A DNA stretch of 64,000 nucleotides from Bryobacterales bacterium (GTDB lineage: Bacteria > Acidobacteriota > Terriglobia > Bryobacterales > Bryobacteraceae), in the NCBI GenBank assembly GCA_003166865.1, contig PMUP01000064.1, positions 1 to 64,000 on the forward strand, in the 5' to 3' direction. Under the pieces are notes generated by a model. The model was not told the DNA's origin and ran no database searches. It saw only the letters and a program-made list of their open reading frames with translations. The position numbers and the translations under genes were made by a program. Below, one piece after another: positions 1-64,000 of the stretch (the stretch's first letter is position 1; the number at the start of each line of letters is the position of its first letter).

Positions 1-77
1 GTCTTGCCGTGATCGATGTGCCCGATGGTCCCGATATTCACGTGCGGCTTGTTGCGGTCAAATTTTTCCTTCGCCAT
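1..77 (-). CDS. tuf: Elongation factor Tu, N-terminal fragment
   Basis: The first 25 codons of EF-Tu, cut by the window edge. The reading begins [16 protein letters not shown] and runs into GHIDHGK, the P-loop (G1) of the GTPase. EF-Tu delivers aminoacyl-tRNA to the ribosome. It lies 34 bp downstream of fusA on the same strand, the usual last place in a bacterial str operon, so it is probably co-transcribed with rpsL, rpsG and fusA. Confidence 0.95.
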
Positions 78-111
78 GGATGTTTGAACTCTCCTGCTTC
101 CTTCTGAATTC

Positions 112-2193
112 TTATTTCGTCACTCTTCCTTGAACTTTCGCTATGATCTCTTCCGCCAGGTTCTTGGGAACTTCCTCGTACTGCCCGAAGTGCATGGTGA
201 AAGTGCCGCGGCCCTGCGTGCGCGAGCGCAATTCGGTGGCATAGCCGAACATTTCCGATAGCGGAACCATCGCCTTGATAAGCTGCGTGGTGCCCCGAAC
301 TTCGGTGGCTTCCAAACGGCCGCGCCGCGAATTGAGATCGCCGTTGACGGTGCCCATGTACTCTTCGGGCACCACCACTTCCACGCGCATCACCGGCTCC
401 AGCAGCACCGGCTTGGCTCTCTTGCAGGCTTCCTTGAAGCAGATGGAACTGCAGATCTTGAAGGCCATTTCCGACGAATCCACGTCGTGATAGTCGCCAT
501 CGAAGACCGTCACTTTAACGTCCACCATCGGATAGCCGGCCAAAATGCCGCCTTCCAGCGCCTCGTGGGCGCCCTTTTCAACGGCTGAAATGAATTCCTT
601 TGGAATGGCGCCTTGCTTGACGTCGTTGTCGAATTCGAAGCCCTTGGCGTGATGCGGCTCCACTCTTAGCTTGACGCGCGCGTATTGGCCGCTGCCGCCG
701 GTCTGCTTCTTGTGCGTGTAGTCGTATTCGGCGGTGGTGCGGATGGTCTCGCGATAGGCCACTTGCGGCTTGCCGACGTTGGCTCCGACATTGAACTCGC
801 GCTGCATGCGATCCACGATGATCTCGAGATGCAGTTCGCCCATTCCGGCCAAGATGGTCTGCCCGGTGTCGGGATCGGTGTTCACGCGCAAGGTCGGGTC
901 TTCCTGCACCAGCTTCTGAATCGCCATGCCCAGCTTTTCCTGATCGGCCTTGGTCTTGGGCTCGATCGCTAGCTGGATCACAGGCTCCGGGAAATCGATG
1001 TTTTCGAGCAGGATCGGGCGCTTTTCGTCGCAGATGGTGTCGCCGGTGGAGACATTCTTCAGCACCGCCGCGCAGATGTCGCCCGCCAGGATTTCCTGAA
1101 TATCCTCGCGCTTGTTGGCGTGCATCTTCACCAGACGCCCCACGCGTTCCTTGCGGTTTTTCGCGACGTTGAACACCGAGTCGCCTGCGCCCAGCCGGCC
1201 CGAGTACACACGGATATACGCGAGCTGGCCGACAAACGGGTCGGTCATGATCTTGAACACCAGCGCCGAAAATGGCGCGTCATCGGTGGTGGGAAGCTCT
1301 TCGGTTACCTCGGGGTTATCGGGGAGAACGCCCTGCACCGGCGGGATGTCCACTGGCGATGGCAGATAGTCGACTACCGAATCGAGCAGGTTCTGCACGC
1401 CCTTGTTCTTGAACGCGGAGCCGCAGATGACCGGGAAAATCTTTTGCGTGATGGTGGCTTTGCGGATGCCCGCCATGATCTCTTTTTCCGAGATCGGCGT
1501 GCCTTCCACGAACTTGGCGAACAGGTGATCGTCGGATTCGGCGATGGCTTCGATCATCTGCTCGCGATAGGATTTGGCTTTCTCGAGCAAATCGGCCGGA
1601 ATTTCGACCTCATCGTACTCGGCGCCCAGCGTTTCGTCGCGCCAGATGCGCGCTTTCATCCCCACCAAGTCTACGATGCCCTTGAACTGGTCTTCGGCGC
1701 CGACGGGGATCTGAATCGCCACCGGCCGGCACTTCAGCCGGTCGATAATCGAATCGATGGAGTGGTAAAAATCCGCGCCCACTCGATCCATCTTGTTGAT
1801 GAAGCAAATGCGCGGAACACCGTACTTGTCGGCCTGGCGCCACACGGCTTCCGACTGCGGCTGCACGCCCGCGACCGCGTCAAACACAGCCACCGCGCCA
1901 TCCAGCACGCGCAGGCTGCGCTCCACCTCGGCCGTGAAGTCAACGTGGCCAGGAGTGTCGATGATGTTGATGGTTATGTCGCGCCACTCGCACGTGGTGG
2001 CGGCCGACGTGATGGTGATGCCGCGCTCCTGCTCCATCCAGTCCATGATGGCCGTGCCTTCATGAACCTCACCGATCTTGTGAGTGCGGCCCGTGTAGTA
2101 GAGCACACGCTCAGTAGTAGTGGTTTTACCGGCATCAATGTGGGCCATGATGCCGATGTTCCGCATTTTTTCGATCGGTACAGTACGTGCCAT
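112..2193 (-). CDS. fusA: Elongation factor G
   Basis: Ribosomal translocase GTPase of 693 residues, the normal length for EF-G. G1 is AHIDAGKT at residues 17-24, DTPGH is at 79-83 and NKMD at 133-136. The C-terminal domain-IV/V segment [14 protein letters not shown] and the closing [15 protein letters not shown] are typical. It follows rpsG by 29 bp and precedes tuf, the canonical str operon order. Long antisense ORFs across it (for example 1120-2235 on plus) are shadows of high GC. Nothing unusual is seen. Confidence 0.98.
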
Positions 2194-2222
2194 AAAAATA
2201 CCCTACGACTGACTTACAGGTG

Positions 2223-2693
2223 CTACCAACGGTAATGCGCGAAAGCCTTGTTTGCTTCCGCCATTCTGTGAACGTCGTCCTTTTTCTTAATCGCTCCGCC
2301 GCGCATGTTGGCGGCGTCGGTCAACTCGTTTGCCAGCTTGTCCGGCATACCCTTTTCGGGCCGGCTGCGGGCGTTCTGCAATATCCAGCGAATCGCCAGG
2401 CTGACCCGGCGGTTCTGGGGAACTTCCACCGGCACCTGATAGTTGGCGCCGCCCACGCGCCGCGTCTTCACTTCCAGCAGCGGCTTGGCGTTCTCCACCG
2501 CCTTCTTGAAAAGCTTCAAAGGATCGTCGGCGGTTTTTTCCTTGATCTTGTCCATCGCGCCGTAGAAGATCCGCTGGGAGGTGTTCTTCTTGCCGTCCCA
2601 CATCATGGAGTTAATGAACTTCTCCGCCAGCGTGGAGTTGTACAACGGATCCGGCAGAATTTCGCGAGGCTCAGGTCTGCGTCTGCGTGGCAT
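2223..2693 (-). CDS. rpsG: 30S ribosomal protein S7
   Basis: Small-subunit head protein of 156 residues, which nucleates assembly of the 16S 3' domain. It begins [20 protein letters not shown] and carries the family segment [18 protein letters not shown], ending FAHYRW. The gene starts 3 bp after the rpsL stop, so translational coupling with rpsL is likely. Length and motifs are standard for S7. Confidence 0.98.
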
Positions 2694-2696
2694 ACT

Positions 2697-3083
2697 TTAT
2701 TTCGCGGGCCCCCCCTTGGGTCGTTTCGCTCCGTATTTCGATCGTCCTTGTTTGCGGTCCGTTACTCCGGCCGCGTCCAGTGTCCCGCGCACCACGTGAT
2801 AGCGTACGCCCGGCAGATCCTTGACACGTCCGCCGCGGATCAGCACGATGGAGTGCTCCTGCAAATTGTGGCCGACGCCGGGGATGTACGTGGTGACCTC
2901 GATCCCATTGGTCAGCCGCACGCGCGCCACCTTCCGCAACGCCGAGTTCGGTTTCTTGGGAGTTGTGGTGTACACGCGCGTACACACGCCGCGCTTCTGC
3001 GGGCAAGCCTGCAGCGCCGGACTGGCGGTCTTGTAACGTGGCGGTTTCCGCCCTTTTCGCACGAGTTGATTAAACGTCGGCAC
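2697..3083 (-). CDS. rpsL: 30S ribosomal protein S12
   Basis: Decoding-centre protein of 128 residues and first gene of the str operon here. It contains [16 protein letters not shown] and [12 protein letters not shown], which carry the two lysines whose mutation gives streptomycin resistance; both are the sensitive-type Lys. The start is GTG at 3083-3081 (reading MPTFNQLV), with a purine-rich GAAGGGAAG a few bases upstream. The first gene of a highly expressed operon using GTG is slightly unusual. Confidence 0.97.
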
Positions 3084-3228
3084 GAATCTTCCCTTCAGAC
3101 GTTATGTTTGTTCGTTGACACTGAGCGGAGGGCTCGAAGCCACACCGCGAAAAGACTGCAAAATCTGCGAGGGTACTTGCTCTGGACTAGCCCATATCCC
3201 AGTGGCTGAAAAACCGTCAGGACCTCGG

Positions 3229-3262
3229 GGCCGGCCCCCGGCCGGGCTCTCTAACTAGAGAG
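3229..3262 (-). terminator. Hairpin cluster between diheme cytochrome gene and str operon
   Basis: Two inverted repeats lie back to back: GGCCGG-CCC-CCGGCC at 3229-3243 and CTCTCT-AACT-AGAGAG at 3247-3262. Read on the minus strand they follow the cytochrome stop codon by about 100 bp and precede rpsL by about 145 bp, and a T5 run follows about 20 nt later (complement of 3210-3214). They could terminate the cytochrome transcript or form a leader structure for the str operon. The T-run is too far away for a textbook intrinsic terminator, so the call is weak. The rest of 3084-3358 shows no gene. Confidence 0.25.
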
Positions 3263-3358
3263 TGGTAGCGCGGGAGCAGAAGACACAACTCGCCAAACCC
3301 TTACAAGGATACAGAACAACCCGGAAGTTTGTCAAATCGGCGCCACGCGTCGTGCGGC

Positions 3359-4522
3359 TTATTTTGTTCGCGGCACTGGTTTGGCGAACTTCGAGTCATC
3401 CACCGGCGCGTTCGGCTGAACTTCCGTCAGCGCATAGTGCTCCTGGCCGCTCACCCAGCCGAAGGTCCATTTGAACGGCATCAGGACGCCGGCCACCGGG
3501 CGATAATCCGAGTAATCGTATTGCGTTGGAACGCTGCCCACCACCGAGCTGGCGTAGCGAACCATGCGCCGCAGCAGGCCAGTCTTCTGGTCGAAATAGA
3601 ACGTCGCAATAAAATTGCCGGTTCCTCCGGCTACGGGGCGGGATCCCTGCACCACGTAGATGTCGTCCTTCTTGTCAGGGTCCTTTTCGTTCGGAAACGT
3701 GGTTGGATAGCTCACCCGCCAGGTGGGGAAAAATTGCTTGATGTTCCCTGGAAAGGCCAGTTGAGCGTCGAGTTTGCCGCCTTCAAGCGCGCTCGCGTGC
3801 AGTTGGTATTCCTGGACCACGGTGAGCGGCAGCAATACCCATGCATCATGGCCGTCGAAGACCCTGGCCATTTCGCCTTCTCGCTCCTGGACGAACGTAG
3901 CCAGCTGATCCGGCGCTTTTGCATAGATTTCCGCCGGATCGCCCGCGTCCTCGCCAAACAACATGCTGGTGCCTTTGGCCGTGTAGCTGGTGAGCTTCGC
4001 CAGCTTGTCCGCACCGCCCAAAGCCTGGATATATTTGTCCAGAATCTCAGCGGCGGTAGGCACCTTGGTACCCGAGGTAGCCTGCGGCAGGACGTCGGGC
4101 GGGGTGGAAACCGGGTCGCTATAGATTGCGTCGATCGCAGGCGTAGTCGCGGGGGCGCCGCTGCCTCGATGGCAGGTCCAGCACGTCACTACTTGGGCGC
4201 CGCCGAAATTGCTCTTATTGATGGTATTCACCATCGCGATCATCTTGCGCGCTACTAATTTTCGGGGAACGTCTTTATCCCATTGCGGGTTTGAGCCGCC
4301 GGCCCCGACATGGCAATCTCCGCAGCACACGTTCAGAGCGGCCGAAAACAGGCCCATCGTTCCCATGAACTCGTCTACGGTAAGACCTTTCAGCACTTGG
4401 ACATTCTTGAAGACATCGTCCGCCAGTTGCGAACCGGCGTTAGTCTGCGCGAAGGCGACCCCTCCGAATGGCAGAGCCGCGCCCAGCCACGCGACGCCCG
4501 AAAACATCAATCGTTTCGTCAT
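3359..4522 (-). CDS. Secreted diheme c-type cytochrome, reaction-centre cytochrome subunit-like
   Basis: 387 residues with a signal peptide ending near GVAFAQ (residue 26). Two covalent heme motifs are visible: CGDCH (67-71) and CWTCH (114-118). The spacing and the surrounding sequence, including a KMIAMVNTIN stretch between them, resemble half of the tetraheme photosynthetic reaction-centre cytochrome family, which is common in non-phototrophic Acidobacteria. Residues from about 150 onward contain no further CXXCH and look like a beta-rich, lipoprotein-like domain (LYIYFDQKTG-like pattern FYFDQKTGLLRRMV). The likely role is periplasmic electron transfer; the partner is unknown. Maturation would need the Ccm genes at 57.9-61.3 kb or equivalents. 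Confidence 0.8.
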   Translation of the reverse strand: MTKRLMFSGVAWLGAALPFGGVAFAQTNAGSQLADDVFKNVQVLKGLTVDEFMGTMGLFSAALNVCCGDCHVGAGGSNPQWDKDVPRKLVARKMIAMVNTINKSNFGGAQVVTCWTCHRGSGAPATTPAIDAIYSDPVSTPPDVLPQATSGTKVPTAAEILDKYIQALGGADKLAKLTSYTAKGTSMLFGEDAGDPAEIYAKAPDQLATFVQEREGEMARVFDGHDAWVLLPLTVVQEYQLHASALEGGKLDAQLAFPGNIKQFFPTWRVSYPTTFPNEKDPDKKDDIYVVQGSRPVAGGTGNFIATFYFDQKTGLLRRMVRYASSVVGSVPTQYDYSDYRPVAGVLMPFKWTFGWVSGQEHYALTEVQPNAPVDDSKFAKPVPRTK

Positions 4523-4880
4523 AGGAAATTGAATGATATAAAGCGGTTTGGAGCAAAGTCAAACTGTCTTGCATGCAAGAGGATGACATATAGACGCCGT
4601 AGTGATATGTCTAGACTTATGAGGACCACGGTCACGCGTCACCACGAGCCAGTGAGGCTCCCGATCTCTGAAGCTGGAGGCGGAGTTCACCCTGGAGTCG
4701 ACTTGAACGACAGCTCGGCCCTGCTCGACATCATGGAGCTTGACATCTCCGGAAGCTGCCGGTGATTCTGCGATACTTCGGGGCAGCCACGCTGTCATTG
4801 ACACCGCTCCCTCACGGTCACGGCTCAGAACCAGCGCTTCCGAGCCGCGCGGGGGAGCAAGCGGTATGCGAGTCACGATA
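4523..4880. other. Intergenic region, no gene seen
   Basis: 358 bp between the start of the cytochrome gene and the end of the TlpA-like gene, both on the minus strand. Open frames here are short or run out of frame from the TlpA-like gene, and none has a recognisable product. The only structure found is the imperfect palindrome at 4803-4865, listed separately. The promoter of the cytochrome gene should lie near 4523-4620 but no clear -35/-10 pair was recognised. Confidence 0.6.
4803..4865. repeat. REP-like imperfect palindrome
   Basis: Left arm 4803-4830 (starting ACCGCTCCCTCACGG) and right arm 4838-4865 (ending GGGGGAGCAAGCGGT) are imperfect reverse complements: 20 of 28 positions pair, around a 7-nt loop. 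The arm sequence (accgct-ccctcacggt-cacggctc) resembles extragenic palindromes I remember from acidobacterial genomes; that memory is not checked. Only one copy was noticed in this window. Confidence 0.45.
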
Positions 4881-6116
4881 CTAGCGCGTTGAAGTAGTCC
4901 GATTCTCCGCCAGCAAGCTTTCCACCTGCGCGTCGAACTCGTGCGTTGCTTGGCGATACAGCTCGCCGCTGGCCGGTCCCGGGAATCCGGCATGGACAAA
5001 ACGCACACGCCCGTCGCGACCCAGGAAAAACGTGGTTGGCCAGGAATTTAGATTCACCGGCTGAGTCAGCTTCGCGTCGCGATCGTCCGGCGTGCCGCTG
5101 AGCAACACGGTATAGTCGATCCCGTACTCTTTCATGAACGCCCGAAGCCGCGCCGGATTCGTGAGCTGATCGCCTTCCTCAAAAGACAGCGCCACAACTT
5201 CGAGGCCCTGGCTGCGATACTTGCGATAAAGCTCGGCCAGGAACGGTGCTTCGTCGTGGCAATTGGGACACCAGCTTCCGGTGATGTTCACTAAGACAAC
5301 CTTGCCCTGGAAGCGCGCGTCGGTGTTCGAAACGATTTTGCCGTTGAGATCGGGGAAGCTGAACTTAAACGGTTCGGAAGCGTCCTTGACCGTGGTGTGA
5401 TGATCCGGATCGGTCGGCGGCGGCAGGCCTTTGGCGCGCGCGACGTCGGGCCGCGTGGCCGTGAGCTGGCTGGAGCCGTGCAAATCGGTCATATTGATCG
5501 CAAGGGTCCCGTCGCTGGCCGGCGTCAGGATCATCAGCGCAGGCCGGCCGCCTGAGAAATGGCTGAGCACGAACTTGCCATCCTTATAACTACCGGTCAA
5601 CGCGCCGGTGTCGCCATCGACGCGCAGAATCGCCGCCGAAACATCCATCGCGCTCTTCTCCTGGACGATCAGACGCCAGGCCTGCTCGCCCTTGGCGCTC
5701 TTCACGGCCACTTCCCAAAGTCCGTTGATCGAGGGAGCGCCAGCGCTTGAGCTTGCCGCGGCCTGATGGCGATGCGCGGTGATCGGATAGTTTTTCTTCA
5801 GCATCGGCCCGTATTGGCCGACCAGCGCGCCATCTTGCAGCTTGGCTTCGAGCTTCGCGGCGTAGGAATCGAAATTCAACACGAGTGAGCCGTCATGAAA
5901 GCTTGCCCCGCTGGCGACGACCTTGTCGTCTCCGTTGAACAGCCACCCTTTGATGTTCGATCCCTCGCCCGAGATCTGCAGCCGGAAGGGAATGTCCTGT
6001 CCACCGAAGGTGATGGTAGCGTCCCAGAGACCTGATAGCGACGGGGTCGTCCCTGATTGCGCCCAGGCGGCGGGCGCGATGGCGAAGAGGAGAGCAGCCA
6101 AGAATTTGATTTTCAT
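4881..6116 (-). CDS. Secreted TlpA/ResA-type thioredoxin with N-terminal beta-rich domains
   Basis: 411 residues. A signal peptide ends near AAWAQS (residue 21). Residues about 22-230 hold two similar beta-rich units, each opening with an SLSGLW / SINGLWEV pattern, of unknown function. Residues about 250-400 are a thioredoxin fold with active site WCPNCH (Cys283, Cys286) and the following DEAPFLAELY. Homologous domains reduce periplasmic disulfides, including apocytochrome c heme motifs; its place next to a diheme cytochrome fits but does not prove that. The ATG at 6116 is preceded by AAAGGAG (complement of 6122-6128). A -10-like TATACT lies at complement 6140-6145. Confidence 0.85.
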   Translation of the reverse strand: MKIKFLAALLFAIAPAAWAQSGTTPSLSGLWDATITFGGQDIPFRLQISGEGSNIKGWLFNGDDKVVASGASFHDGSLVLNFDSYAAKLEAKLQDGALVGQYGPMLKKNYPITAHRHQAAASSSAGAPSINGLWEVAVKSAKGEQAWRLIVQEKSAMDVSAAILRVDGDTGALTGSYKDGKFVLSHFSGGRPALMILTPASDGTLAINMTDLHGSSQLTATRPDVARAKGLPPPTDPDHHTTVKDASEPFKFSFPDLNGKIVSNTDARFQGKVVLVNITGSWCPNCHDEAPFLAELYRKYRSQGLEVVALSFEEGDQLTNPARLRAFMKEYGIDYTVLLSGTPDDRDAKLTQPVNLNSWPTTFFLGRDGRVRFVHAGFPGPASGELYRQATHEFDAQVESLLAENRTTSTR

Positions 6117-6139
6117 GTTGGCTCCTTTCGTGAACTCTT

Positions 6140-6145
6140 AGTATA
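6140..6145 (-). promoter_or_regulatory. Possible -10 element of the TlpA-like gene
   Basis: TATACT on the minus strand, 23 bp upstream of the ATG at 6116 and just before the AAAGGAG ribosome binding site. No convincing -35 hexamer was found at the expected distance. The same bases lie just upstream of the divergent gene starting at 6157, so the region between the two genes is only 40 bp. Confidence 0.3.
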
Positions 6146-6156
6146 CAATTTGACAG

Positions 6157-7118
6157 ATGATTATGCGGGCCATTGGATGCGCGGGAGTCCTGCTGTTGAG
6201 CGGATGGGCGGTAAGTCCGAAGGCCGCCAGTGCCGGAGAGACGTGTGACCGGGCGTGTCTCGAAGGTTCGTCAATCAACACCTGGACGCGCTGGCAGCGC
6301 ACGATCCATCGAAATTGCCACTGACCAAGAACGCGCGATACACCGAGAACGGCCAGACCTTGACGCTGACCGACGGCATGGGGGGCCCCAAGGTCACGTT
6401 CGGAACCTACAAGTTGTATTTCGCCGATCCGCAAGCCGGCCAAGTGGGCTCCTTCGGAACCATCGAAGAGCACGGGCATCCCGTCATTCTGGGGCTGCGG
6501 TTGAAGATCGATAGCAACCCAAAGAACCACACCAATGTGATCAGCGAAATGGAAGTGATCGCGTTGCGCAAGACCGCCGGCGTGTTCTCGGAGCCGCAAC
6601 GACTGGTGGACAAACCGATCTTTCATCAGGCGCTGGCGCCTTTCGAACGCCGCCCACGCGCGGAGCTGATCCGCGTGGCGAATTCGTATTTCGAAGGAAT
6701 GGAGGCGGGCACCGACAAGAACACTCCGTTCGACAAGGACTGCCAGCGCATCGAAAATGGCCAGATCACCTCCAACGATCCCACTAGCAAGAGTGAGATT
6801 ACGAGGATGAGCTGCGGGGCGCAGTTCGCCACTGGATTTACCAAAGTGATTACGCGCGTCGAGGAGCGGCGTTTTCCGGTGGTGGATGAAGAACGCGGGA
6901 TGGTGTTGTCGGTTATCCGGTTCGATCACTCGGGCAAGAATAAGACGATCACTTGGGCCGACGGAAGCTCGCATCCCGTGAATCCGCCATTCGATCAGCC
7001 GTTTTCATTTTTCATCGCAGAGCTGTTTAAGGTGGTCGACGGCAAGATCAATCGGATCGAGGCGCTGGTAACACCGGTGCCGTACGGAATGTACACCGGT
7101 TGGCCGGCCAAGAAGTGA
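6157..7118 (+). pseudogene. Secreted DUF8021/NTF2-like protein, frameshifted after its signal peptide
   Basis: Two frames together make one protein. From ATG 6157 the first frame encodes a signal peptide (IMRAIGCAGVLLLSGWAV) and then CDRACLEG. At about 6262-6269 the homology continues in another frame as FVNQHLDALAAHDPSKLPL, which runs open to the TGA at 7116-7118. Losing one T in GAAGGT(T)TCGTC explains the shift. The family pattern CDRxCLEGFVxQYLDAL and a later DENRGMV-like strand (EERGMVLSV) resemble secreted SnoaL/NTF2-like DUF8021 proteins, from memory. A truncated product could start at GTG 6255 but would lack export. Either a real mutation or an assembly error is possible. Confidence 0.7.
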
Positions 7119-7119
7119 T

Positions 7120-8490
7120 CTAGTCTTTCCGCCACTCGATGGGGAAAAGCTGTCCCGCCTTCACCGGATCCAACTCCTTGCCGGCGAGTTTCGCAGCTCT
7201 GGCCAGAACCGGATCGCGTCCGGCGGCGAGGTCGGCGGCCGTCGGCAGAATCACTTCGTCCGGGACGACGCCGGTGTGCTCCAGGCTTTTGCCATCGCCC
7301 ATGATGAGGTCGGCATCGGTGATCGAGGCGCCGTAGAAAATCTGGGTGTCGGCGCCCTGGTGAAACTCGTAACGGCGCGACTCCATGACGGAGCCTGAGC
7401 TGTGATCCCCGAGCACAATTCCGCGGTGCTCGAGTTGGATGACGCGCGCGAAGAGCTCGGCCGCGGACCCCGACCGGCTGTCGACCAGCACGATCAATTT
7501 GCCCGCGAACGCGTTCGCGCCCCGGGTTCTTGCAAGCTGGGGCTTCAGATCGGACTTACGGCCGGCGCGCTGAGCAATGGTGACATCGTGATCGATGACG
7601 TCACCCACCACGCGCTCGAGGGTTTTTACCAATCCGCCGGGATTGCCCCGCAAATCCATGATGAGCGCCCGGTATTTGCCGGCGTCTTTGAGCAGACGAT
7701 CCACTTGGTCGTCCGGCATGAAGAATTCCGGCATCTTCCAGATCAATAGCGCGTCTCCGGAGTTCACCAGCTGCTGGCGGTTCTCGCGCTCGCCGTTCTC
7801 TTGGTCGCGCACCAGCTTCCAGAAATCATTCTCGTCCTGGAGATTCAATACTTGCTTCTCGCGAGTCACTTTTGGCGTGACTTCCACCTTGCGCGTGGCG
7901 CCGTCCGGCCCTCGCACGGTGAGATTCATGACGGGCAGGGACAGAAGCATGTTGAAAATGTAATTCATGGTGGGGAAAGTCTCGCGCTTGGGTGTGAATC
8001 CCTGCCAAGCCAGCACCTCGTCGCCCGGGGCCAGTTTTTCCGAAGCGTCTCGATTCGGACGAACCGCCGTGATGAAACAGCGATCTCCGATCATCTGCTG
8101 GATGTAGCCGTATTCGCGATGCGTATTGCGGGAGGGCGGCAAGAAAAAGGTATGCGAATCCTTGAGCGCGTCCAGCGTCTCGGCAATGGTGGTCAACGCC
8201 TCACCCAGATTGTTGACGGATTGCAATCGGCTGTCGGCGGCCTTAAAACGCGCGTCCATGTCGATACCGTGAAATTGGGGGTCGTAATAGTGGTGCTCGA
8301 GAGCGTCGCGCAAATCGCGCAGCATCTGCCGCGCCCGTTCACGCTGCAGGCTGTCGAATTGAGTCTGAGCGGGCGCCGGCACGCGCAACAAAGCAGCGGC
8401 AATAATGGCGCCAATAGCGAGCGGCCGCAGGTTAATCCTTAATGCCGGAGGACGGCGCGGGTTGTTCCGCCAACAGCCGATCCACGTCAA
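7120..8490 (-). CDS. S41 family (C-terminal-processing-like) serine peptidase
   Basis: 456 residues as drawn. A hydrophobic segment (LAIGAIIAAALL, about residues 24-35) followed by APAQT looks like an export signal. The middle holds a PDZ-like part (GDEVLAWQGF), and the C-terminal half is the S41 catalytic domain: LIMDLRGNPGG (about 276-286) and LIVLVDSRSGSAAELFA, with the likely nucleophilic serine near 342. The drawn start overlaps the upstream TlpA-like gene by 59 bp; the true start is probably further in, close to the stop at 8432 (for example a non-ATG codon before RPLAIGA), which would give a tighter overlap and a normal signal peptide. Confidence 0.85.
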   Translation of the reverse strand: MTWIGCWRNNPRRPPALRINLRPLAIGAIIAAALLRVPAPAQTQFDSLQRERARQMLRDLRDALEHHYYDPQFHGIDMDARFKAADSRLQSVNNLGEALTTIAETLDALKDSHTFFLPPSRNTHREYGYIQQMIGDRCFITAVRPNRDASEKLAPGDEVLAWQGFTPKRETFPTMNYIFNMLLSLPVMNLTVRGPDGATRKVEVTPKVTREKQVLNLQDENDFWKLVRDQENGERENRQQLVNSGDALLIWKMPEFFMPDDQVDRLLKDAGKYRALIMDLRGNPGGLVKTLERVVGDVIDHDVTIAQRAGRKSDLKPQLARTRGANAFAGKLIVLVDSRSGSAAELFARVIQLEHRGIVLGDHSSGSVMESRRYEFHQGADTQIFYGASITDADLIMGDGKSLEHTGVVPDEVILPTAADLAAGRDPVLARAAKLAGKELDPVKAGQLFPIEWRKD

Positions 8491-9001
8491 CGCGAAACAC
8501 AGACTCCCGCACGGCTCCGATGTAGGACTTGGCCGCGCGGCCGTTGCGATCGACCAGCACCGTAGTAGGCAGAGCCTCGACGGCGGGCGTCGACGGTAAT
8601 GCGAGATCGGGCATCAGCACTGGATAGGGCAAGTGGAATTCGCTCATGAACGATTGCACCGCGCGCTTGCCACCTTCATCCATAGAAACGCCGACGATGG
8701 AGAGACCCTTGTAACGATAGTCGCGCGCCAGGTCGATCAACCCAGGGGTTTCTTGGCGGCAGGGAGCGCACCAACTGGCCCAATAGTTGATGAGCACAAC
8801 CTGGCCGCGATGATCGGAGAGGCGCCAGGAGCCGCCATTGAGTTGGGGCAGCAGCAGGTCGGCCACGGGCTTTCGATCCTTCGCCGGCTTGACGCCGGCC
8901 TCTTGATCGGTCCAGTTTTGGGAGGCGAGAGCGATCCACAGTATAGCGGCGGCGAAGAGCAGATATTGGAGGAGCTTTCGAAAGTTTGGTTTGTTTTCCA
9001 A
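8432..9001 (-). CDS. Membrane-anchored TlpA-family thiol-disulfide oxidoreductase
   Basis: 189 residues. One N-terminal membrane segment (LLQYLLFAAAILWIALA, about 10-26) anchors a periplasmic thioredoxin domain with active site WCAPCRQ (Cys78, Cys81) and the cis-proline region ALPTTVLVDRNG. This is the CcmG/ResA/TlpA architecture, which reduces disulfides of exported proteins. It overlaps the start of the S41 peptidase, so the two are probably one transcript. It is not near the Ccm operon but could serve it. Confidence 0.88.
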   Translation of the reverse strand: MENKPNFRKLLQYLLFAAAILWIALASQNWTDQEAGVKPAKDRKPVADLLLPQLNGGSWRLSDHRGQVVLINYWASWCAPCRQETPGLIDLARDYRYKGLSIVGVSMDEGGKRAVQSFMSEFHLPYPVLMPDLALPSTPAVEALPTTVLVDRNGRAAKSYIGAVRESVFRVDVDRLLAEQPAPSSGIKD

Positions 9002-9205
9002 CTACCCTTCATTATATCGGCCGGGGAACGGTGGTTGGTGACTGGCAACGGGTAATTGGTCACTACGGCGATCCGGCCTTCAGGTAAGTATTTCCTGAGA
9101 GGTCATCGAACTCCTTTGGCCTGAACAATCGATGCCTTGCTTTACGGTTGGCAGTTGAATTGCAATTGGCCGCTGTAGCGGGTGACGCGCGTTAAAGGAG
9201 ATTCT

Positions 9206-9376
9206 ATGTCTTTCGGGCTGTATATCGTTGGATTCATCGTGCTGATCGTCGGTCTGGCTTACGGCGCACATCTTGCGCATGTACCCAATCAATGGATCGG
9301 AGTGGGGGCGATCGTTTTGGTGGGTCTGGGTATCCTCAAGGCCGTCACCCACACGCGCCAGCGAGATCCAACTTAG
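9206..9376 (+). CDS. Small two-helix membrane protein
   Basis: 56 residues from the ATG at 9206, which has a good ribosome binding site AAAGGAG at 9194-9200, 5 bp upstream; the in-frame upstream start at 9182 is less likely. The product, MSFGLYIVGFIVLIVGLAYG and onward, has two hydrophobic helices (about 3-22 and 30-46) and a basic tail HTRQRDPT. No function is recognised. It stands alone between two minus-strand genes, with about 200 bp of otherwise empty sequence before it. Confidence 0.6.
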   Translation: MSFGLYIVGFIVLIVGLAYGAHLAHVPNQWIGVGAIVLVGLGILKAVTHTRQRDPT

Positions 9377-9396
9377 CCGCGAAGCTAATGAACCAG

Positions 9397-11070
9397 TCAG
9401 GGTTTCCAGGCCGGTCCGCGGACCACTTTGCCCGGCAGCGCGTTGGTCATGCTCCCGTGTTCGATGACCGGCACACCGTTCACAAGCACGTACTGCATTC
9501 CTTCGGACAATTGGTTGGGCTTTTCGAAAGTAGCGACATCGGTGATGACGCCGGGATCAAACACCACAATGTCCGCCCACATGCCGGTCTTGATGACGCC
9601 GCGATCGGCGAGCCGCAGATGCGAGGCGGGCAGCGCGCTGAATTTCCGGATGGCATCGGGCAGCGTGAGTGCGCCGTCTTCACGAACGTACTTGCGCAGG
9701 ATGTGCGGGAATGTTCCGTAGGCGCGCGGGTGCGGATGCTCCTGGCCGAGGAAGCCGTCTGTCGCGGTGCCCTGAGAATCGTTGCACACGCTGACCCAGG
9801 GTTGCTGGAGCGCGAGCCGGACGTCGGGTTCGGACATGCCGAAGACGGCGACGTTGGTGGCCGCATTGTCTTCGATCAGGAAATCGAAGATGGTGTCGAA
9901 CGGGTCCTTGTTCCAGAGCTTTGCAATTTCCGCGATGGTCTTGCCTTGCAATGGCAATAGTTTCGGATTTTGGACGACGCTAATCAGAATGGCTTCAGGA
10001 CCCGTGATCTCGTCCCATTCGTTGTCCCAGGTGGTGCTGGGGGTCTCGATATCTTTGCGGATGCGGGCGCGGGTGGCGGGATCTTTGAGGCGTTCGATGA
10101 GTTTGGCGTCGCCGCCGTCGTGCGCCCAGGGCGGAATGAAGGCCGAAAAGCTGTTGAACCAGGCGGTATACGCGTAGGTATTGGCACCGATCTCGACGCC
10201 GGAACGGCGAGCCGCATCGATGCGCGCGACGATCTCGGGCATGCGCCCCCAGTTCTGACGGCCGGCCGCTTTGAGGTGCCAGATTTCGACTGGGATATGA
10301 GCTTCACGGCCGATTCGGATGGCCTCGTCGATGGCGGGAATGATCGCATCGCCCTCGCTGCGCATATGCGTGGCGTAGATACCGCCCAGCTTCGCCCCCT
10401 CCGCGGCGAGAGCGATCAGTTCCTCGGTGGTGGCATAGGGCGCGGGCGCGTATTGCAGGGAAGTGGACACTCCAACTGCGCCGTCGTGCATGGCATCGCG
10501 AACGAGGGCTCTCATTTGCTCTAGCTCCGCCACCGTTGGGGCGCGATCGCCATCGCCGATCACCGCCCTGCGCACCTGGGTCGCGCCGACGTAACTGGCG
10601 AGGTTAATGCCCATGCCCTGCTTTTCGAGGCGCGCGAAGAAGTCGCGGAAGGTGTTCCAGGAGGGGTCGATTTTGTAGTGCTCGTAGCCGGCGTGGTCGG
10701 CGGCGCGAATGGCGTCGGTGAGTGGTGCGGCCGATCCGCCTTCGCCGGTGATCTCGGTGGTGATGCCCTGATAGATTTTTGACGGGAGGTGCGGATTGAC
10801 CAGGATCGATTCTTCCGACTGTCCCAGCATGTCGATAAAACCCGGAGCGACTACCATGCCGGCGGCATCGATGGTCTGTTTGGCGGTGGCCGAATCGAGA
10901 TGGCCAATGGCCGCGATGTGGCCGTCGCGGATCGCGATATCGGCTGCGTACCAGGGCGAGCCGGTACCATCGATGATGTGCCCGTTACGGATAACGAGGT
11001 CGTAGTTCTGCCCGAAGAGGCCCTGGGCGAACAGGCTCAGCGGGAGGAGAAGCAGAAGCGTGAACTTCAT
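9397..11070 (-). CDS. Secreted N-acyl-D-amino-acid deacylase-like amidohydrolase
   Basis: 557 residues with signal peptide (LLLLLPLSLFAQG). The amidohydrolase start pattern YDLVIRNGHIIDGTGSPW is followed by VVAPGFIDMLGQSEES, where family members with bound metal normally have HxH; here that pair is absent (LGQ). Later family segments remain: ATHMRSEGD, EIWHLKAAG and the C-terminal DRGVIKTGMWADIVVFD. The proteins hydrolyse N-acyl-D-amino acids or related cyclic amides, but the lost HxH makes the substrate and metal use uncertain. It is transcribed divergently from the Fic gene, and its start lies 60 bp from the repeat array. Confidence 0.8.
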   Translation of the reverse strand: MKFTLLLLLPLSLFAQGLFGQNYDLVIRNGHIIDGTGSPWYAADIAIRDGHIAAIGHLDSATAKQTIDAAGMVVAPGFIDMLGQSEESILVNPHLPSKIYQGITTEITGEGGSAAPLTDAIRAADHAGYEHYKIDPSWNTFRDFFARLEKQGMGINLASYVGATQVRRAVIGDGDRAPTVAELEQMRALVRDAMHDGAVGVSTSLQYAPAPYATTEELIALAAEGAKLGGIYATHMRSEGDAIIPAIDEAIRIGREAHIPVEIWHLKAAGRQNWGRMPEIVARIDAARRSGVEIGANTYAYTAWFNSFSAFIPPWAHDGGDAKLIERLKDPATRARIRKDIETPSTTWDNEWDEITGPEAILISVVQNPKLLPLQGKTIAEIAKLWNKDPFDTIFDFLIEDNAATNVAVFGMSEPDVRLALQQPWVSVCNDSQGTATDGFLGQEHPHPRAYGTFPHILRKYVREDGALTLPDAIRKFSALPASHLRLADRGVIKTGMWADIVVFDPGVITDVATFEKPNQLSEGMQYVLVNGVPVIEHGSMTNALPGKVVRGPAWKP

Positions 11071-11129
11071 TCAGCTAATATGCCACTACTGTGAGCGTGG
11101 CGTCTTTCGACTGGGCTTTGGGTTTGAAT

Positions 11130-11249
11130 AGCACAATGTGCTTGTACCTGTACAGCATAATAAGCTTGTATTGGCACAGCACAATATGCTTGCAATGGTA
11201 CGACATGATATGCTTGTGTTTACACGGCAGAATATGCTTGTAGAGGCAC
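11130..11249. repeat. Five 24-bp tandem repeats with palindromic core upstream of the Fic gene
   Basis: Five units start at exactly 24-bp intervals: 11130, 11154, 11178, 11202 and 11226. The core of the first is a perfect 13-nt palindrome, AGCACA-A-TGTGCT. The others are variants: AGCATAATAAGCT, AGCACAATATGCT, GACATGATATGCT and GGCAGAATATGCT. Each core is followed by TTG and an 11-nt spacer that varies more than the core. The array ends 22 bp before the Fic ATG. Variation outside the core and conservation inside it suggest protein-binding sites rather than recent slippage. There are no spacer units, so this is not CRISPR. Confidence 0.85.
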
Positions 11250-11271
11250 GGGAACGCAAGGAGTCGCCATT

Positions 11272-12825
11272 ATGCCCAAACCGAACGAAAAACTCGCGGA
11301 ATCGCTGGCTGAGCTTCAGGATCTTCAGAGGAACGGGCGGCGCGTTTTCCGGTCGCGCGAGCTGAGCCGCACGCACCGGGAGCGGCTGCTTCGCAGCGGC
11401 TTCTTGCGGGAGGTCATAAAAGGCTGGCTGATGTCCTCGGGTCCACACGCGCGCGATGGCGACAGCACACCATGGTATGCGTCCTTCTGGGAATTCTGTG
11501 CGGGCTATTGCCAGGACCGATTCAAAAATGCATGGCACCTGTCGCCTGAGCAGTCGGTTCTCCTGCATGCGCAGAATACGGTGATTCCAACACAGGTGGT
11601 GGTCTACAGCCGGAAAGGCACGAATCACACCATGAAGCTGCTCTTCGGCACATCCCTTTATGACCTCAAACAACCGGAGATGCCGCCCGCAGTGGACGTG
11701 TCGGTCACCGAAGGGCTACGACTGTTCTCTCCCGCGGCGGCGCTAGTGAAGGTTCCGGAGAGCTTCTTCACACGAAAGCCCATCGAGACTCAGGTGGTGC
11801 TGGCAGGCATTCGCGAAGCATCGGATGTGCTGCGGCTTCTACTCAACGGCGGCCATTCGGCAAAAGCAGGGCAGATCGCCGGAGCATTCCGCCGCATCGG
11901 CCGACCGCAGATGGCCGACGAGATCGTCAGGGCGATGAAGTCCGCGGGATACGACGTGCGTGAAACCGATCCCTTCGCGCCGGAGCAGACCTTCGGCGTT
12001 CTGCCCGCGGTCACAGCGCCCATAGTTGGACGCATCCGTGCGATATGGGAATCCATGCGGGAAGCGATCGTCGAGACGTTTCCGAAGGCGCCGGGCCGTC
12101 CGCGAAACAGGAAGGAATATTTGCGCTTCGTGGGCGACATGTATAAGAGCGACGCCTACCATTCGCTGTCGATCGAGGGGTACAGCGTGACGCCCGCGCT
12201 GATCGAAAGAGTGCAGCGGGGAGACTGGGATCCGGATCATCACGACGACGACCGCGAGAGCCGCGATGCCCTCGCAGCGCGTGGCTATTGGCAGGCTTTC
12301 CAGAGCGTCAAGGAAACGGTAGGTGAAGTGATTGCCGGTGGCAATCCCGGCGTCCTGGCGCGCTCGGCTCACAGGGAGTGGCACCGCCAATTGTTCCAAC
12401 CCTGCGTGGCGGCCGGCTTGATTGAGGCGGGGGCGCTGGCGGGCTACCGCAATAGCGCGGTGTATCTGCGCACGTCGCGGTATGTGCCGCCGCGCTGGGA
12501 AACGGTTCGCGATGCTATGCCGGCACTCTTCGATCTGCTGGAGGATGAACGCGAGCCCAGCGTCCGCGCCGTACTGGGCCACTGGCTGTTCGGCTATATC
12601 CATCCCTACCCTGACGGCAATGGGCGGGTGGCGCGTTTCTTGATGAACGCGATGCTGGCCTCGGGTGGCTATCCGTGGACCGTCATCCGGGTTGAGGATC
12701 GCGACGGCTATCTAGCGGCGCTGGATCGCGCCAGCATTGACATGAAGATCGAACCGTTCGCCAAATTCATCGCCACACGCGTGCGGAGGTCGATGAAGCG
12801 GGCGGCTGCGAAAGCGCGCGCGTAA
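11272..12825 (+). CDS. Fic-domain AMP-transferase-type protein with N-terminal winged-helix/AbiEi-like region
   Basis: 517 residues, ATG preceded by AAGGAG at 11258-11263. The Fic core motif HPYPDGNGRVAR is at 444-455, matching HPFx[D/E]GNGRxxR completely, so catalytic activity is expected; Fic enzymes usually transfer AMP from ATP to target hydroxyls. An inhibitory-helix motif SLSIEG (298-303, pattern S/T-xxx-E-G/N) lies before the core, making this a class II, self-inhibited Fic. Residues about 1-240 are not Fic: a short winged-helix-like start (FRSRELSRTHRERLLRSGFL) and a long region resembling AbiEi-type antitoxins, by eye only. Such a region could bind the five operator repeats just upstream. 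No separate antitoxin gene is seen. Confidence 0.9.
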   Translation: MPKPNEKLAESLAELQDLQRNGRRVFRSRELSRTHRERLLRSGFLREVIKGWLMSSGPHARDGDSTPWYASFWEFCAGYCQDRFKNAWHLSPEQSVLLHAQNTVIPTQVVVYSRKGTNHTMKLLFGTSLYDLKQPEMPPAVDVSVTEGLRLFSPAAALVKVPESFFTRKPIETQVVLAGIREASDVLRLLLNGGHSAKAGQIAGAFRRIGRPQMADEIVRAMKSAGYDVRETDPFAPEQTFGVLPAVTAPIVGRIRAIWESMREAIVETFPKAPGRPRNRKEYLRFVGDMYKSDAYHSLSIEGYSVTPALIERVQRGDWDPDHHDDDRESRDALAARGYWQAFQSVKETVGEVIAGGNPGVLARSAHREWHRQLFQPCVAAGLIEAGALAGYRNSAVYLRTSRYVPPRWETVRDAMPALFDLLEDEREPSVRAVLGHWLFGYIHPYPDGNGRVARFLMNAMLASGGYPWTVIRVEDRDGYLAALDRASIDMKIEPFAKFIATRVRRSMKRAAAKARA

Positions 12826-12839
12826 ACGGTCGGAGTCGG

Positions 12840-14555
12840 TCAGTATCGCCAACTGGTGAGATCTGCTCCGGGCGGCGCCGTTTTCTGAATGCGCTCCATA
12901 ATCTGCGGCAAATACATTTGATCGTAGTGCAGCCGCGAGTACCAGTTCGGCTTCTCCGGATCGCCATTCCAGCAGTGCTCGGCGCGCGGTCCGTAGCGAA
13001 CCTCACCTTCATAGGGCACACCATGTCCAGGAGTGCCGGTCTGCTTCAGGAAATCTTCCATCAGGTAAACCGCATCATTCAGGAAATAGGTGTCGTCGGA
13101 GCCGACATAGAGGTGAATCTTGCCCGTCAACTTCGGCCCGAGTGTCGGCCAATCGCGCTGCAGGATGGCGTCCAGGTCGTAGTGCTCGCGCCAGTAGTCG
13201 GCCGTTTTGTGATCGATAACGCCGGTCTGCTTGTCGAAGATCGGCTGCGGATAGCCGTCCTCCGCGGTTGGAGAATAGACCGCTTGCCAGATGTCGAACT
13301 GCTCGCCTGAGCGGCCGCGATCCCCTAGCGCAGCTTCATAGGCGATATTGTCACGCATGGACATCAGCGTATGACCAAGATAGTCGCGCATCGCCGGCTG
13401 CTCGATCTTCTTGTTTGCGCCCTGCACGTAGAACATATTGTCCTGTTTATACAGGTCAGCCGTCATGTAAGCGTGAAAGTCGACCGGGTCGGGGCAGGCG
13501 ACGAACGCGCCGTTGTAGTGGTCGGGATAGAACATTTGCACGGCGAGGGATTCCCAGCCGCCGGTGGAGCCTCCGTAGAGGAATCTAGCCCAGCCCTGGC
13601 CGATGCCACGAAACTGATGCTCGATGGCCGGGATCAGTTCGGTCTCAAGCGCATCTCCGTAGGGACCCAGATTTGCCGAGTTCACCGCGTACGAATCGTC
13701 GTAATAAGGATTGGCATGCTGCAGCTTCACGATCAACATGCGCGGCGTGCCGGGCGCAATCCACGCCTGGTAGTTCTTATACGCTTCCTCCTGCTGGATG
13801 CGGTTGTAGCCGGCGAGGTGAAAGCGATCGGAGTAATCGGGCTTCAGATTCGGGTCTGGCGGAGTCTCGCGGAAGTCGGTGAACTCGGATACAAAGTGGT
13901 CGTGGGCAACGATCAGGGGGTAGTGCGCCTGCGGGTGCGCATCGAAGCCCTCCGGCACGAGAACGATCGCGGAGAGATAAACCGGCCGGCCCCAGAACTT
14001 TGTCAGGAGCTGCGACTGGATGCGGATGTGGCGAATGTATTTTGTATCCGGCTCGGGTTGGATGGGCGGGATTATCTCGGTGAGCGAAACTTCGATCGGC
14101 GGCGCTCCGGGACCAATGTGAACCAGCCGCGGCTTGGATAGGAGATTGCCTGGCGCGAGGTTCCAGTGCTGGCCTTCGCCGCGATCCGGCGCCAGCTTCA
14201 CCGTCTTGCCGTCCGACCGATGAAAGGTCTCGTAAATGTTTAGGACCGCCTGCACCGTGTAGTCTCCGGCCGGCACGTCCTTCAGGCTCGCCCGCGGATA
14301 GCCTTGCGCGTGGTCGCCGATTGTGAGGGGCGCACCGGGCTTCCAGGCGTCCACCGTTACGCCGAAAACCATCTGCGACTTGGGCGTGTCGTCGATCTGC
14401 ATTCGCGGCTCGTCCTTCGGGTCGTTGGAGAGCAGGAGCAGCAGGCGGCCGTCCAGGGGCTGTCCGGAGCGCGAGGCTGGAAATGAGACCGTGATCGTTT
14501 GAGCGGAAGCGAGTCCGGCGGTGGCCAAGAATACTGTGCAAATCAGAGCGCGCAT
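12840..14555 (-). CDS. Secreted alpha/beta-hydrolase, esterase-like
   Basis: 571 residues from ATG 14555, chosen because a clean signal peptide follows (MRALICTVFLATAGLASAQ); the longer open frame to 15086 runs antisense through the acetyltransferase gene. The N-terminal half is beta-rich with a YTVQAVLNIYETF segment; the C-terminal half is an alpha/beta hydrolase with GGSTGGW (nucleophile Ser330) in a setting like enterochelin-esterase/PHB-depolymerase-type enzymes. A late Asp/His pair cannot be assigned with certainty. Substrate unknown. It converges with the Fic gene, leaving 14 bp between stops. Confidence 0.8.
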   Translation of the reverse strand: MRALICTVFLATAGLASAQTITVSFPASRSGQPLDGRLLLLLSNDPKDEPRMQIDDTPKSQMVFGVTVDAWKPGAPLTIGDHAQGYPRASLKDVPAGDYTVQAVLNIYETFHRSDGKTVKLAPDRGEGQHWNLAPGNLLSKPRLVHIGPGAPPIEVSLTEIIPPIQPEPDTKYIRHIRIQSQLLTKFWGRPVYLSAIVLVPEGFDAHPQAHYPLIVAHDHFVSEFTDFRETPPDPNLKPDYSDRFHLAGYNRIQQEEAYKNYQAWIAPGTPRMLIVKLQHANPYYDDSYAVNSANLGPYGDALETELIPAIEHQFRGIGQGWARFLYGGSTGGWESLAVQMFYPDHYNGAFVACPDPVDFHAYMTADLYKQDNMFYVQGANKKIEQPAMRDYLGHTLMSMRDNIAYEAALGDRGRSGEQFDIWQAVYSPTAEDGYPQPIFDKQTGVIDHKTADYWREHYDLDAILQRDWPTLGPKLTGKIHLYVGSDDTYFLNDAVYLMEDFLKQTGTPGHGVPYEGEVRYGPRAEHCWNGDPEKPNWYSRLHYDQMYLPQIMERIQKTAPPGADLTSWRY

Positions 14556-14570
14556 ACTGGAGTATACGTC

Positions 14571-15110
14571 ATGGCGAGCTCTTTTTATTCCGCGGCACCA
14601 GCACCGGTCCTTGAAACAGAACGGCTCAAGCTGCGCGGACATTGTCTCGCAGATTTTGCCGCCAGTAGCGCGATGTGGGCGGACCCCGTGGTCACTCGCC
14701 ACGTCGGCGGCCGGCCGCTTTCCCAAGAGGAATGCTGGAGCAGGTTGCTGCGTTACGTCGGCCATTGGGCCCTCCTCGGCTTCGGCTATTGGGTGGTTGA
14801 AGAGAAGGTGACAGGCAGCTTCATCGGAGAGATTGGATTCGCCGATTATAAGCGGGATATGGAGCCGCCGCTCAAAGACACTCCGGAGATCGGTTGGGTA
14901 TTCGCCACGCAATTCCATGGTATGGGCTATGCGACCGAGGCCGTTCGCGAAGCCGTGGCGTGGGGCGACGCGCGCTTCGGAGGGGGCGCGACTGCGTGCA
15001 TCATCGATCCTGAGAACTTTGCTTCGATTCGTGTGGCGGAGAAATGCGGGTACCGGAAATCGCACCTCGCGAATTACAAGGGGCACTCGACGCTGGTGTT
15101 TGTCCGCTAG
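14571..15110 (+). CDS. GNAT-family N-acetyltransferase, RimJ/RimL type
   Basis: 179 residues from ATG 14571 (MASSFYSAAPAPVLETERL). The sequence follows the RimJ/RimL pattern: LETERLKLRGHCLADF at the start, an IGEIGFADYKR strand, the acetyl-CoA loop region QFHGMGYATEAVREA and a closing ENFASIRVAEKCGYRK. It would acetylate a protein N-terminus or small-molecule amine. It is divergent from the esterase with only 15 bp between start codons, so regulatory sequences must overlap coding sequence. Confidence 0.88.
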   Translation: MASSFYSAAPAPVLETERLKLRGHCLADFAASSAMWADPVVTRHVGGRPLSQEECWSRLLRYVGHWALLGFGYWVVEEKVTGSFIGEIGFADYKRDMEPPLKDTPEIGWVFATQFHGMGYATEAVREAVAWGDARFGGGATACIIDPENFASIRVAEKCGYRKSHLANYKGHSTLVFVR

Positions 15111-15128
15111 TTTGGCTTCACGGCTTCT

Positions 15129-17132
15129 CTAGTTCGGCTTTACGCCGATGGCGCGATAAACGTCGGCGCTCTTATAGAGGACACCGTTCTTTGCCACCAG
15201 CCGGCAGCGGCGGATGTCGCTGGTGTGTTCGGCTGGATTGCCTTCCACCAGTACGAAATCAGCCAGCTTTCCGGGCGCAATCGACCCAAGATCCTTCTCC
15301 TGCTTCAGCAGCCGGGCGGCATTGATGGTTGCGATCTGCAGCGCCTTCGCGGGTGGGATGCCGGCTTGCACCTCAAGCTCCAATTCGCGATGCAACATGA
15401 AGCCAGCCGTGGAGTCTGTTCCGGCGAGGATGGGAATGCCCGCGTCGTACATTCGCTTGGTCATGCGCAACATGGCGGCATAGGAATCTTTGTACAACTG
15501 ATCGTTCTGCGCAGTCACGGCGAGTCCACCCGAGTAAGCGGCGCGCTGAACTTGTGCGGGCAGCTTGTCCAGAACGGGCGCGTAGTCGGGAGACACCTTC
15601 CCAGGACGCCCCGTGAACATCCCTTCAAAAGCCGCCAGTGTGACGTCCACGGTGGTGTGATGCCTTTGGAGCAGTCCGATAAAATCATTTACCTCTTTGG
15701 AATTCAGATCCAGCTTGGCGGCGTTTGCTCCCACGGCAGTGAAGCGTTCGGGAGTGCGAGTATCTTTTACCTTCGAGGCCAGGAAGTTTAGAAAAATAAA
15801 ATTGATGTGCTGGATTTCGTCGGCGCCCTCTTCTACAAACTGGCTGGCGATCATACCATTGGGGATGTGGCCGCTCACTCGTAATCCGCGCGCATGAGCG
15901 ATTTTCACGATCCCGGGAAAGAGTTCCGGTTTGAGCGAGCTGTACACCTTGATCTGGACATATCCAAGATCGGCGTAGCGGTTCACTTCTGATTGTGCCT
16001 CTTCGACGGTGTCGGCGTACAGACCCGCTGGGGCTTGAAATGGGCCGCGCCCGTCTATAATTCCGGACTTCCACATGCGCGGACCGATCGCAGCCCCACT
16101 GTTCCATTGGTCCTGGAGGTGCTTCAGCTCGTCAATATCGTTGCCCATATCGCGAACGCTGGTTACTCCGCTGGCGATGTTCAGGAGCCCATCCAGCGCC
16201 TGCGCATGAACATGCATATCAAAGAGGCCTGGCAGCAATGTTTCGCCAGTTCCATCGATTCGCTGAGCATCTTTCGGAACGCTAAGGCTCGCCGATGGAC
16301 CAACCATGGTTATGCGTTCCTTATTGATGACGACAGTTTGATCTTCGCGAATTGCCGCGCGCTCAGAATCAAACACGCGAACATGCTCCACCGCAAGCGG
16401 ATGATCCGGGTGTTGAGCCAGTTCACGCGCCAAGCGCGCGTTGCGGGCGTCCTCAGCCGTGCGGTCCAGGGCGTACAGCCGATCGTTGGCGCCCTCCCAG
16501 CCCTCCCTCATCGTTGCGAACCATTTGCCAGGAGACCCGAAATAGTGTTGGTCGTCATCCAGCCAGATGGTTTGTGGTTCGAAGGAAAGCCCCGTGATCC
16601 CGAACTGGGTCACGTGCAATTTCCGGCCGTGATCTTCGACTGTTACGTCCGTCAGCCGTTCCAATCTTGCCTCGCCGGCCGGCAGCAGTTTCACCGGGGC
16701 GCCCTTGGCCTTTAGCAGCGCGGCTACCAGGAACGCCATCTCGGCTGGTGGCCCGTTGTTGCTGATATAGAAACCCGGCGCCGAAGCCTGGCCGTTCTCG
16801 GAGGTGCTCTTCCAATGGGCTACGCCATTTTCAATGAAGAAGTGTTCGTCAACGGGAGCCTTCAAATAATCGTTCCCGGTTATGTCGGTACCAGATGGCA
16901 ATCCATCCGCCCGAACCACATAATGGGCCGCGATCTTGGGGCCTCGGCCACGATCGTTGAACTCGAAAGTGGAGTCGATGCTGCCATCCGGACCGTAGGT
17001 ATCCACTTCGCTTCCCGCCATCCTGGCGTTACTGAGGATGGTGTAGCGAAGCGTTTGCGCGGTGGCGCCGCCAGCCCATACCAGAGAGATGCTCAATAGA
17101 ATGGAGATCGCGACGAGACGAAGCAGAAGCAT
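15129..17132 (-). CDS. Secreted amidohydrolase-family protein
   Basis: 667 residues with signal peptide (LVAISILLSISLVWAGGATAQT). Residues about 25-250 form a poorly defined N-terminal domain; the amidohydrolase domain begins near VEHVRVFDSERAAIREDQTV and has the metal motif LLPGLFDMHVHAQ (DMHVH), a likely bridging-Lys region QIKVYSS, SGHIPNG, DEIQHIN and the terminal Asp in LAGTDST, closing with GSIAPGKLADFVLVEGNP. This matches imidazolonepropionase/dipeptidase-like amidohydrolases frequent in Acidobacteria. Substrate unknown. The metal ligands appear complete, unlike the amidohydrolase at 9397-11070. Confidence 0.85.
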   Translation of the reverse strand: MLLLRLVAISILLSISLVWAGGATAQTLRYTILSNARMAGSEVDTYGPDGSIDSTFEFNDRGRGPKIAAHYVVRADGLPSGTDITGNDYLKAPVDEHFFIENGVAHWKSTSENGQASAPGFYISNNGPPAEMAFLVAALLKAKGAPVKLLPAGEARLERLTDVTVEDHGRKLHVTQFGITGLSFEPQTIWLDDDQHYFGSPGKWFATMREGWEGANDRLYALDRTAEDARNARLARELAQHPDHPLAVEHVRVFDSERAAIREDQTVVINKERITMVGPSASLSVPKDAQRIDGTGETLLPGLFDMHVHAQALDGLLNIASGVTSVRDMGNDIDELKHLQDQWNSGAAIGPRMWKSGIIDGRGPFQAPAGLYADTVEEAQSEVNRYADLGYVQIKVYSSLKPELFPGIVKIAHARGLRVSGHIPNGMIASQFVEEGADEIQHINFIFLNFLASKVKDTRTPERFTAVGANAAKLDLNSKEVNDFIGLLQRHHTTVDVTLAAFEGMFTGRPGKVSPDYAPVLDKLPAQVQRAAYSGGLAVTAQNDQLYKDSYAAMLRMTKRMYDAGIPILAGTDSTAGFMLHRELELEVQAGIPPAKALQIATINAARLLKQEKDLGSIAPGKLADFVLVEGNPAEHTSDIRRCRLVAKNGVLYKSADVYRAIGVKPN

Positions 17133-17181
17133 GGCTTGCTATTATGCCATGAGTGGGCAATCACATAGGACGGTAGTCGAC

Positions 17182-19644
17182 ATGGATACTTTCCTACCTG
17201 ACCTCAAACACTCTCTGCGCAGTTACCGCCAGAGTCCTGGCTTTACGCTCACGGCGCTGGCTACACTGGCGCTGGGAATCGGCGCCAATACAGCCGTCTT
17301 CTCGGTGGTGAACACAGTTCTGCTGAAGCCGATCCCCTACCCGGACCCGGATCGGATCGTGATGTTCATGAGCACTTGGCCGGAGGGCTCCGGACCGGGG
17401 TGTTCACCGGCAAAATTCCAGCATTATCGAGAGCAGGGGAGTGTAGTCCAGGACGCGGCGGCGTTTCGCACGGGCGCCGTCAACCTCACCGGAGGCGCGC
17501 TTCCCGAGCAGCTGAAGTACGGCCAGGTGAGCGCGGACTTTTTCCGGTTGTTTGGCGCTCCGGTGATCCGCGGGCGCGCGTTCTCGGCTGAAGAAGATCT
17601 CCCGCGCGGACCGCTGGTCGCTTTAATAGGCGAAGGGCTGTGGAAGCGGCGCTTCGGCGGCGACCCAAAAGTGATCGGAAGGACCATATCGCTGAGCGGC
17701 GAACCGTACGTAGTGGTCGGAATCGTCGGCTCCAATTTTGACACCAGTGAACTTGACGAGGCGCCCGAAGTTTGGATGCCGTTCCAACTCGATCCCAAAA
17801 CCACCGACCAGGGACACTATTTCGAAGCCGCCGGACGATTGAAACCGGGCGTGAGTTTGGCGCAGGCGCAAGCAAAGTTGAAGCTCTCGGCACAGGACTA
17901 CCGGCGCAAGTTCCCGGCCTACGGATTCAAAAATGGATTCACTGTCACGCCGTTTCAGGAGGCCTTCGTCAGCGACTCTCGCCCGATTCTGCTGGTTTTG
18001 GCGGCCGCAGTGGGGCTGGTGCTGCTGATCGCTTGCGCGAATGTCGCTAATCTGCTGCTGGTACGGGCCACGGCGCGCCGGCGCGAGATTGCGATTCGAG
18101 CCGCGATTGGCGCGGGACGAGGGCGCATCATCCGGCAACTGTTGACCGAGAGCGTCTTGTTGTCTTTGGCGGGCGGCATCTCCGGGCTCGCGATTGGACT
18201 GATCGGAATTCGGGCTTTGCTCGCGATAAATACCGCCGATCTTCCACGGCTGGGCGAGAAAGGCACGCTAGTGGGCGCCGACTGGAGGGTGCTCGCGTTT
18301 ACTCTACTGATTTCGGTGGGCACGGGAATCCTGTTTGGTCTGATTCCGGCATTGCAAAGTTCGCGAGCCGACCTGAGCGCAACTCTGAAGGAAAGCAGCG
18401 GACGGACGGGCACCGGGTTTCGCCAGAACAAGATGCGATCCGTGCTGGTGATCGCGGAGGTGGCGCTGGCGCTGGTCCTGCTGGTGGGGTCAGCGCTGTT
18501 GATCCGCACGTCGATGGCGCTGGGGGCGGTAGATCCTGGGTTCGATCCGAAGAACGTTCTGACCATGCGAATGGCGCTGACTGGGCCGCGCTTTCTGAAG
18601 GCCGACGGAGTGGAACGGATGGTGCGCGACGGCGTCACCCGGCTGCGGACACTGCCGGGAGTGGAGCTCGCCAGTGCGACCTGTTGCATTCCGCTGGAGG
18701 GCGGCTACGGCCTGGCGTTCGACATCGTCGGCAGGCCGCCGGCCAACAACGAGCCTCATACCGGCGGCGGCGGGTGGATTACCGTTTCGCCTGGATACTT
18801 TGAGGTGTTCAAGATCCCGGTGAAGCGCGGCAGAACATTTGCCGAGACCGACGACAAGGCATCTCGGCCGGTGGTGATCATCAACGAAGCGATGGCGAAG
18901 AAGTTCTGGAAGACCGGCGATCCGCTCCGAGATCAACTCATCATAGGCAAGGGCGGTATGCACGAGTTCGCCTCCGAGCCGGCTCGGCAGATCATCGGCG
19001 TAGTGGCCGACTCGCGCGATGGCGGCCTCAATCGCAATCCCGAACCAAAGATGTTCGTCCCGCAGGGGCAGATTCCGGATGAGGTGAACGCACTGAATGT
19101 GACGATATCGCCAATGTCCTGGGTGGTGCGCACCAGGGTTCGGCCCTATTCGTTGAGCAGCGCAATTCAGGAACAAATACGCCAGGTGAGCGGGCTGCCC
19201 CTGTCCGACGTTCGCACGATGAACGAAGTCGTCTCGATCTCGCTTTCGCGCCAGCGTTTCAACATGCTGCTGATGACCATCTTTGGAAGCTCGGCTTTGC
19301 TGCTGGCGGCGATCGGGATTTACGGCCTGATGGCGTACTCGGTGGAGCAGCGCACGCAGGAGATTGGGATTCGCCTGGCCCTGGGCGCGGAGACGGGCGC
19401 GGTGCGAAACATGGTGGTGGTGCAGGGCATGCGTCTGGTGCTGATCGGCGTTGCGATCGGGATCGGCTCTGCCTTCGGGCTCACGCGTTTCCTGGCGGCG
19501 TTTCTATTCGGCGTGAATGCTCGAGACCCGATGGCCTTCACTGCGATTCCGATCGCGTTGAGCTCGGTCGCGCTATTGGCGATTTGGCTGCCGGCGTTGC
19601 GGGCGAGTAGATTGGACCCGATTCAGGCGCTGCGGTACGAGTAG
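17182..19644 (+). CDS. ADOP-family (MacB-like) ABC transporter permease
   Basis: 820 residues from ATG 17182 (MDTFLPDLKHSLRSYRQSPG); an alternative in-frame ATG lies at 17149. The protein has duplicated MacB_PCD-FtsX units: N-terminal membrane helix LALGIGANTAVFSVV, large periplasmic domain, three helices about 270-400 with ANVANLLLVRATARRREIAIRAAIGA, a second periplasmic domain and a final three helices with QRTQEIGIRLALGAETG. This acidobacterial duplicated permease works with a MacB-type ATPase in export or membrane-stress functions. No ATPase is adjacent in the usual fused form; the nearest is the NatA-like protein at 20195. Confidence 0.92.
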   Translation: MDTFLPDLKHSLRSYRQSPGFTLTALATLALGIGANTAVFSVVNTVLLKPIPYPDPDRIVMFMSTWPEGSGPGCSPAKFQHYREQGSVVQDAAAFRTGAVNLTGGALPEQLKYGQVSADFFRLFGAPVIRGRAFSAEEDLPRGPLVALIGEGLWKRRFGGDPKVIGRTISLSGEPYVVVGIVGSNFDTSELDEAPEVWMPFQLDPKTTDQGHYFEAAGRLKPGVSLAQAQAKLKLSAQDYRRKFPAYGFKNGFTVTPFQEAFVSDSRPILLVLAAAVGLVLLIACANVANLLLVRATARRREIAIRAAIGAGRGRIIRQLLTESVLLSLAGGISGLAIGLIGIRALLAINTADLPRLGEKGTLVGADWRVLAFTLLISVGTGILFGLIPALQSSRADLSATLKESSGRTGTGFRQNKMRSVLVIAEVALALVLLVGSALLIRTSMALGAVDPGFDPKNVLTMRMALTGPRFLKADGVERMVRDGVTRLRTLPGVELASATCCIPLEGGYGLAFDIVGRPPANNEPHTGGGGWITVSPGYFEVFKIPVKRGRTFAETDDKASRPVVIINEAMAKKFWKTGDPLRDQLIIGKGGMHEFASEPARQIIGVVADSRDGGLNRNPEPKMFVPQGQIPDEVNALNVTISPMSWVVRTRVRPYSLSSAIQEQIRQVSGLPLSDVRTMNEVVSISLSRQRFNMLLMTIFGSSALLLAAIGIYGLMAYSVEQRTQEIGIRLALGAETGAVRNMVVVQGMRLVLIGVAIGIGSAFGLTRFLAAFLFGVNARDPMAFTAIPIALSSVALLAIWLPALRASRLDPIQALRYE

Positions 19645-19663
19645 CACGGGGGCCCTGACTTGC

Positions 19664-20158
19664 ATGAGCACGTCGATAACTGAATGGAGCACACTGCTGG
19701 CGGTTGAGGCGGGCGCCGCGGCCACGCTCACGGGCCTTGTGTTCGTCGCGCTCTCCATCAATCTGAGCAGAATTCTGGCGGTTCCAGGACTCTCGGGACG
19801 CGGAGCTGAATCGATCGTGCAATTTCTTCAGGTGTTTTTCATTTCAACCGTCGCGTTAATCCCGAGGCAGCCCGAGCCTATATTTGCGATCGAGGTCCTG
19901 GTTATCGCCGCGGCCTCTTGGGGCGCCCAATTGACGGTTCAAATTCGATATCTGAAGGTGAGAACTGGCCATCCCTGGTCCTGGTTCGTAAACCGGGCTG
20001 TAATGAGCCAGTTCGGGACCATTCCGTTCGTAGTGGCTGGAATCACCTTGCTTTCGGGCGTGCCCGGCGCAATCTACTGGCTGGTGCCGGGTTTCGTATT
20101 TTCGTTTCTGGCCGGCATCGTGAGCGCCTGGGTCCTGCTGGTGGAAATACTTCGCTAA
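19664..20158 (+). CDS. Four-helix membrane protein of unknown function
   Basis: 164 residues with four predicted membrane helices (about 10-32, 48-62, 68-85 and 112-160 as two close hydrophobic stretches). The early motif VEAGAAATLTGLVFVALSINL is shared, from memory, with uncharacterised bacterial membrane proteins of this size. No catalytic motif is visible. It sits 19 bp after the ADOP permease stop and may be co-transcribed with it. Confidence 0.7.
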   Translation: MSTSITEWSTLLAVEAGAAATLTGLVFVALSINLSRILAVPGLSGRGAESIVQFLQVFFISTVALIPRQPEPIFAIEVLVIAAASWGAQLTVQIRYLKVRTGHPWSWFVNRAVMSQFGTIPFVVAGITLLSGVPGAIYWLVPGFVFSFLAGIVSAWVLLVEILR

Positions 20159-20194
20159 TGTAAGTTTTTGGATCGCGCCGAGACTATATTGGCG

Positions 20195-20920
20195 ATGATC
20201 CAAGCCGACAGCCTTCGCAAATCCTTTGGCGGCCGCCCAGCCGTCCGCCCAGCCGTGGACGGGTTAACGTTCGCCGCAGCCGACGGCGCCATCACCGGTC
20301 TGGTAGGGCCCAACGGTTCCGGAAAAACCACAACCTTGCGCTTAATCACAGGCCTGCTGCGACCGGAAAGCGGCCAAGTTCGGGTGGACGGCATCGATCC
20401 GGCGCAAGATCCGATGGGCGCGCGCCGGCGCCTGGGCGCGCTCACTGATGGGCTGGGCAACTATCCGCGCCTCACCACTCGCGAACACTTGCGGTACTTC
20501 GGGGAGCTGCGCGGGATGCCGGCCGTCGAGCTGGAAGCGCGCACTCGCCACCTGCTCGACCTTTTCGAAATGCATGAGATTGCCGACCGCCGCGCGCAGG
20601 GATTTTCGCAAGGGGAACGCATGAAACTGGCGCTGGCGCGCGCAATCATCAACGATCCGCCGAACATCATTCTCGACGAGCCGGCGAATGGCCTGGACGT
20701 CGCGAGCGCCCGCGCCTTGCGAACGCTGCTGGAGCGCTTTCGCGATGCCGGCAAGTGCGTGCTGCTTTCCTCCCACCTGATGGCCGAGGTTGCGGCCGTC
20801 TGCAATACCGTAGTGGTGGTCGCGCGCGGCAAGGTCGTTGCTCAAGGATCGCCCGCCGAGCTGATGCGCTCAAGCAACGCACGCAGCTTGGAAGAAGCTT
20901 TCGTGGAGCTGACCGCATGA
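20195..20920 (+). CDS. ABC transporter ATP-binding protein, NatA-like
   Basis: 241 residues from ATG 20195; a TTG start at 20168 is possible but adds residues outside the family alignment. Walker A is GPNGSGKT (38-45), signature FSQGERMKLALARA, Walker B NIILDEPANGLD and the switch His in LLSSHLMAEV. The order and the downstream NatB-like permease, which overlaps by ATGA, point to an export-type pair of the ABC-2 class. The signature SQGER rather than SGGQ is usual for this class. Confidence 0.92.
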   Translation: MIQADSLRKSFGGRPAVRPAVDGLTFAAADGAITGLVGPNGSGKTTTLRLITGLLRPESGQVRVDGIDPAQDPMGARRRLGALTDGLGNYPRLTTREHLRYFGELRGMPAVELEARTRHLLDLFEMHEIADRRAQGFSQGERMKLALARAIINDPPNIILDEPANGLDVASARALRTLLERFRDAGKCVLLSSHLMAEVAAVCNTVVVVARGKVVAQGSPAELMRSSNARSLEEAFVELTA

Positions 20921-21672
20921 GAACCCATCCCTGGTTCGTAGTCTTTCACAAAGAGGTGCGCGACGGCCTGCGCGACCGCCGCTCCTTGTTTTTCGCCATG
21001 ATGTTTTGCTGGCTGGGGCCGCTGCTGGTGGGGATGCTCTGTCGTCAAGGCCCGGCGCTGGTGCTGCTGCCGGCGTTTCTTATGGTGACCGCATTCACCG
21101 GCTCCATGAACGTCGCCAACGACAGCATGGCCGGCGAACGGGAGCGTGGCTCGCTGGAACCGCTGCTGATGAATCCGGTCTCGCTCTCAGAGCTCGTGCT
21201 CGGCAAGTGGCTGGCGATTTGCGCGTTCAGCCTGGCCGGTGTCGTTCTCACTCTGCTGGTAGCGCTGGCAGTGTTGTACGCAACTCCGCTGCACGCCCGC
21301 ATGCACGCGAGCGCATTGCTCTGGATGCTGGTGGTGGCCGTCCCCCTGGTGCCGTTCGCCGCCGGCCTCGATTTGTTGATCTGCACCTTTGCGCAGACTC
21401 CCAAAGAAGGCACCTCGTATCTTGGCGTGGTTCTGTTAGCCCCGATGCTGACCGGGATGCTGGCCGAATTCTTCCCGGTGCGCTTGAGCGCCGCCATCGC
21501 CGCCGTTCCCTTGTTGGGGCAGCAGCGCATGCTGTCGGCGCTGACACGCGGCGAGATTCCGCATATCGCATGGCTCGCGTTGTCGGGCGCTTGCGCGGTG
21601 CTCTTGGGAACCGCGGCCTTGCTCGCGACGGCGCGGCTGCTGCGCTATGAGAACGTGGTCTTTGGCCGGTGA
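20917..21672 (+). CDS. ABC-2-type permease, NatB-like
   Basis: 251 residues from ATG 20917, which overlaps the ATPase stop (ATGA); the longer open frame from 20755 is an artefact of high GC. It starts with a cytoplasmic helix FVVFHKEVRDGLRDRRSLFF, then about six membrane helices, with the conserved segment ANDSMAGERERGSLEPLLMNP between helices 2 and 3, typical of Na+/ABC-2 exporters. With the gene before it, it forms a complete two-gene exporter. Substrate unknown. Confidence 0.9.
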   Translation: MRTHPWFVVFHKEVRDGLRDRRSLFFAMMFCWLGPLLVGMLCRQGPALVLLPAFLMVTAFTGSMNVANDSMAGERERGSLEPLLMNPVSLSELVLGKWLAICAFSLAGVVLTLLVALAVLYATPLHARMHASALLWMLVVAVPLVPFAAGLDLLICTFAQTPKEGTSYLGVVLLAPMLTGMLAEFFPVRLSAAIAAVPLLGQQRMLSALTRGEIPHIAWLALSGACAVLLGTAALLATARLLRYENVVFGR

Positions 21673-21703
21673 TTCAGTGTTGAACATTGCCGGTCTGGAA
21701 GCG

Positions 21704-22219
21704 ATGAGCTCGGTGGACCGGCGCGCTCTGGCGGCGCAATACGAACGCATCTTCGAGGCCCATGGCCCGGCGCTGCTGCGCCTTACGGCTTCCTACGAAG
21801 CACCGCCGCAGGCGCGCGAAGATCTGCTGCAAGAGATTCTGCTGGCCATTTGGAGAGCCCTTCCGAGTTTCCGCGGTGACTGCTCGGAGAAAACGTTCGC
21901 TTTTCGCGTGGCTCACAACCGATGTTTGACACACGTGTGGCGGCGCGGCAAGTCGCCGCAGAGCGAAGCCGAGCTGCCTGAGGTTCCGGACCCGCGGAAG
22001 AGTCCCGAAACTCTGGCCATCGACAGCCGCCGCCGCGAGACCCTGCTTGCCGCGATCCGCGCACTGCCGGTGAATTACCGCCAGGTGATCACACTTGCAT
22101 TGGAAGATATGACGCCGGCGGAGATCGCGGCCGTGCTGGGCGTCACGGAGAATAACGTAGCGGTGCGGCTGAACCGCGCCCGCAAGGCGCTGCGTTCAAT
22201 CTTGGAGGAACGCCCATGA
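21704..22219 (+). CDS. ECF-type RNA polymerase sigma factor
   Basis: About 171 residues from ATG 21704; in-frame starts at 21647 and 21677 would overlap or abut the permease. Region 2 is seen in YERIFEAHGPALLRLTASYE...DLLQEILLAIWRALPSFRG, and region 4 in LPVNYRQVITLALEDMTPAEIAAVLGVTENNVAVRLNRARKAL, the -35-binding helix-turn-helix. ECF sigma factors are usually held by an anti-sigma; the overlapping downstream membrane protein is the natural candidate but lacks a zinc-binding HxxxCxxC motif. Confidence 0.9.
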   Translation: MSSVDRRALAAQYERIFEAHGPALLRLTASYEAPPQAREDLLQEILLAIWRALPSFRGDCSEKTFAFRVAHNRCLTHVWRRGKSPQSEAELPEVPDPRKSPETLAIDSRRRETLLAAIRALPVNYRQVITLALEDMTPAEIAAVLGVTENNVAVRLNRARKALRSILEERP

Positions 22220-22788
22220 GCATGGATTTGGAACTGGCCGCGTGGCGAACAGACTGGCAGGCCCACCAACCCTCGGACGCCGCGATGCTGCGTCTGGACC
22301 CTGGCCGTCTGGTGGAGCGCGAACGCCGCAAAATGGCTCTCGGACTTTTCGGCCAGCTCTTGTTCGGCGCGGTCATGCTCGCATTTTCGGCATGGTTTGC
22401 TTCCACCCGGCCGACCTTGGAGTGGATTCTGTGGGCCGCCGTCATCTGGGCCGGGACCTTCTTCGCCGCCGGATTCGCGGTCTGGAACAAGGCCGGAACA
22501 TGGAAGGCAATGTCGCAATCGAACGCCGCGTTTCTGGATCTCTCTCGCCAGAGATGCCTGCGCGAATTGCGCGCGCTCCGTATCGGCAGATGGTTTCTGG
22601 CGGTGCAACTGGCGATTGTGGCGGCCTGGCTGTCATGGGACTACGCGGTCCGCCGTTTGCCCATGCGCCCGTATTTTTTCGCCGGCGGCGCGACCATTCT
22701 GCTGGCGGCTGCTTACCTGGAATGGTTCGCGCTTCGAGAGCGCCGCAGCCTCCGCGCGCTCGGGCGTTTGGATGAATTTGTGGACTAA
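22216..22788 (+). CDS. Membrane protein coupled to the ECF sigma factor, possible anti-sigma
   Basis: 190 residues; its ATG overlaps the sigma stop codon (ATGA), so translation is coupled. It has an amphipathic cytoplasmic N-terminus (about 1-40), then four membrane helices as two pairs (about 42-80 and 124-165). No HxxxCxxC zinc motif is present. Position argues for an anti-sigma or sensor role; sequence alone does not. Also possible is a regulated target of the sigma factor. Confidence 0.75.
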   Translation: MSMDLELAAWRTDWQAHQPSDAAMLRLDPGRLVERERRKMALGLFGQLLFGAVMLAFSAWFASTRPTLEWILWAAVIWAGTFFAAGFAVWNKAGTWKAMSQSNAAFLDLSRQRCLRELRALRIGRWFLAVQLAIVAAWLSWDYAVRRLPMRPYFFAGGATILLAAAYLEWFALRERRSLRALGRLDEFVD

Positions 22789-22831
22789 ACGGCGGATACT
22801 AGAAGAGCGTCTGTAGTAGAGAGGTAACCGG

Positions 22832-25348
22832 ATGGCGAAGCTAATGGTAATCCTGCGCGGCATGGCCCGCACACCCGTCTTTTCAGGAATCGCGATTCTT
22901 TCCCTGGCTCTGGGAATCGGGGCGAACACGGCGATGTTTTCGCTGCTCGATCAGTTCCTGCTCCGAACGCTGCCGGTGAAGAACCCCCAGGAGCTGGTGT
23001 TCCTCTACCACCCGGGGCCCGCGCAGGGCAGCGTCTCAAGCGATGAAGACGGCGGCCCGTCCTTCAGCTATCCCATGTTTCGTGAAATGCAGCGCGAGAT
23101 GCAGAAAGAGCAGACTCCGTTTTCCGGAATCGCCGGAACCCGCGCAATGCGCGCCAGCATTGCTTTCCACAATAGTGCTCTGCCCGGCGCGGCGCACCTG
23201 GTTTCGGGTAACTATTTCGAACTGCTCGGTGTCAGGGCGGCGCTGGGACGTCTCTTCACTGAAGACGACGATCGAAATGACGGCGCCGGCGGCCATCCCG
23301 TCGTGGTGCTCAGCTACAACTATTGGACCTCGCGCTTCGGAGCCGACGTTTCCGCGCTAAACCAGACCATGATCGTCAACGGTTTCCCGCTGACCATCGT
23401 GGGCGTGGCGCGCAAAGGATTCATGGGTGAGCGTCTGGGAAACCTGCCTGATATTTACGTACCCATTTCGATGAAGAAGGCGCTGACCCCGGATTGGGAC
23501 GCGTTTCAAGATCGCAAGAACTACTGGGTTACTCTGTTCGGACGCGTGAAGCCCGCCGTCACGCTAGCGCAGGCGGATGCCGCGATCAACGTAACCTATC
23601 GCGGCCAGTTGGAGAAAGATATTCAGCTTCTTAGTCATCCCAGCCAAAATCTGCTGCAGCGTTTTCGCGCTAAGAAAATCATTCTGCGTCCCGGCCAGTA
23701 CGGGCGCGGCGGCCTGCGCGACGAGAGACGGCAGCCGTTGTTGATGCTGTTGGGCATGACCGCGATGGTGCTGCTGATTTCGTGCGCGAACGTGGCCAAT
23801 CTGCAACTGGCGCGAGCCTCGGCTCGTAGCCGGGAAATCGCCGTACGCCTGGCGATAGGAGCTTCCCGCCCGCAGCTCATCCGGCAGCTCTTGCTGGAAT
23901 CGTGCATTCTGGCCGTGGCCGGCGGTGCGTTGGGGCTGGGTGCTGCCTATTGGACTCTGCGCGCCGTCATCGCCGCGCTTTCCGCCTCGAGCGGTGAGCA
24001 ATCTTTCCTGACGCCCAGCCTCGATCCGCGGGTGCTCCTATTCTGCCTGGGTCTATCGCTTCTCACCGGTCTCGCGTTTGGACTTTTCCCCGCTCTCCAA
24101 AGCACAAGACCCGACCTGGTGGCGGCGCTCAAGAGCCAGTCCGGCCAAACCGGGACGGCCGGTTCCGCCAATACGTTTCGCAAGTCGCTGGTGACCGTTC
24201 AAGTCGCCATCTCGCTTCTCCTGCTAATATCCGCCGGTCTGTTCGCGCGCACTCTGGCGAATCTTTCGAGCATCGATCTGGGAGTGCGAGTGGATCACCT
24301 GCTGACCTTCTCGATTTCGCCGAAACTCAACAAGTACACCGATCAGGGCGCCGCTCAGTTGTACGATCGGCTCACCGAGCGCCTGGCGGCGATTCCCGGG
24401 ACCCGGCTAGTTTCCGCGGCGGACACACCCGCTATCGCAGGCAGCACTAGTCGTGAAAACATCACGGTGCCGGGCTATGCGCCGCCCACCGATGAAGCCG
24501 CCGACACGAACGTCGACGCAGTGGGTGCGGATTACTTCCGCACCATGGGAATGCCGCTCATCGCGGGCCGCGAGTTCACGCCTGCCGACAACCTGGCGGC
24601 GCCGAAAGTCGCGGTGGTCAATGAAGCCTTCGTCCGCCATTTCCTGCCTGATCAAAATCCGCTGGGGCATCATTTCGCGGAGGGTGGCGCCGACAAGGTC
24701 AAACCAAACATCGAAATTGTGGGCGTAGTGAAGGATGCCAAGTACGCCGATATGCGCGAAACGCCGCCGCGCGCCCTTTACCTGCCCTATCGCCAGAACA
24801 AACGTCAGGACTCGCTGTACTTCTACCTTCGCACCGCGATTGATCCGCAGCAGATCGCCGCGCAGATTCGCCGGGAAGTAGCCGCGCTCGACTCCAACCT
24901 GCCGATCCGGGAGTTGAAAACGATGCAGGCCCAGATTGAGGAGAATCTCTTCGCCGAGCGCCTCCTTTCCTCGCTCACCGAGTCTTTCGCCGGCCTGGCG
25001 ACGGTGCTGGCGGCCATCGGATTGTACGGCGTGCTGGCGTACAATGTCTCGCGGCGGACTCGCGAGATCGGCATTCGCATGGCGCTGGGCGCGGAGGCGG
25101 GCCATGTTCGCGGACTGGTGGTCCGGGAGGTCGCAGTCATGCTGGCGATCGGTACCGCGATTGGACTGGCTTCCGCGGCAGGCGCCGGCACGCTGATTCG
25201 TTCCCAGCTCTACGGGCTGCGGTATTGGGATCCCACCATCTACGTGTCCGCCGCCGGAGTTCTGTGGCTCATCGCGCTGGCGGCTGCTTATATTCCGACG
25301 CGGAGAGCCACCAACGTCGATCCGATGATCGCGCTGCGAGACGAATGA
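22832..25348 (+). CDS. ADOP-family (MacB-like) ABC transporter permease
   Basis: 838 residues, with the same duplicated architecture as the protein at 17182: first helix LSLALGIGANTAMFSLLDQF, the ANVANLQLARASARSREIAVRLAIGA coupling region, two periplasmic MacB_PCD domains and a final SRRTREIGIRMALGAEAG helix region. The two ADOP proteins share only family-level similarity, so they are not a recent duplication. It lies 43 bp after the sigma/anti-sigma-like pair on the same strand; in Acidobacteria a sigma or PadR regulator next to an ADOP gene is common, which suggests it may be the regulated target. Confidence 0.92.
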   Translation: MAKLMVILRGMARTPVFSGIAILSLALGIGANTAMFSLLDQFLLRTLPVKNPQELVFLYHPGPAQGSVSSDEDGGPSFSYPMFREMQREMQKEQTPFSGIAGTRAMRASIAFHNSALPGAAHLVSGNYFELLGVRAALGRLFTEDDDRNDGAGGHPVVVLSYNYWTSRFGADVSALNQTMIVNGFPLTIVGVARKGFMGERLGNLPDIYVPISMKKALTPDWDAFQDRKNYWVTLFGRVKPAVTLAQADAAINVTYRGQLEKDIQLLSHPSQNLLQRFRAKKIILRPGQYGRGGLRDERRQPLLMLLGMTAMVLLISCANVANLQLARASARSREIAVRLAIGASRPQLIRQLLLESCILAVAGGALGLGAAYWTLRAVIAALSASSGEQSFLTPSLDPRVLLFCLGLSLLTGLAFGLFPALQSTRPDLVAALKSQSGQTGTAGSANTFRKSLVTVQVAISLLLLISAGLFARTLANLSSIDLGVRVDHLLTFSISPKLNKYTDQGAAQLYDRLTERLAAIPGTRLVSAADTPAIAGSTSRENITVPGYAPPTDEAADTNVDAVGADYFRTMGMPLIAGREFTPADNLAAPKVAVVNEAFVRHFLPDQNPLGHHFAEGGADKVKPNIEIVGVVKDAKYADMRETPPRALYLPYRQNKRQDSLYFYLRTAIDPQQIAAQIRREVAALDSNLPIRELKTMQAQIEENLFAERLLSSLTESFAGLATVLAAIGLYGVLAYNVSRRTREIGIRMALGAEAGHVRGLVVREVAVMLAIGTAIGLASAAGAGTLIRSQLYGLRYWDPTIYVSAAGVLWLIALAAAYIPTRRATNVDPMIALRDE

Positions 25349-25383
25349 TTCCGTTCGCAACTGGATTTCGCTACGGGACTTCT

Positions 25384-27309
25384 CTAAGGAACCACGGGCA
25401 ACCACACCGCGCTCGCCTGGCCGGCCGATCGGTACACGGTCTCGGTCGCCTTCAAGTAATCCGCCGGCTTGGCGTAGAAAATATTCGGCACGAAGGTCTG
25501 CGGATTCCGGTCGTACAGCGGAAACCAGCTGGACTGGATCTGCACCATAATTCGATGGCCTGGTTCGAACACGTGGTTGGTGGTAGGCAGCGCGAAGCGA
25601 TAGCGCTGCGGTTGGCCGGCCGGAATGGCCGACGGATGCTCAAAGCTCTCGCGGTAGCGGCCTCGAAAAATATCCATGGAAACCGCGAGCTCGTATCCGC
25701 CCAGCTCCGGTTGGCTGGGAACTTCGTCGGGGGAGACGTCGATCAGCTTCACCACCCAATCTGAATCGGTGCCGGTAGTTGATGCAAAAAGCTCGGCAAC
25801 CGGCGCGCCGCTAATCCGCACGGGCGCCGTGAGCACCCCCGATGCATACGTCAACACATCGGTGCGGTCGGCCACGAAGCGCTGATCGGTGATCAGCCAC
25901 TGCCTCCAGCGCTCGCCGTCGGAGAAGCGAACCGGGCGCGAGAGATACGGAACCGGCTTGGCGGGATCGGAGACGTAGGAGTCCGCGGCGGATTCAGAGC
26001 CGGTTGGTTTGTCGAATCCCAAGCCGAAGTCCGATTCCAGATAGAGCGGCTTCAGCGGTGCGGCGCAGCCCTGTTCGCAGGCCAGCGGCCAGTTTTTCAA
26101 GCGATCCCAGTGGTTCTCGCCGGTGTTGTAGATGAACACGGGCGGCGTGTCAGCCTTCGGCCCATCCGTTTTCAGGTACTGATCGAAAAATGGTTTGAGC
26201 ACGTCGCGCCGGAACTGAAGCGTGGTGTCGCCGTCCCATTTCAGCGGCCCGAGATTATAGCCGTCGGCATTCACCTGGCTGTGCCTCCAAGGACCCATAA
26301 CCAAGTAATTGTGATCGGCCTGCCCGCGCGCCTTGAGGGCCAGATAACAATGAATTGCGCCCCACATGTCCTCCTGGTCCCACAAACCCTGCAGCCACAT
26401 GACCGGGATCTGCGGGGGATGCTCGACGATCAACTTGTCGAGGGCTTGGCCTTGCCAAAAGGCGTCGTAAGCCGGATGCTCGATCATCTTTTCGTCCCAC
26501 GGAAGTTGATCGAGGCCATGCAGGCGGGCATAAGCGCCCGCGGATCCGGCCTGGCGGAAGGCTTCGTAGTCGTCGTAAGCGCCGCGAGGAACGGCCTCGC
26601 CTTCATCCTTCTTGGTGGTCTGTTGTGAGGTGTAATCGAAGTTGGTTTGGCGGAACGCCCCGTAGTGAAACCAATCGTCGCCCATCCATCCGTCCACCAT
26701 GGGGCTCTCGGGAGCCGCGACCTTCAAGGCCGGGTGCGGGTTGAGCAGCGCCATGACAACGGTGAAACCTTCATAGGAAGAGCCGATCATTCCCACTCTT
26801 CCGTTGGTCTCGGGCGTGTTCTTCACCAGCCAGTCGATAGTGTCGTAGGCATCGGTCACGTGATCCGTCGCGGTGGCGTTCAGCGGGCCGCGGACAGGCC
26901 GGGTCATGACGTAGTCGCCCTCGGATTTGTACTTGCCGCGCACGTCCTGAAAGACGCGGATGTAGCCGTCCTTGACGAACACCTCGTCGCTCAGCGGCAG
27001 GATCGCGAGCATGTGCGGGCTATTGGTTCGCTCAGCGCGTTTGGAGGCGTTGTAGGGAGTGCGCGTCAGCAGAATCGGCGCGTTCCTGGCGCCTTTGGGC
27101 AGTACAATGACGGTATACAATTTCACTCCATCGCGCATGGGAATCATCAGTTCGCGCTTGATGTAGTCGTCGTTGACGGAGGGGGCGGTGACGGCCTTGG
27201 GAATGTCATTGTCGGCGACGGACAATGGCGCCATAGCGCAAAACGCCGTGAGTAAAGTGGCTCCCAGAAGGCCCGAGATGTTTCGGTTGTGACGCGGTTC
27301 CTGCTGCAT
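25384..27309 (-). CDS. CocE/NonD-family secreted hydrolase
   Basis: 641 residues. Signal-like N-terminus (LLGATLLTAFCAMAPLSVA). The alpha/beta-hydrolase nucleophile motif is GMIGSSYEGF (GxSYxG), preceded by YDTIDWLVKNTPETNGRVG, both diagnostic for the X-Pro dipeptidyl-peptidase/cocaine-esterase family. The C-terminal beta-jelly-roll domain (RISGAPVAELFASTTGTDSDWVVKLIDV) is complete. Family members are acylaminopeptidases, glutaryl-7-ACA acylases or esterases; the substrate is not readable from sequence. Its stop is 35 bp from the end of the ADOP gene (convergent). Confidence 0.9.
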   Translation of the reverse strand: MQQEPRHNRNISGLLGATLLTAFCAMAPLSVADNDIPKAVTAPSVNDDYIKRELMIPMRDGVKLYTVIVLPKGARNAPILLTRTPYNASKRAERTNSPHMLAILPLSDEVFVKDGYIRVFQDVRGKYKSEGDYVMTRPVRGPLNATATDHVTDAYDTIDWLVKNTPETNGRVGMIGSSYEGFTVVMALLNPHPALKVAAPESPMVDGWMGDDWFHYGAFRQTNFDYTSQQTTKKDEGEAVPRGAYDDYEAFRQAGSAGAYARLHGLDQLPWDEKMIEHPAYDAFWQGQALDKLIVEHPPQIPVMWLQGLWDQEDMWGAIHCYLALKARGQADHNYLVMGPWRHSQVNADGYNLGPLKWDGDTTLQFRRDVLKPFFDQYLKTDGPKADTPPVFIYNTGENHWDRLKNWPLACEQGCAAPLKPLYLESDFGLGFDKPTGSESAADSYVSDPAKPVPYLSRPVRFSDGERWRQWLITDQRFVADRTDVLTYASGVLTAPVRISGAPVAELFASTTGTDSDWVVKLIDVSPDEVPSQPELGGYELAVSMDIFRGRYRESFEHPSAIPAGQPQRYRFALPTTNHVFEPGHRIMVQIQSSWFPLYDRNPQTFVPNIFYAKPADYLKATETVYRSAGQASAVWLPVVP

Positions 27310-27325
27310 GCGAATATTTTAGCTT

Positions 27326-27940
27326 ATGAGCGACGATCTTCAGAAGCAGTTCGGACAAATCGACATCTACCTTTTCGACCAGTTGCTGCGCGGCAGGATT
27401 GTGCGCGGGATGCGGATTTTCGAGGCGGGCTGTGGCTTCGGACGCAATTTGGTTTACATGCTCAGGGAAGGATATGAGGTCTTTGGCGTGGACGCGGACG
27501 CACGGGCTATTGACGCGGTGCGCCGCCTGGCCACTTCGCTGGCGCCGGCTCTCCAGGCAGAGAACTTTCGCGTGGAGGCCATCGAAGCCACGTCCTTCAC
27601 GGAGCCCTTCGCCGACCTGGTGATCAGCAGCGCGGTCCTCCACTTCGCGCGCGACGGCCATCACTTTGACGCCATGCTGCGCGGAACATGGCGGGTATTG
27701 AAGCCGGGCGGTTTATTCTTCTGCCGCTTGGCGTCGTCGATTGGAATGGAACATCAGGTGAAACCGATCGTCGGCCGCCGCTTCCTGTTGCCCGATGGTT
27801 CGGAGCGCTATCTGGTGGACGAGGCCATGCTGGTGAGTCTCACAAAAGACCTCGGCGGGCAGTTGGCCGATCCATTGAAGACCACCGTCGTCCAGAACCA
27901 ACGCTCGATGACGACGTGGGTGGTGCGGAAAGATACTTGA
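27326..27940 (+). CDS. Class I SAM-dependent methyltransferase
   Basis: 204 residues. The SAM-binding motif I is IFEAGCGFGRNLVYML (about 32-47), followed by the acidic end of strand 2 (VFGVDAD) and motif II/post II VISSAVLHFARD. The C-terminal part, YLVDEAMLVSLTKDLGG, is short. It resembles UbiE/BioC-type small-molecule methyltransferases and tellurite-resistance TehB-like proteins; the substrate is unknown. It is divergent from the CocE gene with 16 bp between starts, and its stop is 3 bp from the end of gap. Confidence 0.85.
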   Translation: MSDDLQKQFGQIDIYLFDQLLRGRIVRGMRIFEAGCGFGRNLVYMLREGYEVFGVDADARAIDAVRRLATSLAPALQAENFRVEAIEATSFTEPFADLVISSAVLHFARDGHHFDAMLRGTWRVLKPGGLFFCRLASSIGMEHQVKPIVGRRFLLPDGSERYLVDEAMLVSLTKDLGGQLADPLKTTVVQNQRSMTTWVVRKDT

Positions 27941-27943
27941 GAG

Positions 27944-29809
<1,866 letters not shown>

Positions 29810-29813
<4 letters not shown>

Positions 29814-30682
29814 ACTTCCTCCGGCGGGGATGTTTCCTGATGCTGGATGGGGGCTTTTCCGACATAGAAGAACAGGCCGATTGCGACGGCGGTGGTGAGC
29901 AAGCCGCCTTCCGGGCCGTAGGCGCCTCCGCTCCAGCGTTCTCCGAGTCTCCAATGCATCGCGTAGCCTGTGACATCCATTGTAAACCCGCTGAGATTGA
30001 CGCCGAGCAAGGGCAGGGCCCAGTTCCAGCCGAAGTGCAGTCCGATGGGCAGCCAAAGATCGCCGCTGCGAAGGTAGGCGAAGCCGAGCACCACGCCCCA
30101 CAGGATGGTGTTTGTCAGCGCGAGCGGGCCGAAGTTCAGATTCTGCGAGTGGGCCAGGCCGAACAGGACGGCGACGGGAAGAATGGTCGCGAAGGGGCCA
30201 ATACCTTTCACCAGCACTTGAAAGCCATAGCCGCGAAACAGCATTTCTTCACCGACAGCGCCGAACAGGAGCAGTATGGAAACGAAGAGCATGGAGGGCC
30301 AGCGGAAGTGTTCGTTCGGAACGGACTCGAGATCTGCTCCGCGCAGCACCAGCGGAATCACGACCACCACCATTGCCGCGCCAATACCGCCCAATACCCC
30401 GAAGGATAGATTGCGTCGGGAAGCGGCGGTCCAGCCCAGGCCGATATCGGCTAGTCTTCCGCGTTCGTAAATGCGGACCGCGAGCGTATTGGCGACGGCG
30501 GCGGCGGCGAACGTGCCCAGGGTTGAGATGACGAAGACCGGCGCGCCGATCAAGGCGATGATGATCGGAAAAACAAAATAGTAGCCCAGCGCCGCGATCA
30601 GAGCGAACACGCCCACGCGCAAGGCCAGACCCAGCAGTTTCTGGCGCCGGGCGGCGGTGGAGACTGGCGGCGAGGGTTGCAA
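29810..30682 (-). CDS. CPBP-family intramembrane glutamic protease
   Basis: 290 residues, about eight membrane helices. All conserved motifs are present: EEMLFR (145-150; catalytic Glu pair), FGLAH (174-178), and HFGWN (His216, Asn220) in GLHFGWNWA. The bacterial family (Rce1-like/ABI) cleaves membrane proteins or confers bacteriocin immunity. Its stop overlaps the start of the next gene, so the two are translationally coupled, which suggests the secreted partner is functionally linked. Confidence 0.9.
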
Positions 30683-30691
30683 TCCTCAATG

Positions 30692-31213
30692 TTAATCGAA
30701 TAAGGAAATACCGGCGATGCCGGACGCTCCTGCGGCAATGCAAGCCGCGGCGTTTTCACGCGTGACCCCGCCCAATGCGTAGACCGGCAGACGGACGCTG
30801 GCGGCGGCTTCTCGAAAAGCTTGGATGCCGATGGGCGCGAGGGATTTCGTGGGACTCGGGAAAACTGGCCCGTACACCGCGAAATCGGCGCCCTCGCGTT
30901 CGGCCGCGCGCAGTTCTTCGATGGTGTGGCAGGAGACACCGATCAAGAAGCCCGCGGGTGTGATCCGGCGAATCGTGTCCGGCGCCATCGATCCGGCGGG
31001 CAGATGTACCCCGTGTGCACCACAGGCCAGCGCGACATCGGTGCGCTTGTTCACCAGAATCCGGCTCCTTTGTGCAACTCGCCTGATCCTTGCCACCAAA
31101 TCACTCAGCGCTCGCGCGGAAAGCTCTTTGGCGCGAATCTGAATCATCTCGACGCCATCGGCGGCGGCGCGCGTGGCCACTTCGAGCGAATCGGTAATGC
31201 AGTAGCGCTTCAT
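30692..31213 (-). CDS. Thiamine-phosphate synthase-like (ThiE/TenI) protein
   Basis: 173 residues; ThiE is usually about 200-220, so this is a short member. ThiE landmarks are visible: MIQIRAKELSARAL, RSRILVNKRTDVALACGAHGVHLP, IGVSCHTIEELRAAEREGADFAVYGPVFPSPTK, and VYALGGVTRENAAACIAAGASGIAGI. The active-site region conserved in true synthases (V-N-D-R / G-x-x-x-T-K) is partly present. TenI-like enzymes (thiazole tautomerases) are an alternative. It follows modC by 14 bp and may be read through from it. Confidence 0.8.
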   Translation of the reverse strand: MKRYCITDSLEVATRAAADGVEMIQIRAKELSARALSDLVARIRRVAQRSRILVNKRTDVALACGAHGVHLPAGSMAPDTIRRITPAGFLIGVSCHTIEELRAAEREGADFAVYGPVFPSPTKSLAPIGIQAFREAAASVRLPVYALGGVTRENAAACIAAGASGIAGISLFD

Positions 31214-31227
31214 ATGTCTGTACTACT

Positions 31228-32298
31228 TCAGAGGACCCGCAGGCCGGCGCGGGGGAACTCGATCACCCATTCCTTCACACCATTGTGTTGCTCGAGAACG
31301 TCCGGCGGCACTTCCACGGCGATCTCGCCTGAAAACTCCAGACGCACTCGCTCGGGCTTCTCCACCGTGCGAAGCAGCGTGGCGGGGATCTGATTGAACG
31401 CCGGGCGGCCATTGTGGGGCGCCACGGAAAGCTGATCGGGCCGGACATACAACCACACTTGGTCGCCAATCAGCCGGCCGGGGAAATAGGGACCCGCCAG
31501 CTCGAAATCCTGATAACGCAGCCGGCTGGTATTGCGGCCCGGATCAAGCGACCGGATCTCCACGGGCAAGACGTTGTAGAGTCCCAGCAATCGCGCGACA
31601 TCCGCATTGGCAGGCTGTTCACAGACTTTACGTGGCGTTCCGCTCTGCACCGCGCGGCCTTCGCGCAGCACGATCATCTCGTCGGCCAGTGTAAGGCATT
31701 CTTCGGTGTCGTGCGTGACCAGCAAGATGGGCGTTCCAAACTCCTGCCGAACCTGCCGGAGCACGGAATAGAGCTCGGCTCTGAGCGGAGCATCCAGACC
31801 GCGCGTGGGTTCGTCCAGCAACAAGACGCGCGACGCTCCGATCAATGCACGGGCGATGGAACAACGCTGTTTCTGTCCGCCCGAAAGCTGATAGGGCCTG
31901 TGCCCGGCGACTTCGCCCAAGTGGAATTTCTCAAGCATCTCGGTCACCTTGCGGTGCCGGCCGAGCCTCGGCGCGCGCTCGGCCGCGAACTCCAGGTTTT
32001 GCCGCAGCGTCATGTGCGGGAAAAGCGCGTAGTTTTGAAAAACGTATCCACAGTGGCGCGATCTGGGAGGCAGATGCACACGCGCGGCGCCGTCGAACAG
32101 AATCTGGTCGTCAAGCAGGATGCGGCCTTCATCGGGGTGCACGAAGCCGGCGATGGAGTCGAGCGTCAGCGTTTTTCCGGCCCCGCTCGAACCAAACAGC
32201 ACCGTCACTCCGGCTGCGGCGTGAAATTCGAGATCGAGCGAAAAACCGGCGGAATCGGGGCCTGGAGCGTACTGCTTGCGAATCCGGGCCTGGATCAT
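31228..32298 (-). CDS. modC: Molybdate ABC transporter ATP-binding protein
   Basis: 356 residues, the expected ModC length. Walker A is GSSGAGKT (36-43), signature LSGGQKQR (138-145) and Walker B LLLDEPTRGLD. Residues about 285-356 carry a MOP/TOBE-like domain (YVRPDQLSVAPHN ... RVRLEFSGEIAVEVP), which binds molybdate or tungstate and distinguishes ModC from generic ATPases. Its start overlaps the modB stop by 4 bp. No modA is adjacent. Confidence 0.9.
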   Translation of the reverse strand: MIQARIRKQYAPGPDSAGFSLDLEFHAAAGVTVLFGSSGAGKTLTLDSIAGFVHPDEGRILLDDQILFDGAARVHLPPRSRHCGYVFQNYALFPHMTLRQNLEFAAERAPRLGRHRKVTEMLEKFHLGEVAGHRPYQLSGGQKQRCSIARALIGASRVLLLDEPTRGLDAPLRAELYSVLRQVRQEFGTPILLVTHDTEECLTLADEMIVLREGRAVQSGTPRKVCEQPANADVARLLGLYNVLPVEIRSLDPGRNTSRLRYQDFELAGPYFPGRLIGDQVWLYVRPDQLSVAPHNGRPAFNQIPATLLRTVEKPERVRLEFSGEIAVEVPPDVLEQHNGVKEWVIEFPRAGLRVL

Positions 32299-32978
32299 AA
32301 AGCAGTCTGGCGAGGTCCGAAGGGGTTGGAGGTGAGGCGATTCGCTAGTGTGAGAATGACGAGCGCGATCACAGAGATGATGAGCACCAGGACGCGAGCG
32401 GGTCCGCCGTTGCCTGATTCCACGGCGTCGAAGATTGCGATGGAAACCGTTTGGGTGCGGCCTGGAATATCGCCGGCGATCATGAGCGTGACGCCGAAAT
32501 CACCCAGCGATCGGGCGAAGGCCAGCGCGGCCGCGGCAAGTATGGACCGCCTCACCAGCGGCAGGGTCACTCTCCAGAACAGCCGCAGTTCGGTGGCGCC
32601 CAGGTTGCGCGCCGCGCGTTCGTACGATCGATCGACGTTTTCGAAAGCAGCTCGGGCGGACTTTACCAGCAGCGGCGTGGAATGAAACAGCGAGGCCACC
32701 ACCGCCGCCTGCCAGGTGAAGACCAGCGGCCCACCGAACAGCCATTCATAGAGGTGGCCGATGGGACTGGCTCGGCCGAGCAAGACCAGCAGATAGTAGC
32801 CCAGGACGGTCGGCGGCAGCACCAGCGGCAGAGTGACTGCGGCATCCAAAACTTCTTTGCCGCGAAACGACCGGTTCGCCAAAGTCCATGCCAGCCACAG
32901 CCCGATCGCGAGCGCGATTGCGGTGGAAATCACGGCCACGCGCAAGCTGAGCCACAGCGGAAACCAATCGATGGGCAT
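32295..32978 (-). CDS. modB: Molybdate ABC transporter permease
   Basis: 227 residues with about five membrane helices. The EAA-type cytoplasmic loop is ERAARNLGATELRLFWRVTLPLVRRSILAAAALAFARSLGDFGVT, diagnostic for ModB/CysT-type permeases. It is the first gene of the modBC pair on this strand; its start is 56 bp from the end of the upstream VOC gene. The binding protein ModA normally precedes modB but is not in the flanks. Confidence 0.9.
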   Translation of the reverse strand: MPIDWFPLWLSLRVAVISTAIALAIGLWLAWTLANRSFRGKEVLDAAVTLPLVLPPTVLGYYLLVLLGRASPIGHLYEWLFGGPLVFTWQAAVVASLFHSTPLLVKSARAAFENVDRSYERAARNLGATELRLFWRVTLPLVRRSILAAAALAFARSLGDFGVTLMIAGDIPGRTQTVSIAIFDAVESGNGGPARVLVLIISVIALVILTLANRLTSNPFGPRQTAL

Positions 32979-33033
32979 GGAGATATTTCATGTTAGCGCA
33001 GGGCGGGCTGAAACATGCCGATGGTTTTACGTT

Positions 33034-33441
33034 CTACTGCGGGCTAACATCCGCAATGTGCGTGGCGATCCACCACTGATTGCCAAACGCGTCTTCCACG
33101 CCGCCCATGCGGTCGCCCTGGGGCTGGTCCGCCGGCTCGCGAAGCGACTTCGCGCCCGCTTGGATAGCCCGCTGATAGACCGCGTCGACGTCCTCCATGT
33201 AAAGGTGAAGCATACCCGGAAAGTTTTTCCCGCCGGCCCCGCCCTCGCCCATCATCACGGTTGAATCGCCAATCTTGATCTCGGCGTGTTGCACGGTTCC
33301 ATCCGGCCGCTTGGAAAGGTAAACTTCGGTAGCGCCAAACGCCTGCTTCGCAAATTCGATAAGCTTGGCCACGCCGGGAACCACGAGATACGGGGTTACG
33401 GTGTGGTGGCCCTCGGGAATCGGTTTTACTTTCGTTGTCAT
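33034..33441 (-). CDS. VOC-superfamily protein, PhnB/glyoxalase-like
   Basis: 135 residues. The fold signature is seen as HTVTPYLVVPGVAKLIEFAKQAFGA followed by RPDGTVQHAEIKIGDSTVMMGEGG and the C-terminal REPADQPQGDRMGGVEDAFGNQWWIATH. This is the PhnB-like (3-demethylubiquinone-methyltransferase-fold) branch of the vicinal-oxygen-chelate superfamily; these proteins often lack clear enzyme activity. It follows an AraC-type regulator by 60 bp on the same strand, a common pairing. Confidence 0.88.
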   Translation of the reverse strand: MTTKVKPIPEGHHTVTPYLVVPGVAKLIEFAKQAFGATEVYLSKRPDGTVQHAEIKIGDSTVMMGEGGAGGKNFPGMLHLYMEDVDAVYQRAIQAGAKSLREPADQPQGDRMGGVEDAFGNQWWIATHIADVSPQ

Positions 33442-33501
33442 GCAGCCATTGTGCGCCGAATCACCGCCGCCCGTATTGTAAAAATTTGGACCCGGGAGAG
33501 T

Positions 33502-34335
33502 TCAGTCCAGCGGCACGTGATTGCGATGCGGCGTCCGGTGCGCGAGATAGGCGGACGGATTGATGCCGGAGAACGCGCGGAAGTCATGAATGAAGTGGGC
33601 CTGATCGAAGTAGCCGCAATCGAGGGCGACATTGGCCCATTCGACGTTCTTGCGGCCTTCCATGCGGTCCAGGGCCCGGTGGAAGCGCCGGATACGGCAA
33701 AACACTTTGGGAGTGAATCCGGTTTCGTCGCGAAATACCTGGATGAATCGTTTGGGGCTCAGGCCAATCTGTTCGCTCACCGACGCCATGGTTGTCATGT
33801 GCGGCGCAGCCATGAACCGGCGCAAGGCGAATCCCACGGCGCCATGGTGATCCAAGCCGTGGTGATCGAATCCTCGCGTGAGTTCGGCCAACAGGAATTG
33901 CTCCAGAATCTCGAAACGAGCTTCATTCGTCGCGGCCTCGAGCAGTCGATCGCGCAGATCGATCGCCGCTCTTCCCCATAGTGCGTCGAGTGACACGGTG
34001 GTGTCGCGCAACTCGCCAGCCGGTCTCCGCAGGAACGGGAACGCGCCGCCCGGCCGGAAATGTACACCCATCACGCAGGCCTGCTGCGCGGTGCCGACGA
34101 CCTGGTACTGCGAGTGGGCGCCCGAGAGCAGCGCTCCGCGAAAGGTCTGGCAGCGATCGGTGTCGTCGCGATCGTAGACGCTGGACCGGTCTTCGAGCAA
34201 ATTGATCACGATCTGCATTTCACCAGTAGGCAGAATCCGTTCCTTGGCGTGGGGTTGCGTGTAGCCTTCGTAGAGCCACAGCAAGTGCACGAATTGCGAG
34301 AGCGGCGGGCCCGGAACGTACCTTAGGAAGAGCAT
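33502..34335 (-). CDS. AraC-family transcriptional regulator
   Basis: 277 residues. The C-terminal pair of helix-turn-helices is in SVSEQIGLSPKRFIQVFRDETGFTPKVFCRIRRFHRAL and NVALDCGYFDQAHFIHDFRAFSGINPSAYL. The N-terminal half (RYVPGPPLSQFVHLLWLYEG ... RILPTGEMQIVINL) is the DUF6597-type sensor common in regulators of VOC genes. It probably controls itself and the VOC gene downstream. No operator was recognised. Confidence 0.9.
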   Translation of the reverse strand: MLFLRYVPGPPLSQFVHLLWLYEGYTQPHAKERILPTGEMQIVINLLEDRSSVYDRDDTDRCQTFRGALLSGAHSQYQVVGTAQQACVMGVHFRPGGAFPFLRRPAGELRDTTVSLDALWGRAAIDLRDRLLEAATNEARFEILEQFLLAELTRGFDHHGLDHHGAVGFALRRFMAAPHMTTMASVSEQIGLSPKRFIQVFRDETGFTPKVFCRIRRFHRALDRMEGRKNVEWANVALDCGYFDQAHFIHDFRAFSGINPSAYLAHRTPHRNHVPLD

Positions 34336-34395
34336 TACCAGCTCCTCCAGCTTCCCAGATTTGGCGATTACATACCTGAGGCACGCAACCGTGAT

Positions 34396-34704
34396 CTAGT
34401 CGTAACCATAAAAGTCCGAATCTCGCATACCCGTGACGGAGCCGTCCGGGTGCTTGTAGAAGCCGTCGAGGGCTACGCTCTTAGCGCCCGGTAGCCATGA
34501 CCACTTCAGAAAGCCTTGCACAACAACTCTAAGTGTGCCGTCTTCCCGCGGTTCGACGATAACTGAAAATGCACCCTTGCGGGTACCCAGCGCCACCTCT
34601 TCGCTTGGTTCGCTTGTCATCTGAGCCAGGCGTGAAAAAGGAAGCACCCTAAGCTCGCGTGCGCTAGCCTTCACCATCTGGCGAAACACTTGCGATCGGT
34701 TCAT
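34396..34704 (-). CDS. Hypothetical protein
   Basis: 102 residues from ATG 34704 (MNRSQVFRQMVKAS); a start at 34755 is also open but adds residues without clear composition bias. The product is mixed alpha/beta with a C-terminal strand-rich region (GAFSVIVEPREDGTLRVVVQGFLKWSWLPGAKSVALDGFYKHPDG) and no signal, helix anchor or catalytic motif that I recognise. It may be a small cytoplasmic protein of unknown role; the neighbouring genes do not help. Confidence 0.55.
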   Translation of the reverse strand: MNRSQVFRQMVKASARELRVLPFSRLAQMTSEPSEEVALGTRKGAFSVIVEPREDGTLRVVVQGFLKWSWLPGAKSVALDGFYKHPDGSVTGMRDSDFYGYD

Positions 34705-34958
34705 TTTCAACCCTGCACGGGAGTTATCGTACCCCACGTTGCGTGCGCCGCGCATATGGCGCCCAAATTTTGGTCAATCCGGGGCAGGGTCTGGCTGTCT
34801 CTGGTACAATGTCGGATAGATGTTTGCTTTTCCTCCGCGTTCGCGGATGAAAGTTCCCGCTCCCGGTCCCTGCTTGTTTCGCTACGTACGTCGCGACTTA
34901 TGTGGCAATCAGGCCTCTCCTGCTGTTTCAGCATGCAATTAAGCCACTTCATTTTGGA

Positions 34959-36032
34959 ATGAAACTCAGCGTTCAGATTACTCGCGGCATCGAATCCTTG
35001 TTCGGCACTCGCGACGAAAACATCCGCGTTCTCGAGAGTGGACTGAAGGTCACCGCCAGCCTGCTGAACGATTCGCTCGAAATCGAAGGCGCCGAACCGG
35101 ACGTGATTCGCGCCGCCAGCATTCTCGAGGATTATGTCAGTTTAGTGAAAGAAGGCCAGAGCTTCGCGAATGGCGACTTGAACAGTTATCTGCGGGTGGT
35201 CACCGCCGACCCCGAGGTCACTCTGCGCAGCCTGGTTCACAGCGGGCGTCAGCGGAATTTCGGAAAGAAGACGCTCGCGCCCAAGACCGTGAACCAGCGC
35301 CGCTACGTGGAAGCCATCGAGCGGCACGACCTGGTTTTTGGCGTCGGACCGGCGGGCACCGGAAAAACATATCTCGCCGTGGCCATGGCGGTTTCGGCGC
35401 TACTGAGCAAGCGCGTCTCGCGCATCGTGCTTACGCGTCCGGCCGTGGAAGCAGGCGAGCGCCTCGGATTCCTGCCCGGCAATCTCCAGGAAAAAGTCGA
35501 TCCGTATCTGCGCCCGCTCTACGATGCCCTGTACGACATGCTGGAAGCCGACCGGGTGGAGAAGTTGCTGGAGCGGGCCGTCATTGAAGTGGCGCCCATC
35601 GCGTTCATGCGCGGCCGCACGCTCAACGACAGTTTCATCATTCTGGACGAAGCGCAGAACAGCACCGCTGAACAGATGAAGATGGTGCTGACGCGCCAGG
35701 GCTTCAACTCCAAGATGGTGGTCACGGGCGATCTCACGCAGATCGACCTGCCGTCCGGAAAACGCAGCGGGCTGAGCGATGCCGTGGAGGTGCTGCGCGG
35801 CGTGGAAGGAATCAGCTTTGTCTATTTCGACGAACGCGACGTCGTTCGCCATATCCTGGTGCAGAGGATCGTAAAAGCCTACGAGCGCCATCAGGAAGCC
35901 ATCGGCGCTGGCCGCCAGCTGGCGTTAAGACTCACCGAACCCGCCGAGGCCGCGCTGCCGGCCACGCTTCCCGGAACTGACGCGCCGCTCCCGGTTGCGC
36001 CCGCGGAAAACCGCGAGATTCCACTGGTTTAA
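34959..36032 (+). CDS. PhoH-family ATPase
   Basis: 357 residues from ATG 34959 (MKLSVQITRG); an in-frame ATG at 34902 lies in a poorer context. The P-loop is GVGPAGTGKT (128-137), followed by LTRPAVEAGERLGFLPGDL-like text (here GNL) and Walker B FIILDEAQNS; TGDLTQIDLP is typical. PhoH-like proteins (PhoH/YbeZ) are nucleotide-binding partners of YbeY in RNA metabolism. It is followed 11 bp later by ybeY, the usual arrangement. The last 30 residues are Ala/Pro-rich and non-conserved. Confidence 0.93.
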   Translation: MKLSVQITRGIESLFGTRDENIRVLESGLKVTASLLNDSLEIEGAEPDVIRAASILEDYVSLVKEGQSFANGDLNSYLRVVTADPEVTLRSLVHSGRQRNFGKKTLAPKTVNQRRYVEAIERHDLVFGVGPAGTGKTYLAVAMAVSALLSKRVSRIVLTRPAVEAGERLGFLPGNLQEKVDPYLRPLYDALYDMLEADRVEKLLERAVIEVAPIAFMRGRTLNDSFIILDEAQNSTAEQMKMVLTRQGFNSKMVVTGDLTQIDLPSGKRSGLSDAVEVLRGVEGISFVYFDERDVVRHILVQRIVKAYERHQEAIGAGRQLALRLTEPAEAALPATLPGTDAPLPVAPAENREIPLV

Positions 36033-36043
36033 GAATACCTGCC

Positions 36044-36502
36044 ATGCCTCAAGAGCAGACCACTCTGCTATTCCATTCGGGCACTCCGGGCCTTGAGCGG
36101 GGCTTTTCACGGCGGCAGGCGCGCGCGTTTGCCAAACGTTTGGAGTCGGAAGTTACACGCGGACGGCCTTTCACCTGCCTGATCGCGGGAGATGCGGAGG
36201 TGCGGCGGCTGAACCGTGATTTTCGTAAGGATGACCGCGCTACGGATGTGCTGTCGTTTCCGTCCCGGCAGTCGCTTGGTTTCCTGGGCGACGTTGCTAT
36301 TTCGTTCGAGCATGCCAAGCGCCAGGCCGCCGAGTACGGGCACCCGGTTGGCCGGGAAATCGAGATCCTGATGCTGCATGGCGTTCTGCATTTGCTCGGC
36401 ATGGATCACGAGAAAGACCGCGGTCAAATGGCTCGGGCTGAAAATAAGTGGCGCGCGGCGCTGGGACTGCCCAACGGCCTGATCGCGAGGGTGCGGGCAT
36501 GA
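36044..36502 (+). CDS. ybeY: Endoribonuclease YbeY
   Basis: 152 residues. The zinc motif HGVLHLLGMDH (112-122, HGxLHLxGxDH) is complete, with the upstream YbeY segment TDVLSFPS. YbeY is a single-strand endoribonuclease involved in 16S rRNA 3'-end maturation and ribosome quality control. It lies between phoH and the CorC-like gene; its stop overlaps the next ATG (ATGA), so expression is coupled. Confidence 0.95.
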   Translation: MPQEQTTLLFHSGTPGLERGFSRRQARAFAKRLESEVTRGRPFTCLIAGDAEVRRLNRDFRKDDRATDVLSFPSRQSLGFLGDVAISFEHAKRQAAEYGHPVGREIEILMLHGVLHLLGMDHEKDRGQMARAENKWRAALGLPNGLIARVRA

Positions 36503-37770
36503 CGTGGTTCGCTGTGGGCGCCACCGTCGTCTGGGCCGTACTGCTGTGTGTCATCACGGTGGTTCAAGTCCTGTACACGGAATCGTTGCGCCTGCGGTCG
36601 CGCGATCTGCCCGCGCTCCAATTCTTCAAGGAGACTCTGGAAGATCGCATCGGGGTGCAGGGCGACGACGGCGTGCTGGCGTTTTCGCTGATCAAGCACA
36701 CCTTGATACTGCTGCTGGGCGTTTGCTTTCTGGCCACGCGCGAGGGCGAGCCGGCGCCCTGGCAGAACCTTTTTGAAGCAGCGCTCTTCGCCTGGCTCAC
36801 CATGCTGCTCTCCACCTATGTTCTGGCCCAGGTGCTGTACCGCAAAACCAGCGGCCGCTGGCTGCTTCCGCTCGCTCCCGTGCTGCGGGTGTGCGCGCTG
36901 CTGGTGCGCCCGCTCACCGCGGTGCTCGGCTTCTTCCAGTCCCTTGTTGAGCTCTCCAAGCCTGCCGCAACCAATGAAGAGAGCCCCAGCCCGGCACAGG
37001 ACATTGAGGCGCTAATCTCGGCCGGTGAAGAGGAAGGCCTCATCGAGAAAGACGATCGAAAACTCATTGAGTCCGTGGTTGCATTTGGCGACAAGACCGT
37101 CCGCGAGGTCATGACGCCGCGTCCCAAAATGGTGGCGATCGACGCGAACCGCTCGCTCGAGGACCTGCGCGAGCTGGTGATTCACGAGCAATATTCGCGC
37201 ATTCCCGTTTATGACCAAAGCATCGACAACATCATCGGTTTCGTGCACGTGCGCGACATGTTCGAGCTCGACGAAGCCGATCGCCAAGGCCGCCGCGTCC
37301 GGGAACTAACGCGCCCCATCCGGTTGATTCCCGAAACCAAGCCGGTGAACGATCTGCTTCGCGAGATGCAGCACGACGGCGCCCACATGGCCATCGTCAT
37401 TGACGAATACGGCAATGCGGCGGGTCTGGCGACCATGGAAGACATGGTGGAGGAAATCCTGGGCGAAATTCACGACGAGCACGAGCCCGAGCGCGACGTG
37501 CAAAAGCAGCCCGACGGCAGCTTCGTGGTGGCGGGCAGCCTGGATCTGGACCGCTTGCACGATCTGCTGGAGTTCCGCCCGCCGGAAGAGACCGAGTCCA
37601 CCACCATCGGCGGCCTGGTTACGGAATGGCTGGGGCACGTGCCGCACGTCGGCGAGGTCATCGAGCGCGATGGAATCCGCCTGGAAGTTCTGGCCGGCGA
37701 CGAGCTGAAAGTGGAGCAAGTGCGCGTATCGAAAGTGGCCCCGGAAACCGTGCCCGAGACCCGAGCATGA
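36499..37770 (+). CDS. CNNM/CBS-domain transport protein (CorC/HlyC family)
   Basis: 423 residues from ATG 36499, overlapping ybeY. N-terminal DUF21/CNNM membrane domain with four hydrophobic helices (about 1-150), then two CBS domains (VREVMTPRPKMVAIDANRSLEDL ... GAHMAIVIDEYGNAAGLATMEDMVEEILGEIHDEHE) and a C-terminal CorC_HlyC domain (FVVAGSLDLDRLHDLL ... TTIGGLVTEWLGHVPHVGE). Family members mediate Mg2+ or Co2+ efflux. The position between ybeY and era matches many bacterial genomes. Its stop overlaps the era start (ATGA). Confidence 0.92.
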   Translation: MTWFAVGATVVWAVLLCVITVVQVLYTESLRLRSRDLPALQFFKETLEDRIGVQGDDGVLAFSLIKHTLILLLGVCFLATREGEPAPWQNLFEAALFAWLTMLLSTYVLAQVLYRKTSGRWLLPLAPVLRVCALLVRPLTAVLGFFQSLVELSKPAATNEESPSPAQDIEALISAGEEEGLIEKDDRKLIESVVAFGDKTVREVMTPRPKMVAIDANRSLEDLRELVIHEQYSRIPVYDQSIDNIIGFVHVRDMFELDEADRQGRRVRELTRPIRLIPETKPVNDLLREMQHDGAHMAIVIDEYGNAAGLATMEDMVEEILGEIHDEHEPERDVQKQPDGSFVVAGSLDLDRLHDLLEFRPPEETESTTIGGLVTEWLGHVPHVGEVIERDGIRLEVLAGDELKVEQVRVSKVAPETVPETRA

Positions 37771-38672
37771 GCGAATTCCGCTCGGGGTTCGCTTCGCTGA
37801 TCGGCCGGCCCAACGCAGGGAAATCGACGCTGTTGAACGCGCTCATCGGCGAAAAGCTGGCCATCGTTTCCGATAAGCCGCAGACCACCCGCACCACCAT
37901 TCAAGGGGTGGTGAATCTGCCCGGCGCGCAAGTGGTTTTTGTCGACACGCCCGGCATTCATAAGTCGACCACGCTGTTCAACCGGCGCATGATGGAGACC
38001 GTGCGGACAGCGCTGCAGGATCGCGACGTCCTGCTCTATGTGGCCGACGCATCCATTCCCTTCTCCACCGAAGATGCCGAGGCCGTGTCCGTGCTGAAGG
38101 ACCTGTCTACGCCCGTCTTTCTGCTGGCCAACAAAATCGACCGCGTGCAAGACAAGCGCAAGCTGCTGCCGTTCATCGAGCAATACAAAACGATCCGGGA
38201 GTTCGACGAATACCTCCCGGTTTCAGCCACCACCGGGGAGGGCCTGGATCGCGTGCGCGAAGCTATCGTTTCGCGTCTTCCGGAAGGGCCGGCCTATTTC
38301 CCGGCCGACCATCTGACCGATCAACCCGAGCGATTTCTGGCGGCTGAAATGATCCGCGAGCAAATCCTCCGCCACACTCGCCAAGAGGTGCCTCATTCCG
38401 TGGCCGTGCTGATCGACCGCTGGGAGGAATCGTCGAAGATCACCAAAATCGCCGCGACCATCTACGTCGAACGCGACGGTCAGAAGGCTATCGTCATCGG
38501 CGCGGGCGGCGCGGCTCTCAAGAAAATCGGCACGCTGGCGCGCTATGAAATTGAAAAGATGGTGGGGCACAAGGTCTTTCTAGAACTGTTTGTCAAAGTG
38601 CAAAAGGACTGGCGCGAAAATCCCGCGTTTCTTAATGCCATTGACTGGCGATCCATGCGGGGGGAGAATTAA
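37767..38672 (+). CDS. era: GTPase Era
   Basis: 301 residues from ATG 37767, overlapping the previous stop; the longer open frame from 37626 is a shadow. G1 is GRPNAGKS (13-20), G3 DTPG (60-63) and G4 NKID. The C-terminal KH domain contains the VIGAGGAALKKIG loop (GxxG, here GAGG). Era binds the 3' end of 16S rRNA during 30S assembly. It ends the phoH-ybeY-corC-era block. Confidence 0.96.
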   Translation: MSEFRSGFASLIGRPNAGKSTLLNALIGEKLAIVSDKPQTTRTTIQGVVNLPGAQVVFVDTPGIHKSTTLFNRRMMETVRTALQDRDVLLYVADASIPFSTEDAEAVSVLKDLSTPVFLLANKIDRVQDKRKLLPFIEQYKTIREFDEYLPVSATTGEGLDRVREAIVSRLPEGPAYFPADHLTDQPERFLAAEMIREQILRHTRQEVPHSVAVLIDRWEESSKITKIAATIYVERDGQKAIVIGAGGAALKKIGTLARYEIEKMVGHKVFLELFVKVQKDWRENPAFLNAIDWRSMRGEN

Positions 38673-38678
38673 ACTCGC

Positions 38679-38969
38679 ATGCGACTCTTTTCTCTTGCGA
38701 TCTTGTTTGCTCTGCTCCTGACGCCCCTGCTGGCTCAAAAGGACAAGACGCCGGTCACCGACGACATAATTGTGGATCAGGTCAAGGTGAGGCTGGCGGA
38801 CGATTCCGAGGTGGGAGGCCAGCCCATCAACGTGGATGCCCACGGCGGCACGGTGGTGCTCACCGGCAAGGTGACCCACGACAAGTTGAGGGAAAAAGCC
38901 GAGAAGATAGCCAAGAAGGTAAAAGGCGTGATTGGCGTGGACAACAAGCTGGTGGTCAGCCCAAATTGA
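38679..38969 (+). CDS. Secreted BON-domain protein
   Basis: 96 residues. A signal peptide (LFSLAILFALLLTPLLAQ) precedes one BON domain: DDIIVDQVKVRLADDSEVGGQPINVDAHGGTVVLTG and VKGVIGVDNKLVV. BON domains bind phospholipid or stabilise envelopes. The gene starts 6 bp after era and is probably read with it, although it is not part of the conserved core block. Confidence 0.88.
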   Translation: MRLFSLAILFALLLTPLLAQKDKTPVTDDIIVDQVKVRLADDSEVGGQPINVDAHGGTVVLTGKVTHDKLREKAEKIAKKVKGVIGVDNKLVVSPN

Positions 38970-39052
38970 CGGCGTTTAGATCACGGCCCCCGCGTTTACG
39001 TTTCTTGACACTTCGCAAGTAACCGCCGTAAGTAGTTCATCGCCCAGTAGTA

Positions 39053-40237
39053 GTGATGAAAGTGTGCGCCATGTTGGCCAGTGTGTTGATCGCCGTGTTG
39101 GTGGGCTTCGCGCAAGCTCCGCCGGCGCTGAAATCGGTGATCGGCGAAGTGACTTCCATCGATGGCGCGGGCAAGCAAATCAAGTTAAAGGCCGATGACG
39201 GCGCGGTCTACACGGTCACTCTGAGCGATAGCACGTCATTTCTCCGCATCCCGCCGGGTGAAAAGGATGTCAAGAAGGCGACCAAAATCGTGTTTTCGGA
39301 TGTGGCGGTGGGTGACCGCGCACTGGCCCGAGTGCCGCTTGAGGAAGGCGCTACCACCGTCCCCGCGCGCACTCTGGTCATCATGACCAAGGCCGATCTG
39401 GCCCAGAAACATCAGCACGACCAGGCAGAATGGCAGACACGCGGTGTGGTTGGCACGGTGTCCGCGCTGAACGCGGCTAGCAAGGAAGTCACGATCACAA
39501 CGCGGGGCCGCGAGCCGAAGACCATCGTGATTGACGCGTCGGCAGCCGATTTCCGGCGTTACGCGCCTGATTCGGTCAAATTCGCGGATGCCAAGCCCAG
39601 CTCGTTTACCGAGCTGCAGGCTGGCGACATTGTGCGCGCTCTCGGCGACAAGAACGAGGACGGAACGCACCTGAAAGCCGAGGAACTGATTTCAGGAGCC
39701 TTCCAGACGCTGGCCGGCACGGTTGAATCCGTGGATGCTGCGGCCAATACCGTCCAACTCACGAACCTGCAAACCAAGAAGCCGCTGGTGGTTCACATCA
39801 ACCAAGGCACCCTGTTGCGACGCCTGGATCCCGTGGTGGCAGCGGCGCTCGCTCGGCGGCTTCGGCCTGATTCGGCCGGTGGTGGTGGCCCTGGCGGGGC
39901 GGCGGGCGGGCCAGGAGCGGCTGGTGGTCCAGCAGCGGGGGAGCGTCCAGCGGGCGTACCCGGTGGCCCGGGCGGTTTTCGCGGACCCGGCGGCGGCGCG
40001 GGCGCCAACGGCGATCTCCAGCAGGTGCTCGAACGGATGCCGCAGCTGGCGCTTTCGGAGTTGAAAAAAGGCGATGCGGTGATCGTCTCCAGTTCGAGAG
40101 GCCCCGACGATTCTTCGGTCACCGCCTTTGCGTTTGTCGCAGGCGTGGAACCTTTCCTGGCGGCTGCTCCGCGCACCGGTGGACAAGTGAACTTAGGATC
40201 TTGGAATCTCGAGGTCGGCGGCGGGCCGGAGGAATGA
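39053..40237 (+). CDS. Secreted protein with DUF5666-like repeats and a Gly/Pro-rich insert
   Basis: 394 residues; GTG 39053 and ATG 39056 are both possible starts. Signal peptide ends near GFAQAPP. Three repeat units follow, each starting G-x-V-x-S-x-D/N-A (SVIGEVTSIDGAGKQIKLK; GVVGTVSALNAASKEVTI; LAGTVESVDAAANTVQLT), the DUF5666 pattern. Between the third unit and the C-terminal part (about residues 282-325) is a Gly/Ala/Pro tract encoded by ggcgg-type repeats, like that in the next gene. The function of DUF5666 proteins is unknown. A TTGACA lies at 39005-39010 but without a good -10. Confidence 0.8.
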   Translation: MMKVCAMLASVLIAVLVGFAQAPPALKSVIGEVTSIDGAGKQIKLKADDGAVYTVTLSDSTSFLRIPPGEKDVKKATKIVFSDVAVGDRALARVPLEEGATTVPARTLVIMTKADLAQKHQHDQAEWQTRGVVGTVSALNAASKEVTITTRGREPKTIVIDASAADFRRYAPDSVKFADAKPSSFTELQAGDIVRALGDKNEDGTHLKAEELISGAFQTLAGTVESVDAAANTVQLTNLQTKKPLVVHINQGTLLRRLDPVVAAALARRLRPDSAGGGGPGGAAGGPGAAGGPAAGERPAGVPGGPGGFRGPGGGAGANGDLQQVLERMPQLALSELKKGDAVIVSSSRGPDDSSVTAFAFVAGVEPFLAAAPRTGGQVNLGSWNLEVGGGPEE

Positions 40238-40266
40238 TCCCGGTAGACCGATAACAAAGGTACGAA

Positions 40267-43200
40267 ATGAAACCCCTACTGTGGCTCCTCCTGCTGTTGT
40301 TGACCCTATTGTCGCCGCTGACTCTCCTGACGCCAAAGCTCGATGCCCAATCGTCCGCCACCGTGCATGGCGCAGTCAGCGACGAATCCGGCGCGGTGAT
40401 TCCGGGCGCCAAGGTCACGGTGTCCAATGCCGCGGGCCCGGTGAAATCGGGAACCGCGGGCGACGACGGCAACTATTCGATCACTGGCCTCGCGCCCGGC
40501 AAGTACAGCGTCCAGGCTACTTCGCCCGGGCTGCAACAAATCCAGCCCTTCGCGGTCGATCTGACAGCGTCGCCAACCGTGACGGCCAACATACAGTTGC
40601 AGGTGGCCGCCGAAAAGCAGGAAGTGACGGTGCAAGAAAACCCCGGACCCCAAATCAGTGTCGACCCTTCGCAAAATGCGGGCGCCCTAATCTTGCGGGG
40701 AGCGGATTTGCAGGCGCTGTCGGACGATCCCGATGATTTGCAGGCCGATTTACAAGCTCTGGCCGGACCATCCGCGGGACCGAGCGGAGGGCAGATCTAC
40801 ATCGACGGCTTTACTGGCGGCACGCTGCCGAGCAAAGACTCCATCCGCGAGATCCGCATCAATCAGAACCCGTTTTCGGCCGAGTACGACAAACTCGGGT
40901 ACGGACGCATCGAGATCCTGACCAAGCCAGGGACCGACAAGTTGCACGGCAACGTCAACGTTGACTTCGGCGATGGCATCTGGGATGCGCGAAACCCCTA
41001 CGCCGCCGAGAAAGCGCCGTTCTTGCAGAAGAACTTCGGCGGGTCCCTCAGCGGCGCTCTCGGCAAGAAGGCGTCTTTCTTTCTGGATGTGCAGGATCGC
41101 GATATTAACAACGGAAACATCATCAACGGCTTCAACGTAACCCCAAGTACGTTCGCGATCGCGCCTTTCAATAGCGTCTTCGTACAACCTCAGAACCGTC
41201 TTCGAATCAGCCCGCGCATCGATTATCAACTTAGCAAGAACAACACGCTGACCATGCGCTACGGTTACACGCGTAACGATCTTGACAACCAGGGCGTGGG
41301 GAATCTGAGTCTTTTAACCACCGGCTTTCATGCGTTGAACACGGACCAAACGGTGCAGCTGATCGAAACGGCTGTCCTCAGCACCAAGGTGATCAACGAG
41401 ACGCATTTTCAGTTGTATCACCAGCAATCGGATGAGACGTCCAATAGCCCTCTGGCCGCTATTAACGTGGGCGGAGCGTTTAATGGCGGCGGAGCCCAAA
41501 TAGGAACCTACATCAACACCCAAAACAACTACGAGCTGCAGAACTACACTACGATTTCCGGCGGCGCGCATACCTGGAAATTTGGCGTTCGCGTTCGCGC
41601 CGTCACCATTAACAACTTTTCGCCTCAAAACTTCGGAGGCAGTTACAATTTCAACGGCGTCTACGCGCCGATTCTCAATGCGGACAACCAGCCCGTGGCG
41701 CCGGGTGTGACCTGCGATGCAGCCGACCAAAATCCCGCCGACTGTGTACAGCTCACTTCAATCCAGGTCTACCAGCGCACCCTAATACTGCAACAGATGG
41801 GCTTGAGCCCGCTGGCCATCCAGCAGCTGGGGGCCGGACCATCCCAGTTCACCATTAACGCTGGAAATCCTTACGTGAACGTCAATATGGCGGATGTCGG
41901 TGCATTTGTCGGTGACGACTGGCGCGTGAAACCCAACCTCACACTGAGCCTGGGCCTGCGCTTCGAAACCCAGACCGACATTCACGACTGGCACGATTGG
42001 GCGCCGCGCGTCGGATTCGCCTGGGCACCCGGCCAAAGCAAGAACAATCCTCGCCCCAGCACGGTGTTCCGAGGCGGCTTTGGCATTTTCTACGATCGCG
42101 TCAGCCAAATAAACATCGAGACCGCGGAGCGCTACAACGGCATTTTGCAGCAGCAATATGTGATCACGCAGAGCGCCGCCAATCCGATCCCGTACGACTC
42201 CTCGGTGGTGGGCATTCCCCCGGGCTTGTCATTGCCGCCCGAATCCACGCAGACCATCGAGCTTCTCGATTCGCACATTCACGCGCCCTACATCTTGCAG
42301 GAAGCTTTCACCGTGGAGCGCCAGCTACCCAAGAACACAACGATATCGGAGAACTACGTAAACTCGCACGGCTTGCATGAACTGCGATCGCAGGATATTA
42401 ACGCGCCCGAGCTCGACACCTACACGGGGCCTGGCACCGGCATCTTCCCCCTCTACTCCGAGTACAAAACAGATCCCGTGCTTTTGATGGAATCGGCGGG
42501 GCTGTTCAACCAGTGGCAGTTGATCACCAACGTCCGCTCGCAATTGAACAAGAGAATCTCGCTGAATGGGTTCTATATGTATGGCCGCGCCTATAGCAAC
42601 ACCGACGGCGTCGGCACGCTGCCCTCAAATCCTTACAGCATGCAAGGCGAGTACGGACCTTCCGCGCTCGACCAACGCAACCGTGGTTTCATAGGCGGCA
42701 CCATCAGTGCATGGTGGGCGCTTCAGCTGGCGCCTTTTGTCACTATGAATACCGGTGCGCCATTTAACATCACCACCGGCACCGACCCCTACGGCGACAC
42801 GCTGTTCAACGAACGGCCCGGAATCTCACCAACCCCCACGAAGTATTTCTTTAACGGCGTCTATCTCGATCCCAACCCCACGCCGGGCGAGGCGATTCTG
42901 CCGCGCAACTTCGGCCGGAGCCCGGGCAATGTCAGCATCAACCTGCGCCTCAGCAAGACGTTCGGGTTCGGCGGGTCGCGTGAGAGCACCAGGAACAATC
43001 GCAACAATGGCGACTTCGGTGGCGGCGGCCCAGGTGGCGGCGGAGGCGGTGGTGGACGTGGAGGCGGTGGCGGAGGTCAGGGCGGCGGACCAGGTGGCGG
43101 CGGCTTCGCGGGCGGTCCGGGAGGCGGCGGTGGTCCCGGCGGCTTCTTCCGCGGGCTTGGCGGAGGCACATCCACCGGTCAGCGCTACAACCTGACACTA

Positions 43201-43368
43201 TCCGTCCAGGCGCGCAACTTGCTCAATCACGTCAATCCCGGACCCATCAACGGCATCATCACGTCGCCGCTGTTTGACGAATCGAACACCCTGGCTGGCG
43301 GCGTCGGCGCCTTTGCGCAGAGCGGACTGAACCGCAGAATCGATTTGCAGGCGCGGTTCACGTTCTAG
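40267..43368 (+). CDS. TonB-dependent receptor with carboxypeptidase-regulatory N-terminal domain
   Basis: 1033 residues. A long hydrophobic signal (LLWLLLLLLTLLSPLTLL) is followed by a carboxypeptidase-regulatory (CarboxypepD_reg) domain (ATVHGAVSDESGAVIPGAKVTV ... GKYSVQATSPGLQ), then a plug-like region and a large beta barrel ending in ...RRIDLQARFTF with a terminal aromatic residue, the outer-membrane insertion signal. This Oar-like architecture is the commonest outer-membrane receptor of Acidobacteria; ligand unknown. Residues about 908-970 carry a Gly-rich tract (gggpGGGGGGGG-type) inside a predicted extracellular loop. It starts 29 bp after the previous gene. Confidence 0.9.
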   Translation: MKPLLWLLLLLLTLLSPLTLLTPKLDAQSSATVHGAVSDESGAVIPGAKVTVSNAAGPVKSGTAGDDGNYSITGLAPGKYSVQATSPGLQQIQPFAVDLTASPTVTANIQLQVAAEKQEVTVQENPGPQISVDPSQNAGALILRGADLQALSDDPDDLQADLQALAGPSAGPSGGQIYIDGFTGGTLPSKDSIREIRINQNPFSAEYDKLGYGRIEILTKPGTDKLHGNVNVDFGDGIWDARNPYAAEKAPFLQKNFGGSLSGALGKKASFFLDVQDRDINNGNIINGFNVTPSTFAIAPFNSVFVQPQNRLRISPRIDYQLSKNNTLTMRYGYTRNDLDNQGVGNLSLLTTGFHALNTDQTVQLIETAVLSTKVINETHFQLYHQQSDETSNSPLAAINVGGAFNGGGAQIGTYINTQNNYELQNYTTISGGAHTWKFGVRVRAVTINNFSPQNFGGSYNFNGVYAPILNADNQPVAPGVTCDAADQNPADCVQLTSIQVYQRTLILQQMGLSPLAIQQLGAGPSQFTINAGNPYVNVNMADVGAFVGDDWRVKPNLTLSLGLRFETQTDIHDWHDWAPRVGFAWAPGQSKNNPRPSTVFRGGFGIFYDRVSQINIETAERYNGILQQQYVITQSAANPIPYDSSVVGIPPGLSLPPESTQTIELLDSHIHAPYILQEAFTVERQLPKNTTISENYVNSHGLHELRSQDINAPELDTYTGPGTGIFPLYSEYKTDPVLLMESAGLFNQWQLITNVRSQLNKRISLNGFYMYGRAYSNTDGVGTLPSNPYSMQGEYGPSALDQRNRGFIGGTISAWWALQLAPFVTMNTGAPFNITTGTDPYGDTLFNERPGISPTPTKYFFNGVYLDPNPTPGEAILPRNFGRSPGNVSINLRLSKTFGFGGSRESTRNNRNNGDFGGGGPGGGGGGGGRGGGGGGQGGGPGGGGFAGGPGGGGGPGGFFRGLGGGTSTGQRYNLTLSVQARNLLNHVNPGPINGIITSPLFDESNTLAGGVGAFAQSGLNRRIDLQARFTF

Positions 43369-43409
43369 GCCGTTACGCTGGCTGCCGGGCGCGGCTCAGA
43401 TAACCCTGT

Positions 43410-43436
43410 TAAACTGAATCACGCTAAACTGAATCA
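43410..43436. repeat. 15-bp-period tandem duplication upstream of the Trm112-like gene
   Basis: TAAACTGAATCA occurs at 43410-43421 and again at 43425-43436, a 15-bp period, ending 4 bp before the ATG at 43441. It probably arose by slippage or serial duplication; no function is evident. A similar 15-bp period duplication lies before yicC. Confidence 0.75.
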
Positions 43437-43440
43437 AACC

Positions 43441-43611
43441 ATGGCAATCAGCAAGGATTTGCTCGACATACTGGTCTGTCCGCTGTGCAAGGCGGAGTTG
43501 GAGATGAAGCCCGATCAGAGCGGCTTGAAATGCGTCCAGTGCAAGCGCGTTTACCCGATTCGCGAAGACATTCCCGTCATGCTGATCGACGAGGCCAAGG
43601 TCGAAGAGTAA
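43441..43611 (+). CDS. Trm112-like zinc-binding protein
   Basis: 56 residues. Two zinc knuckles: CPLC (Cys13, Cys16) and CVQC (Cys31, Cys34), followed by YPIREDIPVML, the Trm112/YcaR signature. Bacterial members are often next to lipopolysaccharide or cell-envelope genes, as here, and in eukaryotes act as methyltransferase partners. Immediately followed by a glycosyltransferase 9 gene. Confidence 0.88.
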   Translation: MAISKDLLDILVCPLCKAELEMKPDQSGLKCVQCKRVYPIREDIPVMLIDEAKVEE

Positions 43612-43625
43612 GCTGACCTTTTCCA

Positions 43626-44594
43626 ATGACCAATGTGCTTGACCGCTTGCCCGAAGGCGCCCGGGTGGCTGTGATTCGCTTGCGGTCGTTGGGCGATAGC
43701 GTGCTGACGACGCCCGCGCTCGTTTTGTTGAAACAATTCCGCCCCGATTTGAAACTCAGCGTAGTGGTGGAAGACAATTTCGCCGCGGTCTTCACCGGCA
43801 ATCCCGATGTCGATCAAATCCTCGCACCGAATGCCGCCAGCCTGGCCCGCTTGCGCCCGCATCTTGCGCTCAATTTGCACGGCGGCGCCACCAGCGTGCG
43901 CCTGATGCTGGCAGCGGCGTCGGGATTGCGCGCCGGATTCGGCCATTTTCGCTTCCAGCCGATGTACAACATCCGCATTCCGCGCGCGCAGGAGATTTTG
44001 GGCCCGGAGATTTTGAAAATGGACCGCAAGGTTCATACGGCCGAACATCTCGCGTCCGCCATGTTTTATCTGGGAGTGCCGCAGTCCGAGATCCCGCGCG
44101 CGCGATTGTTTGCCGCGCCCTTTTCCCGGAGCGGTCCCTACGCCGTGTTGCATCCCCTGGCCTCGTCGCCCGAGAAGACTTGGCCGCGGGAAAACTTCCT
44201 CGCTGTCGCGAAACACCTTCGAGACCTGGGGATCGAACCACTGTTTGTCGCGGGCGCAGACGAAGATCTGTCGGCCTTCGGTGAACATTGTTGCTTTCAA
44301 GGCGCGGCGCTGGAAGAAGTGAAGTCGCTGCTCGCGGGCGCTTCGCTTTTCGTTGGAAATGACAGCGGCCCGGCCCATATCGCCGCGGCGTTCGGCCGCC
44401 CTGTAATTGTGCTTTTCGGATCGTCGGACGTGGAAAACTGGAGCCCCTGGCGCACCGAAAACGCGGTCCTGACGAGTCCGAATGGGATCAACTCAATTGA
44501 GGTGTCGGAGGTCGCAGAGGCCATCGACCGCCTCGTCCCACAACCCACCCCCCACTTCCTGCAACCCACCCCCCACCTCCCACAACCCAGATGA
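43626..44594 (+). CDS. Glycosyltransferase family 9 (heptosyltransferase-like)
   Basis: 322 residues. The N-terminal motif RVAVIRLRSLGDSVLTTPAL and the later ASSPEKTWPRENF and NDSGPAHIAAAFGRPVIVLFGSSD are typical of ADP-heptose:LPS heptosyltransferases. The last 18 residues are PTPH-type repeats encoded by a C-rich tract, unlike the family. The stop overlaps the next ATG (ATGA). The link with the following MsbA-like gene supports a role in lipid A-core assembly. Confidence 0.9.
   Translation: MTNVLDRLPEGARVAVIRLRSLGDSVLTTPALVLLKQFRPDLKLSVVVEDNFAAVFTGNPDVDQILAPNAASLARLRPHLALNLHGGATSVRLMLAAASGLRAGFGHFRFQPMYNIRIPRAQEILGPEILKMDRKVHTAEHLASAMFYLGVPQSEIPRARLFAAPFSRSGPYAVLHPLASSPEKTWPRENFLAVAKHLRDLGIEPLFVAGADEDLSAFGEHCCFQGAALEEVKSLLAGASLFVGNDSGPAHIAAAFGRPVIVLFGSSDVENWSPWRTENAVLTSPNGINSIEVSEVAEAIDRLVPQPTPHFLQPTPHLPQPR
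44537..44588 (+). repeat. C-rich repeat encoding the PTPH tail of the glycosyltransferase
   Basis: Two near-copies of a CAACCCACCCCCCAC unit (44541-44555 and 44562-44576) flanked by CCCACAACCC at both ends. On the minus strand this gives at least six runs of three or more G separated by short loops, a strong G-quadruplex pattern. The tract sits inside the reading frame just before the overlapping MsbA-like start at 44591. Confidence 0.75.
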
Positions 44595-46420
44595 CCGAAC
44601 TCCGCCGTCTCCTCCGCTACGTCCGGCCATACATCGCACCGTTGCTTTTTTCGGTGATCTTGATGGCGCTGGTAGGAGCCGCGCAGGGATTCACGGCCGT
44701 CCTGATCGCCCCGGTCTTCGACCGCGTGCTAAATCCCGCATCGGCCGATTCGCTGGTTCCACTGTTCACCATCCCGCTGTTTCGGCATACCGTCTATCTT
44801 CAGGATTTTTTGCCGGCCGCCATTCATAACGTCTGGACCATGGTGGCCGCGGCCATCGTGGCCACCTTCTTTATCAAGGGCGTGTGCGATTACTTCGGGA
44901 ACTATTTCATCAACTATGTCGGCATCTCGGCCGTAACCGACTTGCGGCAGACCGTCTTCGATAAAGTGCTGCGGCAAGACGCCAATTTCTACGAATCCAA
45001 CTCCACCGGCCGCGTGATGTCGTCCATCATGAACGATATCGAAAAGATTCAGGTGGCCACGTCGCACATGCTTGCGGATTGGATGCGCCAGATATTTACA
45101 GTGGTTGCCCTGCTATGCGTGGTAATCCAAAAGGACTGGCGGCTGGCGCTGGTCAGCCTCACGGTGCTGCCGTTTGTGCTGGTGCCGACGCTGCGCATGG
45201 GGCGGCGCATCCGCCGGACCACTCGTAAAGCGCAGGATGAAGCGGCGGATCTCAATCAGATTCTTCAGGAGACCATCAGCGGACATCAAGTGGTGAAATC
45301 GTTTGGAGCGGAGGACGTGGAATCCAACCGCTTCGCCCTGGCAGCCGCGCGATTCAAGTCCAGCAGCCTGCGCTACATCGCCCAGCAAGCCATCTCTTCC
45401 CCGCTCATTGAGTGCTTCGGTGCACTTACGATCGTCGCCCTGCTCAGCTACGCGCGCATCCAGATCAAAAGCGGGACATTGACCGCGGGCGAGTTCACCA
45501 GCTTCGTCTTCGCATTGCTGATGCTCTACGAGCCCGTGAAGCGCCTCACCGGCATTCACAATATCTTCCAGCAGGCCCTGGGCGCTTCGCAAAAAATCTT
45601 TGAATATCTGGATCGCGATCAACAAATTGTGGAGAAACCGAATGCGGCGAAGCTCGCCAGGTTCCAGCACGCCATCGTGCTGGATGATATCGACTTCCAC
45701 TATCAAAACGCGCCCAACGGATTCACTCTGAGCGGCGTTCAACTGGAAGTCCGCGCCGGCGAAGTGGTAGCGCTGGTCGGCCCGAGCGGCGGCGGAAAGA
45801 CCACGCTGGCCAATCTGGTTCCGCGTTTTTACGACATTACCAGTGGCGCGATTCGCATCGACGGCAAGGATGTGCGCGATCTGCAGATCGCCTCCCTTCG
45901 CAGCCAGATCGGCATCGTTGCCCAAGAGACCTTCTTGTTCAACGACACCGTCGCCAATAACATCCGCTACGGCCGTCCCAAGGCCAAGGACGACGAGGTT
46001 CGCGAAGCCGCGCGCAACGCACTGGCCGAAGAGTTCATCGAGCGGATGACCGAGGGCTATGACACCGTGATCGGCGAACGAGGCACGAAGCTCAGCGGCG
46101 GCCAGCGGCAGCGTTTGGCCATCGCACGCGCATTGCTCAAGAACGCGCCGATCCTGATTCTGGATGAAGCCACGTCGCATCTGGACACTGAATCGGAGAT
46201 TCTGGTGCAACGCGCCCTACAGACCCTGATGAGCAACCGGACCGTGATCGTCATTGCCCACCGGCTCTCCACTATCCGGCGCGCCGACAAGATCGTGGTG
46301 CTGGATCGAGGCCGGATTTCCGAGGTTGGCACGCACGCCGAATTGATCGGCCACGGCGGCATCTACCAACGGCTGCATGAGCTGCAGTACTTGCCGGCCG
46401 ATCCGCTACTCAACCCATGA
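44591..46420 (+). CDS. ABC transporter ATP-binding/permease, MsbA-like lipid exporter
   Basis: 609 residues: six-helix transmembrane domain (about 1-320), then an ATPase domain with Walker A GPSGGGKTT (397-405), signature LSGGQRQR (501-508), Walker B ILILDEATSHLD and the switch His in VIAHRLSTIRRADKIVVLD. The length and half-transporter form suggest a homodimeric lipid A flippase. The start overlaps the glycosyltransferase stop, consistent with LPS export, although other type IV exporters have the same form. Confidence 0.9.
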   Translation: MTELRRLLRYVRPYIAPLLFSVILMALVGAAQGFTAVLIAPVFDRVLNPASADSLVPLFTIPLFRHTVYLQDFLPAAIHNVWTMVAAAIVATFFIKGVCDYFGNYFINYVGISAVTDLRQTVFDKVLRQDANFYESNSTGRVMSSIMNDIEKIQVATSHMLADWMRQIFTVVALLCVVIQKDWRLALVSLTVLPFVLVPTLRMGRRIRRTTRKAQDEAADLNQILQETISGHQVVKSFGAEDVESNRFALAAARFKSSSLRYIAQQAISSPLIECFGALTIVALLSYARIQIKSGTLTAGEFTSFVFALLMLYEPVKRLTGIHNIFQQALGASQKIFEYLDRDQQIVEKPNAAKLARFQHAIVLDDIDFHYQNAPNGFTLSGVQLEVRAGEVVALVGPSGGGKTTLANLVPRFYDITSGAIRIDGKDVRDLQIASLRSQIGIVAQETFLFNDTVANNIRYGRPKAKDDEVREAARNALAEEFIERMTEGYDTVIGERGTKLSGGQRQRLAIARALLKNAPILILDEATSHLDTESEILVQRALQTLMSNRTVIVIAHRLSTIRRADKIVVLDRGRISEVGTHAELIGHGGIYQRLHELQYLPADPLLNP

Positions 46421-46441
46421 ACGTTAAACCCATGAACGTTA
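46412..46441. repeat. 15-bp tandem duplication before yicC
   Basis: AACCCATGAACGTTA occurs twice in a row (46412-46426 and 46427-46441). It includes the end of the MsbA-like gene (TGA at 46418-46420) and a mini-ORF MNVKPMNVRK (ATG 46417 to TGA 46449) that overlaps the yicC start by ATGA. The mini-ORF may only couple translation by accident. Confidence 0.8.
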
Positions 46442-46445
46442 GAAA

Positions 46446-47345
46446 ATGACTGCTCCCATCCGCAGCATGACCGGCTTTGCCCGGGTCCAGAAGAGCACCG
46501 AGCATGGCGACATCATCGTCAGCCTGAAGAGCGTCAATCATCGCGGCCTGGATCTGCATTTCCACTTGGGCCCTGAACTGGACGCCCTGGAGAACGCCAT
46601 GCGCGCCGTCATCAAGCGATCGGTGCTGCGCGGCCACATCGACGTGCGGTGTTCGGCGTTGCGCACCGCCAACGGCGTTTCCAGCGGTCTCAATCTGCCG
46701 CTGCTGCGCTCTTATCTCGCCGCCTTCCGCAAAGCGGCCTCCGAGGAAGGTATTGAGGCCCGACCGGACCTGAATCGAATCCTGTTGCTGCCGGGCATGT
46801 TCGGCGCGGCCGCTGAAGGCGAGCCCGATCCGGCGTCCGAGAGCGTGATCCTGGCGGCAATCGAAGAAACGGTCGAAAAACTCAACCAGTTTCGTGCGCG
46901 GGAAGGCACGGAGCTGGCCGCGTTCATCCGTGAACAGAACGCAAACATTCGCCAGAGCGCCGTGGAAATGGCGCAAATTCGCGCGAGAGCCATACCCGCA
47001 TTCCACAAGCGCCTGGTGGAAAAGCTGCAGGAACTGCTGGGCAGCTCGGGCCTGGATCCGCAGCGCCTGGCGCAAGAGGCCGCGCTGCTGGCCGACCGCG
47101 GCGACATCGGCGAAGAAATCTCACGCCTCGAGATCCATTCCCGCCACCTGGATGAGATCCTGAATGTGGGCGGCGAAGTGGGCAAGCGCCTCGACTTCCT
47201 GTTGCAGGAGTTGAACCGCGAAACCAACACCATCCTTTCTAAAACCAGCGGAATCGGCGATCTGGGCCTACGGATCACCGAACTGGCGCTGGCTTCGAAG
47301 GCGTCCATCGAAAAGATCCGCGAGCAGGCCTTGAACCTAGAATGA
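46446..47345 (+). CDS. yicC: YicC-family protein
   Basis: 299 residues. Diagnostic start SMTGFARVQK and the C-terminal DUF1732 segment LNVGGEVGKRLDFLLQELNRETNTILSKTSGIGDL are complete. YicC-type proteins are putative endoribonucleases acting on small RNAs or mRNA. It sits before gmk, the usual order, with ATGA-type overlap at 47342-47345. Confidence 0.93.
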   Translation: MTAPIRSMTGFARVQKSTEHGDIIVSLKSVNHRGLDLHFHLGPELDALENAMRAVIKRSVLRGHIDVRCSALRTANGVSSGLNLPLLRSYLAAFRKAASEEGIEARPDLNRILLLPGMFGAAAEGEPDPASESVILAAIEETVEKLNQFRAREGTELAAFIREQNANIRQSAVEMAQIRARAIPAFHKRLVEKLQELLGSSGLDPQRLAQEAALLADRGDIGEEISRLEIHSRHLDEILNVGGEVGKRLDFLLQELNRETNTILSKTSGIGDLGLRITELALASKASIEKIREQALNLE

Positions 47346-47974
47346 CGACGGTTTTCATCATCTCCGCTCCGTCCGGTTCGGGGAAATCTACGCTGGTTCA
47401 CCGGCTTCTCAAAACTGTCCCGAACCTGGCCTTTTCCATCTCTTACACCACGCGCCCGCCGCGTCCCACTGAGACCAATGGGGCGGACTATATCTTCATC
47501 ACCCGCAAGGACTTCGAGGATCGCGTGGCCCGTGGCGAGTTCCTGGAATATGCCGAGGTTTTCGGAAATTACTACGGGACTAACCGCGAGACTTTCGAGT
47601 TGGCAACCCACCAGGGCAAGGACTTAGTACTCGACATCGATGTCCAGGGTGCGAGACAATTGAAAGTAGCGATCCCGCAGGCTATCAGTATTTTTGTGCT
47701 GCCGCCATCGAAGGACGTTCTGGAGCAGCGGCTTCGCTCGCGGTCGCAAGACAGCGAAGAAGTGATCCAGCGCCGGTTGCAGGGAGCGGCGGAAGAAGTT
47801 CAGAACTATACGCAATACGATTTTGTTCTGATCAACCGCGATATTGAGGAAGCTTCGGCCCGCTTGGCCAATATCGTCGAAGCCGAGCGGCTGCGCAAGG
47901 TCCGGATGGAAGAAGAAGTGCGGCCGATTCTGGATAGTTTTACTGACCCTGAAGAACCTGAAGAGGAAGAGTGA
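47342..47974 (+). CDS. gmk: Guanylate kinase
   Basis: 210 residues. P-loop APSGSGKST (9-17), the GMP-binding segment SYTTRPPRPTETNGADYIF, and lid region RLRSRSQDSEEVIQRRL. It phosphorylates GMP to GDP. Translationally coupled to yicC and followed by rpoZ 11 bp later; the yicC-gmk-rpoZ-coaBC order is widespread in bacteria. Confidence 0.96.
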   Translation: MTTVFIISAPSGSGKSTLVHRLLKTVPNLAFSISYTTRPPRPTETNGADYIFITRKDFEDRVARGEFLEYAEVFGNYYGTNRETFELATHQGKDLVLDIDVQGARQLKVAIPQAISIFVLPPSKDVLEQRLRSRSQDSEEVIQRRLQGAAEEVQNYTQYDFVLINRDIEEASARLANIVEAERLRKVRMEEEVRPILDSFTDPEEPEEEE

Positions 47975-47985
47975 GGTAACACGGC

Positions 47986-48228
47986 ATGGCAGAGAGAATG
48001 AGAAACAACGCGATGTATGCAATTCCCGACGATGAGGAGAACAGCACCTATCGGTTCATCATCGTCGCCGCCAAGCGCGCGCGGCAGTTGCAAAACGGCG
48101 CCCGCCCGTTTCTCCCCACCACATCCAAGAAGCCGACCGTGACTTCGATGGAGGAAGTCCGCCGCGGGCTGGTGAAGTACACCGATGCTATGCGGGTTCC
48201 CGCCGAGGAATTCACGCCCCCCGAATAA
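47986..48228 (+). CDS. rpoZ: RNA polymerase omega subunit
   Basis: 80 residues. The family segment NSTYRFIIVAAKRARQLQNGARP and the partner region MEEVRRGLVKY match RpoZ/Rpb6. It stabilises the beta' subunit and, in many bacteria, the ppGpp site. Starts at ATG 47986; an in-frame ATG at 47998 is also possible. Confidence 0.93.
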   Translation: MAERMRNNAMYAIPDDEENSTYRFIIVAAKRARQLQNGARPFLPTTSKKPTVTSMEEVRRGLVKYTDAMRVPAEEFTPPE

Positions 48229-48233
48229 CGCCG

Positions 48234-49460
48234 ATGAACGTTGTCTTGGGCGTGGGTGGCGGGATTGCCGCTTACAAATCCGCGGAATTGGCTCGGGCCT
48301 TGATGGAGCGCGGCATGCGCGTCCAGGTGGTCATGACCCAGGCGGCCCGCGAGTTCATCACGCCTCTCACGTTCGCAAGCCTCACGGGGCGCAAGGTGAT
48401 CACCGGGTTGTTTTCTTCCGCAGGCCCGGAAGAAACTTTGTCCAGCGCGATCGAGCACATCGCCGTGGCCCAGGACAACGAAATCCTGGTGATCGCACCC
48501 GCCACCGCCGATCTGCTGGCGCGTTTGGCGCACGGACTGGCCGACGATTTCCTGACCACCTTGTATCTCGCGTTTACTGGACGCGTGGTTCTTGCCCCGG
48601 CCATGAATAACAATATGTGGATGCATCCGGCGACGCAGGACAACCTGGCTGTGTTGCGCAAGCGCGGCCACGTCATTGTGGAGCCGGATGAAGGCTTGCT
48701 GGCTTGCGGCGCCAACGGTCCCGGCAGATTGGCCGAGCCGGACAAAATCGCCGGCGTCATTGTTGACTTGGGGGCTGCCTCGAGTTTTCACGCACGCGAT
48801 CTGGAAGGCGAGACCGTGCTCATCACCGCGGGTCCCACGCAGGAGCCCCTGGATCCGGTCCGTTTCATTTCCAATCGCTCCAGCGGCAAGATGGGTTATG
48901 CCCTCGCGGACGCAGCCGCCGAGCGTGGGGCGCAAGTCATCCTGGTTTCCGGACCAGTGCAGTTGAGCGAGCCGCAAGGCGCGCGCGTGGTGCATGTCCG
49001 GACCGCTCACGAAATGCACGACGCCGTGATGGCGCATCTGTCCGAGGCCGGCATCATCGTGAAAGCCGCCGCAGTGGCTGACTATCACCTGGCGCAGGTA
49101 CCGCGGAACAAGATCAAGAAAACCGCCATGCGAATGTCGATGGATCTCGATCCTACGCCCGATATCCTCGCCGAATTGGGACAGAAAAAGGGCGATCGCC
49201 TGTTGATCGGATTCGCCGCCGAAACCGAGAATCTTATCGAGAGCGCCCGCCAGAAGCTTCGATCGAAGAACTGCGACATGGTGGTTGCCAATCTGGTGAA
49301 CCAGGAAGCCACCGGATTTGAATCCGACGAAAACGAAGTGGTGCTGGTGCTGAGCACCGGCGAAACCATTCCGCTATCGCGCGCCCCCAAGCGCGAGATC
49401 GCCGACCGCATCTTCGATCAGGTGCTTAAACTTCGCTTGGCTCTGCACGCGGCACAATGA
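48234..49460 (+). CDS. coaBC: Bifunctional phosphopantothenoylcysteine decarboxylase/ligase
   Basis: 408 residues. N-terminal CoaC flavoprotein: GGGIAAYKSAELARAL, the catalytic His region IEHIAVAQDNEILVIAPATAD, PAMNNNMWMHPA and the active Cys in GLLACG. C-terminal CoaB: ITAGPTQEPLDPVRFISNRSSGKMGYALA, KAAAVADY and the Lys-rich NKIKK. It makes 4'-phosphopantetheine, steps 2 and 3 of coenzyme A synthesis. Overlaps the UDG gene start by 4 bp. Confidence 0.95.
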   Translation: MNVVLGVGGGIAAYKSAELARALMERGMRVQVVMTQAAREFITPLTFASLTGRKVITGLFSSAGPEETLSSAIEHIAVAQDNEILVIAPATADLLARLAHGLADDFLTTLYLAFTGRVVLAPAMNNNMWMHPATQDNLAVLRKRGHVIVEPDEGLLACGANGPGRLAEPDKIAGVIVDLGAASSFHARDLEGETVLITAGPTQEPLDPVRFISNRSSGKMGYALADAAAERGAQVILVSGPVQLSEPQGARVVHVRTAHEMHDAVMAHLSEAGIIVKAAAVADYHLAQVPRNKIKKTAMRMSMDLDPTPDILAELGQKKGDRLLIGFAAETENLIESARQKLRSKNCDMVVANLVNQEATGFESDENEVVLVLSTGETIPLSRAPKREIADRIFDQVLKLRLALHAAQ

Positions 49461-50173
49461 CGAAGGACGAGATTCGCCAGCGCCTGGAGTTCTACCAGGA
49501 TCTCGGCATCAAAACCATCTATCGGCGTTCCGTTACCGTGCCAATCCCCAATCCCCAACCCCCAACCCCGGTCCTGTCTTTACCGACCATCGAACCGCCG
49601 CAGGATTCTCTGCTTAAGATCCTCACCGACATCGGCGATTGCAAGCGCTGCCGGCTGCACGAGGCACGAAACAAGATCGTCTTCGGATCGGGCAACGAGC
49701 AATCCAGGCTCGTGTTCGTCGGCGAAGGCCCGGGCGCGGATGAAGATCAGCAGGGTCTGCCGTTCGTCGGCCGCGCGGGACAGTTACTTACTCAGATGAT
49801 CGAAGGCACGGCTTCCAAGGAAGGCATCCCGATCAAGCGCGCCGACGTCTACATTTGCAATGTGGTGAAGTGCCGGCCACCCGAGAATCGCACGCCGCAG
49901 CCGGACGAAATGGAGATCTGCGGACAATTCCTGTCTCGCCAGATCCTTGCCATCCGTCCCCAAGCGATTTGCGCGCTGGGCTCGACCGCGGCCAAGGCGT
50001 TGCTCGGCACCAAGGAAGGCGTGACACGGCTGCGCGGGAAATGGCATAACTGGCGCGACATTCAGGTGATGGTCACCTATCATCCGTCTTATCTGCTGCG
50101 GCCATACAATCAGAACGCGAAGAAAGAAGCATGGGAGGATCTGAAGAAGGTCCTGCACTATGTTTACGACTAG
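49457..50173 (+). CDS. Family 4 uracil-DNA glycosylase
   Basis: 238 residues. Iron-sulfur ligands are Cys62, Cys65 (CKRC), Cys139 and Cys155, with the family spacing of 16 between the last two. Catalytic region FVGEGPGADEDQQGLPFVGRAG and the HPSYLLR motif near the end. Removes uracil from DNA. The N-terminal extension (residues 28-45) contains a Pro/Asn/Gln stretch from a C-rich repeat that is not part of the family. Overlaps tmk by 14 bp. Confidence 0.92.
   Translation: MTKDEIRQRLEFYQDLGIKTIYRRSVTVPIPNPQPPTPVLSLPTIEPPQDSLLKILTDIGDCKRCRLHEARNKIVFGSGNEQSRLVFVGEGPGADEDQQGLPFVGRAGQLLTQMIEGTASKEGIPIKRADVYICNVVKCRPPENRTPQPDEMEICGQFLSRQILAIRPQAICALGSTAAKALLGTKEGVTRLRGKWHNWRDIQVMVTYHPSYLLRPYNQNAKKEAWEDLKKVLHYVYD
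49546..49569 (-). repeat. Four-tract G-quadruplex motif in the UDG gene
   Basis: On the plus strand four C-tracts (4, 4, 5 and 4 bases) are separated by AAT, AA and AA; the minus strand therefore reads GGGG-TT-GGGGG-TT-GGGG-ATT-GGGG, a canonical G-quadruplex pattern. It encodes the PIPNPQPPTP stretch of the N-terminal extension. Confidence 0.8.
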
Positions 50174-50795
50174 CCGCGGCCGGTTTATCACTTTCGAAGG
50201 GCCCGACGGCAGCGGGAAGAGCACCCAGGCTCGCATGCTCGCCGAGCGCCTGCGCGGCGAAGGACGGCCGGTACTCGAGAGCGCGGAGCCGGGCGGCACG
50301 CCGATCGGGCAACAGATCCGGCGTATTCTTCTCGATCCCGCTAACCGGGAACTCACGCCGATCGCCGAGCTGCTGCTGATGTTCGCCGCGCGCGCCCAGA
50401 ATGTCGAGCAATGGATTCTGCCCGCGCTCGCGCAGGGCAAGATTGTGATCTCGGACCGCTTCACCGATTCATCGGTGGCCTATCAAGGCGCTGGCCGCGG
50501 CCTGGGTTGGGAGACCGTGGTCGAGCTCGATCGGATCGCGTGCCAGGGCTTGGTCCCGGATTTGACGATATGCGTGGACATCGACAGCGAAACCGGATTA
50601 GCACGGGCCGCGGGGCGCGGAAGCTCCGAGACCCGGCTCGAAGAACAGGCCATCGAGTTCCATCGCAAAGCGCGTGACGCGTATCACGAACTGGCGCGCC
50701 GTGAGCCGCGGCGCTTTCATTTGATAGACGGACGCGGCACGCCCGAAGGGGTCGCTGCAAAGGTGTGGGAAGAAATAGCTCCTTTGATCACATGA
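50160..50795 (+). CDS. tmk: Thymidylate kinase
   Basis: 211 residues. P-loop EGPDGSGKST (13-22), the DRF-like motif VISDRFTDSSVAYQGAGRGL and the lid RAAGRGSSETRLEEQ. It phosphorylates dTMP to dTDP. It is last in the co-directional block beginning at 43441 and shares a 14-bp overlap with UDG. Its stop lies 10 bp from the convergent YdeI-like gene. Confidence 0.95.
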   Translation: MFTTSRGRFITFEGPDGSGKSTQARMLAERLRGEGRPVLESAEPGGTPIGQQIRRILLDPANRELTPIAELLLMFAARAQNVEQWILPALAQGKIVISDRFTDSSVAYQGAGRGLGWETVVELDRIACQGLVPDLTICVDIDSETGLARAAGRGSSETRLEEQAIEFHRKARDAYHELARREPRRFHLIDGRGTPEGVAAKVWEEIAPLIT

Positions 50796-50805
50796 ACTCG
50801 ATGAT

Positions 50806-51354
50806 CTACATAAAGGTGATGCGCTGGTTACGCGCCGAGAATTCGATCAACTTCTCCAGCCGCGTGATCCGCGTCTCTTCCTTTTTCGCGCTGGCAACCC
50901 ATCCGGCCGTCACGCGCCGATAACCGGGCGGAAACTTCGCGTAATTCGGCCACGCCGCGCGCTGCTTGCGAAATATTTTGTCGAGGTCTTTCGGCATCTC
51001 CGTCGGCATGGGCGGAACTTCTCTCGCGTCGCCTGAGTTGTACGCCTTCAGCCCCGGCGGCATCATCTTTCCCTCGGCAATCAGCCGCTCCACGCGCTGG
51101 AGATTCGACTTTGACCACGGACTCTTCGGCTTCCTGGGCGTAAACCGGAACGCGTAGCATTCTTCGTCCAGTTTCTTTTTCATGCCGTCGATCCATCCAA
51201 AGCACAGCGCCTCTTCCACCGCATGGTCATAAGAAACGGCCGGCTTGCCCGCGGCTTTCTTGTAAAAGACCAGCCAAATCTCTTCGCAGCGCGAAAAATT
51301 TCTTGCGAGCCAGCGCCGCCATTCGGCGCGATCCTTGGCGAACACGGTCTCCAT
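50806..51354 (-). CDS. YdeI/OmpD-associated-family protein
   Basis: 182 residues. Starts METVFAKDRAEWRRWLARN, with the family core EEIWLVFYKK and EEALCFGWIDGMKKKLDEECYAFRFTPRKPKSPWSKSN. This bacterial family has no proven activity; some members protect against bacteriocins or polymyxin. The gene is followed by no minus-strand partner and precedes the convergent tmk. Confidence 0.88.
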   Translation of the reverse strand: METVFAKDRAEWRRWLARNFSRCEEIWLVFYKKAAGKPAVSYDHAVEEALCFGWIDGMKKKLDEECYAFRFTPRKPKSPWSKSNLQRVERLIAEGKMMPPGLKAYNSGDAREVPPMPTEMPKDLDKIFRKQRAAWPNYAKFPPGYRRVTAGWVASAKKEETRITRLEKLIEFSARNQRITFM

Positions 51355-51360
51355 TGCGTT

Positions 51361-52275
51361 TCAGCCTATCAGCTTCATTTCGTCGATGCGGTTCACTTCC
51401 ACTACCATGTCGCCCTTGGGATCCACTTTGAAAGCGGGAATAAACTTAGCGCCCCAGATCATCTCGTCGTGCCGGTAGGAATATCGAGAGTGGACCACCT
51501 GGCTGAACGTGTCGTCAAATCCCTGAATCAGAATCAGCAATTCCGCCGAAACTTTGGCAAGTTCCTCGCGCGTCTTTCCAAAAAGCGGGCTGTCGGAATC
51601 GATGGGGTGCACAATGGTCCAAGTCAGCGCGAAGAAATAGACGCCTCGCCGTTCCAGTGCAAGGTCGACAAAGCTGCGCTTCAGCACTCCGTCGGTGCTA
51701 TCTACGGTCATCAGCATTACGCGCGCTTCCATGTTCATCAACACATTGGTGCGGGCGTTGGTGACGCGGAACTGCAAGCTGTTTCCGTCCTGGTAAGGAG
51801 CGATGATCGCGCTTTTGCTGTAAACAATGCGCGCGGATGGCCTGGAGAAACGCCCATAGAGGAGTCCGGTGGCGATGGCGAACACCATCAATCCGGTTGC
51901 GGCTTCGATCGAGGATATAACATTGGCCCAGGTGCCTTCCGGATAGACGTTGCCGTACCCGACGGTGGTCAGGGTATGGAAGCTGAAAAAGAATGCGTTC
52001 GCAAATGCGCTCATATCGGACTCGAGTCCCTTGAGGTGCTCGATCCCGATCATGAGGTAGAGGCACGCGAAGATCACGTTCACGAGCAGGAATCCCGTCG
52101 CCACCAAGAGAAGGAAGCGCGGCCAGGTGGTGCCGATCAGCATGAGATAGGGATTGGCGTCGCGCCACCGGAGACCCTCGCGGCGGACATTGAACGAGCC
52201 GTCCGGGTTGATGGTCCGGCGCAGCTCGCCGCTGAACTGAGTTGTTAAGCCGGGGTCGAAAGATTCCTTCTTCAT
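51361..52275 (-). CDS. Inward-rectifier-type K+ channel (KirBac family)
   Basis: 304 residues from ATG 52275 (MKKESFDPG); the longer frame to 52374 adds no family sequence. Two membrane helices (about 53-77 and 118-140) flank the pore helix and the selectivity filter TVGYG (104-108). The C-terminal cytoplasmic Kir immunoglobulin-like domain contains FRVTNARTNVLMNMEARVMLMT and RYSYRHDEMIWGAKF. It would form a tetrameric K+ channel. It stops 6 bp before the YdeI-like start. Confidence 0.92.
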   Translation of the reverse strand: MKKESFDPGLTTQFSGELRRTINPDGSFNVRREGLRWRDANPYLMLIGTTWPRFLLLVATGFLLVNVIFACLYLMIGIEHLKGLESDMSAFANAFFFSFHTLTTVGYGNVYPEGTWANVISSIEAATGLMVFAIATGLLYGRFSRPSARIVYSKSAIIAPYQDGNSLQFRVTNARTNVLMNMEARVMLMTVDSTDGVLKRSFVDLALERRGVYFFALTWTIVHPIDSDSPLFGKTREELAKVSAELLILIQGFDDTFSQVVHSRYSYRHDEMIWGAKFIPAFKVDPKGDMVVEVNRIDEMKLIG

Positions 52276-52398
52276 AGGCCCTTCTTCAGGAGAATGAACT
52301 CCAGAATAACCTAGCGTGAAAGTTCTCGCGTGCTGGCGGCATTGCCACTGTGAGGCCTGGACCGCAATACTCAAGCGGCGGCCTCGAGGAGATCCGTC

Positions 52399-53394
52399 AT
52401 GAAAGTGTGTGGTATCAGTGTGCTCGCCGTCGCCGCGGCCCTCAAGTTGTCAGCGCAGTATCCGGGCGCCGCAGCCTATAAAATCACGGGACCGTTCATC
52501 CACGACAACCTTACAGTGTTCTTGATTCACGGCCCGAACAAAACGGCCAAGAGTCTTTTGACGCTGGAAGAAGCCCTCGACGAGCGCAAAGTAATCGTCT
52601 ATGAAACGCGCGACGTCAATGAGCTGGCGATCGAGAATGTCTCGAACGAAGACGTCTTCATTGAATCCGGCGACATCGTCAAAGGCGGCGCCCAGGACCG
52701 CACGTTAAAGGACGATCTGATCCTGCCGTTCAAATCCGGCAAGGTGAGCATCGGCTCGTTCTGCGTGGAGCACGGGCGCTGGACACAGCGTGGGAGCGAG
52801 GCCGTTGGGACGTTCGATTCAGCGAATCAAGCGCTCGCCACCAAGCAGCTCAAGATGGCCGTGAAAATGAAAGCGAACCAGCAGGAAGTGTGGAACCAAG
52901 TGGCGGCCGCGCAGGCCAGCCTATCCAGCGCGATGAACATGAGCGCCCGTTCCGCGGCAGCGCCCACCAGTTTACCGATGACCATGGAAGCGCCGGCCGT
53001 GCGAATGTCGATCGATGGCTATATCCAGGAGCTCGCGGGCGTCGTGAATGGTAAGGACGACGTTATCGGGTACGCGTTCGTCATCAACGGCAAAGTGAAC
53101 AGCGCGGACATCTATGGATCGCATCAGCTCTTCGCCGGGCTTTGGATGAAGCTACTGCGCGCGAGCGCCGTGGAAGCGGTGTCCGAATATCAGCCAGGCA
53201 CGAAGTTCTCGCCGGGGACGGTTGCGGATGTGCGAGCCATGCTAGCCGATGCCGATTCGGCCAAACCGGCCATGCGGGACCTGACCGCGCGTACGCAGTT
53301 AGTCACCAAGGAAACGGCGCGAAACGTGATGTTCGAAACGCGCGACCGCGCGCAAAACGGCGCGTGGATTCACAAAAACTACATGACGCGCTAG
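52399..53394 (+). CDS. ARPP-1 (DUF6569)-like secreted protein
   Basis: 331 residues. Signal peptide (VCGISVLAVAAALKLSAQ). The family core is visible: ENVSNEDVFIESGDIVKGGAQDRTLKDDLILPFKSGKVSIGSFCVEHGRWTQRGSE, typical of the ARG/rhodanese/phosphatase-associated ARPP-1 domain, followed by an ELAGVVNGKDDVIGYAFVINGKVNSADIYGSHQLFAGLWMKLL region. Function unknown. Its stop TAG and the stop of the convergent lepB share the palindrome CTAG (53391-53394). Confidence 0.82.
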   Translation: MKVCGISVLAVAAALKLSAQYPGAAAYKITGPFIHDNLTVFLIHGPNKTAKSLLTLEEALDERKVIVYETRDVNELAIENVSNEDVFIESGDIVKGGAQDRTLKDDLILPFKSGKVSIGSFCVEHGRWTQRGSEAVGTFDSANQALATKQLKMAVKMKANQQEVWNQVAAAQASLSSAMNMSARSAAAPTSLPMTMEAPAVRMSIDGYIQELAGVVNGKDDVIGYAFVINGKVNSADIYGSHQLFAGLWMKLLRASAVEAVSEYQPGTKFSPGTVADVRAMLADADSAKPAMRDLTARTQLVTKETARNVMFETRDRAQNGAWIHKNYMTR

Positions 53395-53984
53395 CGCAGC
53401 AGGCCCATCTTGTCGAACGGCCAGTAAATGAAAACGGCTTTGCCGTAGATATACCGGCGCGGGACCATGCCCCACGCCCGGCTATCGTTGGAAGAGCTGC
53501 GGTGATCGCCGAGCACGAAATACTCGTCCTCGGGAACCAGACGCGCCGGCATCGAGCTCTGATCGCGAAATTCGGGCGGGACATAGCTTTCGACCAACGT
53601 CTGCCCATTGACGATCACCTTGCCATCGTTCACTTCCACACGGTCGCCCGGCATTCCGATCACGCGCTTGATGTAGGACTTGGTGGGGTCGCCGGGAAAC
53701 CAGAAGACCACCGTATCGCCTCGATCGATGTTGCCGAAGTGGAAGCGGTAGACGAACTTGTTGATGAAGATGCGCTCCTGGTCGTCGAGAGTGGGCATCA
53801 TGCTGGTGCCCTCCACCTTCACCGGCTGGTAGATGAACAGGATTACGAAGACGGCCAGGACCACCGAGATCATCAGATCCCGAACCCAATGCCCGAACGC
53901 ACCGAGCACCGAGCGTTTAGCCGGGCCGCTGGTGGCGTTTACCGGAGCCGTGTTCACTGCGGAAGGCGTGTCTTGCTGGTCCAT
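53391..53984 (-). CDS. lepB: Signal peptidase I
   Basis: 197 residues. One membrane helix (about 37-52) precedes the catalytic domain: EGTSMMPTL (nucleophile Ser61) and YIKRVIGMPGD (general base Lys106), then the GDHRSSSNDSRAWGMV box. It cleaves signal peptides at the outer face of the inner membrane. The long hydrophilic N-terminus (about 36 residues) is unusual but seen in related genomes. Confidence 0.95.
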   Translation of the reverse strand: MDQQDTPSAVNTAPVNATSGPAKRSVLGAFGHWVRDLMISVVLAVFVILFIYQPVKVEGTSMMPTLDDQERIFINKFVYRFHFGNIDRGDTVVFWFPGDPTKSYIKRVIGMPGDRVEVNDGKVIVNGQTLVESYVPPEFRDQSSMPARLVPEDEYFVLGDHRSSSNDSRAWGMVPRRYIYGKAVFIYWPFDKMGLLR

Positions 53985-54110
53985 TTCTTACCAGATTCGA
54001 ACTGGATTCCTATTTGATTTTCGCACCGACGGGGATGTTACGGCAAGCCCTGGCTGCCTGCGTTTAGATGCCGCGATCCGAGACGCTCAGGGGTGCAAGA
54101 ATAGAACCGG

Positions 54111-54983
54111 ATGTTTAAAATCCGAAAACTTGGTGACGAACTCTCTCGCCGAGTACTCAATGCGCTGCCTGACAACATCGCGCTCAAGGGCGTATTCTTT
54201 CGGGCCCACGGATTTTTGCCCAACCTCACCAGCCCAAAGTCTTTCTCGGAGAGAATACAGCATCGGAAGTTGTTTGACCGGGACCACTTGATGCCACTCT
54301 TCGCGGACAAGGAGGAAATGAAGCACCGGGTTGCCGATATCATAGGGAGCAGCGCCTTCACACCGAAGACCCACTGGGTTGGCGCCGACATTACGGCGCT
54401 AGATTTTAGTTCTATTCCCCGCCCCTTCGTCGTAAAGCCGACGCATATGTGTGGGCATGTACGATTCTTCCCTGAAGGAGGCTCGCTCGACGTGGAATCG
54501 CTTCTTGATGAATGTCGCTCCTGGCTCAGAACTCAGTATGGAACGCACCACCGCGAGTGGTTATATCGCAGCATTCCACCGAGAATTCTTGTTGAAGAAA
54601 TGCTCGGAGAGGGCACTGTTCCATCAGACTACAAGCTGTTTGTGTTTGGGGGGAAAGTGGAGTACATCCAAGTAGACATGTCTCGCTTCGAAAATCACCA
54701 GCGAGCGATTTACGATCCTCTCTGGAACAAGCTGCCCGTTTCAATCCTCTATCCAACATCCGTGCAGGAGTTCCCGCGGCCGGCCACATTGGACACGATG
54801 ATCTCTGTTGCAGAGCAGCTCGGCGCCTTGTTCGATTTTGTCCGTGTCGACCTCTATGAACATCGCGGCAGAGTCGCGGTCGGCGAACTGACTTTTTATC
54901 CAGGGTCCGGCCTGGCACGGATCTCACCTAGAAGTTTTGACCTTGCAATGGGCGAAAAGTGGCGACGCGGACGCGCCAGCTGA
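54111..54983 (+). CDS. TupA-like ATP-grasp protein
   Basis: 290 residues. The ATP-grasp features of the TupA-like family are in PRPFVVKPTHMCGHVRFF, VEEMLGEGTVPSDYKLFVFGGKVEYIQVDMSRFENHQRAIYDPLW and the catalytic end FVRVDLYEHRGRVAVGELTFYPGSGLARISP. TupA-like proteins attach amino acids in polysaccharide or teichuronopeptide synthesis and often lie in capsule clusters; here it stands alone. Codon and base use look less GC-rich than neighbours, hinting at transfer. No strong ribosome binding site before 54111. Confidence 0.85.
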   Translation: MFKIRKLGDELSRRVLNALPDNIALKGVFFRAHGFLPNLTSPKSFSERIQHRKLFDRDHLMPLFADKEEMKHRVADIIGSSAFTPKTHWVGADITALDFSSIPRPFVVKPTHMCGHVRFFPEGGSLDVESLLDECRSWLRTQYGTHHREWLYRSIPPRILVEEMLGEGTVPSDYKLFVFGGKVEYIQVDMSRFENHQRAIYDPLWNKLPVSILYPTSVQEFPRPATLDTMISVAEQLGALFDFVRVDLYEHRGRVAVGELTFYPGSGLARISPRSFDLAMGEKWRRGRAS

Positions 54984-55034
54984 CCGGAGCTTCCAAGCAC
55001 ATTTGTAGTACGATTGCTTCAGGAAGAACAATCG

Positions 55035-55757
55035 ATGTACAGATGGGGTCTGATCGCGCTCGCCGTCGCTCAGTGCATGGCCGCGGATGCGAGCAAATTG
55101 CCGGGAGGCACGTGGGCCTCCATCCAGACGCTGCCCGACATGAGCGGCGTCTGGGAGATGACTTTTGGCCGCGGAGGATTTGCCCCGCCGCAACAGCCTT
55201 CTCTCACGCCCAAGTATGCAGCCATGCTCAAAGCCTTCCAGGACGGGCCGCCGCAAGAGTCACCCATGGCAAACTGTGTCCCGCCCGGGATGCCGGGCGT
55301 CATGGGTCAGCCGTACCCCATTGAAATCCTATTCACGCCGGGCATGGTCACCGTCATCGCCGAGGCGTTCATGCAGGTGCGGCACGTCTACACCGACGGC
55401 CGGGATCATCCCGACGATCCCGATCTGACCTTCAATGGCCACTCTATTGGGCATTGGGACGGCGACACCCTGGTGGTGGATTCGGTTGGCTTTACCAAGG
55501 ACACGCCTTTGGGAATGAACATGGGGACGCGGCACAGCGAGAAAATGCACATCGTCGAACGCTTCCACCTCAAGGATCCCAAGACGCTCGAAATCACCAC
55601 CGCGATCGACGATCCGGAAGCGCTGGCGAAGCCTTATACCAGAACGATCACCTACGCCCGCCATAGCGATTGGACCCTGGCCGAGTACATCTGCCAGCAG
55701 AATAACCGCAACTCCGCGGACGCCAATGGAAAGGCTGGAATCAATCTCAAGCACTGA
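55035..55757 (+). CDS. Secreted protein of unknown function, acidobacterial type
   Basis: 240 residues from ATG 55035, chosen for its signal peptide (MYRWGLIALAVAQCMAADA). The conserved segment HPDDPDLTFNGHSIGHWDGDTLVVDSVGFTKDTPLG and the later SEKMHIVERFHLKDPKTLEI recur in many secreted proteins of Acidobacteria and Proteobacteria (from memory). No function is known. It is the first of three co-directional genes (18 bp to the next) that look like one operon. Confidence 0.75.
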   Translation: MYRWGLIALAVAQCMAADASKLPGGTWASIQTLPDMSGVWEMTFGRGGFAPPQQPSLTPKYAAMLKAFQDGPPQESPMANCVPPGMPGVMGQPYPIEILFTPGMVTVIAEAFMQVRHVYTDGRDHPDDPDLTFNGHSIGHWDGDTLVVDSVGFTKDTPLGMNMGTRHSEKMHIVERFHLKDPKTLEITTAIDDPEALAKPYTRTITYARHSDWTLAEYICQQNNRNSADANGKAGINLKH

Positions 55758-55774
55758 CGCGAGAGCAAATCGGA

Positions 55775-56188
55775 ATGAGAATCAAGATCATTAATACCAG
55801 CCTTGCCGCTTTGGCGCTCGCAGTCTTATTCGCCGTTCAGCCGGCCATGGCGCATCATTCGTTTGAGATGTTCGACATGTCGAAGGCGATGACTCTAACT
55901 GGGACTATCAAGGATTTTCAGTGGACCAATCCCCACACCTGGACATTCATAGATGTTCCCAATGACAAAGGCGGCGTGGACACGTGGGGCATTGAAGGCA
56001 TGAGTCCGAACTTTCTGGGCCGGCGCGGCTGGACCAAGCATACCTTGAGCCCTGGCGACAAGGTAACCATCACCATTGCCCCGCTGAAGGATGGACAGAA
56101 GGGCGGGACCTTCTTGCGCGCCACTTTATCTGACGGGCGCGAGATGGTGATGTTCGAAACCCCACCCCGGGCCCAGCCTAACAAGTAA
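55775..56188 (+). CDS. Secreted DUF6152-family protein
   Basis: 137 residues. Signal peptide (TSLAALALAVLFAVQPAMA) followed by HHSFEMFDMSKAMTLTGTIKDFQWTNPHTWTFIDV, the start of the DUF6152 family, which may bind a small metal-like ligand through the HH and H residues (inference). It lies 18 bp after the previous gene and 6 bp before the next. Confidence 0.88.
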   Translation: MRIKIINTSLAALALAVLFAVQPAMAHHSFEMFDMSKAMTLTGTIKDFQWTNPHTWTFIDVPNDKGGVDTWGIEGMSPNFLGRRGWTKHTLSPGDKVTITIAPLKDGQKGGTFLRATLSDGREMVMFETPPRAQPNK

Positions 56189-56193
56189 AGGAG

Positions 56194-57003
56194 ATGAATA
56201 TGGAAATCGATCGAAGAGCATTCTTTGCGGGTCTCGGCGGCGTCTCGGCCGTCGCGTTGATGAGTTCGGAGGCGAAAGCCGACGCCTTGGAACACCACAT
56301 GGCGTTCCAATTGAACGCGGCGGTAGCCAAGAAGTTTCCGACGGCGGAAGAAATTGCAGCGAAAGTGGACACCAGGCCCACGCGGCGCGGAGTCGGCAAC
56401 CTGTTCGCGTCGTCCACGGGCAATGTGAAAAGGCTTCCGGCCCTGCCGGAGAAGCCCACCCTGCTGGATTACTTCCATCTGCGGTTCAACGCAACATCCA
56501 ACCATGTCCTGCAGAGCGCCAATCGCGCGATGACCAATGGGATGTCGGAGGAGATCGTCACGGCTTGCCTGCTGCATGACGTGGTGCAGGAATTGATCAA
56601 GGTAGACCATGGCTGGTGGGGCGCGCAGATGTTTGAGCCGTACGTCTCGGAGAAGACCTCGTTCGCCATTCGGTATCATCAGGCGCTGCGCTTCTACGCG
56701 GACACCGAACATGGGTATGAGTACCCGGATCTGTACCGCAGCCTATTCGGCGAAGATTATAAGCCGGAGCCGTATATCGAAGCGACATACAAAATGGTGC
56801 GGAACCACAAGTGGTATTTGGAGCCGCGCATGGTTACCGTGAACGACCTGTACGCTTTTGATCCCAACGTGAACCCCAAGATCGATCAGTTCGTCGATAT
56901 CATCGGCCGCAATTTCAAGCAACCCAAAGAGGGACTGGGATACGACAACAGTCCGTCGGCGCACATGTGGCGCTCGATCGCTATGCCCGATCACCCGCTC
57001 TGA
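56194..57003 (+). CDS. Tat-exported HD-domain protein related to PhnZ-type diiron oxygenases
   Basis: 269 residues. The N-terminus has a Tat-like twin-arginine start (DRRAFFAGLGGVSAV). The HD core matches PhnZ-type enzymes, with candidate metal ligands His104, His128-Asp129 (ACLLHDVV), His139 (VDHGWWGAQ), His162 (AIRYHQALRFYAD) and Asp218 (MVTVNDLY). PhnZ oxidises organophosphonates; related enzymes include myo-inositol oxygenase and TmpB. The substrate here is unknown, and periplasmic placement is unusual for such enzymes. It ends the three-gene cassette at 55035-57003, probably one operon. Confidence 0.78.
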   Translation: MNMEIDRRAFFAGLGGVSAVALMSSEAKADALEHHMAFQLNAAVAKKFPTAEEIAAKVDTRPTRRGVGNLFASSTGNVKRLPALPEKPTLLDYFHLRFNATSNHVLQSANRAMTNGMSEEIVTACLLHDVVQELIKVDHGWWGAQMFEPYVSEKTSFAIRYHQALRFYADTEHGYEYPDLYRSLFGEDYKPEPYIEATYKMVRNHKWYLEPRMVTVNDLYAFDPNVNPKIDQFVDIIGRNFKQPKEGLGYDNSPSAHMWRSIAMPDHPL

Positions 57004-57021
57004 GGGGGTTGCCGGCAGGCC

Positions 57022-57981
57022 CTATTTGGCCGCGTTTTTCGCCAAGAGCACCGATCCCAGGCCTAGAATGGCGAACGCCATTCCCAAGATCCAATACAGA
57101 CTTTCGTAGATGCGCGGCTTCACTTCCTGGACCTGAGGCTGGCCGCTGTCATCGGCCGAGCCCTCCGACTGCTGGAGCGAGCCGGTCCCGTCCACTTCCA
57201 CCTTGAAACTAGCGTTCTTGATGCGGTAGATACTGGCTTGCGTCTTCGGCTCCTGGCCCACCAGCTCCAGGTCGTCACTCTTCGCGGTGACGCCGCTCGG
57301 GACCACCAGATTCGATGATCCTTCGGGGTAGATAAGTTTGTCGTTGAAGACCATGGGGCTGGTGGTGGGAATCGCATAATTCACGTCGAACCGCGTCTCG
57401 CCCGGCCGGACCGGATAATCCACTTTGTAGATGCCGGGCTCTTTGGTCTTCAAAGCGGGCCGCTGGATGGGCATTCCCCCGGCGGGGTTGACCGTGACGC
57501 TGGTGAGTCCCGTGGCCTCGGGTGGAACGTAGAAGCGGACCGAGCCGTTGACCGGGTCGTTATAAGTGAGGCTGGGATCGCCCATGTAAAGCAGCCCCTC
57601 GCTCACCGTCATTTCTTTTTCACCGGGCTGAAGCACGATGAAGTGCTGAGAGACTTTGGCTGTGCCGGCTTTATTCGTGGACGCGTACACCGGAATCTGA
57701 AGGCCAGTGGACGGCATGCCGGGCGGCACCATTCGGTTGTACTGGACGCCCTGGAAGATGGCTTGAATCAGGCGCGGGCCCTGAGCGTCGTTGTTGTCGA
57801 AACTGAATTTGCCTTGCGCGTCGGTCTTGGTTGTACCGAGCGTCTGCATGCCAGCCTGAGTGGGCTGGATCAGCATAACCACGGTGTTCGCCTGGGGCTG
57901 GCCCGTCGTACCGTTGACGATCACGCCATCGATGCCCGCGAAGGCGGGAGCGATCACGAGGAGGGAGAGCAGGAGCTTCAC
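57022..57981 (-). CDS. Membrane-anchored protein with carboxypeptidase-regulatory-like domain in the Ccm operon
   Basis: 319 residues. The start is GTG 57981, overlapping the upstream stop (GTGA); an ATG further up (58050) lies inside that gene. Signal peptide (KLLLSLLVIAPAFAG), then a CarboxypepD_reg-like domain (GIDGVIVNGTTGQPQANTVVMLIQP) and a long beta-rich periplasmic portion, ending in one transmembrane helix YWILGMAFAILGLGSVLLAK. It is last in the Ccm operon and unlike any standard Ccm component, so a role in cytochrome c maturation or in anchoring is inferred from position only. Confidence 0.75.
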   Translation of the reverse strand: MKLLLSLLVIAPAFAGIDGVIVNGTTGQPQANTVVMLIQPTQAGMQTLGTTKTDAQGKFSFDNNDAQGPRLIQAIFQGVQYNRMVPPGMPSTGLQIPVYASTNKAGTAKVSQHFIVLQPGEKEMTVSEGLLYMGDPSLTYNDPVNGSVRFYVPPEATGLTSVTVNPAGGMPIQRPALKTKEPGIYKVDYPVRPGETRFDVNYAIPTTSPMVFNDKLIYPEGSSNLVVPSGVTAKSDDLELVGQEPKTQASIYRIKNASFKVEVDGTGSLQQSEGSADDSGQPQVQEVKPRIYESLYWILGMAFAILGLGSVLLAKNAAK

Positions 57982-58358
57982 GCCATCGCCTTTCCGCACT
58001 CGCCGCAGAATTTCATGGGATGGTCGAACTTCGCTTTGCAATGGGGACAAGTCTTGCCATCGGGCCTAATCTTGGCCGCGGGCGCTTTGGCGGGTTGCAC
58101 CGCGTCGATCTCGGCCAGCACCCTCGCCAATTCGCGCTGCAAATCCACTTTGGTCTTTTGATAATCGGCGTCCGACAACTTACCCAGGCGGTATTCGAAC
58201 TGGAGATCGCGCAGGTTTTCGTAGATCTGGGCTTTGTGTTCCTCCAGATGCGCCGTGGGCGAGACTGGCGGGGTTTCGGGAACATCTTGGGAGCGCACCA
58301 ACAGCGTGAACAGGAGGGTCCCCACCACGAGGACAACGGCTGCCGAAAGAACCATCAA
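57978..58358 (-). CDS. Zinc-ribbon membrane protein, possible CcmI-like partner
   Basis: 126 residues. One N-terminal helix (VLSAAVVLVVGTLLFTLLV), a coiled-coil-like segment EENLRDLQFEYRLGKLSDADYQKTKVDLQRELARVLAEI (about 45-83), and a C-terminal zinc ribbon with Cys104, Cys107, Cys118 and Cys121 (CPHC, CGEC). The coil pattern resembles the membrane-proximal part of CcmI/CycH-type proteins, and the position is right, but the zinc ribbon is not part of CcmI. It overlaps ccmH and the next gene by 4 bp each. Confidence 0.75.
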   Translation of the reverse strand: MMVLSAAVVLVVGTLLFTLLVRSQDVPETPPVSPTAHLEEHKAQIYENLRDLQFEYRLGKLSDADYQKTKVDLQRELARVLAEIDAVQPAKAPAAKIRPDGKTCPHCKAKFDHPMKFCGECGKAMA

Positions 58359-58837
58359 TCGAGCTTTTCCACTTCCTTCTCGATTTGATCGTGATAGCGA
58401 TCTAAGAGAGGATCGTGCGGCGCTCCGCCGGCGGCAACCGCGGCTTCCTTGCGGCTTAACTTGCGGATCACGAACACGACCAAAATCAGACCCAGGGCGG
58501 CGGCGGTGTAGAACGAGAGCGAACCAAGGATTCCGGGCGGGACAACCACGACATTCGATCCCATTTCATTTGCGAACTGACCCAGAATGGCTTGATCGGA
58601 CATCCCGGCCTGCTCCATCTTGAGGATCTTTTTCTTGTTCTCCCAGCAAGTGCGGCAAGGATATGGATCCATGCGGCAAGCCATGTTGGTTTTACAACCG
58701 CACGGGCAGTTCAGGCGATCGGCGATGCGATTCACCGCCGGGCTCTCTAGTTCTTCGGCCGACTGGGCGAAGCATCCGCCCGCAAACAGACTCACAACCA
58801 GGAGACTATTTCTGAACCGTCGCATGTTTCTGCTCAA
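58355..58837 (-). CDS. ccmH: Cytochrome c biogenesis protein CcmH-like
   Basis: 160 residues. An N-terminal export or anchor segment precedes LNCPCGC (Cys44, Cys46, Cys48), Cys54 and CRTC (Cys61, Cys64), then VVVVPPGILGSLSFYTAAALGLILVVFVIRKLSR, the C-terminal helix region. Standard CcmH has LRCxxC; here the motif is CPCGC with extra cysteines, as in variants from other non-proteobacterial genomes. It overlaps ccmF by 32 bp; a start at 58825 would shorten that. Confidence 0.82.
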   Translation of the reverse strand: MSRNMRRFRNSLLVVSLFAGGCFAQSAEELESPAVNRIADRLNCPCGCKTNMACRMDPYPCRTCWENKKKILKMEQAGMSDQAILGQFANEMGSNVVVVPPGILGSLSFYTAAALGLILVVFVIRKLSRKEAAVAAGGAPHDPLLDRYHDQIEKEVEKLD

Positions 58838-60821
58838 CTCCGATCACTTGCGTCCGGGCGTAAGACAGACGTACTTTATTCGGAATCAGGCACACGATGG
58901 TCCCGAACGCGAGCACCCAGAATCCGATCCAAATCCAGGAAACCAACGGGAAAACGTAAGCCTGGATGACGGCGCGCTGGTTGTCCGCCGAAAGGCCAGC
59001 GAAGTTGACGTAGAGATCCTCGTTCAACCTTCTACGAATAGACACTTCAGACGTCGGCTGCTGGCTGGCCTTATACAAGCGCCGCTCGGGGAAGAGTTGC
59101 CCAAGGGGACTTGCATTCCGCGAGGCCTCAACAGTCAGCCTCTGCCACGCGTAGGTGTCGTTCTCACCCGACTCGATGTTCACCACATGGATGTTGTAAT
59201 GCCCCAGAGCGAAGTTGCCGCCCGGCCGGACCTCCTTGGTGACGTCCAGATCGAAAGCCGCGCCGGTATAGCCGATAAACATGAACACTATGCCCATATG
59301 GACCAGGTATCCGCCGTAGCGGCGCGTATTGCGGTGCGTCAGCGCGATGGCGGCCGGGATCAGCCCGATGCCGTCCTTGGCGCGAATGGCCGAGGCGCCC
59401 TTCCAGAACTCGGTGATGATGGTCGCCGTGACGAACATGCAGAGCCCGAACGAAACCAGCGCGTAGGGATGCTCATAGACGCCAAAAAAGGCGAGCGCGA
59501 TCATCAGCACGGCCGCGGACATCGTCGGGATAAAGAACGCGCGCCGCAAACTTTCGAGCGAGCTTCTGCGCCAGGCGATCAGTGGGCCGATGCCCGTCAG
59601 CAGGATCAATGCCAGTCCGATCGGGATGTTAATGCGATTGAAAAAGGGCGCGTCCACGCTGATCTTTTCGCCGGTCAGCGCTTCCGAGATTACCGGGAAC
59701 ATCGTGCCCCACAGCACAGCGAAGCAACTGGCCACCAGGATCAGGTTGTTGAACATGAAGCTGGATTCGCGCGACACGACACTTTCGAGGCGCGCTTCCG
59801 ACTTCAGATATTTCAAGCGTTCCAGGATTAGAACCACCGTGGCCGCGATGCCGACAGCCAGAAAAATCACGAAATACTTACCGATGGGCGACTGCGCGAA
59901 AGCATGCACCGAACTGACCACGCCCGAGCGCGTCAGGAACGTTCCGAAGATGCACAGGAAGAAGGTCCCGGAAATCAGGACCATGTTCCACACCTTCATC
60001 ATGCCCTTCTTTTCCTGCATCATCACCGAGTGCAGGAACGCGGTAGCGGTGATCCAAGGCAACAGCGACGCGTTCTCAACCGGGTCCCAGGCCCAATAGC
60101 CGCCCCAGCCGAGCACTGCGTACGCCCAACCCTGCCCGAGCAGGATGCCCGCGCTTTGAAACAGCCATGTCACGATGGTCCAGCGCCGCGTGGTGTGAAT
60201 CCAGGCATCGCCCGGTTGCTTGGTGATCAGCGAACCCATCGCAAACGCGAACGGCACCGTGAATCCGACGTAGCCCAGGTAGAGCATCGGCGGATGGATC
60301 ACCATGGTCCAATATTGGAGCAGCGGATTCAGGCCTTGACCCACGCCCTCGACGATGTTGCCACGGCCGGCTTCGAGCACTGCAAAGGGGCTCAACACGA
60401 AGCTGATCAACATCAGGAAAAACGCTTCGGTGGTCATGAGCACGGAAGTGACCCACGGCATCATGTCGCGGAACTTGCGGCGGTTCATGAAGACCACGAC
60501 GGCCGAATAGCTGGCCAGCAGCCACGACCACAACAGCAGCGAGCCTTGCTGCCCGCCCCACCAAGCCGTGAACTTGTAGATCTTCGACATGGACGAATCG
60601 GTGTGCGCGGCGACGTAGGCCAGCCGGAAATCGCCCGTCAGGAGGGAATAGATCAACAAGCCGGACGCTACAGTGACCAACAACCATACCGAGTAGACCG
60701 CGCGTTCAGCGCTAACGGTGAGAAAGGAGTTTTTCTTGAGCCTGCCTGTCACCGACGCGACCACCGCATAAACGGTGAAACAAAAGGCGAGCAGGATTGA
60801 GAGAGCGCCGATATTTTCCAT
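58806..60821 (-). CDS. ccmF: Cytochrome c heme lyase CcmF
   Basis: 671 residues with about 14 membrane helices. The heme-handling motif WGGYWAWDPVEN (239-250) and WGGQQGSLLLWSW (88-100) are complete, as are the later conserved tryptophans and histidines (TMVIHPPMLYLGYVG). CcmF ligates heme to apocytochrome c on the outer face of the membrane. It starts 38 bp after the ccmE stop; the two form the main part of the operon. Confidence 0.95.
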   Translation of the reverse strand: MENIGALSILLAFCFTVYAVVASVTGRLKKNSFLTVSAERAVYSVWLLVTVASGLLIYSLLTGDFRLAYVAAHTDSSMSKIYKFTAWWGGQQGSLLLWSWLLASYSAVVVFMNRRKFRDMMPWVTSVLMTTEAFFLMLISFVLSPFAVLEAGRGNIVEGVGQGLNPLLQYWTMVIHPPMLYLGYVGFTVPFAFAMGSLITKQPGDAWIHTTRRWTIVTWLFQSAGILLGQGWAYAVLGWGGYWAWDPVENASLLPWITATAFLHSVMMQEKKGMMKVWNMVLISGTFFLCIFGTFLTRSGVVSSVHAFAQSPIGKYFVIFLAVGIAATVVLILERLKYLKSEARLESVVSRESSFMFNNLILVASCFAVLWGTMFPVISEALTGEKISVDAPFFNRINIPIGLALILLTGIGPLIAWRRSSLESLRRAFFIPTMSAAVLMIALAFFGVYEHPYALVSFGLCMFVTATIITEFWKGASAIRAKDGIGLIPAAIALTHRNTRRYGGYLVHMGIVFMFIGYTGAAFDLDVTKEVRPGGNFALGHYNIHVVNIESGENDTYAWQRLTVEASRNASPLGQLFPERRLYKASQQPTSEVSIRRRLNEDLYVNFAGLSADNQRAVIQAYVFPLVSWIWIGFWVLAFGTIVCLIPNKVRLSYARTQVIGVEQKHATVQK

Positions 60822-60858
60822 TCGAGCTTTTGGTCCTCGAAACGGAGCGCGAGCCGAT

Positions 60859-61314
60859 TTAGCTTCTGGCTTGGTTTATGGTTGGGGTCGCGCCCGTCTT
60901 CATTTGTGGCTTGGCTTCGTACTTGGAGGCGCATTTCGCCTGCACCTTGCTGGCATGAAAGACGCCGTCTTGATCTAGCTTTCCGTCAGCGAGAGCCTGC
61001 GCGTTGTCCTTGAACGTGTCGGGCAGCGGATCGATCCCGTTGTACACAACCGCGAGCCGGACCGGGTCCTTCTGGAGCACACCGGGAGTTTGGTGCATGA
61101 TGAAGCTGACCTTGGAGCCGTCGCGCACGATGGAGCCCTGCTCCACGTAGCCGTTCACGCGCAACCGCTGGCCCTGGGCCCGATCGCCCATCTGGGTGAC
61201 TTCTTTAATTTCTTTGTAGTACGTCTTGCTTTCGGTGACTCCGCCGAGCGCGAGCCATGCCAGCACACCAATGATCACAACCACAATGGCGCCGAACTTC
61301 CAGTACGTATTCAT
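60859..61314 (-). CDS. ccmE: Cytochrome c maturation heme chaperone CcmE, CXXXY type
   Basis: 151 residues from ATG 61314; upstream frame to 61416 adds no family sequence and AGGAG sits 8 nt before 61314. One N-terminal helix (FGAIVVVIIGVLAWLALGG), a beta-barrel domain (MGDRAQGQRLRVNGYVEQGSIVRDG) and the heme-attachment end VQAKCASKY: Cys128 replaces the usual His of HxxxY, with Tyr132 kept. This is the CXXXY variant described in Desulfovibrio (system I*), in which heme binds the Cys. Start of the Ccm operon on the minus strand. Confidence 0.92.
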   Translation of the reverse strand: MNTYWKFGAIVVVIIGVLAWLALGGVTESKTYYKEIKEVTQMGDRAQGQRLRVNGYVEQGSIVRDGSKVSFIMHQTPGVLQKDPVRLAVVYNGIDPLPDTFKDNAQALADGKLDQDGVFHASKVQAKCASKYEAKPQMKTGATPTINQARS

Positions 61315-61739
61315 TAATGCGCTCCTGAAACTATTAGTATAGCGCCGTAGGGCTGCTTCGGGCGTTTGTATGACGAACGAGAGGCGGCGTTTCATCCGAC
61401 TTTTGGGGTGAAGCACGGAGGAGCGGATCAGAGTTGCTAGTCCGGATCGAGAAAATCCCCGTAAGCCCTTGAAGCACAGGATCTTGTATGCGCGGGTGGC
61501 GCAACTGGCCTACTTTTGTGTTTGGCCGTGGTTTTTTTCAGGGCTGGCGGCGAATGGCGTGGGAACCGCGGCAGGCAGGTGGAAACTCAACATACTGATG
61601 GAATCATAGCCGGCCGAAGAGTCGCCGGCGCATTTGGCGTGTGTAAAGCGATGAGCCGGAAAGGATGAAAGGTGGAAGTAGCGAAGTGACCGGCGGGGTG
61701 CTGGACTGATGAACGTCGGGTACACTGAACTTACCAGCC
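61315..61739. other. Intergenic region between ccmE and eutB
   Basis: 425 bp between divergent genes. On the minus strand TATACT at 61336-61341 (22 bp upstream of ccmE) followed by AGGAG is the probable ccmE control region. On the plus strand TACACT at 61721-61726 lies 14 bp before the eutB GTG, with no ribosome binding site. Neither has a convincing -35. Short antisense ORFs (for example 61510-61725 minus) look spurious. No repeats or RNA gene seen. Confidence 0.5.
61336..61341 (-). promoter_or_regulatory. Possible -10 element of ccmE
   Basis: TATACT on the minus strand, 22 bp before the ccmE ATG and just upstream of the AGGAG site. The same hexamer occurs before the TlpA-like gene at 6140-6145. 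No -35 was recognised for either. Confidence 0.3.
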
Positions 61740-63107
61740 GTGAGCGGATACGCGACCACTGTCGGCAATGTCGTCTATCGATTTGACGATCTGAAGACGC
61801 TGCTCGCGAAAGCTACTCCGGCTCGCTCGGGCGACGACTTGGCGGGGCTTTCGGCTGCGAGCGCCGAGGAGCGCGTGGCGGCCCAGATGGCCCTGAGCGA
61901 TCTCCCTCTTAAGACCTTCCTCAGCGATCAGGTTATCCCCTATGAATCGGACGAAATCACGCGGCTGATCGTTGACGGGCACGACTCGGCCGCATTCGCG
62001 CCCGTGGCGCATCTTACGGTTGGCGAGTTCCGCGACTGGCTGCTCGGTGAACAAGCTGCTGGCGAGGTTCTGGCTGCGCTAGCGCCGGGCCTGACGCCCG
62101 AAATGGCCGCGGCGGTATCGAAGATCATGCGTTTGCAGGATTTGGTGACGGTGGCCGCCAGGATTCGCGTGGTCACGGGCTTCCGGAATACACTTGGCCT
62201 GCGGGGTCGGCTCTCGACACGCTTGCAGCCCAATCATCCCACCGACGATCCCAAGGGAATTGCCGCGAGCATCGTTGATGGCTTGTCGTACGGCAGCGGC
62301 GACGCTGTGATCGGTGTCAACCCGGTATCGGACAACTTGGAGAGCGTCGAAACGCTGCTGCGCTTGCTGGATCTGGTACGCGAGTCGTATCGCATTCCCA
62401 CACAAAGCTGCGTGCTCGCGCACGTTACTACAACAATGGATGCGATGCGGCGAGGAGCGCCCGTCGATCTGGTGTTTCAATCCATCGCCGGGACCGAAGC
62501 AGCGAATGCGTCGTTCGGCGTGAACATTTCGATGCTCCGGGAAGCGCGCGATCAGGCGCTGGAGCTGCGGCGGGACACGGTGGGCAGCCACAATGTGATG
62601 TACTTCGAGACCGGCCAGGGCAGCGCGCTATCGGCGAACGCCCACCACGGCGTGGATCAGCAAACGTGCGAAGCGCGCGCCTACGGCCTGGCGAGGCATT
62701 TTCAGCCGCTGTTGGTGAACACGGTGGTCGGCTTTATCGGCCCCGAGTATCTGTACGACGGCAAGCAGATCCTGCGCGCGGGCTTAGAGGACCATTTCTG
62801 CGGCAAGCTGCTGGGGCTTCCGATGGGCTGCGACATCTGCTACACGAATCACGCCGAAGCCGATCAGGATGACATGGACGCTCTGCTAACCATGCTGGGC
62901 GCGGCTGGCGTCAACTACATCATGGGCTTGCCGGGCGCCGACGACGTGATGCTCAACTATCAGAGCACCTCATTTCACGATGCTCTGTATCTGCGCGGCG
63001 TGTTCGGCCTGCGGCCCGCGCCCGAGTTCGAGGCCTGGTTCGAGCAAGTGCGGCCGGAGCTGCCCCGGATGGCGGGTTTGTTGCTGGAAGCGGGGGGAGA
63101 CCTCTAG
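61740..63107 (+). CDS. eutB: Ethanolamine ammonia-lyase large subunit
   Basis: 455 residues. GTG start 61740, no ribosome binding site visible. The EutB core is clear: RVVTGFRNTLGLRGRLSTRLQPNHPTDDP, DAVIGVNPVSDNLESV, QSCVLAHVTTTMDAM, AGTEAANASFGVN, YFETGQGSALSANAHHGVDQQTCEARAYG and LGLPMGCDICYTNHAEADQDDMD. EutBC converts ethanolamine to acetaldehyde and ammonia with adenosylcobalamin. No microcompartment genes are in the window, so the short non-compartment pathway is likely. Confidence 0.95.
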   Translation: MSGYATTVGNVVYRFDDLKTLLAKATPARSGDDLAGLSAASAEERVAAQMALSDLPLKTFLSDQVIPYESDEITRLIVDGHDSAAFAPVAHLTVGEFRDWLLGEQAAGEVLAALAPGLTPEMAAAVSKIMRLQDLVTVAARIRVVTGFRNTLGLRGRLSTRLQPNHPTDDPKGIAASIVDGLSYGSGDAVIGVNPVSDNLESVETLLRLLDLVRESYRIPTQSCVLAHVTTTMDAMRRGAPVDLVFQSIAGTEAANASFGVNISMLREARDQALELRRDTVGSHNVMYFETGQGSALSANAHHGVDQQTCEARAYGLARHFQPLLVNTVVGFIGPEYLYDGKQILRAGLEDHFCGKLLGLPMGCDICYTNHAEADQDDMDALLTMLGAAGVNYIMGLPGADDVMLNYQSTSFHDALYLRGVFGLRPAPEFEAWFEQVRPELPRMAGLLLEAGGDL

Positions 63108-63148
63108 TCGCGGGAAGGAAGGCTCGCCCCCGGTTCCGACTGCGGGAA

Positions 63149-63307
63149 CTACGGATGCCGCTTCCGTAACCGAAACGTCCGTCTGCGGAGAACGGTATCG
63201 CCGTCGATTCCGGGCTCGAGTTCGGCGATAAACAGGACATCGTGACCATCCGAGCGGAGCCGGTCAACAATTTGTTGATCGACGTTTTCGTCCGCGACGA
63301 TTTGCAC
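63149..63307 (-). pseudogene. Truncated DUF5615-like PIN-type toxin
   Basis: In the frame ending at 63149 the sequence reads VQIVADENVDQQIVDRLRSD followed by GHDVLFIAELEPGIDGDTVL (63307 down to about 63188), which closely follows DUF5615 PIN-like toxins (ADENVDxxIVxRLRxDGHDV..AEL.PGI). The frame then continues as unrelated sequence, RRRTFRLRKRHP, and stops. Only the first third of the domain remains and the start codon is unclear, so no working toxin would be made. Confidence 0.75.
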
Positions 63308-63318
63308 CGCGCGGTTTT

Positions 63319-63469
63319 CTCTGCTGGGTAGACGACATCGGCCCTCAGAGCCTCGGCGGCGAAGGAGATCGCGGCCCGAATACCTGCGACTGTCAACCGT
63401 GGGTGCTCGGACAAAATCTGCTCCAGCAACGGTCGGCTTTCCCATCATGATCTTGGGGTCGGAACTGAT
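63319..63469 (-). pseudogene. Broken DUF433 antitoxin
   Basis: ISSDPKIMMGKPTVAG (63469 down to 63422) is the usual start of DUF433 antitoxins. It then jumps to another frame where LLEQILSEHPRLTVAGIRAA and AISFAAEALRADVVYPAE follow (63429 down to 63319), the usual C-terminal half. The middle piece (about TRIxVE...) is missing and the join is out of frame. It lies upstream of the toxin fragment on the same strand, the normal DUF433-DUF5615 order. Confidence 0.78.
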
Positions 63470-63555
63470 TAGGCTTCAGGCACTCGAAATTTTGACCTAT
63501 CGTTTAGTTTACGACTTGGGCTTGGACGTGGCTGATCTAGATCTATGCTAAAAGC

Positions 63556-64000
63556 GTGAGACGGCTCGGCGACTACACGATGGCTCGCGTGGATCTGGGC
63601 CGCGCCGGGCACAGCCTTCCCACGCGCGCATTGCTCGAATTTCAGCTTGCGCATGCCAGGGCGCGCGATGCGGTCCATTTGCCGCTGGCGGTCAATTCGC
63701 TGGTGCTCGAGCTGAAGCAAAAGAACATCACTTCGATTCCGCTCACTAGTGCGGCGCGCGATCGCGATGAGTATCTGCGCCGGCCGGATCTTGGGCGATC
63801 ACTGAGCGCGGAATCGCGCGGACGAGTGGTTGGGCTGCGCTCAGAGTTCGATGCCGCATTCGTGATCGCGGATGGGCTTTCAGCGCTAGCCGTGCATCGC
63901 CATGCCGTGCTGCTACTAGAGCTTCTACTACGGGATCTCGATTGGCGCATCGCTCCGGTCGCGATCGTCGAACAGGGCCGAGTCGCGATTGGCGACGAAA
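63556..64000 (+). CDS. eutC: Ethanolamine ammonia-lyase small subunit, partial
   Basis: At least 148 residues, cut by the window end. Start at GTG 63556 (MRRLGDYTMARVDLG), because a stop (63538-63540) lies just before and the ATG at 63545 opens a different frame. Family segments: VDLGRAGHSLPTRALLEFQL, DEYLRRPDLGRSLSAES, FVIADGLSALAVHRHA. EutC binds the cobalamin with EutB. Its N-terminus is short compared with some family members. Confidence 0.9.
   Translation, partial: MRRLGDYTMARVDLGRAGHSLPTRALLEFQLAHARARDAVHLPLAVNSLVLELKQKNITSIPLTSAARDRDEYLRRPDLGRSLSAESRGRVVGLRSEFDAAFVIADGLSALAVHRHAVLLLELLLRDLDWRIAPVAIVEQGRVAIGDE

What the first reader, a model, noticed from the sequence alone, without database searches (positions are those of the whole stretch)
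11130..11249. Five exact-period 24-bp operator-like repeats in front of a lone Fic gene
The spacing is exactly 24 bp across five units while only the 13-nt palindromic core (AGCAxA-A-TATGCT-like) stays similar; the first core is a perfect palindrome. This pattern suits cooperative binding of a dimeric repressor. The array sits between the divergent amidohydrolase start (60 bp away) and the Fic start (22 bp away), so it could control both. No regulator gene is adjacent; the N-terminal part of the Fic protein itself is the best candidate binder. A regulated, self-contained Fic module of this form is not one I recognise.
Basis: partly seen in the sequence, partly recalled or inferred. Interest (0 to 1): 0.72.

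Follow-up and report, generated by a model that had tools for sequence, protein, structure and literature searches.

The report
Toxin-like Fic gene with self-read operators
A lone bacterial Fic enzyme gene sits behind a row of 24-base repeats that its own protein very probably binds to switch itself off, and because the same arrangement occurs in many unrelated bacteria, the protein residues that appear to read two of the bases can be picked out from sequence alone.

Summary
The array is real: five 24-bp units at 11130-11249, 22 bp before a lone 517-aa Fic gene. It is a family trait: 83 of 86 homologue upstream regions (several phyla; three contigs counted twice) outscore the best of 120 shuffles, against 2 of 18 Fic genes lacking this N-terminal half. 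An exact two-unit pattern occurs nowhere else in the 6.67-Mb genome.

The N-terminal half folds like the type IV antitoxin AbiEi. Unit base 11 follows residue 119 (Asn-A, His-G, Lys-C: 86 of 87 rows without Arg117; 15 divergent loci left out) and base 13 follows residue 118; on a tree each ranks first among variable positions for its base, though 118 does not survive multiple testing. So the Fic protein itself very probably binds its array. In the commonest motif class -35 and -10 boxes sit in successive units, so the period equals promoter geometry (6+18).

Best reading: a single-protein, autorepressed Fic module with head-to-tail AbiEi-type operators. The window's own promoter is weak by consensus. 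No binding, repression or toxicity was measured.

The parts
11130..11153 (+). operator unit 1 (-5 from the gene), AGCACAATGTGCTTGTACCTGTAC
11154..11177 (+). operator unit 2 (-4)
11178..11201 (+). operator unit 3 (-3); columns 8-13 (11185-11190, TATGCT) stand where relatives of the ACTTG class carry the -35 box TTGACT; weak here
11202..11225 (+). operator unit 4 (-2); carries the putative extended -10 TGA-TATGCT (11206-11214)
   Evidence: position-specific conservation in relatives; the simple promoter scan found nothing here
11226..11249 (+). operator unit 5 (-1), predicted to lie just downstream of the start of transcription
   Evidence: inference
11258..11263 (+). Shine-Dalgarno-like AAGGAG
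   Evidence: by eye
11272..12825 (+). Fic gene, 517 aa, AbiEi-like N-terminal half fused to a class II Fic domain
11272..11451 (+). aa 1-60: winged helix-turn-helix (fold prediction)
11467..11946 (+). aa 66-225: pseudo-nucleotidyltransferase (AbiEi C-terminal-domain-like) part (fold prediction)
11620..11628 (+). codons 117-119 (Thr-Asn-His), proposed base-reading residues
12163..12180 (+). aa 298-303 SLSIEG, inhibitory motif (S/T)xxxE(G/N), N-terminal to the Fic motif (class II)
   Evidence: class definition in PMC9755527 (passage)
12601..12636 (+). aa 444-455 Fic motif HPYPDGNGRVAR, complete

Best explanation
The locus is a self-contained, autorepressed Fic module made of one protein and its own operator array. 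The N-terminal half (aa 1-242) is an AbiEi-type DNA-binding antitoxin fold; the C-terminal half is an intact, auto-inhibited (class II) Fic AMP-transferase. One AbiEi half binds each 24-bp unit, head to tail, with the winged helix and a loop of the pseudo-nucleotidyltransferase part both on the DNA. Residue 119 (helped by 117) reads base 11 and residue 118 reads base 13. The promoter is inside the array: in the commonest class -35 and -10 sit at the same columns of successive units, so bound protein covers them and shuts transcription off. When protein falls below the level that fills the array, the promoter opens and Fic is made again. Shown by sequence: the array, its family-wide conservation, covariation with residues 118/119, the promoter-phased order of units in relatives; by fold prediction: the AbiEi likeness. 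Inferred: binding, one protein per unit, repression, the window's own promoter, toxicity of the free enzyme, and whether the AbiEi half also restrains the Fic domain.
For: (1) Arrays in front of relatives: 83 of 86 upstream regions score above the best of 120 shuffles; units aligned. (2) Control of 18 Fic genes without this N-terminal half: mean lag-24 identity 0.28 against 0.43; array score above the shuffle maximum in 2 of 18, and 79 of 86 family rows score above the best control. (3) Base 11 against residue 119: normalised MI 0.75, next best position 0.21 (71 non-redundant rows). In 100 combined rows, without Arg117: N-A 54 of 55, H-G 21 of 21, K-C 11 of 11. On a tree built without residues 114-124, 119 ranks first among variable positions for base 11 (p 1.2e-6; next is 280, 7.8e-5) and 118 first for base 13 (p 1.1e-4). 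On well-supported branches the independent pairs go the same way: H/G 3 of 3, K/C 1 of 1, N/T 2.6 of 3 on average over 200 pairings. (4) New loci not used to find the rule: among 26 with best lag 24, 14 of 15 with N, H or K at 119 fit (two of the 14, L142 and L145, have a weak register); the miss has Arg117. (5) Promoter order: unit -3 TTGACT in 25 of 41, unit -2 TATACT in 21 of 41 ACTTG-class arrays; order statistic 271 over 69 arrays, maximum 209 in 5000 shuffled orders. In the GCTTG class 13 of 18 unit -2 have an extended -10 TGnTA, in ACTTG 0 of 41. (6) Fold: Rv2827c (1zel) Z 10.2, 5.2 A over 220 residues; AbiEi (6y8q) Z 8.8, 5.1 A over 178. (7) Exact two-unit pattern only at this locus in the own genome; in 396 genomes of the phylum 6 have it, 5 of them at the fic gene.
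Against: No binding or expression data exist. The simple sigma-70 scan finds no promoter in the window's own array: its -35 position is TATGCT. In the window's GCTTG class the best promoter-like pair has its -35 at column 8 in only 3 of 18 arrays. The pair tests on supported branches have too few pairs to reach p 0.05. Exceptions to the code: Arg117 proteins mostly go with G at base 11 (7 of 9 rows; L008 and L095 have A), and L089 has N with C. For base 13, 5 rows have Asn118 with G and one Gly118 with T. Divergent relatives have a 23-bp period (L137, L138, L144, L154, L156, L161; 40-57% identical to the nearest row of the first set) or an uncertain register (L141, L142, L145, L157-L160; 45-55%) and were left out of the count. 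Two of 18 control upstreams pass the shuffle maximum (L015 13.2, L028 12.3 against 11.0); for L015 the stretch taken is coding, since its frame opens 124 codons earlier. The p value for 118 does not survive correction for the positions tested. Sequence profiles do not call the N-terminal half AbiEi (one of 53 members at E 0.12); that rests on fold alone.
Confidence: 0.8

Rival explanations
1. Palindromic operators for a separate, dimeric repressor encoded elsewhere; the Fic protein is only the regulated product.
For: The first core is a perfect palindrome and many repressors bind palindromes (general knowledge).
Against: The unit is asymmetric in the family; its bases follow residues of the Fic protein itself; arrays are found with the fic gene across phyla and on plasmids; neither neighbour gene of the window is shared apart from one distant amidohydrolase hit among 156 loci.
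Confidence: 0.07
2. The repeats are an RNA antitoxin, as tandem repeats are in type III toxin-antitoxin loci (recalled), and are transcribed to restrain Fic.
For: Tandem repeats directly in front of a toxin-like gene; the window strand folds slightly better than shuffles, z -1.83, 12 of 200 shuffles as good.
Against: No Rfam match in 10800-11600; promoter boxes lie inside the array in relatives of the ACTTG class, so most units would not be transcribed; bases of the core change in step with a protein residue; no terminator-like site in 11060-11300. A covariation test of an RNA structure was not run.
Confidence: 0.05
3. The array activates rather than represses, or serves mainly as a sink that holds the protein on DNA and so switches its enzyme activity (as DNA does for CbFic2, PMC10628234, passages).
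For: Arrays have 2-7 units, mostly 4-5, more than are needed to cover one promoter; CbFic2 changes from AMPylation to deAMPylation on DNA.
Against: Units lie on the -35, -10 and start region in ACTTG-class relatives, the classical place for repression. Compatible with repression as an added role.
Confidence: 0.15

Closest known systems
AbiEi of Streptococcus agalactiae and Rv2827c of Mycobacterium tuberculosis (type IV antitoxins; PMC7319586, abstract and passages)
   Same: winged helix plus pseudo-nucleotidyltransferase domain (fold match); binding site of 23 bp per monomer against a 24-bp unit here (23 in six divergent relatives); sites overlap the promoter; autorepression is shown there, inferred here; there both domains carry residues needed for DNA binding
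   Different: there the toxin is a separate DUF1814 gene and the sites are inverted repeats (within a pair 3 or 13 bp apart); here a Fic domain is fused on and the units are head-to-tail direct repeats phased with the promoter
CccR of Yersinia pseudotuberculosis (PMC9755527, abstract and passages)
   Same: class II Fic protein with its own DNA-binding domain, which represses its own promoter (shown for CccR, inferred here)
   Different: Fic domain first, C-terminal helix-turn-helix, dimer on one inverted repeat of 10 bp spaced by 26 bp; no array
SoFic / CbFic2 type Fic proteins with a C-terminal winged helix (PDB hits; PMC2686095 and PMC10628234, passages)
   Same: Fic with a DNA-binding domain in the same chain
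   Different: DNA-binding domain at the other end of the protein; no operator array in the passages seen

Membership tests
[quoted passage not shown]
   HPYPDGNGRVAR, aa 444-455 (Tyr for Phe in third place); Pfam Fic E 2.4e-14; 53 of 53 aligned members match Pfam Fic
Fic, class II | inhibitory motif (S/T)xxxE(G/N) N-terminal to the Fic motif | tested here: met
   SLSIEG aa 298-303
Fic, class II | AMP transfer to a target | not testable with these tools
   no assay
AbiEi-type IV antitoxin | N-terminal winged helix and pseudo-nucleotidyltransferase domain | tested here: met
   fold prediction only: 1zel Z 10.2, 6y8q Z 8.8; Foldseek first hit 6y8q_A E 3.1e-4
AbiEi-type IV antitoxin | recognised by a sequence profile of the family | tested here: not met
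   no Pfam AbiEi match in window protein or 53 members; NCBIfam TAA_AbiEi only 1 of 53 members, E 0.12
AbiEi-type IV antitoxin | adjacent AbiEii (DUF1814) nucleotidyltransferase toxin gene | tested here: not met
   five neighbouring ORFs scanned: two amidohydrolases, an esterase-like ORF, a redoxin and an S41 peptidase; the toxin place is taken by the fused Fic domain (inference)
AbiEi-type IV antitoxin | 23-bp sites as inverted repeats | tested here: not met
   head-to-tail units of 24 bp; best lag 23 in six divergent relatives
AbiEi-type IV antitoxin | neutralises a toxin | not testable with these tools
   no assay
CccR-like autoregulated Fic | DNA-binding domain C-terminal to Fic, inverted-repeat operator | tested here: not met
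   DNA-binding fold is N-terminal; direct repeats

The most novel reading that the evidence does not exclude
A toxin-antitoxin system in one polypeptide: an AbiEi antitoxin fused in cis to a Fic toxin, lining up head to tail on a promoter-phased array, in which the pseudo-nucleotidyltransferase domain, not only the winged helix, reads bases by a short residue-to-base code (117-119); array occupancy both represses the gene and holds the enzyme inactive.
Probability: 0.3. Interest if true: 0.8.

Novelty: new variant of a known kind. Interest (0 to 1): 0.62.

Why it matters
It turns 'lone Fic genes' of this type, found from Acidobacteriota to Rhizobiales, Bacteroidota and conjugative plasmids, into a regulated module with a testable operator code. 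It gives a clean case of protein-DNA co-evolution, with three residue-base pairings at one position, that points to base reading by the second domain of the AbiEi fold; the passages I saw on AbiEi describe that domain as part of a charged surface needed for binding (PMC7319586). It also suggests why the period is what it is: the operator spacing equals the -35 to -10 spacing.

Tried and rejected
Control of the divergent amidohydrolase: not supported as a conserved feature. tblastn of the amidohydrolase and of the downstream esterase-like ORF against 156 fetched loci gave nothing with the cut-off; repeated with a lax cut-off (best eight rows shown) it gave one distant amidohydrolase hit (L103, 25% over 200 aa, E 2.3e-9) and otherwise nothing below E 0.5; as a positive control 144 of the 156 loci were hit by Fic queries. 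Flanks are at most 4 kb. The array may still touch that promoter.

Coding or transposon repeats: the array lies between the two genes; short ORFs over it were not taken as genes.

RNA families: no match in 10800-11600. Phage records: no homologue at 1e-20. Eight IMG/VR contigs hold relatives. A looser own-genome pattern did not recover even the known array and says nothing.

The first lag test used four loci in the wrong orientation (L002, L004, L005, L007); they were re-oriented, and the family counts here come. The 86 upstream regions are the window, 78 of the 80 loci (L042 and L090 lack upstream DNA; itself kept the best 80 of 93) and seven. L039 and L087 (proteins broken by a stop) were left out of the protein alignment (84 rows). 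The register of the first 86 arrays was set with all columns; that of the new loci with columns 11 and 13 masked. The weak arrays L091, L093 and L109 were kept in the counts.

Of 37 new non-redundant loci, 26 have their best lag at 24, 6 at 23 and 5 elsewhere (L124, L130, L131, L143, L149). Fifteen new loci (L137-L142, L144, L145, L154, L156-L161) were left out of the combined count. Of these L145 fits the code; L154, read by eye, does not (Lys119 with G, Arg117); L157, L158 and L160 have Gln119 with T, L159 Arg with A, L141 Gly with A, and L142 has no usable register. The 14 of 15 includes L142 and L145. Among the five odd-lag loci L130 and L143 fit, L131 and L149 (both Arg117) do not, and L124 (Ala119) has no prediction.

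Other DNA columns tested for covariation (14, 15, 16, 8, 10 and two combinations) gave no single stand-out residue; columns 14-15 seem to follow clade. Residues 1-70 were not clearly enriched among the top 20 for most columns. So no winged-helix residue has been tied to a base.

Control upstreams start at the first ATG of the frame, which is too late in some (L015).

Papers: PMC9755527, PMC7319586, PMC2686095, PMC2701414, PMC8562856, PMC12894286 and PMC10628234 were seen as abstract or search passages, none read whole. No paper on an AbiEi-Fic fusion or on such arrays showed up in the listings (some of these list only the first 20); the library holds open papers only.

Full report
What is there. 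The window carries five head-to-tail units of exactly 24 bp at 11130-11249, followed by a Shine-Dalgarno-like AAGGAG and, 22 bp after the array, the ATG of a 517-aa Fic gene (11272-12825). Inside the array, identity at lag 24 is 0.69; the best lag in any of 5000 dinucleotide shuffles reached 0.48. An exact two-unit pattern taken from the array matches the 6.67-Mb genome only here (four overlapping hits).

It is a family trait. One scan of genome contigs gave 80 relatives (best 80 of 93; 47-87% identical, most over nearly the full length) from Acidobacteria, Alpha- and Gammaproteobacteria, Gemmatimonadetes, Bacteroidota, Desulfobacterota and others, going by record titles, many of them of metagenome bins. 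Upstream DNA was available for 86 rows in all (three contigs twice). An array finder scored 83 of the 86 above the best of 120 shuffles; L091, L093 and L109 fell below. Units in register are shown. Of the 86 arrays, 81 have 3-5 units. As a control, 18 Fic genes that match only in the Fic core have a mean lag-24 identity of 0.28 (maximum 0.37) against 0.43 (minimum 0.33) in the family. With the array finder, 2 of these 18 pass the shuffle maximum of 11.0 (13.2 and 12.3), one of them on a coding stretch; 79 of 86 family rows score above 13.2. In 396 genomes of the phylum the exact two-unit pattern occurs in six; five are at the fic homologue, and the sixth (G270, not looked into) is in a genome without a homologue at E 1e-60. 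Most of the 21 genomes with a homologue do not match this strict pattern, which covers only the GCTTG and ACTTG classes. The gene itself is patchy: 21 of 396 genomes at E up to 1e-60, and on 77 of 72,556 plasmid records, 40 of them predicted conjugative.

The unit. Column information is highest at 3-4, 7, 11-15 and 24, low at 5-6, 10 and 18-23. The motif at columns 11-15 differs by clade but is largely uniform within an array: consensus ACTTG 42, GCTTG 18 (the window), ACGTG 6, ACGCG 5, then ACTAA, CCTAA and others, of 86.

The protein reads the array. Testing every variable residue against the unit bases, base 11 picks out residue 119 far above all others (normalised MI 0.75, next 0.21). In the 84 aligned rows Asn goes with A in 59 of 61 (one G, one C), His with G in 18 of 18 and Lys with C in 5 of 5. 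Base 13 picks out residue 118: of 70 rows with T, 69 have Asn; of 14 with G, 11 have Gly, Ser or Arg. The pairs are of the kind known from other DNA-binding proteins: Asn with A, His with G, Lys with the G opposite C (general knowledge). Relatedness alone does not explain it. On a tree built without residues 114-124 there are 6 independent pairs of rows for His119, 3 for Lys119 and 5 for Asn118, of which 3, 1 and 3 lie on well-supported branches; the direction was reported for these last, and they go the same way in 3 of 3, 1 of 1 and on average 2.6 of 3, too few for a significant sign test. On a 100-row tree 119 ranks first among variable positions for base 11 (8 shared branches, p 1.2e-6, followed by 280 at 7.8e-5 and 116 at 2.2e-4), and 118 first for base 13 (4 shared branches, p 1.1e-4, which does not survive correction).

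Prediction on new loci. Loci fetched afterwards were scored with columns 11 and 13 masked when setting the register. Of 26 with a best lag of 24, 15 have N, H or K at 119 and 14 fit; the miss, L136, has Arg117. Two of the 14 (L142, L145) have a weak register. Arg117 is a second rule: 7 of 9 Arg117 rows have G at base 11, with L008 and L095 as exceptions. Without Arg117, 86 of 87 rows with N, H or K fit (this set joins the first loci and the new ones; 15 divergent loci left out, listed under Tried and rejected).

The fold. A model of aa 1-242 (mean pLDDT 93.8) matches Rv2827c (1zel, Z 10.2, 5.2 A over 220 residues, 14% identical) and AbiEi (6y8q, Z 8.8, 5.1 A over 178, 12%) best, the next row having Z 7.4 (Foldseek first hit 6y8q_A). 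Residues 117-119 lie at the end of a loop and the start of a strand (119-122) in the pseudo-nucleotidyltransferase part, not in the winged helix. AbiEi binds one 23-bp repeat per monomer, and positively charged residues in both domains are needed for DNA binding (PMC7319586, passages). The 24-bp unit, and the 23-bp period of six divergent relatives, fit that footprint. The Fic half is complete (HPYPDGNGRVAR, SLSIEG) and its best matches among solved structures are FICD enzymes.

The promoter is inside the array. In the ACTTG class the third-last unit has TTGACT in 25 of 41 and the second-last TATACT in 21 of 41, at the same columns 8-13, while the last has AAAACT most often (11 of 41). A promoter scan that does not use the register puts the best -35 at column 8 in 34 of 42 arrays of that class; over all classes, 34 of the 49 best pairs scoring at least 9 have an 18-bp spacer. 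Shuffling unit order in 69 arrays never reached the observed score (271; maximum 209 of 5000). So in this class the period 24 is 6 + 18, the distance between the two boxes. In the GCTTG class, where G at column 11 spoils TTGACT, the same scan finds column 8 in only 3 of 18, but 13 of 18 second-last units carry an extended -10 (TGnTA), against 0 of 41 in ACTTG. The window shows this form (TGATATGCT, 11206-11214); a plain sigma-70 scan finds no promoter there, so its promoter remains inferred. In seven closely related ACGCG/ACGTG rhizobial loci the best pair starts at column 18, six of them with an 18-bp spacer. In the remaining classes no common place was seen.

Mechanism. Most likely each protein molecule binds one unit by its AbiEi half; filled units cover -35, -10 and the start, and the gene is off. 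Dilution or loss of protein reopens it. That free or unrestrained Fic is harmful, and that the AbiEi half acts as an antitoxin in cis, are guesses from the two known families. [quoted passage not shown] PMC9755527). The fusion, the head-to-tail promoter-phased array and the residue-base code did not appear in the listings.

Noticed in passing
L039 680-; L087 1584-; L107 3001-; L010 1501-1722: Broken copies of the fic gene (early stop or fragment); L039, L087 and L107 keep arrays of 3, 4 and 5 units upstream.
   Followed up: no
L137, L138, L144, L154, L156, L161: Divergent relatives (40-57% identical to the nearest row of the first set; viral contigs and plasmids) have a best lag of 23 instead of 24 bp, which would fit a 17-bp promoter spacer.
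   Followed up: partly
L098 and L108, about 100 bp upstream of fic: By eye, a short ORF end resembling a C2H2 zinc finger lies directly upstream of the array in both a Rickettsiales MAG and Fulvivirga, whose fic proteins are close on the tree: perhaps a cassette moved between them.
   Followed up: no
L158 and L160 (S. meliloti plasmid, Ri plasmid pRi1724): The fic gene sits between traH and, after a small helix-turn-helix gene, traM of conjugative plasmids.
   Followed up: no
L143 4001-5509 (B. thetaiotaomicron p5482, BT_RS24275): A relative on a 33-kb conjugative plasmid of gut Bacteroides, with only a weak array of ACGAG-type units; it breaks the residue-118 rule.
   Followed up: partly
window 44536-44589: Tandem repeat of a 21-bp C/A-rich unit, 2.6 copies.
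   Followed up: no
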